A stretch of DNA of 45,684 bases. Source: a virus. The first letter of the stretch is position 1; each line of letters opens with the position of its first letter. The notes under the pieces are model-generated. The model had not been told where the DNA came from. It was given only the letters and a program-made list of their open reading frames with translations, and ran no database searches. The stretch spans positions 1-45,684 of IMG/VR virus record IMGVR_UViG_3300034117_002487, one strand, 5' to 3'. This document shows, one piece after another, positions 1 to 45,684 of the stretch. The position numbers and the translations under genes were made by a program.

Positions 1-28
1 TTACAAAGCTTCACCTCAAGCTTAAAAT
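1..28 (+). promoter_or_regulatory. Promoter, TTTACA-like class, cut by window edge
   Basis: The window opens with TTACA (1-5), the last five bases of a probable TTTACA -35 box. A 17-base spacer follows and then TAAAAT (23-28). Box sequences and spacing match the other promoters of this window (1552, 4976, 17087, 24842). The first coding start lies about 55 bases downstream. The first -35 base is outside the window, so the call rests on the shared pattern. Confidence 0.55.
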
Positions 29-82
29 AGGGTATCAAGACGAGCAATGGTGCAAGTCAGGACAATGGAAGGAACCCAAACT

Positions 83-703
83 ATGAATATCGAACAAGTC
101 AAGGAACTGGTTAAAATTGCCACCGACGAAGATCGTGGCGGTCGTGAACGCCTTCAAGCATTCGAGCAGGCTGATGAAGCCCGTAAGGCGCTGAAGATTG
201 GCTGGAGCAAGCTCGGCCTCGAAGTCGAGCAGGTCACCGAGCTGAAGGAAACGCTGCCCGCGCTGGCCGATATGGATGAGGCCGACGAGGCTCTCGAAAA
301 GGCTCCGGCCGATAACCCCGAGCCGGAAGCCTCCGAGGAAGCCGACGGCACAACGGAACCGACCGGTGATGCCTCCGACGAGCCGACCGAACAGGCCGAA
401 GCACCTTCGACGGACGGCGAAGCTCAGGAACGTGCGGCTGCCAAGGTCAAAAAGGCCAAGGACACGGGCAGTGGCGAGGCCCGCGGCGGTCTGACCCGCC
501 TGGTCGAGAGCCTCCTGATGGACCCCGCGCTGTCCTACTTGGACATCATCAACGCGGTCATCAAGGAGTTTCCGAAGGCCAACACTTCGGCACGGTCGAT
601 CGCCAGTGTGGCGGCTGGGATGCGCCGCAAGGGCAAGAACGTCCCAATGCGTCGCCCGGCCAAGGCTGAAAAGCCAGCGCCTGAAGCTGCGGCTGCCGCC
701 TAA
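83..703 (+). CDS. Acidic protein with C-terminal FP-x-A-x-T-S domain
   Basis: 206-residue protein of unknown function. The start at 83 is preferred over the in-frame ATG at 47 because AAGGAA sits about 9 bases upstream. The N-terminal third is charged and helical, the middle (about 70-135) is Glu/Asp/Pro/Ala-rich and probably disordered, and the basic C-terminal part (about 145-195) forms a compact helical domain containing FPKANTSARSIASV. The same motif occurs in the products of 1626-2840, 24459-24737 and 29317-29862, so this is a phage-specific module, perhaps a helix-turn-helix. The Ala/Lys-rich tail would suit nucleic-acid binding. The gene is followed directly by the first copy of a duplicated 60-base element. 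Confidence 0.75.
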   Translation: MNIEQVKELVKIATDEDRGGRERLQAFEQADEARKALKIGWSKLGLEVEQVTELKETLPALADMDEADEALEKAPADNPEPEASEEADGTTEPTGDASDEPTEQAEAPSTDGEAQERAAAKVKKAKDTGSGEARGGLTRLVESLLMDPALSYLDIINAVIKEFPKANTSARSIASVAAGMRRKGKNVPMRRPAKAEKPAPEAAAAA

Positions 704-761
704 GCTTGACGCTTCCCCAGAGGGTGGGCCTTTACGGGTCCACCCCGAGGATGAAGTGCCA
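702..761 (+). repeat. Duplicated 60-bp intergenic hairpin element, copy 1
   Basis: Identical at 58 of 60 positions to 1125-1184. It starts at the stop codon of the upstream gene and ends about 10 bases before the next Shine-Dalgarno sequence. It contains a hairpin: GGGTGGGCC (722-730), loop TTTACG, GGTCCACCC (737-745), nine pairs including one G-U. No T-run follows, so a classical terminator is unlikely. An mRNA stability or processing element, or a protein-binding hairpin, fits better. Confidence 0.85.
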
Positions 762-781
762 ACCAAACAAGGAGACTGATA

Positions 782-1132
782 ATGATTGAAACAAGAATGC
801 GTAAAGGCCTGAATGGCTGGAAGGCTGAAACTTTTGTTGACCTCGCGGATAATGGCGGGGACAAAGAAGAAGGCACCAAGCGGCAGCTGCGGATTACAAC
901 CTCAAAGCACAACGCCGGCGGGCTGGCTACCTACGTTGCAGCCTGCACGGTCGGTGGCGGGTTTGTTCGGTCGGCCTTGTTCCGTGACTTTCACAAGCTG
1001 GATGCACGAAGTGCTGATCGCTGCACCGAAAAGAACGTCGAAGCTCAGCACAAGACTGTTCTTGCAAGCCTGGATGATCTGATTGCTGAAGCGATTGCAT
1101 ACGAAGCGGCCAAACAGCAGGAAGAAGCTTGA
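782..1132 (+). CDS. Hypothetical early protein
   Basis: 116 residues, not recognised. AAGGAG lies 8 bases before the ATG. The sequence is mixed, with a Gly-rich middle (LATYVAACTVGGGFVRSALF) and a helical, charged C-terminus ending in Lys/Gln/Glu. No membrane segment or catalytic motif is visible. It sits between the two copies of the 60-base hairpin element, and its own stop codon lies inside the second copy, so the gene and one element may have been duplicated or inserted as a unit. Confidence 0.7.
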   Translation: MIETRMRKGLNGWKAETFVDLADNGGDKEEGTKRQLRITTSKHNAGGLATYVAACTVGGGFVRSALFRDFHKLDARSADRCTEKNVEAQHKTVLASLDDLIAEAIAYEAAKQQEEA

Positions 1133-1184
1133 CGTTTCCCCGGAGGGTGGGCCTTTACGGGTCCACCCCGAGGATGAAGTGCCA
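1125..1184 (+). repeat. Duplicated 60-bp intergenic hairpin element, copy 2
   Basis: Second copy of the 702-761 element with two substitutions, neither of which disrupts the stem (1145-1153 pairs with 1160-1168). As in copy 1, it begins at the end of the preceding gene and is followed by a strong AAGGAG and an early gene. The offset between copies is 423 bases. Confidence 0.85.
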
Positions 1185-1204
1185 TGCAATTAAGGAGCAA
1201 TGCA

Positions 1205-1357
1205 ATGATTGAATTGATTATTATATGTTTCATCACAATCCTGTTTGGATCATTGATCCTTGAAGGATTGCAAGCAATAATTTTGGGGCTTTGGTGGATG
1301 CTGAGCCTACCCAAGCGGGCTTTTAATCAGATGTTCCACAGTAAAGGACAAGCATGA
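1205..1357 (+). CDS. Small membrane protein
   Basis: 50-residue protein starting after TAAGGAG. Residues 4-35 are almost entirely hydrophobic (Ile/Leu/Phe/Trp), long enough for one segment or a short hairpin of two, followed by a basic tail with Lys-Arg. This gives a likely single-pass inner-membrane topology. The local sequence is AT-rich compared with its neighbours. Its stop overlaps the next start (ATGA). Function unknown; small early membrane proteins of phages often alter host membrane processes or exclude other phages, but nothing here shows that. Confidence 0.65.
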   Translation: MIELIIICFITILFGSLILEGLQAIILGLWWMLSLPKRAFNQMFHSKGQA

Positions 1358-1530
1358 TGGCAGCCACTGCAAAGAAGCGGGACGTGTCCTATGAAGCGCG
1401 GGCACGCGGTGGGCGCACTGTCATGGCGTTTGGCCACACAATGCGGGAACGAGCTGAAGACTTTGCCAAGGAGCGTGGTCTGGTGCTGGTCAGTGTGACA
1501 CGGACTGAACAAGTCCTTATCGATCGCTGA
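1354..1530 (+). CDS. Small basic hypothetical protein
   Basis: 58 residues, start overlapping the preceding stop by 4 bases, with AAAGGA upstream. Starts MMAATAKKRD and is rich in Arg and Lys in its first half, with a helix (about 28-42) and a short beta strand LVLVSVTR near the end. Not recognised. Translational coupling to the membrane protein upstream is likely. It ends just before a small hairpin and promoter at 1538-1580. Confidence 0.6.
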   Translation: MMAATAKKRDVSYEARARGGRTVMAFGHTMRERAEDFAKERGLVLVSVTRTEQVLIDR

Positions 1531-1537
1531 AAATAAT

Positions 1538-1580
1538 CCGCCAGTTTGGCGTTTACAATGGAATTGGCCTAAGCCATAAT
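1538..1580 (+). promoter_or_regulatory. Hairpin plus promoter TTTACA-N17-CATAAT
   Basis: A short hairpin (CGCCA, loop GTT, TGGCG) runs directly into TTTACA (1552-1557), a 17-base spacer and CATAAT (1575-1580). Both boxes are near the sigma-70 consensus. This is the same hairpin-then-promoter arrangement as at 4946-5004, 16428-16490, 17034-17115 and 24805-24870. It should drive the ATPase gene at 1626. Confidence 0.7.
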
Positions 1581-1586
1581 GATTAC

Positions 1587-1605
1587 ATCAGACGGGAAAT
1601 CTGAT
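1587..1605 (+). promoter_or_regulatory. Inverted repeat at the transcription start, possible operator
   Basis: ATCAGA and TCTGAT flank a 7-base centre. The repeat begins 6 bases after the -10 box of the 1552 promoter, so it covers the expected start site. It could be an operator for a repressor or a short 5-prime hairpin. No matching repeat was seen at the sister promoters. Confidence 0.4.
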
Positions 1606-1625
1606 ACCAGATAAGGAGGCAAGTT

Positions 1626-2840
1626 ATGAGTCCAGTTACCCAAGCAATCATCGACTATAAGTCGAAGAACCCCAATGCCAATAACCAAGAAATTGCGGAG
1701 TTTGTATGTCGCACTGTTCCTGGGGCAAGCACCTCTGCGGCCAGCGTTAGCAGTGTATTGTCGCGGCTCAAAAATGGCACAGGCTCTTTAAGCCAAGCCT
1801 CAGCCCGCGGGCATGCTCCAACCAGCTTCCTCTTGGCGAACCTGCCACCTGACCTCCCCGAAGAAACAGATGAAGAAGCTGCGACCCGCATCACGGTTCG
1901 TTACTCCGCTTATGCCCGCCATAGCCGTAAGGTTATTCTCAAAGGCGGCACGGCCGGTCTCATCTGCTCTGGTCCTCCTGGCCTTGGCAAGTCCTACCAA
2001 GTTCGTCGCGATCTTGAAGAAAGTGGTCGGACAAACTTTGTGGAAATTGAAGCCAGGCAAGGGTTCGGGGATGACCCTATTGAATACTGCAAGTCTGCAG
2101 GCATATCCGGAGTTTACGACAGCATCTCTGGTAGCATTACAGCTGTTGGCCTTTACCAGGCTCTCTGGTATATGCGCAAAGGCGGAGTATTGGTGCTAGA
2201 TGATTGTGATGCAGTTTTCCACGATCCTGATGCGCTGAACCTCCTTAAAGCTGCTCTTGACACTGAGCTTGACCATCGCCGCATTAGTTGGCGCAAAGAA
2301 GCCCGGTGGCTTGAAGACTATGGTATAGCACGATCCTTTCTGTTCCAAGGCAGTGTAATTTTCTTGACCAACATTGACTTTGAAGGGGTTATTGCCCGTG
2401 GCACAAAAGATGCTGAGCACTTTAAGGCTCTCATCGATCGCAGCAACTATCTGTGCCTTACCTTGCGCAGTGAGCGTGACTTCATGATCCGCATCCGCCA
2501 GGTTGCGGGTGGCACAGGCGGCATGATTGAAAAGCAGTTTGGTCTACCTCCCGAGCATGGCGACAAGGTTCTTGACTGGATCGACTGCAATCGCCACAAG
2601 TTTTACAACCTCAGCCTCCGCCTTGTTGGCCAGGTCTGCGACGTCTACAAAGACGCATGCGTGTGGGAAACTGAGTATGTTCCCATGTTTGGTGGTGAAC
2701 CTTATTGGAAGCCTGAAGACCCTTTGCGTGATGCCACGCTGGATGAAGACGGCGAACCTACTGGCAATCGTCGCATCGCCTCGGTCGATGACGAAGAGTG
2801 GCAGGAAGACGTGATCGCCACCAAGACGAGGACCTACTGA
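1626..2840 (+). CDS. AAA+-type ATPase with N-terminal FP-x-A-x-T-S-like domain
   Basis: 404 residues. Start chosen for AAGGAGG 9 bases upstream. Residues 1-50 resemble the recurring small domain (VPGASTSAASVSSVLSRLK at about 31-49). A P-loop ATPase follows: Walker A GPPGLGKS (116-123) and Walker B VLVLDDCD (188-195), then a stretch with FLTNIDF that suits sensor 1. Such ATPases in phages load helicases, remodel DNA-bound complexes or act with nucleases, but the partner cannot be named. It is the first gene after the 1552 promoter and heads the block of small genes to 4916. The ATP-binding call is secure; the biological role is not. Confidence 0.8.
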   Translation: MSPVTQAIIDYKSKNPNANNQEIAEFVCRTVPGASTSAASVSSVLSRLKNGTGSLSQASARGHAPTSFLLANLPPDLPEETDEEAATRITVRYSAYARHSRKVILKGGTAGLICSGPPGLGKSYQVRRDLEESGRTNFVEIEARQGFGDDPIEYCKSAGISGVYDSISGSITAVGLYQALWYMRKGGVLVLDDCDAVFHDPDALNLLKAALDTELDHRRISWRKEARWLEDYGIARSFLFQGSVIFLTNIDFEGVIARGTKDAEHFKALIDRSNYLCLTLRSERDFMIRIRQVAGGTGGMIEKQFGLPPEHGDKVLDWIDCNRHKFYNLSLRLVGQVCDVYKDACVWETEYVPMFGGEPYWKPEDPLRDATLDEDGEPTGNRRIASVDDEEWQEDVIATKTRTY

Positions 2841-2841
2841 T

Positions 2842-3018
2842 ATGGGCCTCAACGAAACCTTGGACCTGATGCGGACCGCCCACAACATGCTTGGGCGGCC
2901 GCGAGGGGTAGCGGTAATAGTGCGGCTCAAAGATGGGACTGAGCTTCCTGTCCGAGCCGTGAAAATGAAGGGCGGTAAGCAGCCAGCGGTCGTCCTCTGC
3001 ACGGAGTTTGATCGATGA
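2842..3018 (+). CDS. Small hypothetical protein
   Basis: 58 residues, starting one base after the ATPase stop and overlapping the next gene by 4 bases (ATGA). A short N-terminal helix precedes a beta-rich part (VAVIVRLKDGTELPVRAVKM, then AVVLCTEF), like a small barrel. Not recognised. Tight packing supports translation. Confidence 0.55.
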   Translation: MGLNETLDLMRTAHNMLGRPRGVAVIVRLKDGTELPVRAVKMKGGKQPAVVLCTEFDR

Positions 3019-3284
3019 ACAATATGCCCAAGTTTGACCTGAGTGCCCACACCGCCCGAGCAGCCCGGCTTGACGCCCTGGTTGTGGGATGGAAAGGCCC
3101 TCACTTCGAAGGCCGGCCATGCAATGCCATGGCGGACTTTGATCAGAACCCAATGCGAGCCTATGGCACCTTGGCGGATGCCCAAGAAGCCGGTCTGGTT
3201 CGCGTGTGGATCGACGAGTATGATGGACTGTTCCGCGCCCACCTCACGGAGCTCGGACGCAAAAGAAGGGAGGCCTTGCAATGA
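3015..3284 (+). CDS. Hypothetical protein
   Basis: 89 residues, unrecognised. Coupled to both neighbours by 4-base overlaps. The middle contains GTLADAQEAG and VWIDEYDGLF. The C-terminus is basic and helical (ELGRKRREAL). Confidence 0.6.
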   Translation: MNNMPKFDLSAHTARAARLDALVVGWKGPHFEGRPCNAMADFDQNPMRAYGTLADAQEAGLVRVWIDEYDGLFRAHLTELGRKRREALQ

Positions 3285-3550
3285 CCGAGTTTGCCAAGTT
3301 GTTCACCACGCCGCATGGGCAGCTGCTCATCACCCGCGAGGGTATGAGCGATGAGTATGACGACCAGTGGGTGCTGATAGCGCGGGGTGAAGACTACCGC
3401 GAACAGCTGGGAATTATGGCCTTCACCTACGAAAGCCAGGAAGATATGGACCAGGCCTTTGAAGGCATCACGCAGGAGCATGCTGACAATACAGCCCAGC
3501 AAATGCAGGTCATCCTGGAGATGCTCTTCGGCAAGGAGGAAGACGCATGA
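3281..3550 (+). CDS. Acidic hypothetical protein
   Basis: 89 residues, strongly acidic, unrecognised. Beta-prone first half (GQLLITREG, DDQWVLIARG) and a helical second half with many Glu and Gln. The AAGGAGGA inside its last codons is the ribosome binding site of the next gene, with which it overlaps by 4 bases. Confidence 0.6.
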   Translation: MTEFAKLFTTPHGQLLITREGMSDEYDDQWVLIARGEDYREQLGIMAFTYESQEDMDQAFEGITQEHADNTAQQMQVILEMLFGKEEDA

Positions 3551-3954
3551 AGCCCGCACTGTTCTATGTCCTTGGCCGGCGATATGGCCGGCCCACCTTG
3601 GACAGCCTGATGGCCGTGACGTCGGTCAAGGGTGGTCAGCTCTACGGGCGGGATGCTGTTCATGGCAACCCTACCCACCGCCGCGCGGATGATATGGTTC
3701 ATGCTTTCCGCACACTTGAGGATGCTCAGTCAGTCATCAAGCTTGCGCAGGATGCCTATGATGCGCATCAGGATGCGGTCGACAAGGCCGAAGCCCTACG
3801 CCGCGAGGCAATTCGTCTGCAAGGCGAAGCGGTGAAGCGGGCCGGCTGGGACAAGACGATGACCTTCCAGGCGGTCATGGATCACCTGTGGCAGAAGGGC
3901 ATGGTGCCTGGTCCTGGAACGGCCGAGCGCCTTGGCCGGAGAATGGCTGCATGA
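3547..3954 (+). CDS. Hypothetical protein with long central helix
   Basis: 135 residues. Residues about 55-105 form a long Ala/Asp/Lys-rich helix likely to be coiled-coil, followed by a small helical domain (MTFQAVMDHLWQKG). Preceded by a strong AAGGAGGA. Not recognised. It overlaps the next small gene by 4 bases. Confidence 0.65.
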   Translation: MKPALFYVLGRRYGRPTLDSLMAVTSVKGGQLYGRDAVHGNPTHRRADDMVHAFRTLEDAQSVIKLAQDAYDAHQDAVDKAEALRREAIRLQGEAVKRAGWDKTMTFQAVMDHLWQKGMVPGPGTAERLGRRMAA

Positions 3955-4094
3955 TCTACAGCGAGGCGTCATACTTCGATGGATACCACTTTGCGCACAT
4001 CGCAGCGTGGGACGAACAAAGGCGCCTCGCCCGGATTAGCAAGGCTTGCGCCGCAGCCCGACGAGGTCGGAAGGAGAGAAGAGCATGGCGATGA
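3951..4094 (+). CDS. Small basic hypothetical protein
   Basis: 47 residues, ATGA overlap with the upstream stop. Tyr/His-rich start (YSEASYFDGYHFAH) and a very basic end (AARRGRKERRAWR) that could bind nucleic acid. Supported by packing only. Confidence 0.5.
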   Translation: MIYSEASYFDGYHFAHIAAWDEQRRLARISKACAAARRGRKERRAWR

Positions 4095-4219
4095 TCGATT
4101 TTGAGGACCGGATGCCAGCCCCGCCCATGTCGTGGGGAGAGCGGGTGTTTATGTGGTCGATCGTGGCAATGCAGGTCTTGAGCCTTGCACAGTGCACGGC
4201 GGGGCTGGTGCCTGCATGA
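4085..4219 (+). CDS. Small membrane-associated hypothetical protein
   Basis: 44 residues after AAGGAG with good spacing. Residues 21-44 are hydrophobic (VFMWSIVAMQVLSLAQC), long enough for one membrane segment. It overlaps both neighbours. Function unknown. Confidence 0.5.
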   Translation: MAMIDFEDRMPAPPMSWGERVFMWSIVAMQVLSLAQCTAGLVPA

Positions 4220-4554
4220 GCGAGCATGATCCCCAATGGCTGCGCCGCGAAGGTCGCAGGCTGATGGCCAAAGGCCAAGCCATGCTTGACAGAGCGGACA
4301 ACCTGGAAGCAGCCATTGCCTTGGGCGAAGAGCCCGGCACCCCAACAGGTAATTGGCGGCCAGGTGCAGACGGTGGGATTACTGCCGTGGCCCGTGAGAT
4401 GACAGAGGACTGGGTAAGTGCCCAGGCCTTGGCCGAGAGGTCAGGCCGCAATGTTCGCAATGCGGCCGCCTGTTTAAGCCGACTGGCGAGTATGGGTGAA
4501 CTGGAGAAGCGCAAGCAACCCGGTTACCCGGCAGAGTATAGAAAGGTGGGATAA
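4216..4554 (+). CDS. Winged helix-turn-helix DNA-binding protein
   Basis: 112 residues. The start at 4216 overlaps the previous stop (ATGA). The first 40 residues are helical. Residues about 60-112 form a clear winged HTH: TEDWVSAQALAERSG, then a recognition helix RNVRNAAACLSRLASMGELEKR and a short wing ending in Tyr-Arg-Lys-Val. The pattern is MarR/Rrf2-like in outline. A role as an early transcription regulator is plausible; no target can be read from the sequence. Confidence 0.65.
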   Translation: MSEHDPQWLRREGRRLMAKGQAMLDRADNLEAAIALGEEPGTPTGNWRPGADGGITAVAREMTEDWVSAQALAERSGRNVRNAAACLSRLASMGELEKRKQPGYPAEYRKVG

Positions 4555-4916
4555 TGGACAACAAACAAGAAATCAGGATCGGCGATGTGGTCGCCGTGAC
4601 AGCGCGGGTTACAGGCCTGCGGGGTGATGGCACCTACGCCATTGAGCCAATCGGCTTTGATTATGACACCGAGGATGCAAGCTATGTGGACTTCTACACT
4701 GTGGATGACCCCACCTTCTTGCGGCATGCCTGGATCAAGGGAGACAAGAAGGTCTCTGATGATGGGGAGCGATACCTTTATCACGAAAACCTGGGTGAAG
4801 GCGTGCACCTCCTGAACCGGCCTGATACCAAGCAGCATCTGACCGGCGCCTGGGTGGCCATGTCGACAGAACAGGTTGCGGCCCTTCGGGACGAGCCGCC
4901 TGAGCTGTCTGGCTGA
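4554..4916 (+). CDS. Hypothetical acidic protein
   Basis: 120 residues; start overlaps the previous stop (TAATG) and GAAAGG lies upstream. Beta-rich and acidic, with IRIGDVVAVTARVTGLRGDG at the start, resembling a small SH3-like barrel. Unrecognised. It is the last gene before the strong terminator at 4946. Confidence 0.6.
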   Translation: MDNKQEIRIGDVVAVTARVTGLRGDGTYAIEPIGFDYDTEDASYVDFYTVDDPTFLRHAWIKGDKKVSDDGERYLYHENLGEGVHLLNRPDTKQHLTGAWVAMSTEQVAALRDEPPELSG

Positions 4917-4945
4917 ACAGACCAACAAAATAATTCAACCCGTCA

Positions 4946-4984
4946 AAATGGCTCTTGGTTTTTGACCAAGGGCCATTTACTTTT
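4946..4984 (+). terminator. Rho-independent terminator
   Basis: 14-base stem AAATGGCTCTTGGT (4946-4959) pairs with ACCAAGGGCCATTT (4965-4978) with one G-U, loop TTTTG, followed by a T-rich tail TTACTTTTG. It ends the 1552-4916 unit. A-rich bases before the stem could let it work on the other strand too. Confidence 0.85.
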
Positions 4985-5004
4985 GTTTGAAAGGATGGTA
5001 TAAT
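4976..5004 (+). promoter_or_regulatory. Promoter TTTACT-N17-TATAAT
   Basis: TTTACT (4976-4981) overlaps the tail of the terminator; the spacer is exactly 17 bases and the -10 box TATAAT (4999-5004) is perfect. Predicted start near 5011 gives a short leader with GGGAG before the ATG at 5040. Confidence 0.75.
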
Positions 5005-5039
5005 GAACTATCTTGAAGCGAGACGGGAGCCTCCAACAC

Positions 5040-5579
5040 ATGCAGATATTTGCCACCAACACCGACCCTGCTGAATGCGCACGCATCCTTGATGATGCTC
5101 GTGTCCGCAAAATGCTGACCGAAACGGCACAGCTACTTTCCACAGCAGCCCGGGCTTTAGGCCTTGATGACAGCGTTTGCAATCTTTACAAAAGCGTCAA
5201 CCAAGGCCGTGCGCTCTGGACGTGGGCCATGCAGCCTGATGCCTTTGCCTGGCTTTGCCAGCACGGCTTGGCACTTGAAACTGAACTCGATCGGCGTGAG
5301 CTGTCCGTCGGCAAGTTTATCCGCACCCGCGATGTGCTGGCCAATTGTCGTCGCATCTCTGGTCTGCTTGGCGGTGACTATACCCTTGCAACTGACTTCG
5401 TCAATGCTACTCGCCAGCAACGTGACAATGTTGACTTCCGCCATATTGCTGACCCACATCTGGCTTACCGCCTCTACCTCACCACTCGCTGGGAAATCCA
5501 GCAACGTGACCCGCGTGTGCATTTGCGTCCGCGCTGGGCTTTCCCTGCTTCGCCTCCGGGCTGGGCCTTGAGCAACTGA
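5040..5579 (+). CDS. Pyrimidine-dimer DNA glycosylase-like (Pyr_excise-like) protein
   Basis: 179 residues. ATG 5040 is preferred to the upstream TTG at 5013 because GGGAG lies 10 bases before it. The N-terminal pattern (MQIFATNTDPAECARILDD, then KMLTETAQLL) and the following W-W-L-L-E-L spacing with Glu-Leu-Asp-Arg-Arg resemble the Pyr_excise family (Pfam PF03013), small proteins named for excision of UV pyrimidine dimers. Family membership is inferred from the motif, and catalytic activity is not established. It is transcribed from its own promoter with rtcB and ligase downstream, so a repair context is reasonable. Confidence 0.5.
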   Translation: MQIFATNTDPAECARILDDARVRKMLTETAQLLSTAARALGLDDSVCNLYKSVNQGRALWTWAMQPDAFAWLCQHGLALETELDRRELSVGKFIRTRDVLANCRRISGLLGGDYTLATDFVNATRQQRDNVDFRHIADPHLAYRLYLTTRWEIQQRDPRVHLRPRWAFPASPPGWALSN

Positions 5580-5593
5580 AAGGAGACGAGACA

Positions 5594-6823
5594 ATGCAAG
5601 TATTTGAAGGGGCCCAGGGTGGGCTCATAAAGGCCTGGGTCGACGGAGTGCCCGTTGAAGACCAGGCTCGGCAGCAGCTTGACAATATCGCGAGCATGCC
5701 CTTTATCCACAAGCACGTGGCCATCATGCCTGATGTGCATTGGGGTATGGGTGCTACGGTCGGCTCGGTTATCCCCACCAAAGGGGCGATCATCCCGGCA
5801 GCCGTTGGCGTCGATATTGGCTGCGGCATGATGGCTCATCGCACCAGTCTCACGGCCTCGGACCTCCCTGACAACCTGTCCGGCTTGCGGACGGCAATCG
5901 AGGAGGCCATTCCGCATGGTCGGACTGACAATGGTGGGCGAAATGACCGGGGGGCTTGGGGCGAGCTTCCGACTGAAAGCAACTGGCTCTTCACTGGTGG
6001 TGTCCCCAGCCTCCACTCTGGCCTTCGACGGATTGTCGACAAGCATCCCAAGATCGAGCGGGCGGCGGACCGAGCGGTCCACCATCTCGGCACCCTTGGC
6101 ACGGGCAATCACTTCGTCGAGGTATGCCTGGATAAGCAGGATCGTGTGTGGATAATGCTGCACTCTGGTTCGCGCGGTATTGGCAACCGCATTGGGTCCT
6201 ACTTCATCGAACTGGCGAAGCAGGATATGCGCAAGTGGTTTGTGAACCTGCCCGACGCTGACCTGGCCTACCTGCCTGAAGGCACTGAGCACTTTGCCGA
6301 CTACATGGAGGCGGTAGCGTGGGCACAACGCTTTGCCCGCACCAATCGTGAAGTCATGATGCGGGCGGCCATGAGTGCCTTGGCCAAGGCCGTGCCCAAG
6401 CCCTTCTCCGTTGACGAGGAAGCGGTGAACTGTCACCACAACTACGTGTCTCACGAGCGGCACTTCGGAGCAGATGTGCTTGTGACGCGCAAGGGTGCGG
6501 TGTCCGCAAAGGAGGGCGAGCTTGGCATCATACCCGGCAGCATGGGCGCTCGATCCTTCATCGTCCGCGGCAAGGGCAACCGTGAGAGCTTCTGCTCGTG
6601 CTCCCATGGTGCAGGCCGAGCAATGTCCCGCAATGAAGCGCGCAAGCGGTTCACGCTGGAAGACCATATTGCGGCCACTGAAGGGGTCGAGTGCCGCAAG
6701 GATGAGGACGTCATCGATGAGACGCCCGCAGCCTACAAGTCGATCGACGCCGTTATGGCTGCACAGGCTGACCTCGTCGAGGTGGTCTATGAGCTCCGCC
6801 AGGTTGTATGCGTGAAAGGATGA
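5594..6823 (+). CDS. rtcB: RtcB-type RNA-splicing ligase
   Basis: 409 residues, full family length. RtcB joins RNA 2,3-cyclic phosphate or 3-phosphate ends to 5-OH ends using GTP and Mn2+. Visible motifs: DVHWGMGATVGSVIPT (47-62), VGVDIGCGM with the metal-binding Cys (71-79), GTGNHFVEV, HSGSRGIGN, and the guanylylation motif HGAGRAMSR near the C-terminus. Start supported by AAAGGAGA. In phages it probably reseals tRNAs cut by host anticodon nucleases. This phage also encodes a tRNA and a tmRNA, so RtcB fits an RNA-maintenance programme. The gene overlaps the ligase start. Confidence 0.95.
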   Translation: MQVFEGAQGGLIKAWVDGVPVEDQARQQLDNIASMPFIHKHVAIMPDVHWGMGATVGSVIPTKGAIIPAAVGVDIGCGMMAHRTSLTASDLPDNLSGLRTAIEEAIPHGRTDNGGRNDRGAWGELPTESNWLFTGGVPSLHSGLRRIVDKHPKIERAADRAVHHLGTLGTGNHFVEVCLDKQDRVWIMLHSGSRGIGNRIGSYFIELAKQDMRKWFVNLPDADLAYLPEGTEHFADYMEAVAWAQRFARTNREVMMRAAMSALAKAVPKPFSVDEEAVNCHHNYVSHERHFGADVLVTRKGAVSAKEGELGIIPGSMGARSFIVRGKGNRESFCSCSHGAGRAMSRNEARKRFTLEDHIAATEGVECRKDEDVIDETPAAYKSIDAVMAAQADLVEVVYELRQVVCVKG

Positions 6824-7977
6824 TGGAAGACATGACAGTGGCCATGATGAAGGTCCTCTTCAAAAAGGACGCGAACGGAAGCATGCGGACTTGGCAGGTG
6901 GAGCGCGAATGCGTCAACGCCCGCTATCGTGTGCATCACGGGGTTCTTGGCGGCGCGACCGTCACAACCGGGTGGGTGAATGTGCAGGGCAACACCTTGC
7001 GGTCCCCTTCAGAGCAATGCGCCTCCGAGGTTGAAGCCCTCTACAAGCACAAGCTCAAGACGGACTATTTCGACAGCCAGGTCGAGGCCATGGCCGGACC
7101 TCGGCACCTTGAGCCCATGCTTGCCAAGGGGTGGGACAAGATTGGCAAGAAGTTCGGCATGCCGTGGGAATGGATACTCCAGCCCAAGCTCGATGGCATT
7201 CGATGCTTGGCCAAGGCCGACGGATGCTTCTCCCGCAGCGGGGAGAAGTTCCTGACCACCGGCCCGATTGAGGAAGCTTTGCGCCCCCTGTTCGAGGCCA
7301 ACCCGGACCTGGTGCTCGACGGCGAGCTCTACAACCATGAGTTCCACGATCGGTTCAATGAGCTCTCGGGGCTGATCCGGAAGGGGATGAATGCCAAGAC
7401 CCCTCCGACAGTCGAGGAACTGTCCATGGCGCACTCTGTCATGCAGTATCACGTCTATGACATGCCGAGCCATCCCGGAGAACAAGACGAGCGGGCACGT
7501 GAGCTGGTAGAGCTGGTCCATGAGGTCCATCCCTTGCTCTTCTATGTGGATACCTGGGACTGCTCGAGCGAGGAGCGGGCAGACGAGCTCTATGAGCGCT
7601 GGCTGCAGGAAGGGTATGAGGGGATGATGTATCGACGCAAGTCAGCCCTCTACCAATACGGCAAACGGCCGTGGGACCTGCTCAAGCGCAAGCAGTTCGA
7701 GACTGCGGAGTTCCGCATCAAGCGGATCGAAGAAGGCGAAGGCGACTGGAAGGGCAGGGCCAAGCGCATCGTGTTCGAGTGGCATGATGGCCGCGAGTTC
7801 GGCTCAGGTCTTCGTGGCGATCGCGACGGGTTCTGCAAGAAGCTTTTCGACGATTGGGTTCTCGGCGAGTGCGAGTATGAAAGCGCCACTGTGCGTTACA
7901 TGCCTCCACCCGAAGGGGCCGTGCCGCGGGTAGCCGTGGCTATTGATTGGCATGGCAAAGACGGAAGGACAGACTAG
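6820..7977 (+). CDS. ATP-dependent DNA ligase with WGR-like N-terminus
   Basis: About 385 residues. The start overlaps the rtcB stop (ATGATGG); in-frame ATGs at 6808, 6823 and 6832 are alternatives. Residues about 10-85 resemble a WGR domain (LFKKDANG, then TWQVE and a Gly-rich stretch), a DNA-end-binding module. The catalytic part has motif I KLDGIR with the adenylated Lys at about 123, motif III LDGELY at about 166-171, motif IV EGYEGMMYRR and motif V LLKRKQF. It would seal nicks in phage replication and repair. The C-terminal OB domain appears present. It ends convergent with the minus operon, overlapping by 4 bases. Confidence 0.9.
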   Translation: MMEDMTVAMMKVLFKKDANGSMRTWQVERECVNARYRVHHGVLGGATVTTGWVNVQGNTLRSPSEQCASEVEALYKHKLKTDYFDSQVEAMAGPRHLEPMLAKGWDKIGKKFGMPWEWILQPKLDGIRCLAKADGCFSRSGEKFLTTGPIEEALRPLFEANPDLVLDGELYNHEFHDRFNELSGLIRKGMNAKTPPTVEELSMAHSVMQYHVYDMPSHPGEQDERARELVELVHEVHPLLFYVDTWDCSSEERADELYERWLQEGYEGMMYRRKSALYQYGKRPWDLLKRKQFETAEFRIKRIEEGEGDWKGRAKRIVFEWHDGREFGSGLRGDRDGFCKKLFDDWVLGECEYESATVRYMPPPEGAVPRVAVAIDWHGKDGRTD

Positions 7978-8387
7978 CCGTGCTTGGCTACTAAGGCCCT
8001 AGCCATATCAAGCAGGGCCTCATCAGTTCCGTCATTGCGAGCTCGGTTGATGATCCAGGCTACTAGCCGGACATTACCGAGCTCGTAACCCTTTGAGTTA
8101 TCTATGCGGTCTATCGAAGGAGCCCAATCACCAGCGCCCCAGATAAGCGAGCGATCCGTCATGGCGCAACGCATGGGTGCAACTAGTTCGGTGAGTTGAT
8201 CCAAAGTCAGCAATAGTATATGACCCCGCTTCCTTGAACTTGAAACGAGGCCCCGATATAAGCTCTTTACTGGATTATTAGCTCGCCAACGCTTATCTCC
8301 TTTGCGAGAAGCGGCTTTAGCAGTATCAGGGTTGTTGGCCCGCCACTTACGACAAGCTATGCGGGCCGCTTCAAGATCACGTGCCAC
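7974..8387 (-). CDS. HNH homing-endonuclease-like protein
   Basis: About 137 residues from a GTG at 8387, chosen for GGAG 7 bases upstream; ATG 8402 and TTG 8411 are alternatives. Two Trp-Arg-Ala-Asn-Asn-Pro repeats in the first third (KWRANNPD, RWRANNP) are typical of phage HNH nucleases. The core is SIDRIDNSKGYELGNVRLV followed by INRARN, the DRID-GY-NV signature. The classical first His is not clear, so activity is uncertain. It is the last gene of the minus operon and overlaps the kinase gene upstream, a common site for a free-standing homing endonuclease. Confidence 0.7.
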   Translation of the reverse strand: MARDLEAARIACRKWRANNPDTAKAASRKGDKRWRANNPVKSLYRGLVSSSRKRGHILLLTLDQLTELVAPMRCAMTDRSLIWGAGDWAPSIDRIDNSKGYELGNVRLVAWIINRARNDGTDEALLDMARALVAKHG

Positions 8388-8901
8388 GCATCCACTCCAC
8401 ATTACGAGCAATATCGTCCAAAGTATCGCACCGGAGCAGCGTCACGATAGAAGCAAATTGCTCTACCAGGTTCTTCACAGCTGTTCCTTGGCGCTTTAAC
8501 ATCGCCTCGGGCTGAGACCGCTCGAGTGCGCGTCGGGTCATAAGCTCCGGGCCATCCGTTATGGTGACCCCTAGGCGCACATCAAAGCCCATATCTTGCA
8601 TTTCGCGGATGGTCTTGCCATGGCCAAGCCGGGCACCCTCCCACACAACATGCCACCCTTTGTGGCCGTAGACCCAGGCATGTTCCATGGCTATGGGCTT
8701 GATGCTCATGGACAATCGATCGGTGCCGGGGAACTGGTGCTCCTCGTCATAGCGACCGAATACCACAACTCCGTCGAGAGGGTCCTCGTGACGAGGCAAG
8801 CGCTGGTCATTGCGATAGTGGAAATCACCCGAGGCTAGGAAAGCCTTCATGAGAGTGCTCTTGCCCGTGCAGGGCTCTCCAACAATGATCGTCGCTTTCA
8901 T
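8377..8901 (-). CDS. P-loop kinase-like protein
   Basis: 174 residues. ATG 8901 has AAGGG about 9 bases upstream; a GTG at 8922 is in frame. Walker A is GEPCTGKST (about residues 8-16). Further features are FGRYD, GTDRLSM, a Trp-Glu-Gly-Ala-Arg-Leu strand end and QPEAMLKRQGTAVKN near the C-terminus, so it is a small nucleoside/polynucleotide-kinase-type enzyme. Its layout (GRYD, GTDRLSM, EGxRL, late Arg/Gln helix) recalls the P-loop kinases that phosphorylate hydroxymethylated bases in hypermodified phage DNA, but that is from memory of the family and not shown here. A polynucleotide kinase partner for the ligases is the alternative. Confidence 0.6.
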   Translation of the reverse strand: MKATIIVGEPCTGKSTLMKAFLASGDFHYRNDQRLPRHEDPLDGVVVFGRYDEEHQFPGTDRLSMSIKPIAMEHAWVYGHKGWHVVWEGARLGHGKTIREMQDMGFDVRLGVTITDGPELMTRRALERSQPEAMLKRQGTAVKNLVEQFASIVTLLRCDTLDDIARNVEWMRGT

Positions 8902-9293
8902 GCCAATGCCCTTATAGCCCACAGCTCATTAGCCTGGCAGTTATCACCAGGCTTACCAAATCCATCAGACACGCCAGTAGCCGCAAGCAGAACCTTGAGC
9001 AGCTCAGGGTTCTCAGCTATGTATTCATCCCACAGCTGACGGTAAAGCACGTCACACTCATCCTGGTTGATGGCGCGTCGTCCCTTGGCTTTGCGCCAGT
9101 GTTGACCTGTCGCCCCGCCCTTAAAGACCTTGGCGCCCTGATAGAGCTCCTCAATTGAGGCATCTCCGCGGGCCTTGATCCTTGCAAAGAATGGACTGAA
9201 GCGGGTGTCTCCTCGGCTGCTGCACTCCAGATAGGGGAAGCAGCCATGCTTCACCATTCGCCGTGGCCCATGCAGCACCAGAACACTCGCCAT
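8898..9293 (-). CDS. Conserved phage protein (DUF6939-like)
   Basis: 131 residues, beginning MASVLVLHGP, 10 bases after the primase stop. The block YLECSSRGDTRFSPFFARI (about 22-40) followed by SIEELYQGAKVF is a strong conserved signature I associate with the DUF6939 family; function unknown. The Ser/Arg/Gly/Asp cluster looks like an active or binding site. The stop overlaps the kinase start by 4 bases, so the two products are probably made together. Association with primase and kinase points to DNA metabolism or modification. Confidence 0.6.
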   Translation of the reverse strand: MASVLVLHGPRRMVKHGCFPYLECSSRGDTRFSPFFARIKARGDASIEELYQGAKVFKGGATGQHWRKAKGRRAINQDECDVLYRQLWDEYIAENPELLKVLLAATGVSDGFGKPGDNCQANELWAIRALA

Positions 9294-9303
9294 AGCCAGC
9301 GCA

Positions 9304-11745
9304 TCAGAGTTCCTCCACGTCCAGCACGGGGTCAATGTCCTCCGCATCTATGGTCCAAGGAAGCTTCGAGCCCAGCTGGCTTTCGAACATGGCGCGGCAT
9401 TCTTGCAGGCTCGGTATCTTGTAGCCATAAGCCCGGCCGGAGCTATCCGCCTTGATGTCCATCCTATCGGACGGCACAGCCAGGCGGACATGCCGGACAC
9501 TCGACCCGAGACGCTTCTTCAAGCGATCACCAATGACCGTTTGGGTCGAACGGCGAGCCAGGTGGCGGTCACCGAGCTTGCGGAGATATTCTTCCAGACC
9601 ACGTTGCAGGTCTTCAGTGAAGAACACGCAAATGCCCGTGCCGTCCTTGCTGTCCCACTCACCGACAGCAGGGTCCACATCACCAAGGTTACCACGGCTC
9701 AGGCTTTCATACCACCAGGCATCGAGGTTGTCCAGGCTCTGCAGCTTCTGCTTGGCAAGGGCGGAGGTCTGCGGGATACGTGCACGCGGGTGGAAGCCGG
9801 CGAGCTTGCGACGTTTCAAATCAAAGAGCAAGCCCTGCAATCCACCATTCTCAAGCTGCTCGTGGAGGGCTGCAAAGAATGCCTTGTTGCCTCGGAACTT
9901 GGTATTGACCTCACTCACGGCAAAGCGGCGTTCATCGTCCATGGACGCAGGGATCACCCAATCCTCGTTCGATGCCATGACCACGTGCAGGTAGTTCCTA
10001 GCCGTGACCACGTCCTTGCCTTTGGCTTCGATGACAATCGTCGGCTCAGTGATGAGGGCCTTGAGAGTGCCTTCCGCCTTCTTGTCACCGGCCCACATCG
10101 CTTCGTCCGCGAACAGCAAGATACAGTCTCGCAAGTGGGCGTTGAAGTGATTGGTGAAGTGTTGTTGACTTGAGATATGCAGGCCATGTCGACCAGCAAG
10201 CTTGTAAAGTGCTCGGAGGAATGTGCCCTTGCCTGTGCCCTTCTGACCCTTGAAGACCAGTGCGACTTCAGCCTGCTGGTCCGGGTGCTGGATCATGAAT
10301 GCAGACCAGTCGAGCACATACTCATAGAACTCGCGGTTGCCATCACACAGGCCTTCGAGCAAGAGAGTGTCCAGCAGAGACCAGTCACCTTGCTTTGGCT
10401 CGACAGCCCAGTCGGTCCACAGGTTGAGAACTTTAGCGGACTTAGGGATACGATTGCCAGGGTCAAAAGCCACGCCGTCGTAGGTAGTGCGCCCACCCCA
10501 TGTAAGCCACTCACTGGCTAGAGCCACAGTCTTTTCGCCCTTCTGGACGCGGTGATTGGAGAGGAAGTCGAGGAAGTCACCCTTGCGGCTTGTCTCCCAA
10601 TACTCGCGGGCCTCAGGGGTATCCGGCGTCACCATGCCCCAGTCTTTACGCTGGCGATAGATGCGAAACTGGCCATTCTCGTTCACAGCGCAGTAGCCCT
10701 TGGCGTTCATCCGCTCGAGAGCAGAGACCATGGGGTCACCCGTAGCATCGTCGGATTGGAGAAGCAGATCTTCATCCCCGTCGCTACCGGCCTGCACTTC
10801 CTCGACGTCCTCGAAGTCATCAGCTGCGGCTTCACGAGGCAGGAGGTCCGCACGGCCCTGATCGACCAGTGCCTTGAACAGGGTCTTCTCTGTAACACGC
10901 CGGCCAGTCTGATCGGCATGCAAGGTATCCCAGCGGCGGCCAATAACCCAGCCTTCACCTGAAAACTCTGGGTCGCCCGTGGACCATGCAATGAACTCAT
11001 CGCGGCCTTCACCACCCGTCGCATGGTGGCAAGCACACATCATTTCGAACCAAGCTGAATGCTCGCGGAATTGGGTCGGGTCGAGCCCGTCCAACATTCG
11101 CTCAAGCTCTTCGGGCGAACGGTTGCCGGCGTCCACCGCGGCAACACGGCCAGGACGACGTGCAAGCTCAATGAGTGCATCAGGTGCAGCACTTACCATA
11201 CTTAGCGGAGTAGCAAGGACGTCGTCGTCCCAACGATATTGCCCGCCGGCCTTAAGGCCAGACTTGTCATCGCCAGGGTGCACAGAGCCCGGCGCAACAA
11301 CCTGACGCCCGTGTGCCTTGAACTCAAGACCAGGATAGGCCTCAAGGGTATCCCGCAGCAACGCATCTGCAGGCTTCTTCATGTAGATATGGAAGCCACC
11401 TGAACCCGTGACGACCCGTGGATAATTATCTAAGTCTATGTCGAGGTCTTTGGCCAATCGAGTAAGCGGGTCATCGCCCTCGGCATAATTGCGAGGGTCA
11501 GCGTCAAGCACAAGGTCTTCAGGACGCAGGCGAACGCCCACGTTCTTACCATCGTGCATGTGCTCCTTGGCTTCGTCAACAGTGAGTGCTGGCAGTAGTC
11601 GCCACTTGGAACCCATGGGGGCCTTACCAATAAGGCGTCCGCGGGCGTCGCGCGCCTCAACCGCGTTGAGAGGCACCAGCTCATAACCGCCAGCCCTGAA
11701 CGCGGCCAATTGGTCTGGCCTATGATCCCACTTACTCTTCATCAA
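9304..11745 (-). CDS. Primase-polymerase / SF3 helicase fusion
   Basis: 813 residues. The N-terminal PrimPol domain has the catalytic DxD (VLDADPRN, D81 and D83), SGGFHIY (115-121) and HGRQVVAPGS (145-154). The C-terminal half is a superfamily 3 helicase of the D5/DUF5906 type: Walker A GQKGTGKGT, Walker B LLFADEAMW, then a long arginine-finger region (MDDERRF). It should prime and unwind DNA at phage forks. The start overlaps the upstream gene by 4 bases. It is the main replication protein of the minus operon and is opposite in direction to polA, which is encoded elsewhere in the plus block. Confidence 0.92.
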   Translation of the reverse strand: MMKSKWDHRPDQLAAFRAGGYELVPLNAVEARDARGRLIGKAPMGSKWRLLPALTVDEAKEHMHDGKNVGVRLRPEDLVLDADPRNYAEGDDPLTRLAKDLDIDLDNYPRVVTGSGGFHIYMKKPADALLRDTLEAYPGLEFKAHGRQVVAPGSVHPGDDKSGLKAGGQYRWDDDVLATPLSMVSAAPDALIELARRPGRVAAVDAGNRSPEELERMLDGLDPTQFREHSAWFEMMCACHHATGGEGRDEFIAWSTGDPEFSGEGWVIGRRWDTLHADQTGRRVTEKTLFKALVDQGRADLLPREAAADDFEDVEEVQAGSDGDEDLLLQSDDATGDPMVSALERMNAKGYCAVNENGQFRIYRQRKDWGMVTPDTPEAREYWETSRKGDFLDFLSNHRVQKGEKTVALASEWLTWGGRTTYDGVAFDPGNRIPKSAKVLNLWTDWAVEPKQGDWSLLDTLLLEGLCDGNREFYEYVLDWSAFMIQHPDQQAEVALVFKGQKGTGKGTFLRALYKLAGRHGLHISSQQHFTNHFNAHLRDCILLFADEAMWAGDKKAEGTLKALITEPTIVIEAKGKDVVTARNYLHVVMASNEDWVIPASMDDERRFAVSEVNTKFRGNKAFFAALHEQLENGGLQGLLFDLKRRKLAGFHPRARIPQTSALAKQKLQSLDNLDAWWYESLSRGNLGDVDPAVGEWDSKDGTGICVFFTEDLQRGLEEYLRKLGDRHLARRSTQTVIGDRLKKRLGSSVRHVRLAVPSDRMDIKADSSGRAYGYKIPSLQECRAMFESQLGSKLPWTIDAEDIDPVLDVEEL

Positions 11746-12077
11746 TCACCCCTACATGTCTCGGGAACTTCGTCCCCATCTTCCCACCGCACGTCATGCT
11801 CCGGGCACCAATTGATGCCATTCGAGGATGCGTATACACAGGCAGGACGGGCGCGCCGGTTTGGTAGCAGCGCCTCTTCCGCTTCAAGCAGTGCCAGATA
11901 ATAAAGCACAGCCCTCTTTGCCACCACCGAAGGTTTGAGGTCCTCATAGGGCGGAGCAGTAGCCCTCCGCATGCAATAGGCCTCCACTCGCTCGAGGTCC
12001 GCGGGTGCAAGAGTCACCTTGATTTGTTGACGTATCCCTGGTGGGCGTCGTTTTTCAGCAGACCTCTTGAACGCCAC
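11742..12077 (-). CDS. Small basic protein, possible regulator, leading the primase operon
   Basis: 111 residues from GTG 12077, chosen because AAGGAGG lies 9 bases upstream; longer starts up to 12131 have no such site. Basic N-terminus (FKRSAEKRRPPGIRQQ), then IKVTLAPADLERVEAYCMRR and a long helix (VVAKRAVLYYLALLEAEEAL), similar in outline to ribbon-helix-helix proteins. A Cys pair (PACVYASSNGINWC) lies near the C-terminus. It overlaps the primase start by 4 bases. It could be a DNA-binding regulator or a helicase accessory factor. Confidence 0.65.
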   Translation of the reverse strand: MAFKRSAEKRRPPGIRQQIKVTLAPADLERVEAYCMRRATAPPYEDLKPSVVAKRAVLYYLALLEAEEALLPNRRARPACVYASSNGINWCPEHDVRWEDGDEVPETCRGD

Positions 12078-12159
12078 TTTACTCTGCCTCCTTGGTGGAG
12101 CTACGCTCCTAATCCGGAGCGCCTCATGCACGGGACCGTCGAGGGACGTGGCCGGTAAA

Positions 12160-12177
12160 GTTAATGGGTTGGTTAAC
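12160..12177. promoter_or_regulatory. Inverted repeat in the divergent intergenic region
   Basis: GTTAA and TTAAC flank 8 bases, halfway between the divergent starts at 12077 (minus) and 12260 (plus). It could be an operator. The form TTAA-N8-TTAAC is one base longer than the CtrA box TTAA-N7-TTAAC. No confident promoter could be assigned; TTGGTT-N16-TCTAAA starting at 12170 is a weak plus-strand candidate. Confidence 0.35.
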
Positions 12178-12259
12178 GACGGCGCTCAAGTCTAAAAGGG
12201 CCGAGCATAAGACCCAAACTAGAGCGAAACACCCCAAGCTAAGAAGGAGGCAACATCGA

Positions 12260-12640
12260 GTGGACGAGTTTATGAAACAGCACCTGGCCAACCAGGAGCG
12301 GATTGCAAAGGCCCTCGAGGGCATCGCAGCTAACGGCGGCGGAGGCTTTGTTGCCCCGGCAGCCGACAAGTCGGCGGATAAGCCGGCAACCAAGTCGGCG
12401 GATAAGCCGGCGACCAAGCTTGCTGAAAAGCCTGCTGAACCTGAAGCGCCTGCCGAGCCGGAAGGCCCGACTTACACGATCGATGAAGTTCGTGCGGCGC
12501 TGAAGGAATACCGTGCGATCGAAGGCGCCCCGGCAATGCTCGAGGTGCTCAAGACTCATGGTGGCAAGGAAGCCCTCACTGAGGTCGACCCCAAGCACTT
12601 CCCCGCGATCATGGAGGCTGTCGGCGCGGCCAAGGCCTAA
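12260..12640 (+). CDS. Hypothetical protein with Lys/Ala/Pro repeats
   Basis: 126 residues from GTG 12260, preceded by AAGGAGG at 9 bases; the upstream ATG 12164 has no binding site. Three parts: an N-terminal helix (1-22), a Gly-rich hinge and linker with two exact KSADKPAT units and a third degenerate one (about 36-60), then a helical domain starting TIDEVRAALKEY and containing MLEVLKTHGG. The C-terminal domain resembles a small module seen in phage replication or recombination proteins, but I cannot name it. The linker suggests a tethered, mobile domain. Confidence 0.65.
   Translation: MDEFMKQHLANQERIAKALEGIAANGGGGFVAPAADKSADKPATKSADKPATKLAEKPAEPEAPAEPEGPTYTIDEVRAALKEYRAIEGAPAMLEVLKTHGGKEALTEVDPKHFPAIMEAVGAAKA
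12368..12415 (+). repeat. Tandem direct repeat of two 24-bp units
   Basis: Units 12368-12391 and 12392-12415 differ at one base. They encode the KSADKPAT octapeptides of the linker in the surrounding gene, so copy number can vary without a frameshift. Confidence 0.85.
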
Positions 12641-12678
12641 CCGACCCACCGCGCTCGCCCTGACAGGAGAAAGACGTA

Positions 12679-12918
12679 ATGAAATTGATTACCCGCATCA
12701 TCGCCTTCCTGCTTCCGGCCGCCACGGTTGAGAGCGCAGTGAAGGCGCTGTATAAGGCGGTCGACCGCCTGGAAGCGGCCGAGCGCAATCAGAATGAGAA
12801 GCGCGTGGGCCTCGAACACATGATCGAGGACCTGCAGGCTCAGGCCGCTGCGGCGACCAAGGAAGCGGTGGATGCCAGGCGCATTCGCAACAACCTGGCC
12901 AAGCTCATCATCGATTGA
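12679..12918 (+). CDS. Membrane-anchored coiled-coil protein
   Basis: 79 residues after AGGAGAAAG. A short hydrophobic N-terminus (LITRIIAFLLPAATV, about 3-17) is followed by a long charged helix (about 20-72) with heptad-like spacing, suiting a coiled coil attached to the membrane. Function unknown. Confidence 0.65.
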   Translation: MKLITRIIAFLLPAATVESAVKALYKAVDRLEAAERNQNEKRVGLEHMIEDLQAQAAAATKEAVDARRIRNNLAKLIID

Positions 12919-12942
12919 GCCCAAGGGTCCGTCGCAAGGCGG

Positions 12943-13003
12943 GCCTGAGGAGAAAAGTGGGTTTGCTGGCGCAGTGCCAGCAAACCCACTCCTCTTCTCA
13001 GGC
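12943..13003 (+). terminator. Very long hairpin (28-bp stem)
   Basis: Left arm 12943-12970 pairs with 12976-13003 around the 5-base loop GCAGT. The inner 14 pairs (GTGGGTTTGCTGGC) are perfect, and the outer part has three G-U or mismatched positions. No T-run follows, so it may be a non-classical terminator or a double-strand-RNase (RNase III) processing site between 12918 and 13035. Confidence 0.7.
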
Positions 13004-13034
13004 ATTTGGGTTCTGAACAATAAGGAGACTGAAG

Positions 13035-13442
13035 ATGAACATTGTTGCAGTGACTTTCGATAACCACAATGGCTATCCTGGCTATAGCTCGAAGGGCAAG
13101 CATTACCACTACAAGACCGACCTGAACCTGGCTGTCGGCGACCAGTGCGTGGTGGATACCCCGTATGGCACGGCGCTGGTGACGGTGCGCTCGCTCAACC
13201 CGACCGGCGGCATTCGCAATGCTACCAAGTGGATCATCTCGAAGGTCGATCGCTCGCGCTACCTGGCGCGTATCGAGGCCGAAGCGGAACTGTGTGACCT
13301 CAATACCCAGCTCTCGATCGAGCTCGAAAAGGTGGCCATCGCCGAGCAGCGTCGTCTGCTGGCGGAACGCTATCCGGCGATCGGTGAGCTGGTCAAGCGG
13401 ATCGAGGGGCTGGAGGCAACGCTCGGCTCCTTCCAGGGCTGA
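13035..13442 (+). CDS. Conserved hypothetical phage protein
   Basis: 135 residues after AAGGAG. Residues 1-60 look like a small beta barrel (HYHYKTDLNLAVGDQCVVDTP, then GTALVTVRSL). This pattern is often seen in small phage proteins annotated only as hypothetical. The rest is helical (about 75-132, AEAELCDLNTQLSIELEKV), likely a coiled coil. No enzyme motif. Confidence 0.7.
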   Translation: MNIVAVTFDNHNGYPGYSSKGKHYHYKTDLNLAVGDQCVVDTPYGTALVTVRSLNPTGGIRNATKWIISKVDRSRYLARIEAEAELCDLNTQLSIELEKVAIAEQRRLLAERYPAIGELVKRIEGLEATLGSFQG

Positions 13443-13627
13443 TGGCCATTGGCAACGAAGGTCGGGGGCGCTCGCGAGTGCGTCTCCGCCTTCAGGTTGA
13501 CGGAACCTGGTGGTATCTGTCACGGACACACCTGGCGTTTGTCGGCCCACATGAAACGGCCGAGGGCGCCTATAACCATGCGGTAGCGTGCGGTGCTCGC
13601 TGGCGTGATGAGGAGATTTATCAATGA
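13442..13627 (+). CDS. Small hypothetical protein
   Basis: 61 residues, start overlapping the upstream stop (TGATG). Arg-rich N-terminus and aromatic centre (GTWWYLSRTHLAFVGP). Unrecognised. It overlaps the next start by 4 bases. Confidence 0.55.
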   Translation: MAIGNEGRGRSRVRLRLQVDGTWWYLSRTHLAFVGPHETAEGAYNHAVACGARWRDEEIYQ

Positions 13628-14055
13628 TTGAAGGGCGCCTACCCGAGAAGTGCTGCGAATGCGGCCAGCTCATTGAGCACGCGGACGACTCTCCGGTGGT
13701 GCGTGGGGAGCTTGTGCTTCGCCCCGGCTTCCAGACAGCCGAATGGCGTGGCCAGACGGTTCGCATGACCGGCCGCGAGTTCCAAACGCTGCTGTTCATC
13801 GTCAAGCGTGGCGAAGCCATGGCTCGCAAGATGTCCATTTACACGGCGGTCTTTGAACGCCCGGATGGAACGCCAGAGCCCAAGATTGTGGACGTCATTG
13901 TCTGCAAGGTTCGGCGCAAGCTGGCGGGCGTTGGCGGTGACGGTTTGATCGCCACCGTATGGGGCCAAGGCTATCGGCTTGACCCCACCAACGGTTCACC
14001 CCCTATCTTGACTGGACAAATGCGTCGAGCTGCTGCAAAGAACAAGGAAGACTGA
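13624..14055 (+). CDS. CtrA-like winged-helix DNA-binding protein without receiver domain
   Basis: 143 residues. The C-terminal two thirds match an OmpR/PhoB-type winged helix: MTGREFQTLLFIVKRG (48-63), recognition helix PEPKIVDVIVCKVRRKLA (84-101) and wing IATVWGQGYRLD (109-120). The recognition helix and the TVWGxGY wing are closest to CtrA, the alphaproteobacterial cell-cycle regulator, whose DNA-binding half reads PELKIIDVFICKLRKKL. There is no phosphoacceptor receiver domain; residues 1-30 instead carry a short Cys cluster (KCCECG). It may act as a constitutive CtrA mimic or competitor on host or phage promoters. Confidence 0.8.
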   Translation: MIEGRLPEKCCECGQLIEHADDSPVVRGELVLRPGFQTAEWRGQTVRMTGREFQTLLFIVKRGEAMARKMSIYTAVFERPDGTPEPKIVDVIVCKVRRKLAGVGGDGLIATVWGQGYRLDPTNGSPPILTGQMRRAAAKNKED

Positions 14056-14056
14056 T

Positions 14057-15460
14057 ATGGCTTGGCATGCGAGGATCAGCGCATCCTCAATGAAGCGGGT
14101 GCTTAAGTGCCCAGGTTCCGTGGCGCTGATCGAGGGGATGCCAAAGCACTTGCGTCGTCCGTCCGGTGAGGCTGCCCGTCTCGGGACGGCGGCGCATGGT
14201 CTTGGGGAATACTGCCTGCGGCAGGGCCTTAAGACCAGCTATGACCTGCTTGGCGGATGGGTCGGCCTTGACGCCCACGAGGATGCCCAGGTGTGGCTGC
14301 CCAATGAAGACAATGAGGCGGAGAAGTTCTTCTTCAAACACATCTATCCCATCGACGAGGATATGTGTGCAGCGGTCGACGTCTACCTGCGGGTGGTTGC
14401 GGAAGAGGCTGCCAAGCTCGGCGCACCGGAGCTGCTCATCGAAAAGCGGTTTGACCTGGATTGGCTTCGCCCTGACTTGGGAGGCACGTCCGACTGCAAC
14501 ATCTATGAGTTCCTTGGCACGCTGGTAGTCATTGACTACAAGCACGGCCAGGGCGTGGCGGTTGACGTCAATGACAACCCGCAGATGCTCACATATGCCC
14601 TTGGGTCTGCCAAGGAGTTCGACTGGCTGTTTGACAAGCTGATCCTCATCATTGTGCAGCCTCGCTGTCCCCACCTCGAAGGTGGCGTCCGGCGATGGGA
14701 AACCACCAAAGAACGTCTGCAGGCCTTCCAGGGCGAAGTCGCCGTCGGGTATGACAAAGTGATGCAGGCCGGGTCTGACCTGGCCGAGGCAGAAGCCGAG
14801 TTTGGCAAAGGTGTCATCCCCGAGTGGTGGGCCAATGAATATCTGGAGCCTGGCGAACATTGCACTTTTTGTGATCGCAATGGCCCGCTTTGTCCCAAAA
14901 TGACTGAACGCATCCAGGCTCTTGCAAAGGCCGACTTTGCGGACGTCATGGAAGATGACGAGGTGCTGACCAAGCAACTTCCTCAGGACCCGGATGAGCT
15001 GCTCAACGACCAAGTGGCGGTTGAACTGGCTACGGTCCTTGACTGGATACCTGCGCTTGATCGGTTCATCAAGGCCGCAAAAAGCCTGGCTTTCCAACAC
15101 GCTGCTGCCGGCCACAAGGTTCCTGGTCATAAGCTTGTCGAAGGACGCTCGGTGCGAAAGATTGTCGTGCCTGAGGCGACTGTCGTCGAGAAGGTCACGG
15201 CCCTTGGCATCGCGAAGGATCGGCTATATGAGCCGCCGAAGCTGAAAAGCCCGGCTCAGCTCGAGAAGCTCGGCAAAGAGGTCAAGAAGCTGGTCAATGG
15301 TGTGGCCGGTGAAGATGGCCTATGGGCAGTGGAGCCTTTGGCAATGAAGGGCAAGGGCAGCTTATCTCTTGTGCCGGATAGCAATCCCAAGCCCGAGGTT
15401 ACTCTTGACCCCACAGCAGACTTCGCAGGTATTGAGGAGGATGATGGGGATGACGGCTGA
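14057..15460 (+). CDS. DUF2800 Cas4/RecB-like nuclease
   Basis: 467 residues. PD-(D/E)XK nuclease of the DUF2800 family: N-terminal SSMKRVLKCPGSV with the first Cys, GTAAHGLGEYCL with the conserved His, GGTSDCN and VVIDYKHGQG as the catalytic D and D-x-K, then a Gln-containing helix (NPQMLTYALG). The Cys cluster CTFCDRNGPLC near the middle would complete a Cas4-like iron-sulfur site with the N-terminal Cys. Such phage nucleases act in recombination with the DUF2815 SSB, encoded two genes downstream. Start supported by AAGGA upstream. The C-terminal third is charged and probably flexible. Confidence 0.85.
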   Translation: MAWHARISASSMKRVLKCPGSVALIEGMPKHLRRPSGEAARLGTAAHGLGEYCLRQGLKTSYDLLGGWVGLDAHEDAQVWLPNEDNEAEKFFFKHIYPIDEDMCAAVDVYLRVVAEEAAKLGAPELLIEKRFDLDWLRPDLGGTSDCNIYEFLGTLVVIDYKHGQGVAVDVNDNPQMLTYALGSAKEFDWLFDKLILIIVQPRCPHLEGGVRRWETTKERLQAFQGEVAVGYDKVMQAGSDLAEAEAEFGKGVIPEWWANEYLEPGEHCTFCDRNGPLCPKMTERIQALAKADFADVMEDDEVLTKQLPQDPDELLNDQVAVELATVLDWIPALDRFIKAAKSLAFQHAAAGHKVPGHKLVEGRSVRKIVVPEATVVEKVTALGIAKDRLYEPPKLKSPAQLEKLGKEVKKLVNGVAGEDGLWAVEPLAMKGKGSLSLVPDSNPKPEVTLDPTADFAGIEEDDGDDG

Positions 15461-15731
15461 AAAGCTCGACGAGACCGATGAGGTCACAAGGGCTCAGTTG
15501 GTCATGGCTAAGAGGTTTGTAGGCCAACGGTGCCTGCTTGACCCCCAAGTCGTATCCCCACTTCGTCTGATATGGCGGGGCTTTCAGGATTGGGCAAAGC
15601 CAATTGGCGTTAAGCCGAGTGCGGTTGCTCTGCGGGCCTTATTGGACGCATCGCCGTGGGCGCGGGTTGAAGAGAGGAATGGTAAAGGCCGCATTAAGAC
15701 AGTGGTCCATGGGGTTAGCCTCAAAGCGTAA
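15450..15731 (+). CDS. Hypothetical protein, primase C-terminal-domain-like
   Basis: 93 residues from ATG 15450, with GAGGAGG 9 bases upstream; ATG 15441 and 15444 are too close to it. Pattern FVGQRCLLDPQ, then LIWRGFQDWAKPIGVKPSAVALRALL resembles the small helix-turn-helix domain at the end of phage and plasmid primases (P4 type). It is probably a DNA-binding accessory protein made between the nuclease and SSB genes. Confidence 0.55.
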   Translation: MTAEKLDETDEVTRAQLVMAKRFVGQRCLLDPQVVSPLRLIWRGFQDWAKPIGVKPSAVALRALLDASPWARVEERNGKGRIKTVVHGVSLKA

Positions 15732-15789
15732 CAGGGTGAGCTCGACCCATTCGGGCTATCAATAGCAAGCAAGAAAGTGAGAAAGCAAA

Positions 15790-16350
15790 ATGGCTTTTGT
15801 GAAACTCGTCACTCCAGTATTCCGTGCATCATTCCCGCAGCTCTTCGTCCCAAAGGCTATGCAGGAAGGTCAGACGCCCAAGTATAGCGTATCTGCTGTC
15901 TTTGAGCCAAGCAAGTTCAATGAAGCGGACAAAAAGCGTTGGGCGGCTATTCTTGAATTGCTCGATGCAACCTCGCTCGAGAAGTTCAAAAAGAAGGTCA
16001 ACGATCTGCCTGGCAACTTCAAGCGCGCAATCCGCGACGGTGCTGAAAAGGCCGATCTGGAAGGCTACGGTGAAGGCAAGGTTTTTGCCAATCTGTCATC
16101 CAAGCTGAAGCCTGGTGTCGTTGACGCTGAAGGCAACGACATGGAAGCGGATGACATCTATCCTGGCTGTTATATGCGCGCCACGGTTTCGGCTTATGCC
16201 TATGACCAGGGCGGCGGCAAGGGCATTGCGCTCGGCCTCCAGAATATCCGTTTCGTCCGCGATGGTGAGCGCCTCGATGCTCGCACCGACGCCGGCGAGG
16301 ACTTCAAGGACGTCGAGGACGACCGCGACGAGGCTGATCCCCTGGGCTGA
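15790..16350 (+). CDS. Single-stranded DNA-binding protein (DUF2815)
   Basis: 186 residues. Matches the DUF2815 family, considered the phage SSB related to T7 gp2.5: MAFVKLVTPVFRASFPQLFVP, KYSVSAVFEP, a Tyr/Asp-rich core (YPGCYMRATVSAYAYDQG) and ALGLQNIRFVRDGERL. The tail is very acidic and ends DEADPLG, as expected of an SSB interaction tail. The same last four residues occur on the protein at 24459-24737. It coats ssDNA and recruits replication partners. Confidence 0.85.
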   Translation: MAFVKLVTPVFRASFPQLFVPKAMQEGQTPKYSVSAVFEPSKFNEADKKRWAAILELLDATSLEKFKKKVNDLPGNFKRAIRDGAEKADLEGYGEGKVFANLSSKLKPGVVDAEGNDMEADDIYPGCYMRATVSAYAYDQGGGKGIALGLQNIRFVRDGERLDARTDAGEDFKDVEDDRDEADPLG

Positions 16351-16427
16351 TCGAGGCTGGATGGCGCTGCCCTTTCAACGCCGGGTAGTTTTTAATGGGG
16401 CGGCTTAATAGCCCGGCCAACCAAAAA

Positions 16428-16460
16428 GAAGAGGCAAGCAGAAATGCTTGCCTCTTTACT
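16428..16460 (+). terminator. Terminator after the SSB gene
   Basis: Perfect 13-bp stem AAAGAGGCAAGCA (16428-16440) and TGCTTGCCTCTTT (16445-16457) with a GAAA tetraloop, followed by ACTATATAC. It closes the 12260-16350 transcript and directly precedes the RNA-gene promoter. Confidence 0.85.
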
Positions 16461-16461
16461 A

Positions 16462-16490
16462 TATACAATCCAGGATTTCCTAGGCATAAT
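16462..16490 (+). promoter_or_regulatory. Promoter of the tmRNA-tRNA unit
   Basis: TATACA (16462-16467), 17-base spacer, CATAAT (16485-16490). The -35 box is a variant of the TTTACW boxes elsewhere; TTTACT (16455-16460) is also present but 24 bases from the -10. Predicted start near 16497, just before the tmRNA acceptor piece. Confidence 0.6.
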
Positions 16491-16510
16491 ATAAAAGTGA
16501 ACTGTTTGAC

Positions 16511-16563
16511 TTTAGGTCGGCAGCTTGCGCAAGACCGGGGTGCAACTCCCCGCACCTCCACCA
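16511..16563 (+). ncRNA. ssrA: Permuted tmRNA, acceptor piece
   Basis: Upstream half of a circularly permuted tmRNA gene. T arm: CGGGG (16536-16540), loop TGCAACT, CCCCG (16548-16552). Acceptor 3-prime strand CACCTCC (16553-16559), discriminator A, encoded CCA at 16561-16563. The acceptor strand pairs with GGGGGTG at 16627-16633 and places a G3-U70 pair, the alanine identity element recognised by AlaRS. The 5-prime end is an estimate. The mature RNA is expected to be in two pieces, as in alphaproteobacteria. Confidence 0.85.
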
Positions 16564-16626
16564 TCTGCTGCGGTTTGAGGCGCTCGCCTCTTCCCGTCGT
16601 CCTGGCCTTAGGCCGCAGCAGTTGAC
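16564..16626 (+). ncRNA. Intervening segment of the permuted tmRNA precursor
   Basis: 63 bases between the CCA end and the 5-prime acceptor strand. CTGCTGCGG and CCGCAGCAG close a 9-bp stem that continues the acceptor stem and brings both halves together; CGAGCGCCTC-type pairing lies inside (GAGGCG with CGCCTC). This segment is removed in mature permuted tmRNAs. Confidence 0.7.
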
Positions 16627-16816
16627 GGGGGTGAACTAGGATCGATTGCGTCGGCGAGGATTTGGATAGGTTCACGGCATGGCTGCCTTATAGGCCAAAA
16701 ACGTAAATGTCAACGATAACGACATGTTCGAGGACGTCCGCCTCGCCGCGTAAGCGGTGACCTGACGTTTGTTCGATCTGCGGTATGGGTTCCACCGTAT
16801 CACCCAACGGACCCAT
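16627..16816 (+). ncRNA. ssrA: Permuted tmRNA, coding piece with degradation tag
   Basis: Begins with the acceptor 5-prime strand GGGGGTG, followed by GAACTAGGATCGATTGCG, the tmRNA D-region consensus. The tag reading frame is at 16694-16753: (A)KNVNVNDNDMFEDVRLAA then TAA. It ends in -RLAA, a ClpXP-type degron, and contains Asn-Asp-Asn as in alphaproteobacterial tags. A helix ATGGGT-CC / GG-ACCCAT (16785-16816) lies downstream. The exact 3-prime end cannot be set by eye. Confidence 0.85.
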
Positions 16817-16823
16817 TTCACTC

Positions 16824-16921
16824 CCTACCGGGGTGGAGGAGCGCATTGCAATGAGACGGCTTTATGCCTACGAATGTTGCAAGTGTTTCCGACCACCACG
16901 GTGCCCCTCCATCTCGGTAGG
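16824..16921 (+). ncRNA. Unidentified structured RNA candidate
   Basis: A 16-bp helix (16824-16839 with 16906-16921, two G-U pairs, no mismatch) encloses 66 bases containing further short helices (GGC-TTTAT-GCC; two TTGCAA copies). It lies between the tmRNA coding piece and the tRNA. It could be the 3-prime part of the tmRNA coding RNA, a processing domain or a separate small RNA. No protein is encoded here. Confidence 0.55.
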
Positions 16922-16930
16922 CAGTGATTA

Positions 16931-17007
16931 CAGGGCGTAGCGCAGTCTGGTAGCGTGTGCGGTTTGGAACCGTGAGGTCGTAGGTTCAAATCCTACCGCC
17001 CTGACCA
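16931..17007 (+). tRNA. tRNA-Pro (anticodon UGG)
   Basis: Full cloverleaf: acceptor stem CAGGGCG / CGCCCTG, D arm with CTGGTAGCG, anticodon arm TGCGG-TTTGGAA-CCGTG giving anticodon TGG, T arm GTAGG-TTCAAAT-CCTAC, discriminator A and encoded CCA. UGG can read all proline codons by wobble. It is the only tRNA in the window and shares the transcript with the tmRNA. Confidence 0.95.
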
Positions 17008-17033
17008 ATATCCTCGTTGGCACCACTTGGGCT

Positions 17034-17070
17034 GAAAGGGCGGATCGAAAGGTCCGCCCTTTCTAGTTTT
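17034..17070 (+). terminator. Terminator of the tmRNA-tRNA unit
   Basis: Stem GAAAGGGCGGA (17034-17044) with TCCGCCCTTTC (17053-17063), 8-base loop, then TAGTTTTGC. Follows the tRNA by 27 bases. Confidence 0.85.
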
Positions 17071-17086
17071 GCTCGCCTCTTTTGCT

Positions 17087-17115
17087 TTTACTTCTGGCCA
17101 AGGCCGAGACATAAG
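17087..17115 (+). promoter_or_regulatory. Promoter TTTACT-N17-CATAAG
   Basis: TTTACT (17087-17092), 17-base spacer, CATAAG (17110-17115), placed right after the terminator. Leader of about 45 bases to the ATG at 17167. Matches the class at 1552 and 4976. Confidence 0.65.
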
Positions 17116-17166
17116 ATGTTCAAGCAAACTGAAACGGAGGACGAGCATGGACCGAGGAGAACTGAT

Positions 17167-18531
17167 ATGCCGCTGATCCAATACAAAGTGTGGCGGCCCA
17201 CTGATGATGTGCTGCAGGTGGTTCATCAGGCCAACGAAATCATTGATGAGCTCCAGCAGGAAGGCTATACGCTGACCTTGCGCCAGCTCTACTACCAATT
17301 CATTGGTCGTGGTCTTTTCACTGAGAACACGGAGCGGCAATACAAGCGGCTCGGTCGGATTGTCACTGATGCCCGTGAAGGCGGCTTTATGGACTGGGAC
17401 GCAATCGAAGATCGTGGGCGGAGTTGCTACTTCAACAACTACAACGACGATCCTCTCAAGCTGCTCAAGCGCATCGAGTATGGCCTTGGCCGAGACCCTT
17501 GGCAGGACCAGGAAGTCTACCTCGAGTGCTGGATCGAGAAGCAATCGCTTGAGCCGGTTCTTGCCCGCCCCTGTCAGAAGCGCCGTGCGCCTTACATGGC
17601 TTGCAAGGGCTATCTGTCCGCCAGCGAGGCATATCGTGCCGGCTTGCGCTTCCAGCGCGCAATCGCCAAAGGCAAACGGCCGATCCTCATCCACTTAGGC
17701 GACCACGATCCAAGTGGTATGGACATGACCCGCGATAATGGCGAGCGCCTGGAAATGTTTGCTCGCTATGGTGTTGAGGTCGTTCGAGTGGCTTTGAACA
17801 TGGATCAGGTCAAGCAGTTCAACCCGCCGCCGATGCCGTCCAAGACTCAAGACAGCCGTGAGAAGAGCTATCGCGCTCTGCATGGTGGAAGCAGCTGGGA
17901 ATTGGACGCTCTCCAGCCCCGGGTCATCACGCAACTGATCCTGGATGCTATCGACCAGCACATCGACACAAAGGTGTGGGAAGAGTCGATGGAGGCGGAG
18001 CGGAAAATGCGTGAGGAAAGTGGCCTTTCGTTCTTCGCGGACCGATACGAGGAGCTACGTATGCTCGCCACTTCGCCCGAGAAGCCTCTCGAGCGCCTGG
18101 CAGCACTGTCTGCCCTTGTAGAAGAGGTGCGTGATAGCCTCCACGAGTTGGGGTCGGCTACTGTCACCCTGCCTGGACGCATCACTGACTTGCTTCGGCC
18201 GCCGTTGCAAGACGGGGTAAAGGGTATCAGCCATACCCAGTTGCCCTTCAGCGGGACCAAGGAAGCAAAGGAGGCCTTCTGTGAGGGCTTTGGTTTTGCC
18301 AAGGACCTGGTAACTCCAATGACCAATCTCACAACGCCGGAAGAATTGCCTGATATGCGTGAGAAGCGCACGACGGCTTATTCACTGGCAGACCAACTCG
18401 AGCGGGCAAATACCCCGATCCCCTTTGAACGGGTAGAGCCGGCTGAGGAAGAGGACCCCAATACCCTCGACCTTGAAGACCCGGACGCGGAGGACCAGGA
18501 TTACGGCCTGGGCCCTGTTCGTGGCGAGTAG
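17167..18531 (+). CDS. Spo11/Top6A-like TOPRIM protein, orphan A subunit
   Basis: 454 residues from ATG 17167, preceded by AGGAG. N-terminal winged-helix-like part has LTLRQLYYQFIGRG (36-49), placing a Tyr pair (42-43) where Top6A and Spo11 carry the catalytic Tyr (R-x-x-Y-Y). The TOPRIM part has CWIEK with Glu124 and Lys125, GYLSASEAY (149-157) and LGDHDPSGMDM (178-188) with the D-x-D metal site. This is the order expected of a DNA-cleaving type IIB topoisomerase A subunit. No GHKL ATPase B subunit is present in the window. The acidic C-terminal tail is unusual. Enzymatic cleavage is inferred, not known. Confidence 0.65.
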   Translation: MPLIQYKVWRPTDDVLQVVHQANEIIDELQQEGYTLTLRQLYYQFIGRGLFTENTERQYKRLGRIVTDAREGGFMDWDAIEDRGRSCYFNNYNDDPLKLLKRIEYGLGRDPWQDQEVYLECWIEKQSLEPVLARPCQKRRAPYMACKGYLSASEAYRAGLRFQRAIAKGKRPILIHLGDHDPSGMDMTRDNGERLEMFARYGVEVVRVALNMDQVKQFNPPPMPSKTQDSREKSYRALHGGSSWELDALQPRVITQLILDAIDQHIDTKVWEESMEAERKMREESGLSFFADRYEELRMLATSPEKPLERLAALSALVEEVRDSLHELGSATVTLPGRITDLLRPPLQDGVKGISHTQLPFSGTKEAKEAFCEGFGFAKDLVTPMTNLTTPEELPDMREKRTTAYSLADQLERANTPIPFERVEPAEEEDPNTLDLEDPDAEDQDYGLGPVRGE

Positions 18532-18748
18532 GGTTCGCGACTTGATTGACTACCTCCAGGGAACCTGCAAGTCCCTAGAGGAAGGTCTGGAGCAGATGGG
18601 TATCAGCGAGCTCACACAAGATGAGCACGCGGTCCTGGATGGAGAGATATTCTGCTGCGACACTTGCAGTTGGTGGTGCGAAGCTTGTGAGGAGGCTGAA
18701 GAGTTTCCAGGCTGCTGCACAGAGTGCCATCCTGAAGAAGACGAGTAA
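18521..18748 (+). CDS. Small Cys-rich, zinc-binding-like protein
   Basis: 75 residues if it starts at GTG 18521, overlapping the upstream gene by 11 bases; TTG 18542 and ATG 18596 are alternatives, so the start is uncertain. The helical part SLEEGLEQMGISELTQDEHAVLDGEIF precedes a dense Cys cluster (FCCDTCSWWCEACEE, then GCCTEC), with four or more CxxC-type pairs suited to one or two zinc ions. Function unknown. Confidence 0.6.
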   Translation: MASRVRDLIDYLQGTCKSLEEGLEQMGISELTQDEHAVLDGEIFCCDTCSWWCEACEEAEEFPGCCTECHPEEDE

Positions 18749-18797
18749 CAAGGTGCCGAATGATTATCGGCTTGACAACAAGAAAGGAGAATACCCC

Positions 18798-19139
18798 ATG
18801 AGTGACATTTTCAAGGCCCTTGGGTGGGCTCTGCTTGGCCTGCTGGCTCTTGCAGGCATTACCTTTGGCCTCAACGCCATCGGCTTGGCCAGCTTCAGCT
18901 TCTGGGCGCCCAAGTATGAAGAAGCCCGGCGGGAAGTCGTCCAGCAATCGATCCGTCGCCAGGAAGGCGTCAACGAAGGCCTGGCTGCTCTCTGCCTGAA
19001 CATGCGGACCGAACAGGACCCCGCATCGAAGAAGGCCTTCGCCAACATGATCGTGGTCCAGGCCGGCGCCACGGGCACGTCTCTTACAGCGGACAGTCTT
19101 CGCTGCAAGACAGAGGCAGAGCGCGAGCTCGGTCTCTAA
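18798..19139 (+). CDS. Membrane protein
   Basis: 113 residues after AAAGGAG. One transmembrane helix at about 5-28 (LGWALLGLLALAGITFGLNAIGL), then a soluble, helical, charged part with two Cys (LAALCLNMR, LRCKTE). Not recognised. It is adjacent to a lipoprotein gene, so both may act at the envelope. Confidence 0.7.
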   Translation: MSDIFKALGWALLGLLALAGITFGLNAIGLASFSFWAPKYEEARREVVQQSIRRQEGVNEGLAALCLNMRTEQDPASKKAFANMIVVQAGATGTSLTADSLRCKTEAERELGL

Positions 19140-19181
19140 GCCCGGCAACCCAAACGTCAACAGATCAAAGGAGACCAACCA

Positions 19182-19688
19182 ATGCGTAAGATTACCACTT
19201 TCCTGGGGCTGCTTGCCCTGTCCATGCTCGCTGCCTGCGGCCAGCCCACTCCCTCGGCTGAACGTCAGCAGCAGGAAGCCACCAACCAACTTCTGGCAGA
19301 TGCCGAAGCCCGGGTTGGCATGCCCCGCGTCACCAACTTCACCGAGAAGCGGCTGGCGAACCAGATCATGGAACTGCGAGACCAGCCCAACCTCTCGACC
19401 TATACCTATACGGTCGACATGAACGGGCGTTCGCACTGTCTCGGTCGGTCGATCGGGTTCGGCCTGCCCTACACGACGCAGATCACCAACCCGCAGAAGC
19501 TCGGCACTGCATATCAGTCGCCCTACACGGTGCCGCAGGCTGAACCGAACGGGCTCTATTCGTCGGACAGCACAAATGCGACCTGGGTCCTGCTGGTGGG
19601 GGCAGATGGCCGGCCGAAGCCCGCCTATATCGAGAGCGATGTGACCGTCACGCTGGAACCGCTGCGGACAGCCGCAACACCCTGCTAA
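19182..19688 (+). CDS. Lipoprotein
   Basis: 168 residues after AAAGGAG. Signal peptide with lipobox LAAC (Cys at 19), so it is lipid-modified and anchored in the envelope. The mature part begins with a Gln/Glu-rich helix and continues as a beta-rich domain. Phage lipoproteins made early or mid infection often block receptors (superinfection exclusion), a possible but unproven role here. The terminator hairpin at 19713 follows. Confidence 0.75.
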   Translation: MRKITTFLGLLALSMLAACGQPTPSAERQQQEATNQLLADAEARVGMPRVTNFTEKRLANQIMELRDQPNLSTYTYTVDMNGRSHCLGRSIGFGLPYTTQITNPQKLGTAYQSPYTVPQAEPNGLYSSDSTNATWVLLVGADGRPKPAYIESDVTVTLEPLRTAATPC

Positions 19689-19712
19689 CCGACCATCGAT
19701 CGGCATGAATGG

Positions 19713-19757
19713 TTGAGGGACGATAGCCTTAGAGGCTATCGTCCCTCAATGCTTATT
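19713..19757 (+). terminator. 16-bp perfect hairpin, terminator and start-codon hairpin
   Basis: TTGAGGGACGATAGCC (19713-19728), loop TTAGA, GGCTATCGTCCCTCAA (19734-19749), followed by TGCTTATTT. It ends the lipoprotein transcript. Its last base is the A of the polymerase ATG, so the same structure touches the next start codon. Confidence 0.8.
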
Positions 19758-21989
19758 TCACCCTCCAAAGAGACCTACACGCCGCCTTTGCTGCCGCGTG
19801 CGACCATCGACTTTGAGACGAGGTCGGCTTGTGACATTAAGCGTTGTGGGAGCTGGATATACTCCCTGCATCCTTCAACGGAAGTCATGTGCCTTGCTAT
19901 CATGCTCCCAGGCTGGCATGACGCAGAGCTGTGGCACCCTGCCTATCCTTATCTTGGGATTGAGGAAGAAGGCCGCGAACACCTGCAAGCCCTGTTCGAT
20001 TATCTGGCCAAGGCCGACTCTCTGGTTGAAGCCCACAACGCGTTCTTCGAAGTGGGTATTTGGGAGAACATATGCGTCCCCATCCTCGGCTGGCCTTCAA
20101 TCGATCGTAGCAAGTGGCGTTGCTCCGCAGCAAAGGCTGCTGTCCACGCCCTTCCGAGAGACTTGCTGAATGCCTGTCTTGCCATGGACGTCGCCGAGAA
20201 GAAGGACGACGAGGGCAAGAAGATCATGCTCAAGGTGAGCAAGCCGCGTAAGGCCTTGAAGGCTGAACGCCAGTCACCAGGCTTTGACCCCAACCGCATT
20301 TTGTGGCATGAGACGCTGGAGCTTTTCCAGAAGCTGTGGGATTACTGCCGCCAAGACACCAAGGCAGAGCATGCCCTGTCCTCCGCGCTGGCTGACCTCT
20401 CGGATGAAGAGCAGCGGGTGTGGCTCATGGACTTGCAAATGAACTGTCGTGGCATCCGCGTTGACCTGGACATGGCCAAGGCAGCTCTTGAGCTTGGTGA
20501 CCAATACTGCACCCAGCTTAATCGCGAGCTTCGGGACATAACGAGTGGCGAGGTCGAAATGGCCAGCTCTCGTGTGAAGCTCAAAGACTGGGTGAACCGG
20601 CAAGGAGTAGCCCTGCCAGATACCACAGCCGCAACTATTGAAAAGTTCAAGGCCTTGAAAGGCCTGCGCGCTGACGTCCACCGCGTCTTGCATATCTGCA
20701 AGGAAGTCAATCAGACTTCGACCGCGAAATACCAGACGGCTATTCTCCAGGCTTCGTCTGGCGATCATCGCCTGCGCGGTCAGGTGATCTATCACGGTGC
20801 AGGCACTGGCCGTTGGGCCGGTAAGGGGTTGCAGCCTCACAATTTCAAGAAGGGTAGCCTTAAAGACCCAGACCTTGCCTGTGAAATTATCAAGCTGCGA
20901 GACCTCAACACCGTTTGTGCTCTATACGGTTCAGACGCTGTGATGGAGACGCTCTCCGGTGCGATCCGGGGCGTCATGATCCCCTCGGATGATCGAGAGA
21001 TGATAGTCGCTGACTTTGCGGCCATCGAAGCTCGGTGCGTCCTATGGCTTGCCCGTCAGATGAGCGCACTTGATGTGTTCTATCGCGGGGAAGACATCTA
21101 CTGCGACATGGCCTCGGGCCTTTACGGGCGGACAATCACAAAGAAGGACAAGGATGAACGTCAGTTTGGTAAGCAAGCTATTCTGGGTCTGGGTTTCCAG
21201 ATGGGCTTTGTCACCTTCCTCATCACCTGCGCCAAATACAATATCCGGTTCTCACCAGAGATGTGCAAGCGCATCGTTGGTGATGATTATGCGAGGCATG
21301 AAGAAGCGGTCAAGAAATACTTCACCGTGGGCAAGTTGGCCAAGCAGCGTCAGCACAAACTCAAGTATGGCACCAAGACCGCTCCCGGCCTTGACCAGGA
21401 TTGGAACGAGGTGGTCCATGAGCTGGTGCTGATGAAATACACCACGGAGAAGTATCGCGAGCGCTATCCTGAAGTGGCCACGATGTGGGACGATCAGGAA
21501 GCCGCGGCAATTGCAGCCGTGCGGTCACCAGGCCGTATTGTGGACGTTGTGCGTGGTCGCAATTCCTATGTCTTTGAGGGCCGCTTCCTCAAGATGATCC
21601 TGCCTTCAGGTCGTTGCCTGCATTATCCTGATCCGACCATCAAGATGAAGGCCGTGCCTTGGAACCCCGAGGAGTTTCGGCCTGAGCTGCGCTTCATGAC
21701 CAGTTTGCCCGGTGGCGGCTGGGTTCCAACAGGCACTTACGGCGGGATGCTGGTTGAGAACCTCACTCAGGCTACCGCTCGCGATCTAATGGCCCAAGCA
21801 ATGGTAAGGTGTGACGATCACCCCAAATATGATGTTCTCATGAGCGTGCACGACGAACTCATCGCGGAATGCCCAATTGGGGTTGGCAACGTGAAGGAGT
21901 TTGAGCAACTCATGGCCGAAACGCCGGCATGGGCACATGGTTGCCCAGTCGACGCCGAGGGGTGGATTGGAATGCGTTACCGCAAGTAA
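19749..21989 (+). CDS. DNA polymerase I family (PolA) with 3-5 exonuclease
   Basis: About 746 residues from ATG 19749; no Shine-Dalgarno is visible and in-frame TTG/GTG starts upstream lie in the hairpin. No 5-3 exonuclease domain. Exo I TIDFETRS (19-26, D21 and E23), exo II AHNAFFEVG, exo III YCRQDTKAEH. Polymerase motif A ADFAAIEARC, motif B KDERQFGKQAILGLGFQMG, motif C SVHDELIAE. It would be the replicative polymerase of the phage. The fingers motif is the phage-type variant of family A. Confidence 0.95.
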   Translation: MLISPSKETYTPPLLPRATIDFETRSACDIKRCGSWIYSLHPSTEVMCLAIMLPGWHDAELWHPAYPYLGIEEEGREHLQALFDYLAKADSLVEAHNAFFEVGIWENICVPILGWPSIDRSKWRCSAAKAAVHALPRDLLNACLAMDVAEKKDDEGKKIMLKVSKPRKALKAERQSPGFDPNRILWHETLELFQKLWDYCRQDTKAEHALSSALADLSDEEQRVWLMDLQMNCRGIRVDLDMAKAALELGDQYCTQLNRELRDITSGEVEMASSRVKLKDWVNRQGVALPDTTAATIEKFKALKGLRADVHRVLHICKEVNQTSTAKYQTAILQASSGDHRLRGQVIYHGAGTGRWAGKGLQPHNFKKGSLKDPDLACEIIKLRDLNTVCALYGSDAVMETLSGAIRGVMIPSDDREMIVADFAAIEARCVLWLARQMSALDVFYRGEDIYCDMASGLYGRTITKKDKDERQFGKQAILGLGFQMGFVTFLITCAKYNIRFSPEMCKRIVGDDYARHEEAVKKYFTVGKLAKQRQHKLKYGTKTAPGLDQDWNEVVHELVLMKYTTEKYRERYPEVATMWDDQEAAAIAAVRSPGRIVDVVRGRNSYVFEGRFLKMILPSGRCLHYPDPTIKMKAVPWNPEEFRPELRFMTSLPGGGWVPTGTYGGMLVENLTQATARDLMAQAMVRCDDHPKYDVLMSVHDELIAECPIGVGNVKEFEQLMAETPAWAHGCPVDAEGWIGMRYRK

Positions 21990-21999
21990 GGAGACTATA

Positions 22000-22392
22000 A
22001 TGCAAATAAAAGATGTGGACTTCGAGACCGTGGAACAGGCTGCGATCGCCGCCACTGTGGCCGAAGAGACTGAAAAGCCGGAACGCGTTCCCACCCACGT
22101 CAAGTCGTTCTATGCCAAGATGATGGGCATGCTCGATGAAAAGGGCGTCGAAGGCAATAGCCAGGCAGCCAAGTCTATGAAGGTGCTGGCCATCAAGGCG
22201 CAGTTGGCTCCGCGTCGGTCGGAACGGTTTGGTCGTCGCGATCGCCAGGCAGCAGTCAAGCGTCTGGTCGAAGAAGGCAAAATCTGTTCCCAGACGTGGC
22301 TGAACAACCCGCAATTGATGCTGTGGCTACCCTGCGCCAGTCCTTTGAGCATGCAGCATGACCTGGGCCGGTTTGACCAACGCAACCCCTGA
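22000..22392 (+). CDS. Hypothetical basic protein
   Basis: 130 residues after AAGGAG. An acidic N-terminus (1-30) precedes a basic helical domain (AAKSMKVLAIKAQLAPRRSERFGRRDRQAAVKRL) likely to bind nucleic acid, and a Trp/Pro-containing end. Unrecognised. It overlaps the next start by 35 bases. Being next to PolA suggests a replication accessory role, which is inference only. Confidence 0.65.
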   Translation: MQIKDVDFETVEQAAIAATVAEETEKPERVPTHVKSFYAKMMGMLDEKGVEGNSQAAKSMKVLAIKAQLAPRRSERFGRRDRQAAVKRLVEEGKICSQTWLNNPQLMLWLPCASPLSMQHDLGRFDQRNP

Positions 22393-22876
22393 GGAGCTCG
22401 CCCACGACCTGGGCGAGCTTCAAGCCTGGTCGCGAAAGATCATGGAGCGTAAGCCAGATGTCATCATTGGCGATGGCGGTGGAGATGATTACATGCTCCG
22501 CTGGTTTGTGATGCCTCGCACGGTGTTTGGCGGCGTCTATTTACACCGCTTCTTGCAATCAGACAAGGACGTCCCACACGATCACCCATGGGATAGCACG
22601 TCCGTGCTGATTGATGGGCAGTATGACGAAATGTTGTTTGATCGCGGGCTGAGCCTGCCCTATACGGTTCAGCGCGTGGCTGGCGACATCAATCACCGCA
22701 AGGCTGAGGAATGCCACCGGGTGGTTCTCACAAATGGACCCGCAACATCATTGTTCTTCTTTGGTCAGCGCCGTAGACAGTGGGGCTTCCATTGCCCAAT
22801 GGGTTGGGTTCGTTGGGACCTTTTCGTTGACGCTCGCGACAAAGGCCAGGTAGGATTAGGTTGCGGCGAGGGTTGA
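22358..22876 (+). CDS. Cupin-like protein
   Basis: 172 residues. The conserved core YLHRFLQSDKDVPHDHPWD with HxHPW, then a Gly-containing strand (LIDGQYDEM), a second His (EECHRVVL) and a final GFHCPMGWVRWDLF describe a double-stranded beta-helix (cupin) with a possible His metal site. Small cupins with this HDHPW signature are common in phages; their substrate is unknown. ATG 22442 is an alternative start that would avoid the long overlap upstream. Confidence 0.65.
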   Translation: MTWAGLTNATPEELAHDLGELQAWSRKIMERKPDVIIGDGGGDDYMLRWFVMPRTVFGGVYLHRFLQSDKDVPHDHPWDSTSVLIDGQYDEMLFDRGLSLPYTVQRVAGDINHRKAEECHRVVLTNGPATSLFFFGQRRRQWGFHCPMGWVRWDLFVDARDKGQVGLGCGEG

Positions 22877-22880
22877 TAAC

Positions 22881-24365
22881 GTGACGACAGATTGGTGCTC
22901 CCACTTCCAACTACCGGCGTGGGAGCACCAGCTCCGCGAATGGGAGCATCGGGACGACAAGGCGCGGATGCTGCGCTGGCAGATGCGGACCGGCAAGACC
23001 AAGGCGATGATCGACCTCGCCTGCTATCTCTACAAAGAAGGCAAGATCGACGGGGTTATCGTCGCGGGCCCGAATAACGTCCACCTCAACTGGGCACGCA
23101 AGGAAGTCCCGAAGCATATTTGGGACGGGGTCAAATATCGTTCGTTGGCCTGGGACACCTCAAAGTCTCGCAATGTTGCATGGGCTCGGTGGTTCGATAA
23201 CTTCTGCAAACCAACTGGCTCGCTTGACTTTTTCATGGTCAACTTTGAGGCTTTCAACCAGAAGCGGTTCCTCAACGAGTTTCTCAAGCGCTTCACTGAT
23301 AGCCACAAGCGCTATATGCTCATCATCGATGAGACGCACGACGTTCGCGGGCCTAAGTCCGCGAGGTCCAAAGAGCTACGCCGGCTTAGGGCCAAAGCCG
23401 TGGTTCGTCGTGGTCTGTCTGGCACAATCACGGACAATTCACCTCTGCATGCCTGGAGCCAGTATGAATGCCTCCTTGAGGCTGCACTGGGCTATTCAAG
23501 CTACCAGGCCTTTGAGGACCACTTCGCACAGAAAGAGCTGCAGACCTTGTTCGTCAAGGGTCGACGGGTGCAGGTCATGCAGATTGTCGGCTATCAGCAT
23601 CTCGACGAGCTGACCGAGGCGATGGCAAAAATGACGTCCGTCGTGCTTCGTTCTGAGTGCGATGACATGCCGGAGCTGCTCCGTGAGGAAGTGCGCTTCG
23701 AGCTGACTCCGGAGCAGAAACGGGTCTATAACGCACTGGTGCAGAAGGCTGTGGCGCGACTAGATGGCGGCGAGGTCATACCCGTCAAGGAAGGTGGGGC
23801 CCTTAAGAACCAGCTTCAACAGATAGCCAGTGGATGGTATGTGGATGAAGAGGGTGAAGTGGTTGAGGTTGTCAAAGATGAAGACAACCCACGCATCCAG
23901 GCCTTGCTGTCGCAGTTGGCCTTGACCGGGCCCAAGACTGTCGTCTTTTGTCGTTATCGCGAGGATATTGTCCGCGTGATGCGTGCTTGTAAGCGGGCCA
24001 ACTATTTGCCCGTGGATTATTATGGCGGAACGCCAAAGAAGCAGCGGGCGGTCAATGAAGACCGGTTCATGAATGACCCGCGCTTTGGCCCCCTCATTGG
24101 TCAGCCTCTAGCTTGTGGTCAGGGCCTGGACTTTTCCATTGCAGATGACATTGTATGGTTCAGCCATCTTGATGGTGACCTCATCAAACGCAAGCAGGCG
24201 GATGAGCGAGCCACACAAAAAGGTGGTGGTCGAGTGTTCATCACTGATCTTGTGGCGGATGGCACGGGAGATGACCAGTTGTTGCTCGATTTGGTTGAAA
24301 AGGATGAGCTGTCAGAAGAGGTCTCAGGTGCTGGGCTGCGTCGTTTCTTGCAGCTCGTGCATTGA
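22881..24365 (+). CDS. SNF2-family DNA helicase/translocase
   Basis: 494 residues from GTG 22881. Motif I QMRTGKTKAM, DExH box IIDETHDV, motif III LSGTITDN, helicase C with VVFCRYREDIV, and motif VI ADERATQKGG, which corresponds to the SNF2 Q-x-x-R-x-R segment. Such phage enzymes take part in recombination-dependent replication, fork remodelling or branch migration. No extra domain is attached. Expected to act with the nucleases and SSB of this phage. Confidence 0.85.
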   Translation: MTTDWCSHFQLPAWEHQLREWEHRDDKARMLRWQMRTGKTKAMIDLACYLYKEGKIDGVIVAGPNNVHLNWARKEVPKHIWDGVKYRSLAWDTSKSRNVAWARWFDNFCKPTGSLDFFMVNFEAFNQKRFLNEFLKRFTDSHKRYMLIIDETHDVRGPKSARSKELRRLRAKAVVRRGLSGTITDNSPLHAWSQYECLLEAALGYSSYQAFEDHFAQKELQTLFVKGRRVQVMQIVGYQHLDELTEAMAKMTSVVLRSECDDMPELLREEVRFELTPEQKRVYNALVQKAVARLDGGEVIPVKEGGALKNQLQQIASGWYVDEEGEVVEVVKDEDNPRIQALLSQLALTGPKTVVFCRYREDIVRVMRACKRANYLPVDYYGGTPKKQRAVNEDRFMNDPRFGPLIGQPLACGQGLDFSIADDIVWFSHLDGDLIKRKQADERATQKGGGRVFITDLVADGTGDDQLLLDLVEKDELSEEVSGAGLRRFLQLVH

Positions 24366-24458
24366 TGGCGGGACGGGGCTCTGCGCTGGTTCCTTGGCTG
24401 GGTTGCTTGATCTAGGAAGATGGAGTCCAGAGCATGGACTGACAGATTGGAGAAGACG

Positions 24459-24737
24459 ATGAGTGACGAAACGAAGCCGGCTGCGGCGGAAGACCCCAAG
24501 ACGCCGAAGCGTGGCGTTGGAACCGTCGCACGCGAAGCGATCGCTGCTGGCAAAAGCAATGAAGAAGCCCTCGCTGCAGTGAAGGCTGAGTTCCCAGACA
24601 GCAAGACTGGCCTGCAGACTATCAGCTGGTATCGCAATTCGATGCGCAAAACCGATGCCTCGATCCCCTCGGGCCGGGAAGCCAAGAAGTCGAATGAACC
24701 TGCTGGTGAAGCGGGCGGCGAAGACCCGCTGGGCTGA
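24459..24737 (+). CDS. Basic-acidic protein with FP-x-S-x-T domain and DPLG tail
   Basis: 92 residues from ATG 24459 with GGAGA upstream. Central domain AAVKAEFPDSKTGLQTISWY belongs to the recurring module. The tail ends GGEDPLG, the same last four residues as the SSB (15790-16350). The helicase gene ends just upstream. A small adapter that uses the tail to bind a shared partner, as SSB tails do, is a reasonable guess. Confidence 0.7.
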   Translation: MSDETKPAAAEDPKTPKRGVGTVAREAIAAGKSNEEALAAVKAEFPDSKTGLQTISWYRNSMRKTDASIPSGREAKKSNEPAGEAGGEDPLG

Positions 24738-24804
24738 GCCCCCAAGGCGGCCGCCGGTCTCCTCGGGGCTTTACCCCACCCCGCATTGTGCGGCTGCCGG
24801 AAAG

Positions 24805-24838
24805 GCGGAGAAGAGCCAATCTTCTCCGCTTTTTTTTT
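24805..24838 (+). terminator. Rho-independent terminator
   Basis: Perfect 10-bp stem GCGGAGAAGA / TCTTCTCCGC with a 5-base loop and nine consecutive T (24830-24838). Upstream (24738-24800) lie two further hairpins (around GGCGGCCGCC and CCGCATTGTGCGG). Confidence 0.95.
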
Positions 24839-24841
24839 CCA

Positions 24842-24870
24842 TTTACAAAACGTTAGAGATATGATATAGC
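24842..24870 (+). promoter_or_regulatory. Promoter TTTACA-N17-TATAGC
   Basis: TTTACA (24842-24847), 17-base spacer, TATAGC (24865-24870), starting four bases after the T-run. It should drive the gene at 24904 and probably the operon beyond. Confidence 0.65.
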
Positions 24871-24903
24871 TTGGTCAAGATCGGGACATAAAGGAGGCTG
24901 CAC

Positions 24904-25671
24904 TTGCGACAACAGGGTAAATCAAGGGAAGAAATCCTGAAAGGCCTGCCTATGCTGGCGGATGGCCTTTATGCGGCTGCTTTGCAGTGGCTTTATGGCA
25001 CCAATCCCGGAGGCAGTGGCGGGTTCCGCCACGAAGTCCGCGAGCCACCTCATTGCGGCTGGGGCACTTGTCTGGTTCTCGATCGAGAAGTGGACGATCG
25101 CGGAAAGCCGACCAAGATGGTGACCTTGTTTGCCATGAGCTATTTTGACTCTTGGCAGGTCAGCCGGGGTTCTCTCGAATATCAGGGCCTACAGCATCCC
25201 GACCTATTCCAGCTCCGAAACGGCACAAAGACAGAGATTGAGTGCCTGGGACTGTCTCGCGCCTTCTATCGTGACGCCCTGCCACGTCGTTGGGCCGAGA
25301 TACTCAAGTATGGCTGGACGCAGAAAGACTTCGACACTGCCGCGCTTATCATGCGCAAGCTTGACTTGCCTGTGCCACTTATTGAGCGCGCTGATGGCCA
25401 GGCTGATCGCGTGTCTGGAGGCAAAGAGGTATCGGACAGTGGGCTCAGCAAGCCGGTCAAGAAGGAAAGCCGCAAAGGTCAGGTGCTGGCATTCTTCTGG
25501 CCCGAAACAAAGTCCATTCGCGAGTGTATGGCAGAAATGGGCATCAGTCGATCCAATGTGCTGAGCCAGCTCTATTTGCTGCAAAAAGACCATGGCATTG
25601 GCTATGAGCTAAAGAATGACGCGGCCATCATCACCATGCCCAACGGGTGCGACAACCCTTGGGCTGAATAA
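24904..25671 (+). CDS. Hypothetical protein with C-terminal HTH
   Basis: 255 residues. Start TTG at 24904, chosen because AAAGGAGG lies 8 bases upstream; ATG 24952 has none. N-terminal helix, a beta-rich middle (GWGTCLVLDREV, VTLFAMSYFDSWQVS) and a helix-turn-helix near the end (KSIRECMAEMGISRSNVLSQLYLLQKDHG split over 205-235). Not recognised as a known family; a DNA-binding regulator or replication factor is plausible. Confidence 0.65.
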   Translation: MRQQGKSREEILKGLPMLADGLYAAALQWLYGTNPGGSGGFRHEVREPPHCGWGTCLVLDREVDDRGKPTKMVTLFAMSYFDSWQVSRGSLEYQGLQHPDLFQLRNGTKTEIECLGLSRAFYRDALPRRWAEILKYGWTQKDFDTAALIMRKLDLPVPLIERADGQADRVSGGKEVSDSGLSKPVKKESRKGQVLAFFWPETKSIRECMAEMGISRSNVLSQLYLLQKDHGIGYELKNDAAIITMPNGCDNPWAE

Positions 25672-25684
25672 GGAGACTTGCAAT

Positions 25685-25933
25685 ATGAACGATCCAAGCC
25701 CGGGCGCAGTAGCCGCCACTCAAGCAGTAATGAAGGAAGGAGCCAAGGTAACGGCCGCTCTGCAGATGCTGGAAGCAGCCAACAGTGAACTCGACGCCGC
25801 TTTGACGCTGAGCGACTGGAAGGCGGTTGAAAAAGCCCGCGAAAAGTGTGTGATCCGATATGAGAGTGTGCTGGACGCCAAGATCGGGGCCATCAAGCAT
25901 CTGCGCGAGCAATATCCCTTCCCTCCGGCCTGA
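25685..25933 (+). CDS. Small helical hypothetical protein
   Basis: 82 residues after AAGGAG. Mostly helical, with Ala/Glu/Lys heptads from 15 to 70 (KVTAALQMLEAANSELDAAL), likely a coiled coil. Unrecognised. A weak 8-bp hairpin (TGACCATT with its partner ending TGGTCA at 25956) overlaps its stop. Confidence 0.6.
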   Translation: MNDPSPGAVAATQAVMKEGAKVTAALQMLEAANSELDAALTLSDWKAVEKAREKCVIRYESVLDAKIGAIKHLREQYPFPPA

Positions 25934-25980
25934 CCATTACTACTTAGCAGTGGTCATAACACTTGGTTATCTTCTGTAAT

Positions 25981-26020
25981 CCTTGGGGCAGAGAGTTAAC
26001 TCTCAGATTGCCTCAAGGAG
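25981..26020 (+). promoter_or_regulatory. Hairpin hiding the ribosome binding site of the dNTP operon leader
   Basis: Outer stem CCTTGGGGCA (25981-25990) with TGCCTCAAGG (26009-26018), 10 pairs with one G-U, plus inner stem GAGAG / CTCTC with loop TTAA. The right arm contains AAGG of the Shine-Dalgarno AAGGAG (26015-26020), seven bases before the GTG at 26027. When folded it should block translation. The inner part (25991-26004) is also a perfect 14-bp palindrome in DNA. Confidence 0.7.
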
Positions 26021-26026
26021 CAGAAC

Positions 26027-26989
26027 GTGGAACCATTCGAGCAAATAGAGCAGTTCTACCGCAAGGTAGTGCAGCTCCCTATCCCGCAGACCCCCACCCG
26101 ATTGACGCATGCGCAGAAGCTCAGTGCTGTCGAGCATTGGGATGAGGAGCACAAAGAGTTTCTTGAGGCTGAGACCCTTGAGGATGAAATCGACGCCTGC
26201 ATCGATTTGGCCTGGCTCGCCCTTGGCCGCGTTATTGAAATGGGCGCTTCTCTCCCTGACCACTTTGCTGAAGTGGTGCGGGCCAATATGGATCGTGTGC
26301 CTGGCCGCAATCCAAAGCGTCCTCTCTCCACTGGCTTTGACGCCGTAAAGCCTGAAGGCTGGCGCGGCCCCGATCATACTGCCATCCTGGTTCGTCATGC
26401 TGCGGCTATGATCGAGGAAGGTATGACCGACGCCGGCAAGGCCACCCAGGTGCGCAAGCGGATCATCCTGGTTGGCCATGGCCGGCACGGCAAGGATACC
26501 GTGGCTGAAATGCTGCGCGATCGGTATGGCTACCGCTTCACCTCATCCAGCCTGTTCTGTGCCGAAAAGGTCATGCTGCCCCTTTTTGAATACGAAGCTT
26601 CCAAGTGGCTGAGCCAAGGGGTTCCAGTCTATGCGGATGCAGCTGAATGTTTTGCGGATCGCCACGGCAGCTCCGCCGTGGGCGATCATCGGACTTTCTG
26701 GTTTGAAGGTATCAAAGCCTATTGCATACCCGACAAGGCCCGCCTAGCCCGGGAAATCTTTGCTGAGCACGATATGTATGTGGGCATTCGTGACAGTGCT
26801 GAGCTCTTTGCTGCCCAGCAGCTGGGTAACGTCGTGACCATTTGGGTGGATGCTTCAAATCGCCTGCCACCGGAACAGGGCAGCTCGATGAATATCGAGC
26901 CGACCTTTGCGGACCATGTGCTGGACAACAACGGGACCCTTGAAAACCTGTCCGCCAACCTTGAACGTCTGATGGAGAACCTAGCATGA
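26027..26989 (+). CDS. MazG-type NTP pyrophosphatase fused to a dNMP kinase
   Basis: 320 residues from GTG 26027. N-terminal MazG-like all-alpha domain: WDEEHKEFLEAE (38-49) and DEIDACIDLAW (53-63), the acidic metal-binding pair, followed by GRVIEMG. Residues 100-140 form a linker. The C-terminal part has P-loop VGHGRHGKDT (149-158) and the phage dNMP-kinase pattern (TSSSLFCAEKVMLPLF, ending SMNIEPTFADHVLDN). One polypeptide could hydrolyse a dNTP to dNMP and phosphorylate a modified dNMP, the job of separate T4 gp56 and gp1. First gene of the nucleotide operon, overlapping the next by 4 bases. Confidence 0.75.
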   Translation: MEPFEQIEQFYRKVVQLPIPQTPTRLTHAQKLSAVEHWDEEHKEFLEAETLEDEIDACIDLAWLALGRVIEMGASLPDHFAEVVRANMDRVPGRNPKRPLSTGFDAVKPEGWRGPDHTAILVRHAAAMIEEGMTDAGKATQVRKRIILVGHGRHGKDTVAEMLRDRYGYRFTSSSLFCAEKVMLPLFEYEASKWLSQGVPVYADAAECFADRHGSSAVGDHRTFWFEGIKAYCIPDKARLAREIFAEHDMYVGIRDSAELFAAQQLGNVVTIWVDASNRLPPEQGSSMNIEPTFADHVLDNNGTLENLSANLERLMENLA

Positions 26990-27849
26990 GCATCGCGGCC
27001 ACCTTTGCTGCAACCGACGACTTCCACGCGGTTTACCGGACCTTGCTCTGGCGCCTGTTGTCAGGCCACGCAATCAAAGAAGTGAATGAGCGAACTGGGG
27101 CGGTCATCTTTGCCTCCCCGGTGCCCATCCACTTCAATCTCGACCTGCGCGACGGTCAGCTGCCTTTGTGTGGTATCCGCAAGACCTTCCCTCGGACTGC
27201 CGCGGCTGAAGTTGCCTGGTTCCTGCTTGGCTCAAAAGACGTCTCCTTCATCCGTGAGTATGCGCCCATCTGGGACAAGTTCGTGGAGGAGGACGGGACA
27301 ACCGTCGCTGGCGCTTACGGGCATCGTTGGCGGGAACACTTTGGCCGAGACCAGGTAGCCAAGGCCATCAAAGCTTTGCAGAACAACTCTACGGATCGCC
27401 GCGTAGTTGTGATGGCCTGGGACCCGGGCAGTGACGGGCTGGGCGTGCCGTCTAAGAACGTTCCGTGTCCACTTGGCTTTACATTGTCGATTGTGGACGG
27501 CCGGCTCAACTCTGCCATGTTCATCCGCTCCAGCGATGTGTTCGTGGGTCTGCCTTACGACGTGATGGGGCATGCTCTCCTTATGCAAGCAATTGCCAAT
27601 TCGATTGGTGGCCTGAAGGGTCTTGGCACCATGTCAGTCACTCTGGCGCACCCGCATCTCTATGATGTCCACGAACAGATGGCCCTTGAAGCACTCAAGT
27701 CGGAGCCATCCACTGATACTCGTTTGCTGCCGCCTTGGTCCGTGGAGCAGATTGAAGACGACCCGCACGGCTACGTGCTGAATGTTAAGCTGCTGTTTGC
27801 AGCTATGAAGCAGCCCGAGTATTCTTGTCGGCCGGAAGTGGTTGCATGA
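26986..27849 (+). CDS. Thymidylate-synthase-superfamily enzyme, predicted dCMP-type
   Basis: 287 residues. Clear ThyA fold: AGAYGHRWRE (108-117), TDRRVVVMAW (136-145), active-site Cys161 in NVPCPLGF, RSSDVFVGLP (181-190) and HLY (224-226). Two key differences: Asp192 in LPYDVMGHALL replaces the Asn that selects dUMP in thymidylate synthases, and Pro162 follows the catalytic Cys in place of His. T4 dCMP hydroxymethylase carries Asp at the same position. The product may therefore be a 5-methyl- or 5-hydroxymethyl-dCMP enzyme, or a dUMP hydroxymethylase. It overlaps both neighbours. Confidence 0.85.
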   Translation: MSIAATFAATDDFHAVYRTLLWRLLSGHAIKEVNERTGAVIFASPVPIHFNLDLRDGQLPLCGIRKTFPRTAAAEVAWFLLGSKDVSFIREYAPIWDKFVEEDGTTVAGAYGHRWREHFGRDQVAKAIKALQNNSTDRRVVVMAWDPGSDGLGVPSKNVPCPLGFTLSIVDGRLNSAMFIRSSDVFVGLPYDVMGHALLMQAIANSIGGLKGLGTMSVTLAHPHLYDVHEQMALEALKSEPSTDTRLLPPWSVEQIEDDPHGYVLNVKLLFAAMKQPEYSCRPEVVA

Positions 27850-28292
27850 CCTGCTCAACTAAATGGGATGCTCGGTTCATGCGGCTTGTCGAAGGCGAGC
27901 CTCTGAGCTGGTCAAGCATACCGGGCAAGGAGGGTGGCGCAGCCGCCCTCCTCGTCTCTCCGGATCGCAGGCGTATGTCCGTTGGGTATGCCGGGCTTCC
28001 TCGTGATGCCAGCGAGGATTTGGTGCAAGCCTGTAAGAGCATGGCTGTCTTCCGCGATCGGTTCTGCAGGCATGCTGAACGCAATGCCTTGTCAAACATC
28101 GACTGCGACGTTGCGGGATGGACAGCCTATGTGACGGCTCAGCCCTGCTTGCAGTGTGCTCTTGAGCTGCATGCTCGCAGAATTGCACGAGTGGTTTGTC
28201 GCCGCTTAAAGCCCGGCAGCCGGTGGACACAAGAATGCGAAGAGGCCAAGCAGTTCCTGGAAGATCATGGTGTGGAGTATGTGCTATGCTGA
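27846..28292 (+). CDS. dCMP deaminase
   Basis: 148 residues from ATG 27846, overlapping the previous stop. Zinc-dependent cytidine/deoxycytidylate deaminase motifs HAERNAL and PCLQCALEL (H-A-E and P-C-x-x-C). It converts dCMP to dUMP, so it competes with or feeds the adjacent TS-family enzyme. Basic residues follow the zinc site. The stop overlaps the next start by 7 bases. Confidence 0.9.
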   Translation: MTCSTKWDARFMRLVEGEPLSWSSIPGKEGGAAALLVSPDRRRMSVGYAGLPRDASEDLVQACKSMAVFRDRFCRHAERNALSNIDCDVAGWTAYVTAQPCLQCALELHARRIARVVCRRLKPGSRWTQECEEAKQFLEDHGVEYVLC

Positions 28293-28774
28293 GAGCCATA
28301 ATGGCGGTGAGTGCTGACGGGTTTGTGTGCAGTGGGCCTGATGACAACATGCGTTGGACAGGCAAGGCGGACAAGCGGCTTTTTCGTGAGCAGACCGATG
28401 GATGCGCCATTGGTGCGGGGACAACCACCTGGGAAGCCATGCGGGGTCTCAATCTGCTCGGCCGCACCCTTGTCCGCATAACCCGTGAACCGCGGGACCT
28501 GGCCTCTCCAGACGGGCCGAGTGAAGAGCTCGAAATGACACTCGGAGCCTTCGCCGAGAACTACCCCGACGGATGGCTTATCGGAGGACAGACGATGCTC
28601 CTCTCCGCGATCCAGGACGGTTTCGTCGATTGTGTCGTGCTGTCACACGTCACGGCGGAGCTCGGAGAAGGTGTGAAGGACGAGGTGAGCAGCTTGCTGC
28701 ATTCCTTGGGCTGGACCATGCGCTATTTTCCGATGGGCGACCTCAAGCTGGTGACTTGGAACCGTGGGGCCTGA
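28286..28774 (+). CDS. Dihydrofolate reductase
   Basis: 162 residues from ATG 28286; ATG 28301 is also possible. DHFR pattern: RAIMAVSADGFVCSG (3-17), MRWTGKAD with the Trp loop, GAGTTTWEAM near the NADPH site, and WLIGGQTMLL. It regenerates tetrahydrofolate, needed if the TS-family enzyme oxidises methylene-THF to DHF, a point in favour of a methylase rather than a hydroxymethylase. Coupled to the genes on both sides. Confidence 0.85.
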   Translation: MLRAIMAVSADGFVCSGPDDNMRWTGKADKRLFREQTDGCAIGAGTTTWEAMRGLNLLGRTLVRITREPRDLASPDGPSEELEMTLGAFAENYPDGWLIGGQTMLLSAIQDGFVDCVVLSHVTAELGEGVKDEVSSLLHSLGWTMRYFPMGDLKLVTWNRGA

Positions 28775-29222
28775 GGCTACTCTCTGGTCATGGCTGCGTC
28801 GAGGGTTGAAGCCCCTCGGCCAGCCACATGACGTCCACCGCATAGAGACGTCCACCGAAAGTGGCTATCCCGACGTGGAAGGCTGCATCAACGCCAACAC
28901 CTTTCTGGTTGAGCTCAAGGTGGCTCGAAGCATCCGCAAGAAAGACGGTTCCTTTTCTCTCGATCACTATCATGCAAAACAGGCTTACACCCTCTATCGT
29001 CGCTGGCAAGCGGGCGGTCGGTCCTGGTTGCTGGTGCGGTATCCTGGGTCAGATACTACGGGCAGACACTTCCTTGTGCCCGGTCGAGAAGCCCTTATAG
29101 TCCACGATGAGCGGATGAAATTGACCCTTGGCTTTATGCAGGCAGTTAGCTGGCCTGGCTTCGAAGACGGTCTGGCCAAGGCCGATAAGCTTTGGCAAGG
29201 TATTTCTGGTCCCATTGTTTAA
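28764..29222 (+). CDS. PD-(D/E)XK (VRR-NUC-like) endonuclease
   Basis: 152 residues from GTG 28764, overlapping the DHFR gene by 11 bases. Catalytic core ETSTESGYPDVEG and FLVELKVA (Asp, and Glu-x-Lys) followed by a His/Gln helix (HYHAKQAYTLYRRW). A small nuclease of this type may act as a Holliday-junction or structure-specific nuclease. Its position inside the nucleotide operon is odd for a recombination enzyme; degrading host DNA to feed dNTP pools is another possible role. Confidence 0.75.
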   Translation: MGPEATLWSWLRRGLKPLGQPHDVHRIETSTESGYPDVEGCINANTFLVELKVARSIRKKDGSFSLDHYHAKQAYTLYRRWQAGGRSWLLVRYPGSDTTGRHFLVPGREALIVHDERMKLTLGFMQAVSWPGFEDGLAKADKLWQGISGPIV

Positions 29223-29316
29223 CGGGATAGTGGTCCAATCCGCTAAAATCTTATTTACGTTGGGACGCTTCTCCAGATACCTGGGGCATAGAGCTTGGGA
29301 CACAGAGGGGGTCGCA

Positions 29317-29862
29317 ATGGGGCGGTCTCCCGAGCTCTATGGGGAATATCTGCATATGGAAGAGAAAAAGTCGCCGGGTAAACCGGTGGAGACGTCCGCT
29401 ACACCTCAGCAATTGTTGGATCACTACAATAAGCAGTGTCCTGAATATAATGCTCAAGTTCGAAAAAAGTTCCAAGGCGATGATGAAAAAATTGCAGGGC
29501 TTCTTTTTGAGCCCATTGCCAGTCTGGAAGAAGCGCCCACTCGCGATCAATTGATTGAACGCATCCGGCGCCAGAACCTTCGGCTCGGCCGCACCATCCG
29601 TGAGCGTAGCCACGAGCTTCTTCTCGAAAAGGTCTGTGACGAGACCGGCGAGTTGATCCTCAAAGATGGTTACACCATGGGCCTCACCTACCAACGCATC
29701 CTCGAGATACTGGGATATGAGTTCCCTGAGGCGTCCACTTCTGTCGCCTGCCTGCGTTGGTATAATGTGCACATGAAGGGTGATGCGGTCGATGAAGGTT
29801 TGCCCTTCCCAGACCTGCCACAATACCGCCCCCGATCCTCTGCCAAGAAGAAGGCCGCTTGA
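29317..29862 (+). CDS. Helical protein with FP-x-A-x-T-S domain
   Basis: 181 residues if it starts at ATG 29317 after GAGGGGG; ATG 29356 (GGGGAA) is a second option. Charged helices (residues 25-105), then the recurring module ILEILGYEFPEASTSVACLRWYN (split at about 138-160) and a basic tail ending AKKKAA. Related in this module to 83-703, 1626-2840 and 24459-24737. Leads a short run of small genes before the ribonucleotide reductase genes. Confidence 0.65.
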   Translation: MGRSPELYGEYLHMEEKKSPGKPVETSATPQQLLDHYNKQCPEYNAQVRKKFQGDDEKIAGLLFEPIASLEEAPTRDQLIERIRRQNLRLGRTIRERSHELLLEKVCDETGELILKDGYTMGLTYQRILEILGYEFPEASTSVACLRWYNVHMKGDAVDEGLPFPDLPQYRPRSSAKKKAA

Positions 29863-29927
29863 TATGCGCTGCGTGGGACGGAATGAACAGAACATTTATC
29901 GCCTGCTGATTGAGAAAGACATCATCG

Positions 29928-30083
29928 ATGGATGAAGAGGACGACGAGCCTATCACCTGCGATTGGTGTGGGCACGAGGCAGACGAGGATGAGCTCGACG
30001 AGGAAGACACCTGCAAGGAATGCCGAGACGAGGAAGAGCATCGCCGCCAGCTGCAATCTGACTACTACTTCTGGTGCCGCTAA
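29928..30083 (+). CDS. Small acidic zinc-ribbon protein
   Basis: 51 residues. Two CxxC pairs (CDWC at 11-14, CKEC at 29-32) in an Asp/Glu-rich sequence, ending in an aromatic/Cys tail (DYYFWCR). Likely one zinc ion. It begins inside the end of a possible 23-residue ORF (29864-29935), which I do not count as supported. Function unknown. Confidence 0.55.
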   Translation: MDEEDDEPITCDWCGHEADEDELDEEDTCKECRDEEEHRRQLQSDYYFWCR

Positions 30084-30125
30084 TCCTCAAGCGGCGGTAA
30101 CCCAGACTGACCCGATACGGCATTC

Positions 30126-30155
30126 TGTGCGTTCTTCAACACTAACGCACAGGAG
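30126..30155 (+). promoter_or_regulatory. Hairpin next to the ribosome binding site of nrdB
   Basis: TGTGCGTT (30126-30133) pairs with AACGCACA (30144-30151) around a 10-base loop. AGGAG (30151-30155) begins at the last stem base, 10 bases before the ATG at 30165. Stem formation would restrict ribosome access. Confidence 0.55.
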
Positions 30156-30164
30156 ACCGCCCAT

Positions 30165-31178
30165 ATGGCCGTAGGCCTACTTACCCCGTCCACAGGCTAC
30201 AAGCCTTTTCGTTACCCATGGGCCTACGAGTTTTGGAAGCGCCAGCAGCAAGTGCACTGGCTGCCTGAAGAAGTCCCACTTGGTGAGGATTGCAAAGACT
30301 GGGCGGACAAGCTCACTGCAAGTGAGCGACATTTTCTTACCCACATCTTCCGCTTCTTCACACAGGCGGACGTCGACGTCATGGACAACTATCAAGAGCG
30401 CTATGCTCGGAAGTTTAAGCCCATCGAGGTCAAGATGATGCTGGGGGCCTTCCAGAACATGGAGACCGTCCACGTCGCGGCTTACAGCCACCTGCTTGAC
30501 ACCGTGGGTATGCCTGAGACTACCTACAGCGAGTTCATGGACTACAAGGCCATGAAGGACAAGCACGATTATATGGACCAGTTTGGGATGAAGACCCACG
30601 CTGACGTGCTGACCACTCTTGGTATGTTCGGGGCATTCTCTGAGGGGCTGCAGCTGTTTGCCTCGTTCGCCATGCTGATGAACTTCCCGCGGCACAACAA
30701 GATGAAGGGCATGGGTCAAATCGTCTCGTGGTCGGTCCGGGATGAAAGCCTGCACTGCGAGGGGATCATAAAGCTATTCCATACCTTCGCCCACGAGACT
30801 GGTGCCTATACTGATGAGGTTCGTGAGCGGCTCTGGACGCACTGCGAGCAGGTGGTGCAGATGGAGGATGCCTTCATTGACCTCGCCTTCGAGATGGGAC
30901 CGCAGGAGAACCTGACTGCGGATGACATGAAGCGCTATGTCCGCTTCATTGCAGACTGGCGACTCATGCAGCTCGGGTTCAAGACGGGTGGCTCTGCCTA
31001 TGAAGGGCCCATGTTTGCCACTGACCAGCGCAAGAACCCACTGCCCTGGCTTCAGCCGCTGCTGTCCGGTGTTGAACTGGCTAACTTCTTTGAAACCCGT
31101 GCCACGGAGTATTCAAAGGCCAGCTCGACCGGTGACTGGCAATCCACATGGGCGATGTTTGATAAGAAGGTGAAGTGA
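30165..31178 (+). CDS. nrdB: Ribonucleotide reductase class Ia, beta subunit
   Basis: 337 residues after AGGAGA. Di-iron radical protein: first Asp in FFTQADVDVM, ETVHVAAY giving Glu-x-x-His and the radical Tyr four residues after His, then Glu in SEGLQLFASF and RDESLHCEG with the last Glu and His. All key ligands are present, so class Ia activity with the alpha subunit is expected. The C-terminal Lys-Val-Lys tail is short. Confidence 0.93.
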   Translation: MAVGLLTPSTGYKPFRYPWAYEFWKRQQQVHWLPEEVPLGEDCKDWADKLTASERHFLTHIFRFFTQADVDVMDNYQERYARKFKPIEVKMMLGAFQNMETVHVAAYSHLLDTVGMPETTYSEFMDYKAMKDKHDYMDQFGMKTHADVLTTLGMFGAFSEGLQLFASFAMLMNFPRHNKMKGMGQIVSWSVRDESLHCEGIIKLFHTFAHETGAYTDEVRERLWTHCEQVVQMEDAFIDLAFEMGPQENLTADDMKRYVRFIADWRLMQLGFKTGGSAYEGPMFATDQRKNPLPWLQPLLSGVELANFFETRATEYSKASSTGDWQSTWAMFDKKVK

Positions 31179-33076
31179 TGCAAGACTACTATTACACCCC
31201 ACCAGGGGCCGACGAGCCGACGCGGGATATTGCAATCGATCATGTGCGCAATACTCGGCTGACCGACTTTGGCCGGTCCACCCTGCATGAGCGATACCTT
31301 CTGCCAGATGAAACGCCACAAGAGCTGTTTGCTCGTGTGTCTTGTGCTTATTCGGATGACAGTGCCCACGCACAGCGGCTCTATGATTATATGAGCAAGC
31401 TCTGGTTCATGCCGGCCACTCCAGTCTTGTCGAATGGCGGAACTGTGAAGGGCTTGCCGATCAGTTGCTACCTCAACGAGGTGCCCGATGACCTGGAAGG
31501 CATTGTCGGGACGTGGGTCGAGAATGTGTGGCTTGCTTCCCGTGGTGGTGGGATCGGAACCTACTGGGGCAATGTGCGGTCGATCGGTGAGCCTGTTGGC
31601 GCGGTTGGAAAGACCAGTGGGGGTGTGCCATTCCAGGTGGTGCAAAACTACCTCACGCTGGCTATCAGCCAAGGGTCTCAACGCCGTGGGGCTGCGGCGG
31701 TCTATCTCGATGTGGGGCATCCGGAGATTGAGGAGTTCATGGAGCTTCGCAAGCCCAGTGGGGATTTCAACCGCAAGACTCTTTACCTGCATCACGGAGT
31801 GCTTATCCCTGATGCGTTCATGGAGCGGGTTCGGTCCGGTGGGGATTGGGAGCTTCGCAGCCCGAAGGACGGTAGCGTCCGCAAGGTCGTTTCGGCCCGA
31901 GAGCTGTTTGCTCGGCTCGTGGAGACACGGCTCCAGACGGGTGAGCCCTATCTGGTGTTCACCGACACCGTGAACCGTGCAATGCCGGCCTGGCAGCGGG
32001 ACCTTGGATTGCGGGTTACGACCAGCAACCTGTGCGCCGAGATTACTCTGCCCACTGGGAAGGATCATCTGGGTGAGGACCGCACGGCTGTCTGCTGCTT
32101 GTCGTCGGTGAACCTTGAAACCTGGGACGAGTGGAAAGACCATCCTCAGTTTGTCGAGGACGTCATGCGGTTCCTCGACAATGTGCTGCAGGACTACATC
32201 GACCGAGCCCCTCTCGAGATGCGAAAGGCTGTCTATTCAGCTACCCGTGAACGGTCTGTGGGCCTGGGTGTGATGGGCTTCCACTCGATGCTGCAAAAGC
32301 GTGGGGTTCTTATAGAGTCGGCCATGGCCAAGGCCTTGAACCGCAATATCTTCAAAGAATTGAAGACGCGGGTCGATGCAGCCAGTGAAAAGCTGGCTGT
32401 TGAGAAGGGTCCTTGCCCTGATTGGGTTGACGCCCACCGCGGGGCAACCTTTTCCACAAGCAGCGGTCCGAAGCCACAACGCTTTGCCTGCAAGATGGCT
32501 ATTGCCCCCACAGCATCCATCTCCATTATCTGCGGGGGTGCATCTGCGGGTATTGACCCTATCCCAGCCAATGTCTATACCCACAAGACACTCGACGGGT
32601 CTTTTGTGGTCAAAAATCCATACCTTGAGAAGGTGCTGCAAGTTCGGTTGGCTGATGCCGTCCACGATGAAGATGTGACCAAGGAAGACTTGCTGGAGCA
32701 TACGTGGGATAGCATTCTCGAGCATGGCGGCTCGGTGCAGCACCTCGGTTTCCTGTCCGAGCATGAGCGAGCCATGTTCAAGACGAGCTTTGAGCTCGAT
32801 CAGCGATGGCTGCTTGACTTTGCGGCAGACCGAGCGGCACACGTTTGCCAGTCACAGAGCCTCAACCTGTTCATCCCCGCAGATGTTGACAAGTGGGACT
32901 TGCTGATGCTCCACTGGAAGGCCTGGGAGATGGGCATCAAGTCTCTTTACTATCTCCGCTCGATGAGCTTGCAGCGTGCAGCACATGCTGGCGGAGTGGA
33001 AGCGGACAACACCCCGGAGAGGCCAGTGCTGCAGGTAGTGCCCACTGATTATGAGGAGTGTCTCGCCTGCCAATAA
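31178..33076 (+). CDS. nrdA: Ribonucleotide reductase class Ia, alpha subunit
   Basis: 632 residues from ATG 31178, one base overlapping the beta stop. Active-site Cys in PISCYLNEV, thiyl radical Cys in SNLCAEITLP, third Cys in CCLSSVNL, radical-transfer Tyr pair in KSLYYLRSMSL, and C-terminal redox pair CLAC. The N-terminus is short with no ATP-cone, so the overall on/off allosteric site is missing, as in many phage enzymes, which allows unrestrained dNTP synthesis. Works with the adjacent beta subunit to supply deoxynucleotides. Confidence 0.95.
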   Translation: MQDYYYTPPGADEPTRDIAIDHVRNTRLTDFGRSTLHERYLLPDETPQELFARVSCAYSDDSAHAQRLYDYMSKLWFMPATPVLSNGGTVKGLPISCYLNEVPDDLEGIVGTWVENVWLASRGGGIGTYWGNVRSIGEPVGAVGKTSGGVPFQVVQNYLTLAISQGSQRRGAAAVYLDVGHPEIEEFMELRKPSGDFNRKTLYLHHGVLIPDAFMERVRSGGDWELRSPKDGSVRKVVSARELFARLVETRLQTGEPYLVFTDTVNRAMPAWQRDLGLRVTTSNLCAEITLPTGKDHLGEDRTAVCCLSSVNLETWDEWKDHPQFVEDVMRFLDNVLQDYIDRAPLEMRKAVYSATRERSVGLGVMGFHSMLQKRGVLIESAMAKALNRNIFKELKTRVDAASEKLAVEKGPCPDWVDAHRGATFSTSSGPKPQRFACKMAIAPTASISIICGGASAGIDPIPANVYTHKTLDGSFVVKNPYLEKVLQVRLADAVHDEDVTKEDLLEHTWDSILEHGGSVQHLGFLSEHERAMFKTSFELDQRWLLDFAADRAAHVCQSQSLNLFIPADVDKWDLLMLHWKAWEMGIKSLYYLRSMSLQRAAHAGGVEADNTPERPVLQVVPTDYEECLACQ

Positions 33077-33105
33077 ACCTTCGGTTAATAATGGGACGAC
33101 GATTG

Positions 33106-33145
33106 GGGCGTCTGGAGCAGAAAGGCTTCAGACGCCCTATTTGTT
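33106..33145 (+). terminator. Terminator after the RNR genes
   Basis: Stem GGGCGTCTGGAGC (33106-33118) with GGCTTCAGACGCCC-type partner (33124-33137), one G-U, followed by TATTTGTTT. Clear U-rich tail. It leads straight into AAGGAG of the next gene. Confidence 0.8.
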
Positions 33146-33161
33146 TGAAGGAGACGGGAGC

Positions 33162-33743
33162 ATGCGGTGTAAAGTAGGATACTGGCGGACAGGCTTGGCT
33201 GTTCAGGTTGATGAAGAGGCCCGGGAGTGGCTTCAAGGGCAGGGGCGGGCATTGTGCGCCCAGGTCATGGTTGATCGCCGTGTCTTGCTCGTTGGCTGTT
33301 CTCGTGGAGCCGCACTGTCTCGGCTGTCCCATACGCCAGCCTCTCATGCCTGCCGCGATATGCACTCGCAGGGGGAGGTGCTTCCTCCCTATTTGGAGTT
33401 TCTCGCAGGTCCGGGCTTTGAGTTGCCGCGCTTCGAGCTGCGTGAGCTTGAGGTCAACTACGATTATGCTATGGACGGGCTGCTTACCGAGCCTCTCGGG
33501 CCGGATTTCACTCTGCCTTGGCCGAGCCGCCGGCACCGAGATAACCGCATGAGCGCGGAAGAGCTGCGGCATCAGTGCTATCTGCGCATCAAAGCGCACA
33601 TGCTCGTCGGTGGTCATGGAATGTTCGATGAAGTGGGCGTGCCCAAAGAGGTTGTGCGCCTCATGGCCCCTGGAGGTTATCCATTGGCACTGGAAAAAGC
33701 TCGCAAGGAAGTTGATGCAATCCTGGCCCGGAAGCCCGCATGA
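33162..33743 (+). CDS. Hypothetical protein
   Basis: 193 residues from ATG 33162 after AAGGAGA. An N-terminal beta-rich part (VGYWRTGLAVQVDEEA; RALCAQVMVDRRVLLVGCSRG) and a helical C-terminus. Not recognised. Residues about 110-135 contain many aromatic and acidic residues (YLEFLAGPGFELPRFELREL). Confidence 0.6.
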   Translation: MRCKVGYWRTGLAVQVDEEAREWLQGQGRALCAQVMVDRRVLLVGCSRGAALSRLSHTPASHACRDMHSQGEVLPPYLEFLAGPGFELPRFELRELEVNYDYAMDGLLTEPLGPDFTLPWPSRRHRDNRMSAEELRHQCYLRIKAHMLVGGHGMFDEVGVPKEVVRLMAPGGYPLALEKARKEVDAILARKPA

Positions 33744-34051
33744 AGTTCTTTGCCATTCAGTCGGTCAAAGAGCCGACCAAGTTCTTGCCGGGCTATGAAG
33801 GCCGAGGGCATACTTGGCATGAGCCCACCCACTGGTGGATCATCAATCCGCGGCTCTTTAGGTCTCAAGCATGTGCCGCGCGGGCTCTAAGCTTCTGGCT
33901 CAAGGGTCGCTGGGGTCGGCTTACGACCGCTGATTGGGAGACCGGCTATAAGGACAATGGCAATTTGCGGCCTTCACCTGCACCGGAAAGAAAGCGGGAA
34001 GACTTTCAGATTGTGGAAGTTACCCTCGCCATCTCCCCGCCCACATTGTAA
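33740..34051 (+). CDS. Hypothetical protein, last plus-strand gene
   Basis: 103 residues, 4-base overlap with the upstream gene. Contains GRGHTWHEPTHWWI and a Trp/Arg stretch (LSFWLKGRWGRLTTADW). Unrecognised. Its last 32 bases overlap the end of the A1-like gene on the other strand, so transcription converges here without a visible terminator. Confidence 0.55.
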   Translation: MKFFAIQSVKEPTKFLPGYEGRGHTWHEPTHWWIINPRLFRSQACAARALSFWLKGRWGRLTTADWETGYKDNGNLRPSPAPERKREDFQIVEVTLAISPPTL

Positions 34052-35573
34052 TCATTGTCCGCGTGCCTTCGGGATAATGGATGACGTGGCTGTGTGACCA
34101 AGAAGACGGCCCGCGGTTATAGCCGAGGCGCATCTGACTTGAAGTGCCGGCCACGTATACCCCAAGCATGATGCTTGCACTGTGCATATGCCCGACGGTT
34201 ACCCGGCGGCCAAGTCGGGCAAATGCTCGAGCATTACCCCGGGCACCGTTCGGTCCGAGATGCCCGTGCATACCGACTTCAATGCCTCCGTCTGCATGCT
34301 TTGCGACTACCAGGCTTTCATCGTCATGCAGGAACTTGAGTCGGGCTGCTCGCAGGAAGTCCTGCTCATTTATCACGCCATAGCGTGCGCAGGCCCAGGC
34401 AAAAATGTCTTGCTCGCCCTTAAGCAATGCGAGCCAGGCTTCGTGGTAGAACTCAGCGTTGACCGGGTCTTTCCGCCAGTCTGTCTCCTTGAGCCACCTG
34501 GCCATGGCCTCGTGGTGGTTCGATGGGGCAACGTAAGTGGTCGTCCAATACCGCGAGGCTTCGCGCAGCATGAAGTCCATAGCTTCGCAGGTTTCGTCTT
34601 TGACGCTTTCCTGGCCTGCCTTCCACTTCTGGAACCCGAGCAGCGGGTCCTTGGCATCATGGTGATTGCGGGATCGGAAGTCGATGACGTCGTGGAGAAC
34701 CTGGATACGCGGCCGAAGAACGTCCAGCATACCACCCTCGCCCCAAGCTAGCACTCGGACAATCGGATCGGACACGCGGACATGCACATCGCCCCAGCTT
34801 ACACATTCAATTGCATGGCCATCGGTCACAACGCCATTCTGGGCCTTGAGATGCAGGTCGCGGATGGAGCCGTCCACTGCAGCTTCGAGCTGCCGGATGA
34901 ACCAGCTGCCATCACCGCAGACTTCAACAAGCACGGCACCATATCCATGATAGCGCTCGGCTTTGAGCCCCGCTTTCTTCTGAATGTAATTGCGCTGGGT
35001 AACCGTGCCGGTTGTATAGTTGAGCTTTGCTGCTTCACCATCGAGACTGGCCACTGAGGCCATAGCATGTTGAGCATGCGGGATGATATTGCTATCTCGC
35101 CCGTGATAGCTTTCAAGGTTCGAAAGTGGGTCTGGCGCAGTGGGGATGATATTAAGCTCACCAGCCCACACAAGACCTGGAGCAAGCTGGACTGTCTCGT
35201 CCACGATGAACTCGGTCAACTGTGGGTCATACCAGAGGTCGTCATGGCGGTCTCGCCAGCTGTCTGTGCCGCGCTTGACGGACTTGCTGCCGTATGCGCC
35301 CTTATTGTAACTGAAAGTGCCCACCATGAGCTCGGCGTCATAATGCTCAGCCATGGCCATAACATTCAGCCACACCGTCTCATGCACGTGGGTATTGTTC
35401 TGTGCAGAGGTAAAAAGGTAGCGCTTGACCTCGCCATCGGCCGGAAGCTCTCGGTGCTCTCTGTCCCTCTCGCCGATGCGCCCTTTTACGACGATTGGAG
35501 CTTCCGTAGAAGCCTCGGAAGTTGAAAGGCTCGGGACTTTCTGCCCCGAGCCTTCGATGTCTTTATGGACCAT
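34020..35573 (-). CDS. T5 A1-like protein, metallophosphoesterase-type
   Basis: 517 residues. The core YLFTSAQNNTHVHETVWLN, GTFSYNKGAYG and the phosphoesterase-type sequence (SWGDVHV, SNHHEAMARWL, GMHGHLGPNGARGN, GHMHS) match the phage T5 A1 family, which in T5 is needed for host DNA breakdown and full DNA entry. The four His/Asp blocks suit a calcineurin-like metal site. In T5 A1 is a pre-early gene; here it lies next to the holins at the end of a late, minus-strand block, which may mean late expression or a different role. The start follows the holin stop by about 10 bases. Confidence 0.8.
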   Translation of the reverse strand: MVHKDIEGSGQKVPSLSTSEASTEAPIVVKGRIGERDREHRELPADGEVKRYLFTSAQNNTHVHETVWLNVMAMAEHYDAELMVGTFSYNKGAYGSKSVKRGTDSWRDRHDDLWYDPQLTEFIVDETVQLAPGLVWAGELNIIPTAPDPLSNLESYHGRDSNIIPHAQHAMASVASLDGEAAKLNYTTGTVTQRNYIQKKAGLKAERYHGYGAVLVEVCGDGSWFIRQLEAAVDGSIRDLHLKAQNGVVTDGHAIECVSWGDVHVRVSDPIVRVLAWGEGGMLDVLRPRIQVLHDVIDFRSRNHHDAKDPLLGFQKWKAGQESVKDETCEAMDFMLREASRYWTTTYVAPSNHHEAMARWLKETDWRKDPVNAEFYHEAWLALLKGEQDIFAWACARYGVINEQDFLRAARLKFLHDDESLVVAKHADGGIEVGMHGHLGPNGARGNARAFARLGRRVTVGHMHSASIMLGVYVAGTSSQMRLGYNRGPSSWSHSHVIHYPEGTRTMITMWAGRWRG

Positions 35574-35582
35574 TCTATTCTC

Positions 35583-35987
35583 TCAGCCCCGGTTGTCTTC
35601 GCCGGGCTTATTATCGTCCGACTTACTGGTGAAATCTTTCACGGCTGAAAGGCCAGGTGTTACAGTAGCCCACAGATCCTTGAAAGTGTCAATAGGGTTT
35701 TCGCGGAACTTCTTGCTTGCGTTGAACAGACCCACCACGAAGTTTTCTGCAATGACTGCCGCGCAGCCCGTCCAGAATACCCGCCAGTCGCTGCTGGCAA
35801 ACATGTCATAAGCAATCGTTGCTCCAAGACCGCCAAAAATGCAGCCGAGCACAAGAGCCTTGGCAGAACGACGAGTGCCGTCCACAATGGAACGGAAGAG
35901 CGTAAGCACGCTGCCAGCCAGGAAGACCCAGAGGGTGTTGATGACCTCCCGCGGGAGGTCAGTAAGCTGGTTGGTAAGCCAGTTCAC
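35583..35987 (-). CDS. Holin-like membrane protein
   Basis: 134 residues. About three hydrophobic segments (residues 14-32, 44-62, 70-92) and a charged, Asp/Lys-rich C-terminus, the topology of class I holins such as the LydA/phage_holin_3 type. Placed at the end of the lysis group. It would form membrane holes to release the endolysin. Starts with a 4-base overlap to the next gene upstream. Confidence 0.7.
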   Translation of the reverse strand: MNWLTNQLTDLPREVINTLWVFLAGSVLTLFRSIVDGTRRSAKALVLGCIFGGLGATIAYDMFASSDWRVFWTGCAAVIAENFVVGLFNASKKFRENPIDTFKDLWATVTPGLSAVKDFTSKSDDNKPGEDNRG

Positions 35988-36301
35988 GTTGCGACTCCGT
36001 TCTTTTTATCTGCCCACCTTCCTACCACCACGTGAGCTGCGGCGAATAGGAGCGAAGAGCTCGTCGATGCTGCGAGCGCGAATAGCCCGGATTGCCCACT
36101 GTCGCATGCCGCTGCGTCGAGCAGGGCGGTGGCGTGAAAGGCCGAAGCCATGGTTGATCCACATACCCACACGTAAGCCAGAGCAATCGGATCACCGTCG
36201 GCCAGTTGCTGTCGAGTATAGCAGAACCGGTGGCCACACCCTACGGCAATGATGCCGGTCAAGGAGGCCGCAAAGGCTGCAAGAATTGCCAGGAGTTCCA
36301 T
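35984..36301 (-). CDS. Small membrane protein, possible antiholin or second holin
   Basis: 105 residues with hydrophobic stretches at 4-24, 40-62 and 70-92 and a short basic end. No enzyme motif. Coupled to the holin gene by a 4-base overlap, so it may regulate holin timing. Contains several Cys. Confidence 0.6.
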   Translation of the reverse strand: MELLAILAAFAASLTGIIAVGCGHRFCYTRQQLADGDPIALAYVWVCGSTMASAFHATALLDAAACDSGQSGLFALAASTSSSLLFAAAHVVVGRWADKKNGVAT

Positions 36302-36311
36302 CAGTCATTCC

Positions 36312-36662
36312 TCAGAAAATGCGGCGCCACCAGGGCTTTGTGCGACGTTCAGCTTCAGCTTGCGCAGCTCGCTGTTGTCGATAGCACTCATCATAAATGC
36401 CAAGGACCACCTCACGATCTACATTTGATCGCTCAAGTTGGCCTGTTTGCCGAACACCAAAATTGATCCACGCACCTGCAGTATCGTCCTCAGGACCCGT
36501 TGCGCTCGGCGTCGGTTGCCGCAGGGCTGGATGCACCAGCCGTGGGCAGTCCAGGGCAGTCATTGGCACGCTGATATGTGTCGTGCATGCAGAGAGCATT
36601 GCGGCCAGCAGCGTCAAGCTGAGCCCCGACGCTATTGCGCGAGCCTTCGGTTTGGTAAACAT
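36312..36662 (-). CDS. Outer-membrane spanin lipoprotein (Rz1-like)
   Basis: 116 residues with signal peptide and lipobox LSAC (Cys at about 26). The mature part has Pro-rich PALRQPTPSATGP and ends in aromatic/basic residues (TKPWWRRIF). It overlaps the inner-membrane spanin gene out of frame at 36490-36662, the classic Rz/Rz1 arrangement. It would join the inner-membrane partner to fuse membranes in the last step of lysis. Confidence 0.75.
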   Translation of the reverse strand: MFTKPKARAIASGLSLTLLAAMLSACTTHISVPMTALDCPRLVHPALRQPTPSATGPEDDTAGAWINFGVRQTGQLERSNVDREVVLGIYDECYRQQRAAQAEAERRTKPWWRRIF

Positions 36663-36930
36663 GCGTCACTCCTTTCTGGACCCGCTCCTCGATGATGCGG
36701 TGCTCTTCGGTGCGGATAATTATCTTGCCCAGAGCGGCTTCCGCGGCTCGACTTTGGCCTTCGGCCGCTTCCTGTCCGACCACAGCTTCCGCAGCAACTC
36801 GCTTTGCGGTGGTGCCTGCAAAAAACACTTTCCATACGACGATGCCCGCCAAGGCAAGACCCACAATGACTGCCAAAGCAATCAGGGCGGTTCGCACTCG
36901 ACTGACAGGGGTGAAGCGAGTGAGGTCCAT
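36490..36930 (-). CDS. Inner-membrane spanin (Rz-like)
   Basis: 146 residues from ATG 36930, which overlaps the endolysin stop by 4 bases. N-terminal membrane helix (ALIALAVIVGLALAGIVVWKVF, split at 15-36), then a long periplasmic helix (GKIIIRTEEHRIIEERVQK) likely to form a coiled coil with the lipoprotein spanin. Function by context and topology. Confidence 0.75.
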   Translation of the reverse strand: MDLTRFTPVSRVRTALIALAVIVGLALAGIVVWKVFFAGTTAKRVAAEAVVGQEAAEGQSRAAEAALGKIIIRTEEHRIIEERVQKGVTHVYQTEGSRNSVGAQLDAAGRNALCMHDTYQRANDCPGLPTAGASSPAATDAERNGS

Positions 36931-37367
36931 CACACGCCCCAGAGTTCGAAATGTGGGCTGTCCGTTTCGCCGCGTTCGCGAGGTTTGCCATCGCGATCCC
37001 AATCGGCGCCCCACCGGATGGGGGTATTGAGTTCATCCGCAGCCTGGAACATGGCCTTGGCCATGAGGTCGAACTTGCGAAGATCATCCCAGGTGCCCGG
37101 GAAGAGGTCCACAGCATGGCCAAAGCCTGTGCGAGGATTTTTGAAGTGATTGGACTTCAGTGTCCACGTCACAACCTTGCCCGGCTTGGTGCGGCCCTGG
37201 GCATACAGGTCTCGCTGCCGTGCTTCGGTGCGAACGCCCTCGATGACCGCAAAGTCTGGTCCGCCGATGCGGGCGCTAATCTGTAATGCTCGCCGAACCA
37301 CAGCTTGCATTTTGGGATGCACGCCTACGAGGTTCTGCTCGCTGCGGTCTCCGAAGGTGTAGGTCAT
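36930..37367 (-). CDS. Endolysin, M15 L-alanyl-D-glutamate peptidase type
   Basis: 145 residues. Peptidase M15 motifs: SNHFKNPRTGFGHAVDLFP with His and Asp ligands, and SPHFEL near the end with the third His. The Asp before the final His and the Trp-containing loop (PIRWGADWDRDGKPR) are also typical. No signal peptide, so release depends on the holin. Hydrolyses the peptidoglycan stem peptide. The start region lies against a hairpin at 37371-37422. Confidence 0.9.
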   Translation of the reverse strand: MTYTFGDRSEQNLVGVHPKMQAVVRRALQISARIGGPDFAVIEGVRTEARQRDLYAQGRTKPGKVVTWTLKSNHFKNPRTGFGHAVDLFPGTWDDLRKFDLMAKAMFQAADELNTPIRWGADWDRDGKPRERGETDSPHFELWGV

Positions 37368-37370
37368 AAG

Positions 37371-37422
37371 GGCTCCCGTGGGTTGGTGAATAAGTTGCTA
37401 GGACCTATGCCCCACGGGAGCC
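37371..37422 (-). promoter_or_regulatory. Hairpin in the endolysin leader covering the ribosome binding site
   Basis: 12-bp perfect stem (37371-37382 with 37411-37422) and a 28-base loop. On the minus strand the second arm contains GGGAG, the Shine-Dalgarno, 5 bases before the endolysin ATG. It may delay endolysin translation or separate tail-fibre and lysis transcripts. Confidence 0.65.
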
Positions 37423-37435
37423 TCAGCGCGGCCCG

Positions 37436-38647
37436 TCAATCGGCAGCTAGCTGGTTTTCTATTTGGCGTAGACGAGCCTCTTGTCCAGCGATCATAAATA
37501 AAGCTAATTGATCCAACCGAAGACCATATCTATATCCTGCAGAGCGGATTATTCGGGTATTACCTGTGGGGACTAGCCAGTCTTCCTCCGTCTCTTTGTT
37601 TATTCCCGGCTCCAGCTCCTCTTCAGCCTGTTCATCCCATTCGTCCCAACATAAAAAGGCATAAGGGGTTTTACCAGGTTTACCCTCAAGGTCAATAGGA
37701 TCAATGAGCCCATGTTTCGACATGATGGCCCATACATTTTGGGCGCGTAGCCCAAAATGATACCGGGCTTCTTTGCCCTTCTCAGCTATGGCAGCTACCC
37801 ACTTAAAGAACCCAAGTTCTTCAGTTATTTCCCGGGCAGCTGTTATTTCAGCCACTGTGAGACCTTCTGCGCGCCACAGCTTATCCCGTGCATCTGAGGT
37901 GTTGATGGTGCCACTGCCCGCATAAACCACAGACCACCTATTGGCGGCTGATCCCAAAGCTTTTGCGTTGTCTGTAGCCGGTTTAACTGAGGCATTGGGT
38001 TGGAGAATAAAATCCCCAGGGCCCCGCAGAATTAAATCTGTCGCGCTATCACTGGTGAGTTTACCCCCAGTATTGTCCCAAAGACTAAAATTCCAAGTAG
38101 CCGTTGATTGCGCGGAATAAGGACTATCATTGACATGACCTAATTGTAACATCGTCATATGATTAAAATCATCAAAACGACGAATAGACAGGGCTGTCTG
38201 AGGCCAGTCAGTATTTTCAGTGCCATTTGTATTTGCAGTTACAAACTCATAAGTCCCACTCCAAGCAGAAAACCTATAAGCCGGATTGGGAGTGCCAATA
38301 CCAACCTTTTGAGTTGAGGTGAGACGAATAGCTTCGGCCCCATTTGGCCTGAGAGAAATATGGCCAACACTACTACCCGAGTCGGTGCCGAGAGAAAGAA
38401 TAGCGGAGTCACCCGTATACGTTCCAATACCAAAGCGGGCTTTAATACTACCCGCACTGTCTGAATGCCAAAACTCACTCCTGGAAGTAATGCCTGATTG
38501 AACGTCCAGTGTTGAAACGGGGCCGCCAGGGCTGGCCCTCATTACGAGGTTATTCAAATTGAGGCGATATGGTGCAGAGCTTCGCCAAGTCAATGTGAAA
38601 TCCCCAGCAGTAGGCGTGGGCAAATCAGTCAGTGTGCTAACGTCCAT
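37436..38647 (-). CDS. Tail fibre/spike protein with S74 intramolecular chaperone
   Basis: 403 residues from ATG 38647, with AAAGGA upstream. The N-terminal 240 residues are a beta-rich shaft. From about 245, GTINTSDARDKLW marks the peptidase S74 chaperone, with predicted self-cleavage before Ser251 and the conserved Asp/Lys, ending in an Arg/Glu coiled coil (GLRLDQLALFMIAGQEARL). The C-terminal part folds the trimer and is then removed. Likely the receptor-binding protein or a spike. Sequence is more AT-rich than the phage average. Confidence 0.85.
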   Translation of the reverse strand: MDVSTLTDLPTPTAGDFTLTWRSSAPYRLNLNNLVMRASPGGPVSTLDVQSGITSRSEFWHSDSAGSIKARFGIGTYTGDSAILSLGTDSGSSVGHISLRPNGAEAIRLTSTQKVGIGTPNPAYRFSAWSGTYEFVTANTNGTENTDWPQTALSIRRFDDFNHMTMLQLGHVNDSPYSAQSTATWNFSLWDNTGGKLTSDSATDLILRGPGDFILQPNASVKPATDNAKALGSAANRWSVVYAGSGTINTSDARDKLWRAEGLTVAEITAAREITEELGFFKWVAAIAEKGKEARYHFGLRAQNVWAIMSKHGLIDPIDLEGKPGKTPYAFLCWDEWDEQAEEELEPGINKETEEDWLVPTGNTRIIRSAGYRYGLRLDQLALFMIAGQEARLRQIENQLAAD

Positions 38648-38660
38648 TATATCGATCCTT

Positions 38661-39017
38661 TCAAAACTCACCTAGTGGGCGTGGATTAAGCACACGATCC
38701 GCTTGTCTGGCCCATTCCCGCCCATCAATACCTGGGGATTGTTGATTATATTCCGCTACAGTTACCGGAAGCCCTCTAATTCCAGCCCGCTTGCAGGCAG
38801 AGAGAGCACTTCGTGCGGCCACCTGAACCTGAACAGGCACATACAAGGGGTCTCGGTATCGGCGATGCCAGTAGGCATAGTCAATATACGCTCCAGGGCA
38901 AGGCCCTGATATTTCGGGTGGTGGGAGAGGTTGGTCTTGCAAAGAGGCCATTGGCCCCGTAGCACAAGCCCCAAGAAATCCAGTCAAGACCAAGCTCAAA
39001 ACAGACAATTTCATCAT
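38661..39017 (-). CDS. Lipoprotein in the tail region
   Basis: 118 residues. Signal peptide with lipobox LGAC (Cys at about 17), then a Pro-rich linker and a helical part with Cys (GPCPGAYIDYAYWHRRYRD). ATG 39014 is an alternative start. A lipoprotein among tail genes is unusual; superinfection block or a cell-surface role are possibilities. It overlaps neither neighbour by more than a few bases. Confidence 0.65.
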   Translation of the reverse strand: MMKLSVLSLVLTGFLGACATGPMASLQDQPLPPPEISGPCPGAYIDYAYWHRRYRDPLYVPVQVQVAARSALSACKRAGIRGLPVTVAEYNQQSPGIDGREWARQADRVLNPRPLGEF

Positions 39018-39025
39018 AGCACACC

Positions 39026-39745
39026 TCATGGTAAGAAACTAACATCAACCACAAATCCCAAAGACGGCTGATTATATACCGCCCCTGCCACATCTGGGTT
39101 CCAATTATTCATACCAATTAGAGTAACCAAAGTCAATGAGGTAAGTTCAAACCCCACCACTTTTAATCTTGTGCTTGCGCTGGTTGAGTAATATCCTTTT
39201 GAAGGATTGCAGAACACAAAGGCGTGGGTTCGCCCACTTGGCAATGCCAAAGTAGCTCCCACATTGCCTTGGCTCAATGTAACTAGGGATTTAGCTCGGA
39301 ATACAGGTGAGCCCGAATGGAATACAAGATTACCCGCCCCATTCTTGACTTGTAGCCCATATCCAGTATCTCCCAAGGTGGGAGCTACATTATCAAAAAC
39401 ATAATAGCTGATTGAAGCTGCAGTAGTTCCTTGACAATAGAATATGGCTCGCTTATATCCACTTGGTGGAGGGTTTGAGGTATTTGTTTCATTTATCAGA
39501 TGCAAGCAACCTAACGCCCGACCAGTTGGCGGAGTAACAGCCACAATAGCCGTATTTGTTGATGGGTAATCCACAACAAAATAAATCATATTACTATCTG
39601 CTGGGGCTTCAAACCCAGCCATTATATAAAATGCGGAAGCGGTTATGCTCGACACAGTGCCTTTAGTTTTATAGCTGAGGTTGAAGTAGTCTTGATCTAT
39701 TTGGACCGCTCCATAGCTATTCAAAAATGACGCACCAAAAGCCAT
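39026..39745 (-). CDS. Tail-tip-associated protein (DUF6453-like start)
   Basis: 239 residues beginning MAFGASFLNSYGAVQID, similar to the next gene upstream (MSFGLQVYDASGNPLIE). Beta-rich and low in charged residues throughout. Probably a minor tail-tip or fibre-base protein. Unnamed. Confidence 0.65.
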   Translation of the reverse strand: MAFGASFLNSYGAVQIDQDYFNLSYKTKGTVSSITASAFYIMAGFEAPADSNMIYFVVDYPSTNTAIVAVTPPTGRALGCLHLINETNTSNPPPSGYKRAIFYCQGTTAASISYYVFDNVAPTLGDTGYGLQVKNGAGNLVFHSGSPVFRAKSLVTLSQGNVGATLALPSGRTHAFVFCNPSKGYYSTSASTRLKVVGFELTSLTLVTLIGMNNWNPDVAGAVYNQPSLGFVVDVSFLP

Positions 39746-39746
39746 G

Positions 39747-40058
39747 TCAAAAATACCCGTAATAAAAAACCAAAGTGCCTGACCGCCCGCCTAGCGGATT
39801 TGGATCTACACTCCAATTGCAAGTATTGCCCGAGAAGGATATTTGAACCTCACAGCTAGTTCCATATGTATCATCTTGTGGAAACCCTACTATGAAAAAG
39901 AAAGGAGCCCCACGAGCAAAATCTGCATTAGAAAATGACCCACTATTGGTAGTCTCTGATATTGAGGCGGTCAAAGTGCCAATAATAGTGAACAAGCTAT
40001 CTGTCAGCTCAATGAGCGGATTGCCTGACGCGTCATAGACCTGCAAACCAAAACTCAT
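39747..40058 (-). CDS. Small tail protein, DUF6453-like
   Basis: 103 residues: MSFGLQVYDASGNPLIELTD, followed by beta strands. Related in its first 20 residues to 39026-39745. ATGA overlap with the tip protein gene. Probably a small tail-tip protein. Confidence 0.65.
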   Translation of the reverse strand: MSFGLQVYDASGNPLIELTDSLFTIIGTLTASISETTNSGSFSNADFARGAPFFFIVGFPQDDTYGTSCEVQISFSGNTCNWSVDPNPLGGRSGTLVFYYGYF

Positions 40059-42769
40059 AATGCCAGATTCCCTAGCTTAACACGCAATACCCCGGCGGCG
40101 TCATACACTCGGATTACATTATCTGCAATCTCCATGCGAGCACCCGTGGTGGCTGTTCGAAGCGTCCCGATAGTTGCGGTAATTGCGTCCAGCTGGCTAA
40201 CACTCAATCGACTAGCGGTTACTGCGCCGGTTTGTATAGCCGCTGTATTAACATTGTTTGGCGCAACACCACCGCCAGAATTGATAGTAGAAGCCACCGC
40301 GGTTGCGGGTATAGTGCCCACATTTGTTCCTGCCGGGGCTCCTACTGTTGCGTTATCTGCGGGACGTCCAGTTCCGGTGACATTGCTCCAGGTTGCTGTT
40401 TGTGCAGCCACTTCATCAATCTTGGTAGTCAAAGCCTGCTTAGCGGTGTAATACGTTTGAAAAACCCCGCTAAATGTGGTTCCGTTAATTGGAGTATCCA
40501 CACTAGTATTTGAAAAAGAGGTCAAGCTACCAATATACACAGTAAGGGCTGAATACGCTGACATATACGCAGTCAATTCAGTAGATATACCCATCCCCGA
40601 TCCACGAGCTTGAATAATAGGATATTCAGCCAATACCACATTGTATTGGCGGATCATCTCAGCCTTTTCACCCATAGATAGGATGGAGTCGGAGGCAATA
40701 GCCGCCAATGACGACAGCACTTGACTGATATTGTCATTGGCCGCAGCAATTTGTGTCAAAGCATTGACCACAGATAGGTCCAAAATACTCACCCAAGGGG
40801 CGTCGATAGTCGTTCCATTCCCATTGAAGGTTATGGGAGTGCCATAGACAAAAAGGCCAAGTCCCTCATGTCGATAACTGGCGTTGTTATTATCAATGTC
40901 TGTCCAGTAATCTCCCTCACTTCCGGTAGGTGGGGTGGTTTGTCTAAATGTCTCAGCCCCACCGGCAATTGCAGCCAGCGCCGAATAGCTTACATTTGAG
41001 GTAGTGCCAGTAGTAGCTGAGACCTGAGACCAAGGCCCGGCCACTTCATGGATGCTTATATGGCGTGCTCGGACTTGATAAGCTGAGCCTGAGAGCAGCG
41101 GGAAGATGTTGGCAAAAACCACATCAGACATGAATGGCCCGAAAGTCTGCCAATAAGTATCCGAGGTTAGCTTCACCTGCACTTCTGTTCGCCGCACATT
41201 CCCTGGAGCCGTTGCCCATGAGACTGTGAGACCATCTTGTTGGGTAGCGTCTGCCCCAGTTGCGGAATACTGCGCGGCTGCTAGGCTGACCAGGGCAACT
41301 TCCATGCGTGGGTCATATGCTACACCCGCACTTGGTGCACTTTGGGGGGTAACCGTCCCATTTGAGTAGACCGACGCGTCTTCTTCCCGCAAAACCAGCT
41401 CGACCCCTTGTGCGGATATTGACTGTCGGATCACTCGAAACGGCTTAGCCACGAAGCCATATCGCTCGAGAGAAAGTTGCACAATATCCCATACCCGCGC
41501 GCGCAAGGCTCGCAGATTGAAAGTTGCAGAAAACTCACCCTGCCAACGAGCACGATTAAGAGAAATACGAGCCAAGCGTTGTGCTAGTTCGGGGCTTTGG
41601 ACTACTTGAAAGTTTTGCGTTTTCCGCTTCTTGTAATTATCCTCAGTATAATAGGCATTGTCAAATACCGTGGGATATGCTCGAGGCTGAAACAAGGCCG
41701 TGGGTCGACTATCAATGTAAGTCCCTGCTACCTCATTGTATTTATCAGCCATGGGCTTAAACGGCACCCACTGCACCGTTCCACCTTCGACCACATCATC
41801 ATCAGTAAGAACGACGGCTATATCTGCCAAGTCATTATGGACTACACGATAAGTCCATAGACCTCCCGCATCAAGGAGTTCGCCAATCAGTCCATCCGCG
41901 GATAGAATAGACTCGTTTGTGGCATGGTGGTCGCCTGTAGACAGGATGCCATCTGTGTAATACTCTAAGGCTTCGCAGTCATTGGCTGCAGTTATAAATC
42001 CTGCAAAATCAATGTCCGAAAGGTCAACACCTCGGCCCGCTACCAATTTGTTATTGATGCGCCACCCAATTAGATACCAAAGCATCTGCAAGGCATTATT
42101 GCGGCCAATTGGGTTATTATTGCTATCTAGCGGGGAATACTCCCAAGTGGTCTGGTCATTTGCTCTATGACTGCCAGACCCACCCCGGGTGCTATCCCTG
42201 CGCGGGTCATATACCGGTGCACCTTCAACTACTTGAGTATACCTGGAAGGGATGCCCTGCGGTAGCTTTTTCTCAGTATATGTCCATCGCATAACATAAT
42301 GCGGGACGCCGGTAAAGGCAGCAGTAGACGCCCAATACGTTCCACCTCCGGCGGCAATATGCCCTCCGGTGGTAGACCGGTTTACTTGCAGAGCCCCTGA
42401 ATAGGTTCCTGTGGCGGAACCTCCGCTTAGGGGGACCAATTCCTCTTCGATATACAGTTCTTGGTATGAAGTTATACGATGGGTGGCAATAGCCAATACC
42501 TCGTCAAACTTGGTGTAATCACTACCCCAAGTTTCCCAATAACGCAAGTCGGTAGCACCCGCGGTGCGGCCAAATACAATCTTGCGGAAATCTTCAGGAG
42601 CCAAAGACTTAGACAACCGGCCTAGGGTGGCCTTATTGCCAGCGTTGGGCTTCGGTAGAACCGCCCCAAGGGTCATCATTGCCCCTTGGGCAATTAGGAG
42701 CGGATTGCCGGTTACGACGCCCACTACGGCCACCGCTACACCAACAATTGCTTTGACTACTCCGCTCAC
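40055..42769 (-). CDS. Tail tip / host specificity protein (gpJ-like)
   Basis: 904 residues. A hydrophobic N-terminus (about 4-40), then the gpJ-like hub (FGRTAGATDLRYWETWG, YQELYIEEELV; RARVWDIVQLSLERYGF and RVIRQSISAQGVELVL at the hub end), a fibronectin-type III domain (about 500-590, with SAYQVRARHISIHEVAGPW), a helical DUF1983-like segment (about 690-770) and a C-terminal beta strand trimer (ARMEIADNVIRVYDAAG). Forms the tail tip and determines host attachment. Order of neighbours (NlpC, DUF2163, DUF2460-like) is the usual tail-tip gene order. Confidence 0.88.
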   Translation of the reverse strand: MSGVVKAIVGVAVAVVGVVTGNPLLIAQGAMMTLGAVLPKPNAGNKATLGRLSKSLAPEDFRKIVFGRTAGATDLRYWETWGSDYTKFDEVLAIATHRITSYQELYIEEELVPLSGGSATGTYSGALQVNRSTTGGHIAAGGGTYWASTAAFTGVPHYVMRWTYTEKKLPQGIPSRYTQVVEGAPVYDPRRDSTRGGSGSHRANDQTTWEYSPLDSNNNPIGRNNALQMLWYLIGWRINNKLVAGRGVDLSDIDFAGFITAANDCEALEYYTDGILSTGDHHATNESILSADGLIGELLDAGGLWTYRVVHNDLADIAVVLTDDDVVEGGTVQWVPFKPMADKYNEVAGTYIDSRPTALFQPRAYPTVFDNAYYTEDNYKKRKTQNFQVVQSPELAQRLARISLNRARWQGEFSATFNLRALRARVWDIVQLSLERYGFVAKPFRVIRQSISAQGVELVLREEDASVYSNGTVTPQSAPSAGVAYDPRMEVALVSLAAAQYSATGADATQQDGLTVSWATAPGNVRRTEVQVKLTSDTYWQTFGPFMSDVVFANIFPLLSGSAYQVRARHISIHEVAGPWSQVSATTGTTSNVSYSALAAIAGGAETFRQTTPPTGSEGDYWTDIDNNNASYRHEGLGLFVYGTPITFNGNGTTIDAPWVSILDLSVVNALTQIAAANDNISQVLSSLAAIASDSILSMGEKAEMIRQYNVVLAEYPIIQARGSGMGISTELTAYMSAYSALTVYIGSLTSFSNTSVDTPINGTTFSGVFQTYYTAKQALTTKIDEVAAQTATWSNVTGTGRPADNATVGAPAGTNVGTIPATAVASTINSGGGVAPNNVNTAAIQTGAVTASRLSVSQLDAITATIGTLRTATTGARMEIADNVIRVYDAAGVLRVKLGNLAL

Positions 42770-42795
42770 TAGGATGCCCTCCGCGTGTCATCTAG

Positions 42796-43254
42796 CTAGA
42801 CGCGGTAACACCACTCCAGCCCTAAGGTATTGAGGGTAATTAGCCCGTGGTGGTTCTCTTCGGAGCCTACGAATAGCGAAAGGCGACCATAACAGATACC
42901 AAGCATCTTTCCCATAGAAGGATTTCCGGTCTCTGACGAGAAGCCGACCACTTCAGGATCGGCCACAACGACGTCCCCGACACGTGCGAAGGCTATCGGA
43001 AGCCGTTCACCGAATACCTTATCAGCTAAAGCCTCCGGAGTTCCTACCCCGTCCAATTTCAGCATCTTTCGCTTGGCACCTAGTGCGGTTGTATAGGCCC
43101 CACGATATGCTTTGGCTGGATCAACCCCGGTCATGGCCAGAACGGCATCCCCTACCCAAAGACAACAATCTTGTTTGCCCCATTGGAAGGGGGTATCTTG
43201 TCTAGTAAGTATGCAGGTATATAGTCGATCTTGCCAGTCAGCTAGTCTGGTCAT
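42796..43254 (-). CDS. NlpC/P60-type tail assembly peptidase
   Basis: 152 residues. WGKQDCCLWVGDAVLA contains the expected catalytic Cys (30 or 31), with a His in ENHHGLI near 132. Corresponds to lambda gpK-type peptidase. It helps to cut peptidoglycan during entry or to process the tail. No clear Shine-Dalgarno is visible, so it may be translated by coupling. Confidence 0.75.
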   Translation of the reverse strand: MTRLADWQDRLYTCILTRQDTPFQWGKQDCCLWVGDAVLAMTGVDPAKAYRGAYTTALGAKRKMLKLDGVGTPEALADKVFGERLPIAFARVGDVVVADPEVVGFSSETGNPSMGKMLGICYGRLSLFVGSEENHHGLITLNTLGLEWCYRV

Positions 43255-43257
43255 TTT

Positions 43258-43935
43258 TCAAAAGCCCCGGTATCCTGAATAATTACCATCACCACCAAAG
43301 AACGCTGGACCAGCATACCCACCAAGAGGTAGGTTGGTTGCTTCCCCTAATGTGGGGGTCATATTAGCCAATGCCCATACATAATCTTGGCTTGTGTCTG
43401 TTGCGTCCAGCTCTTTCTGTTCAGAATATCGAGTTGCTATAGCCTCGCTTTGATAAGACTGCGCTGACTCAATCTGACATTGCACCGTTCCAGACCCATC
43501 ATCTTCTTCAATGACTGTCATTAGGTCCATACGCCCACTTTTAAGCCGAATTGGCGCACCAACTATTGCTCCAGAAGCATCCAGCAAGGCTACCCAAACC
43601 CAGGCCTGCCTGAATTGCCACCGACGCCGATCATAGACCACTTGGCGCATAGCCTCGTCAGTCATATTGACCCCCGGCAAAGAAAGCATAAGCGCCTCAG
43701 AGCCTCCTTGGCCCTCAGTAACCGGGCTGACTTCCCCAACAAGATGCGTAATACCCTCAAAGGTTAACCCTGCAAGAGCAGTATCTGCATGACCGGCCGA
43801 AAATGTGTAGGTGCCAAACCCAGTCCAGGCAAGAATGGGATCAGCCTCAATATCAAGGCGAATAAAATACGCCCATCCTACAGAGGAGCCGTCCAATAAC
43901 GGGCTGGTAGTGGGGTCAATAGGTCTTCCAACCAT
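43258..43935 (-). CDS. Minor tail protein (DUF2163-like)
   Basis: 225 residues. Pattern with VGWAYFIRLDIEADPI, TFEGITHLVGEVSPV, a DRRRWQFRQAWVW segment and Asp/Glu/Ser strands fits the DUF2163 tail protein found next to NlpC in phages. Part of the tail-tip hub. Confidence 0.7.
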   Translation of the reverse strand: MVGRPIDPTTSPLLDGSSVGWAYFIRLDIEADPILAWTGFGTYTFSAGHADTALAGLTFEGITHLVGEVSPVTEGQGGSEALMLSLPGVNMTDEAMRQVVYDRRRWQFRQAWVWVALLDASGAIVGAPIRLKSGRMDLMTVIEEDDGSGTVQCQIESAQSYQSEAIATRYSEQKELDATDTSQDYVWALANMTPTLGEATNLPLGGYAGPAFFGGDGNYSGYRGF

Positions 43936-43937
43936 GT

Positions 43938-44549
43938 TTAATCTAATGCCTCCACGCCCTTGATAGTGATGCCATGCTGAACAGGGTGTTCAAGGGACCA
44001 AGTAGCTGCATCATCTTCCTGTGCTGCAAGCAACATATATGGATTGAATACTGTGACCACCGAGCCGACATTGAGGACTTTACGCAATCCAGGCTCAAAG
44101 GATATAGTAGCTTGACCACTGGCATTTGCTACAATAGCAATAGTGGCCACTTTGAGTTCGTCATTTACCGTGAAATAGTCACCTTCTGCCAATATGGTGG
44201 CATTGGGTGTCCAACCTTGAGTAGCTACCGAAGTTGCACGAGGTTGTGCTTGGGTCTGAACAGTGCCCTGCGGTCCAGCATACCCGCTAAGTGGAGTTTC
44301 TGAACCAGGCACAACCAGCTTGAAGGTATTGGCGCGACCCCGCAGCTGAGCCAAGAAGCTTCGCCACCGACCGGCACTAAGTCCTGTCTGGGGAAGCAGC
44401 TTGCCTTCGAATTGCCAAAGAGCAAACGGCAGGACTACGACCTGGCGCTTACCCGTATACCGCGACCGCAGCTCATACGTTGAACGCATGAGCTGCAGCC
44501 GGGAGACACTCTCAAAGTAAGTCTGCGTCGGGAAAGTCACCAGCGCCAT
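43938..44549 (-). CDS. Minor tail protein (DUF2460-like / distal tail)
   Basis: 203 residues. MALVTFPTQTYFESVSRLQL, KRQVVVLPFALWQFEGK and NTFKLVVPG resemble tail hub proteins (DUF2460 or distal-tail like). Positioned between the tape measure and the DUF2163 gene, as in other siphoviruses. Confidence 0.65.
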   Translation of the reverse strand: MALVTFPTQTYFESVSRLQLMRSTYELRSRYTGKRQVVVLPFALWQFEGKLLPQTGLSAGRWRSFLAQLRGRANTFKLVVPGSETPLSGYAGPQGTVQTQAQPRATSVATQGWTPNATILAEGDYFTVNDELKVATIAIVANASGQATISFEPGLRKVLNVGSVVTVFNPYMLLAAQEDDAATWSLEHPVQHGITIKGVEALD

Positions 44550-44558
44550 TTACGTTCC

Positions 44559-45684
44559 TCAGTTCTTGCGGGAGCCAACAGGCATGCGGCTCATTTCATA
44601 GCGGCGGTCTTGTGCCGAACCCTGCCGGGCTGCCGTCACAATCTGCGGGGTGGCTTCGGCGATCGCCGCGCGGATACGCTGCTCAACCGACGCATCCGCG
44701 CCTCGGGCGTCAATACTGAAAGCGACGCTCACTCCGCCACCGCCACTCTTGTCACCGACCTGGCCAGCTCGTTCGATATTGACCCGCTCACCTGGCGAAG
44801 CACGGAAGGAAACCAGTTGGCTATCCACACCACCGCCGCCGCCCACAGTGAAGCCGCCGCCGGTTGCAAAGTCGCCGTAGTCATCCCGGTCCCGCACGGT
44901 GAAGCTGCCACCCGTAGCAAACCCGATGCCCAAAGCCGGCAGGATCATGGAGGCCCCTTGGGCAATGGTGCTGATGATGCCGCCAGCTTCACCACCAATA
45001 AGTCCACCGAGCATCGAGCCAAGGCCACCAATGATACCACCCAGTTCATTGCCAAAGGACTGAGCGCCGGTATCCAAGGTATTGCCCAGGTCATCAGTGA
45101 AGGTGCCAAAGCAGCCATTCATGTCGTCCACTGCCCCACCGATACCGAAGGGATCATTGGTCGCGCCCTTGTTGGCCTCGCGCTTGCTCGTGTCAACAAA
45201 TAGGGCGTTAAAGGCCGCGGTGCCGCCGACCTGGTCCGCGCTGCGCACCCACATCGGGTTGTTGCGGCTCTCGCCCACAGGACCTGCCAGACCTGGCACC
45301 TTGATGCCGAGCTTGTCTTCGAGGAAGCCTGCAAGAGGTCCACTAATATACTGCTTAAAAGTGGCGCGGGCAATATCTTCTTGCAGGCCATCAAAGAAGC
45401 TGCTAAGGTCAAACTTGCCCGTCTTGGTAAACTCCACCCACGTGTCCTCGAGGTTCGAGAAGGCGTTGGAGAACAGGGTCTCCATCTGCTGGGCAACGTT
45501 TGCAGCTTCCTGCTGGATTTTCATCAGCGCGCGGGTCACACCTGAAGCGGCATCCGTCTGAGTATCCAGATAGTCAATTGTGGCATTGCGGGTTGCATCG
45601 GCCGCCTGCTGAGCAGTGAGCATGCGGTCGCGCTCGAGAGCCGCGATGGCTTCGAGGGCAGTCTGATACTCACGCATCGGGCCA
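44559..45684 (-). CDS. Tape measure protein, C-terminal part (cut by window end)
   Basis: The frame stays open to the window edge; only the last 375 or so residues are seen. Helical, Gln/Ala-rich start (ALEAIAALERDRMLTAQQ), then a Gly-rich, hydrophobic section (GGIIGGLGSMLGGLIGG, about 225-260) typical of the membrane-inserting end of tape measure proteins. It sets tail length and forms the DNA channel. Terminase, capsid and the rest of this gene are beyond the window. Confidence 0.8.
   Translation of the reverse strand, partial: GPMREYQTALEAIAALERDRMLTAQQAADATRNATIDYLDTQTDAASGVTRALMKIQQEAANVAQQMETLFSNAFSNLEDTWVEFTKTGKFDLSSFFDGLQEDIARATFKQYISGPLAGFLEDKLGIKVPGLAGPVGESRNNPMWVRSADQVGGTAAFNALFVDTSKREANKGATNDPFGIGGAVDDMNGCFGTFTDDLGNTLDTGAQSFGNELGGIIGGLGSMLGGLIGGEAGGIISTIAQGASMILPALGIGFATGGSFTVRDRDDYGDFATGGGFTVGGGGGVDSQLVSFRASPGERVNIERAGQVGDKSGGGGVSVAFSIDARGADASVEQRIRAAIAEATPQIVTAARQGSAQDRRYEMSRMPVGSRKN

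Follow-up and report, generated by a model that had tools for sequence, protein, structure and literature searches.

One gene of the window (the whole 45,684-nucleotide stretch of IMG/VR virus record IMGVR_UViG_3300034117_002487 that was analysed) very probably encodes a phage enzyme of the Xp12 type, a dCMP C5-methyltransferase acting in a pathway to 5-methylcytosine (5mC) DNA. Full replacement of cytosine by 5mC in Xanthomonas phage Xp12 has been known since the 1970s. Both the chemistry and its phage are known already, and the window protein would be a further, divergent member, in a probable alphaproteobacterial phage.

The 287-amino acid product, which contains the motifs KNVPCPLG and RSSDVFVGLPYDVMGHALL (plus-strand translation), matched the Pfam family Thymidylat_synt (PF00303; 128 bits, E = 4.4e-37, cut-off 24.3) and PHROG 160 (E = 2e-52), and its top PDB matches by sequence were thymidylate synthases (TS). 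A TS fold is also predicted: in the model (pLDDT 86.9), residues 14–287 superpose on residues 1–264 of Escherichia coli TS (1tys), tail included, with Z 29.8 and rmsd 1.9. Translation gave Cys161 (codon 27466–27468), Pro162 and Asp192 (codon 27559–27561) in the contexts NVPC161-P162 and LP190-Y191-D192-V193-M-G-H-A-L-L, so that the gene boundaries and residue numbers of an earlier, sequence-only reading were correct. By alignment to E. coli ThyA, whose numbering is used below, Cys161 is C146, Pro162 is H147 and Asp192 is N177; the same reading had placed Asp and Pro where TS has Asn and usually His, and the alignment bears this out. Asn158, the remaining diagnostic residue, lies three before the catalytic Cys, at position 143, where ThyA has Leu. 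Glu58, Tyr94, Trp80, Arg21, Arg126/127, Arg166, Ser167, Asp169, His207 and Tyr209 are retained, and the last residues (...RPEVVA) line up with the tail of TS. Since catalytic and phosphate-binding residues are kept, the protein has the look of an intact enzyme rather than of a degenerate copy. In short, profile, fold, Cys nucleophile and catalytic set are those of the TS superfamily, whereas the Asn177 and His147 of a canonical TS are replaced.

Relatives were gathered by two peptide-pattern scans of IMG/VR, with patterns that exclude columns 177, 147 and 143, and by tblastn of phage records, where the closest matches were Bradleyvirinae. The subfamily alignment contains 53 sequences: 45 IMG/VR loci (some of them near-copies of one another), 7 named phages and the window. 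Identity of the relatives to the window protein ranges from 31 to 62% (about 50% for the named phages, 47% for AXL1). Asp177 and Pro147 occur together in 53/53 members, while the true TS rows have Asn177/His147. Because the pair is universal in relatives fetched by patterns lacking those columns, it is, as far as the alignment can tell, not a chance substitution. Asn143 is found in all aligned members except L062 (Ala) and L066 (Met), and three loci (L067–L069) have Asp177, Pro147 and Asn143 together with a complete TS tail that closes in VAI. A peptide-pattern search of bacterial genome contigs found no relative, and hence no prophage context.

Published Asn177 to Asp mutants shift TS towards dCMP, and a genome-phenome study found that positions 177 and 147 had the strongest association of any residues with phage contigs bearing modified cytosine; these contigs were enriched for Asp177 TS, PRA-PH and dCMP deaminase (PMC8670742). 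For hydroxymethylation, the signature described from the T4 gp42 ternary complex comprises an acid (Asp145) three before the Cys, which activates water, and a Ser/Thr (Ser94) two before the active-site Tyr; gp42 D145N forms zero 5hm-dCMP, and the TS C-terminal tail is absent from gp42 (PMC6400193). T4 gp42, SPO1 gp29, M6, PA_LZ03 and Montesquieu carry the acid in our alignment; ThyA, phage D6E, Virsaitis27, OLIVR1 and the window protein lack it. Taken together, positions 177 and 143 define the classes Asn177/Leu143 (ThyA; dUMP, methyl), Asn177/Asp143 (the M6 homologue and SPO1 gp29, whose role is that of its annotation, dUMP hydroxymethylase; dUMP, hydroxymethyl), Asp177/Asp143 (T4 gp42; dCMP, hydroxymethyl) and Asp177/Asn143 (the window protein and its relatives). 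The first two form one clade each in the TS tree (100/99 support); T4 gp42 and Huwbert gp67 sit on very long deep branches and were excluded from the argument. In every characterised case tested, few as these cases are, the two positions sort the superfamily by substrate and product, and a dCMP C5-methyltransferase would be expected to pair Asp177 with a residue at 143 that is not acidic. True TS has Leu at 143, and the Asn of the window protein might even so position a water. The Ser94 position was dropped as a second hydroxymethylase marker: it is Gly in the window protein, Ser in AXL1 and Thr in RDJL1, and with Ser or Thr in some relatives it does not sort cleanly. Microbacterium phage Huwbert has two adjacent TS homologues (L075, 1039–1890 and 1881–2684) plus a dCMP deaminase; one homologue is canonical (Asn177/His147), the other has Asp177/Thr147 with Arg at 143, and these genes possibly make up another dCMP-acting pair.

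The TS homologue belongs to a cassette of four overlapping genes (Table 1), in which the start of the deaminase gene overlaps the TS homologue stop (ATGA).

Table 1. Coordinates of the cassette and of other features of the window
Feature	Position	Strand	Basis or remark
RtcB RNA ligase	5594–6823	+	overlaps DNA ligase gene
ATP-dependent DNA ligase	6808–7977	+	
Two-piece (permuted) tmRNA gene, alphaproteobacterial type	16469–16844	+	tag VNDNDMFEDVRLAA followed by stop
tRNA-Pro(TGG)	16931–17007		adjoins tmRNA gene
Family A polymerase	19713–21989		proposed to insert 5-methyl-dC
Cupin-like protein	22358–22876	+	PHROG 4786 'cysteine dioxygenase'
MazG-like pyrophosphohydrolase (N-terminal) fused to P-loop kinase (C-terminal, GHGRHGKDT)	26027–26989	+	PF01503; PHROG 139; fold
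TS homologue, probable dCMP C5-methyltransferase	26986–27849	+	287 aa; PF00303, alignment, predicted fold
dCMP-deaminase family protein, HAE...PCxxC zinc motif	27846–28292	+	PF00383, E = 4.9e-11; PHROG 174
Dihydrofolate reductase (DHFR)	28286–28774	+	PF00186, E = 1.3e-7; PHROG 13578; overlaps deaminase gene
VRR-NUC-like nuclease	28764–29222	+	PHROG 2165 (family labelled DNA helicase there; nuclease is our reading)
Class I ribonucleotide reductase, small and large subunits	30165–33076	+	nearby dNTP supply, not specific to the TS finding

The first gene of the cassette matched PF01503 (E = 2.7e-7) and PHROG 139 dNMP kinase (E = 2.2e-10). Its kinase half is weakly assigned by sequence (DNMK 0.0036, below cut-off); by fold, the MazG half resembles DR2231 MazG and the other half small-molecule kinases, including T4 dNMP kinase (1dek). 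The deaminase-family protein is a candidate 5-methyl-dCMP/5-methyl-dCTP or dCMP deaminase, these specificities being indistinguishable in the deaminase alignment. It has GYAGLP where most relatives have GYNGFP or GYNGLP, so the Asn is lost with the zinc motif intact; the deaminases of L004, L005, L011 and RDJL1 likewise lack the Asn of GYNG.

Among the 45 IMG/VR loci, MazG was found near the gene at 43, the deaminase at 39 and DHFR at 33, several of the misses, including some of the 12 for DHFR, lying at contig ends. The order MazG–TS–deaminase recurs in DoCa5, PaMx74, AXL1 and Donnerlittchen (Bradleyvirinae) and in RcRudolph, RDJL Phi 1 and JWX, and DHFR accompanies it in all of the named relatives except JWX. 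Most relatives have a homologue of the nuclease gene at the corresponding position, regularly 3' of the cassette. Twelve Asp-type genomes, several of them possibly incomplete records, have one TS homologue and one deaminase each, and no ThyX was found in them. Directly 5' of the cassette, AXL1 and Donnerlittchen carry a gene of the HhH-GPD/EndoIII glycosylase family (L015, 2684–3166; L022, 3689–4159), which could repair G:T mismatches after 5mC deamination; none was seen in the window.

The sequence-only reading had called the site dCMP-type and likened it to T4 dCMP hydroxymethylase; the neighbouring deaminase and MazG-kinase genes had no place in it. Its preference for dCMP over dUMP fits the mutant data; the likeness to gp42 does not hold beyond membership of the superfamily, the Cys nucleophile and the shared Asp177. 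The acid whose change to Asn leaves gp42 without product is itself Asn in the window protein, Pro and not Thr follows the Cys, Gly stands at the Ser94 position and the TS-type tail is kept. A gp42-like enzyme leading to 5-hydroxymethylcytosine (5hmC) DNA is therefore very unlikely, even if sewage-phage Asp177 TS homologues co-occur with a carbamoyltransferase acting on 5hmC (PMC8670742): no glucosyl- or carbamoyltransferase family was found among the window proteins scanned, the nearest lineage of known DNA chemistry, Xp12, has 5mC, and DHFR in the cassette fits a methylase, since a methylase releases dihydrofolate (DHF) and a hydroxymethylase does not. The protein is better read as an Xp12-type dCMP methylase.

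Two other schemes would keep the enzyme in thymidylate synthesis. That 5-methyl-dCMP is solely an intermediate (dCMP to 5-methyl-dCMP to dTMP via the adjacent deaminase), with little or no 5mC in DNA, would agree with a single TS homologue coupled to a deaminase, with the lack of ThyX and, to judge by reference titles in PMC11946847, with Xp12 work on '5-Methyl-dCTP deaminase' and 'A new thymidylate biosynthesis'. We consider it still less probable, as Xp12 DNA has 5mC throughout, the DNA of AXL1, DLP4, PaMx28 and PaMx74 is restriction-resistant and a MazG-kinase gene suits the exchange of one nucleotide for another in DNA. Least probable of all is an ordinary TS using dUMP from a dCMP deaminase. 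The order TS–deaminase–DHFR resembles the textbook dTMP route, and the gene of relatives is annotated as TS in print (PMC9206674, PMC6469090, PMC11236537), but the invariant Asp177/Pro147 sets these proteins apart from true TS, and the single change to Asp is one that moves the enzyme to dCMP.

For the preferred methylase reading, the following route is proposed. Asp192 would pair with N3/N4 of cytosine and Cys161 would attack C6 of dCMP; the one-carbon unit would come from methylene-tetrahydrofolate (methylene-THF) and be reduced to methyl by the folate hydride, as in TS, giving 5-methyl-dCMP and DHF, the latter to be recycled by the neighbouring DHFR. The MazG-kinase protein probably removes dCTP and/or phosphorylates 5-methyl-dCMP, which would lead through 5-methyl-dCTP to 5mC DNA, with the family A polymerase inserting 5-methyl-dC in place of dC. 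Such DNA would block host restriction. The deaminase may tap the same methylated pool for dTMP/dTTP, methylation coming before deamination, or else supply dUMP. More tentatively, and with somewhat less than even confidence, we suggest that this methylate-first pyrimidine pathway, in which the 5-methyl-dCMP of one enzyme feeds both 5mC and, via the coupled deaminase, thymine, is spread through Bradleyvirinae, Xiamenvirus, Steinhofvirus and many uncultured phages. Because the active site fits and the four-gene set is common to close relatives of Xp12, we infer that the window phage probably replaces its cytosines with 5mC as Xp12 does. The modified cytosine foreseen by the sequence-only reading is in this way supported, also by the published association of positions 177 and 147 with cytosine-modified contigs (PMC8670742).

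Given its alpha-type tmRNA, the window phage probably infects an alphaproteobacterium; among the relatives, the stretches that were scanned showed no tmRNA gene. Alongside a phage-borne tmRNA and tRNA, RtcB may be an RNA-repair element. The cupin-like protein, for which neither a Pfam match nor a significant PDB match was found, was set aside as a 5mC oxidiser: its 65 phage relatives come mostly from mycobacteriophages, and their occurrence does not follow that of the cassette.

In the open papers searched the gene assignment is apparently unpublished; an earlier one may exist elsewhere, for instance in subscription papers or preprints. What appears to be new within the open literature is the tying of the Xp12 enzyme activities to a specific cassette, together with a two-residue rule against hydroxymethylases. 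Positions 177 and 143 would predict which uncultured phages have 5mC DNA and, should the methylate-first reading be true, many phages annotated with an ordinary TS would use that pathway instead. In Rhodobacter phage RcRudolph, a cultured member of the class, the prediction is open to direct test.

Among known systems, SPO1 gp29 and the M6/Yuavirus homologue share the superfamily with the window protein, and M6 belongs to Mesyanzhinovviridae, the family of the window's best matches. In a paper of 2025 the TS homologue is called a dUMP hydroxymethylase throughout Mesyanzhinovviridae (PMC11946847). SPO1 gp29 and the M6 homologue differ from the window protein, however, in having Asn177 with Asp143, in their separate clade and in having no recognisable TS tail. 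The closest parallel is Xp12 (Bosavirus; record MT664984), of the same phage subfamily as the window's best matches, with AXL1 as its stand-in in sequence comparison. Every cytosine of Xp12 is 5mC, and AXL1 is closely related to that phage; only 5 of 31 restriction enzymes cut AXL1 DNA, three of the five having A/T-only sites, and in 2022 the authors of the AXL1 study described the genetic basis of the modification as unknown (PMC9206674). DLP4 DNA is resistant to 36 enzymes (PMC6469090), and that of PaMx28 and PaMx74 has also been reported resistant. AXL1 and DLP4, both close relatives of Xp12, join the window-type cassette to restriction-resistant DNA, AXL1 with the order MazG, TS homologue, deaminase, DHFR and the same residue set as the window protein. 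Xp12-infected cells produce a THF-dependent dCMP methyltransferase (PMC8543423), and the same reaction, dCMP plus methylene-THF to 5-methyl-dCMP, is expected of the window enzyme, the link being drawn via AXL1. The 5-methyl-dCTP deaminase that a reference title ascribes to Xp12 would have its counterpart in the deaminase-family gene of the cassette. The two systems differ in that the MazG protein of the window has a kinase domain joined to it, which AXL1 MazG lacks, and in the probable host, which for the window phage, unlike Xp12, is an alphaproteobacterium.

Follow-up and report, generated by a model that had tools for sequence, protein, structure and literature searches.

A phage gene cassette that probably supplies 5-methylcytosine nucleotides, with a predicted pyrophosphohydrolase-kinase fusion

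Four overlapping genes in the 45,684-base virus record analysed here (the window, a fragment, so that genes may be missing from it) probably make 5-methyl-dCTP, with which all or nearly all cytosine in the phage DNA would be replaced by 5-methylcytosine (5mC). They probably also supply thymidine nucleotides by deaminating 5-methylated deoxycytidine nucleotides, as has been reported for Xanthomonas phage Xp12. The genes lie in tandem on the + strand at 26027-28774 and encode a fusion of a MazG-type pyrophosphohydrolase and a P-loop kinase, an Asp-type homologue of thymidylate synthase (TS), a deaminase and a dihydrofolate reductase (DHFR), the same four overlapping genes that a preliminary description had placed there (Table 1). 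In the pathway we propose, the MazG domain would convert dCTP to dCMP and so remove unmodified dCTP, and the TS homologue would turn dCMP and methylene-tetrahydrofolate into 5-methyl-dCMP and dihydrofolate, with DHFR regenerating tetrahydrofolate. The fused kinase would then phosphorylate 5-methyl-dCMP, and probably dTMP too, but should spare dCMP; a host kinase would complete the phosphorylation and the polymerase would incorporate the product, while the deaminase would convert part of the methylated pool to thymidine nucleotides. What the analysis shows is the order of the genes, their residues and domain folds, how far they are conserved, and a single TS with no ThyX in each genome checked; all of the enzyme activities, and 5mC in the window phage, are inferred. 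The pathway is not a new one but a variant of that of Xp12.

Table 1. The cassette and neighbouring genes in the window
Feature	Coordinates	Strand	Basis
MazG/PRA-PH-kinase fusion, presumed dCTPase and 5-methyl-dCMP/dTMP kinase	26027..26989	+	Pfam, PHROG, alignment and predicted structure, from which the putative activities are read
Asp-type TS homologue, presumed dCMP 5-methylase	26986..27849	+	Pfam, residue alignment
Zinc-dependent dCMP-deaminase-family enzyme, presumed deaminase of 5-methyl-dC nucleotides to thymidine nucleotides	27846..28292	+	Pfam, motifs
DHFR, presumed recycler of folate oxidised by the Asp-type TS homologue	28286..28774	+	Pfam, PHROG
phrog_2165 nuclease/helicase-like gene, operon neighbour, not a pathway enzyme	28764..29222	+	PHROG; overlaps DHFR gene
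Small and large ribonucleotide reductase subunits, for the general supply of dNTPs	30165..33076	+	Pfam, PHROG

The TS gene begins within the end of the fusion gene (ATGA), the deaminase gene begins at an ATG in an ATGA overlap with the TS gene (the listed TTG open reading frame starts at 27825), and the DHFR gene begins at an ATG in an ATGCTGA overlap with the deaminase gene (listed frame from 28196). Pfam identifies PRA-PH in the fusion (2.7e-07, residues 13-87), thymidylate synthase (4.4e-37), dCMP deaminase (5.4e-11) and DHFR (2.1e-07), and PHROG also supports each of the four genes; NCBIfam gave no name to the fusion or the deaminase. The nuclease gene just downstream of the cassette is also present in RcSimone-Hastad, ZQG1 and Donnerlittchen.

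The TS homologue was compared with E. coli TS (EcTS), whose numbering was checked on the catalytic residues and agrees with the PDB alignment, and with gp42 taken from the T4 record. In the alignment, C161 is the catalytic cysteine of the window protein, D192 corresponds to EcTS N177 and P162 to EcTS H147, and the equivalents of EcTS R21, E58, W80, Y94, R126, R127, C146, R166, S167, D169, H207 and Y209 are kept. The Asn at position 177 that is canonical for dUMP-using TS is thus absent, bearing out the earlier assignment to an Asp type, and the protein scores below the cut-off of the NCBIfam TS equivalog models. Of the 59 distinct homologues aligned, 58 have both Asp177 and Pro147, the exception (L092) having N177 and H147. 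MetaGPA put positions 177 and 147 first among those by which modified contigs differ from unmodified ones, and work cited there found that N177D switches the substrate of EcTS from dUMP to dCMP (PMC8670742). The residues of the Asp-type homologue therefore point to dCMP as its likely substrate. The same Asp is found in T4 gp42.

If dCMP is the substrate, is the group added methyl or hydroxymethyl? Methylation by a TS-type enzyme oxidises folate, whereas hydroxymethylation does not, and the C-terminal tail of TS folds over the active site during the reductive step that ends the reaction. Each of 16 genomes checked contains exactly one TS, and ThyX was found in none of 16 genomes in a largely overlapping set (all virus records, and possibly fragments), so that no second TS or ThyX was found there as a partner for DHFR. 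The Asp-type enzyme is therefore the most likely user of DHFR, which favours methylation over hydroxymethylation, although this argument is supporting rather than decisive, as some cassettes are without DHFR. The C-termini of the cassette family, mostly P-x-[VI]-[VIL]-x, resemble the TS tail APVAI, whereas T4 gp42 ends in DYVGKYA. The view of the preliminary description that DHFR favours methylation gains support from the single TS, the lack of ThyX and this tail, which has no counterpart in gp42.

A T4-like route, in which the Asp-type enzyme adds a hydroxymethyl group and the product is phosphorylated, incorporated and perhaps decorated further, appears to us rather unlikely. It would fit the Asp177 of gp42 and the parallel of a dCTPase-like domain and a gp1-like kinase with T4 gp56 and gp1, and contigs with a carbamoyltransferase acting on 5-hydroxymethylcytosine (5hmC) also hold PRA-PH and dCMP deaminase domains (PMC8670742). 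Against it stand the DHFR gene in an operon of genomes with a single TS and no ThyX, the TS-like tail, and Pro at position 147 where gp42 has Thr; a scan of window ORFs found neither a glycosyltransferase nor a carbamoyltransferase, and the measured relative, Xp12, has 5mC rather than 5hmC (PMC7653180). The window and T4 gp56-gp42-gp1 do follow the same plan, in which dCTP is removed, dCMP is modified and the modified nucleotide is then phosphorylated, and both have the Asp in a TS-fold enzyme. They differ in that the window product is probably methylated, DHFR lies in the operon, the first and last activities are fused, the genes are contiguous and there is no separate TS. The T4 three-step model drawn earlier thus holds in its outline of a modified-dCMP pathway with dCMP as likely substrate, but the nearest model is Xp12, with its 100% 5mC, dCMP methyltransferase and 5-methyl-dCTP deaminase; an Xp12-type role for the window deaminase had not been drawn.

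Complete replacement of cytosine by 5mC in Xp12 was reportedly described in 1968, with supporting enzymology from 1976-1982. In its DNA 5mC replaces all cytosine (PMC7653180), and the phage has been credited with a dCMP methyltransferase (PMC8543423) and with a deaminase that makes dTTP from 5-methyl-dCTP (PMC12088426); the genetic mechanism was still called unknown in the AXL1 paper of 2022 (PMC9206674). Xp12 has been grouped with AXL1 and DLP4, with near-identical gene order (PMC9206674), and AXL1 served as our proxy for Xp12 (record MT664984). The order pyrophosphohydrolase, Asp-type TS, deaminase, DHFR is common to the window, AXL1 and PaMx74, and to Xp12 by its reported gene order. Xp12-type cassettes have the same TS residues (Asp177, Pro147) and the same deaminase Trp at Xp12 position 128 as the window, but the AXL1 and PaMx74 pyrophosphohydrolases carry another C-terminal domain in place of the P-loop kinase. 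AXL1 DNA was cut by only 5 of 31 enzymes (PMC9206674) and DLP4 DNA by 0 of 36, and PaMx28 and PaMx74 DNA was also reported resistant (PMC6469090). The protein named 'deoxynucleoside monophosphate kinase' in DLP4 (PMC6469090), at 65 aa, is probably not an entire kinase.

The window deaminase has the motifs HAE and PCxxC, and opposite W128 of Xp12 it also has Trp, a residue present in all cassette deaminases examined but also in most deaminases outside the cassette family. It has GYAG for GYNG and SIP for KDP, and so lacks the Asn of G(Y/F)NG, which is not known to be required and is kept in AXL1 and other Xp12-type relatives; RDJL Phi 1 and Tedan have GYSG. Among 22 distinct deaminases of the kinase-type cassettes, 12 (these three included) have Ala or Ser at this position, always with loss of the KDP Asp, whereas AXL1-type deaminases keep the Asn of GYNG. 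In the T4 deaminase this residue, Asn40, touches the dC moiety (PMC12697855), and its loss in the window enzyme weighs against the proposed pathway. As reported for Xp12, the window enzyme probably converts methylated cytosine nucleotides to thymidine nucleotides; 5-methyl-dCMP is a substrate of DCTD-family deaminases (PMC12088426). Such an activity could also serve thymidylate supply only, with dCMP converted through 5-methyl-dCMP to thymidine nucleotides, dUMP bypassed and plain cytosine kept in the genome. The lack of another TS or ThyX in the genomes checked, the DCTD-family activity and the plausibility of dTMP as a kinase substrate, given that this kinase family is elsewhere fused to ThyX, would all agree with this; yet a dCTP-removing MazG domain would then be superfluous, and relatives with the same gene order have restriction-resistant DNA (PMC9206674, PMC6469090), so we consider it distinctly improbable. 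Least likely is an ordinary operon in which the deaminase makes dUMP, TS makes dTMP and DHFR recycles folate, as described in the DLP4 and AXL1 papers (PMC6469090, PMC9206674) and implied by the GenBank annotation of most relatives as thymidylate synthase, since it conflicts with Asp177 in 58 of the 59 homologues, the N177D switch from dUMP to dCMP (PMC8670742) and the scores below the TS equivalog cut-offs, and leaves the restriction-resistant DNA unexplained.

The cassette is widely conserved. MazG precedes the TS gene in 47 of the 52 related contigs found with the TS alignment, the deaminase follows it in 44 and DHFR does so in 37, with all three in 32, a gene order far beyond chance; the search of related phages for the same order, suggested earlier, thus found it. 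Between the MazG domain and TS lies a slot of variable content: the kinase in 22 contigs (fused in 21), the AXL1-type domain in 19 (fused in 17) and a separate DUF6378-like protein in 6. In one member, Mallos, the AXL1-type domain shows a weak resemblance to Nucleotide modification associated domain 1. A kinase profile search of 16 genome records was positive in the 5 of kinase type (the window and 4 relatives) and found no kinase anywhere in the 11 genomes whose cassette has the AXL1-type domain. The records examined also included PaMx74, DoCa5, Mallos, ZQG1 and Donnerlittchen, and AXL1 has the order pyrophosphohydrolase-TS-deaminase-DHFR. RDJL Phi 1 (a Roseobacter phage), RcSimone-Hastad (Rhodobacter) and Tedan (Ruegeria) have the same MazG-kinase fusion, at 34-43% identity (tblastn), followed by TS and deaminase; the first two have DHFR in the cassette and Tedan does not. 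Their records name the fusion Cof hydrolase, MazG-like or hypothetical and the TS homologue thymidylate synthase or ThyX-like, and propose no pathway. Public annotation can mislead here, with the fusion given as Cof hydrolase, the TS homologue as ThyX-like and the pyrophosphohydrolase as HAD superfamily hydrolase (L001 11968-13014; L002 13135-14025; L006 2710-3483). For kinase-fused cassettes, we found no phage with a base composition.

The fusion protein joins an all-alpha NTP pyrophosphatase domain (PRA-PH/MazG, DR2231-like; residues ~1-125) to a P-loop dNMP kinase domain (~145-320). A single-sequence search of viral_contigs for it gave no match, and an alignment-based search succeeded. Its predicted structure (mean pLDDT 89) matches the DR2231 MazG protein in the first half and small-molecule and nucleotide kinases in the second; the AlphaFold model of a kinase-less MazG protein had low confidence (mean pLDDT 69) and was left out of the structure search. 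In the MazG domain, the candidate metal ligands E40-E41-E44 and D60 (EExxE and the Asp of ExxD) are invariant; the Glu of ExxD aligns in sequence to A57, adjoining an invariant D56, which suggests that this family carries D-A-x-x-D where DR2231 carries E-x-x-D. DR2231, the best fold match, was crystallised with dUTP analogues, and dCTP is assumed to be the substrate of the MazG domain here. The kinase half is backed by PHROG and weakly by Pfam (DNMK, PF21448: 0.0036, residues 146-168 only, 17.4 bits, below the 27.1 cut-off). Alignment and predicted structure give it the P-loop GxxxxGKD[ST] and kinase fold of the T4 gp1 family of dNMP kinases, and GKDTV is invariant in a 21-member kinase alignment, whose profile finds dephospho-CoA kinase and, weakly, the T4 dNMP kinase 1DEK (E 0.0021). 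Kinship with the gp1 family (DNMK) thus appears to be distant only.

What would this kinase phosphorylate? In the Schitoviridae roseophage V13 of Ruegeria (L093, 2989-4509), the same P-loop kinase family, at ~40% identity over the kinase, is fused to the flavin-dependent ThyX, implying dTMP as substrate; a dCMP deaminase gene lies nearby, upstream, and no MazG fusion or Asp-type TS was found in that stretch. The family also occurs in other phage and genome contigs with no TS homologue nearby by the models used (ThyX searched in the phage contigs only). These ThyX fusions make dTMP a likely substrate as well, and 5-methyl-dCMP is accordingly not specifically indicated. Known phage dNMP kinases act on dGMP, dTMP and 5-hydroxymethyl-dCMP (cited in PMC6469090), and a kinase acting on 5-methylated pyrimidine dNMPs (dTMP, 5-methyl-dCMP) would fit both fusion contexts and this range. 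The kinase fusion is inessential to the pathway, because Xp12-type phages do without it, and is a lineage-specific variant. The TS tree has 6 changes of the kinase-fusion label, but its starred branches still allow a single origin. We speculate, with somewhat less than even confidence, that one bifunctional protein might guard both ends of the pathway by destroying dCTP and reserving phosphorylation for the 5-methylated products (5-methyl-dCMP, dTMP); unmodified cytosine would thereby be kept from re-entering the dNTP pool, and phage thymidine would be made solely from methylated cytosine.

The cassette offers a concrete four-gene candidate set for 5mC replacement of the Xp12 type and likely extends the modification to Roseobacter, Rhodobacter and Ruegeria phages. 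It also suggests that dCMP methylases may really be what many phages encode under the name thymidylate synthase, and the fused kinase hints at how a phage can select a modified nucleotide. Two points are new with respect to the records and literature consulted: the MazG-kinase fusion is interpreted as a dCTPase-kinase of a 5mC pathway, and an Asp177/Pro147 signature shared across the family ties the phages of Roseobacter, Rhodobacter and Ruegeria to the Xp12 type. We found neither stated in the open-licence papers searched.

Elsewhere in the window, a P-loop kinase gene placed at 8377-8901 had been suggested to add a later step. This role finds no support: the gene (8377-8922; PF18751) is present in the window only and in none of the 15 cassette relatives searched, and tblastn relates it to proteins of mycobacteriophages and Caulobacter phages that carry the annotation adenylate kinase or terminase small subunit. 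Adjoining it, 8898-9347 has a weak match (2e-4, below cut-off) to the NADAR antitoxin of DarT1 and possibly acts in counter-defence. A permuted (two-piece) tmRNA gene, apparently unusual in a phage, lies at 16458-16844, beside a tRNA-Pro at 16931-17007, and points to an alphaproteobacterial host; ARAGORN calls it tmRNA* with tag VNDNDMFEDVRLAA, and it exceeds the gathering score of the Rfam models tmRNA_permuted (84.3 bits) and alpha_tmRNA (58.1 bits). The gene at 13624-14055 has a Trans_reg_C DNA-binding domain (2.6e-12) and possibly encodes a regulator resembling CtrA, the annotation given in RDJL Phi 1, and an RtcB RNA ligase (5594-6823; 6e-135) is followed by a DNA ligase (6808-7977).
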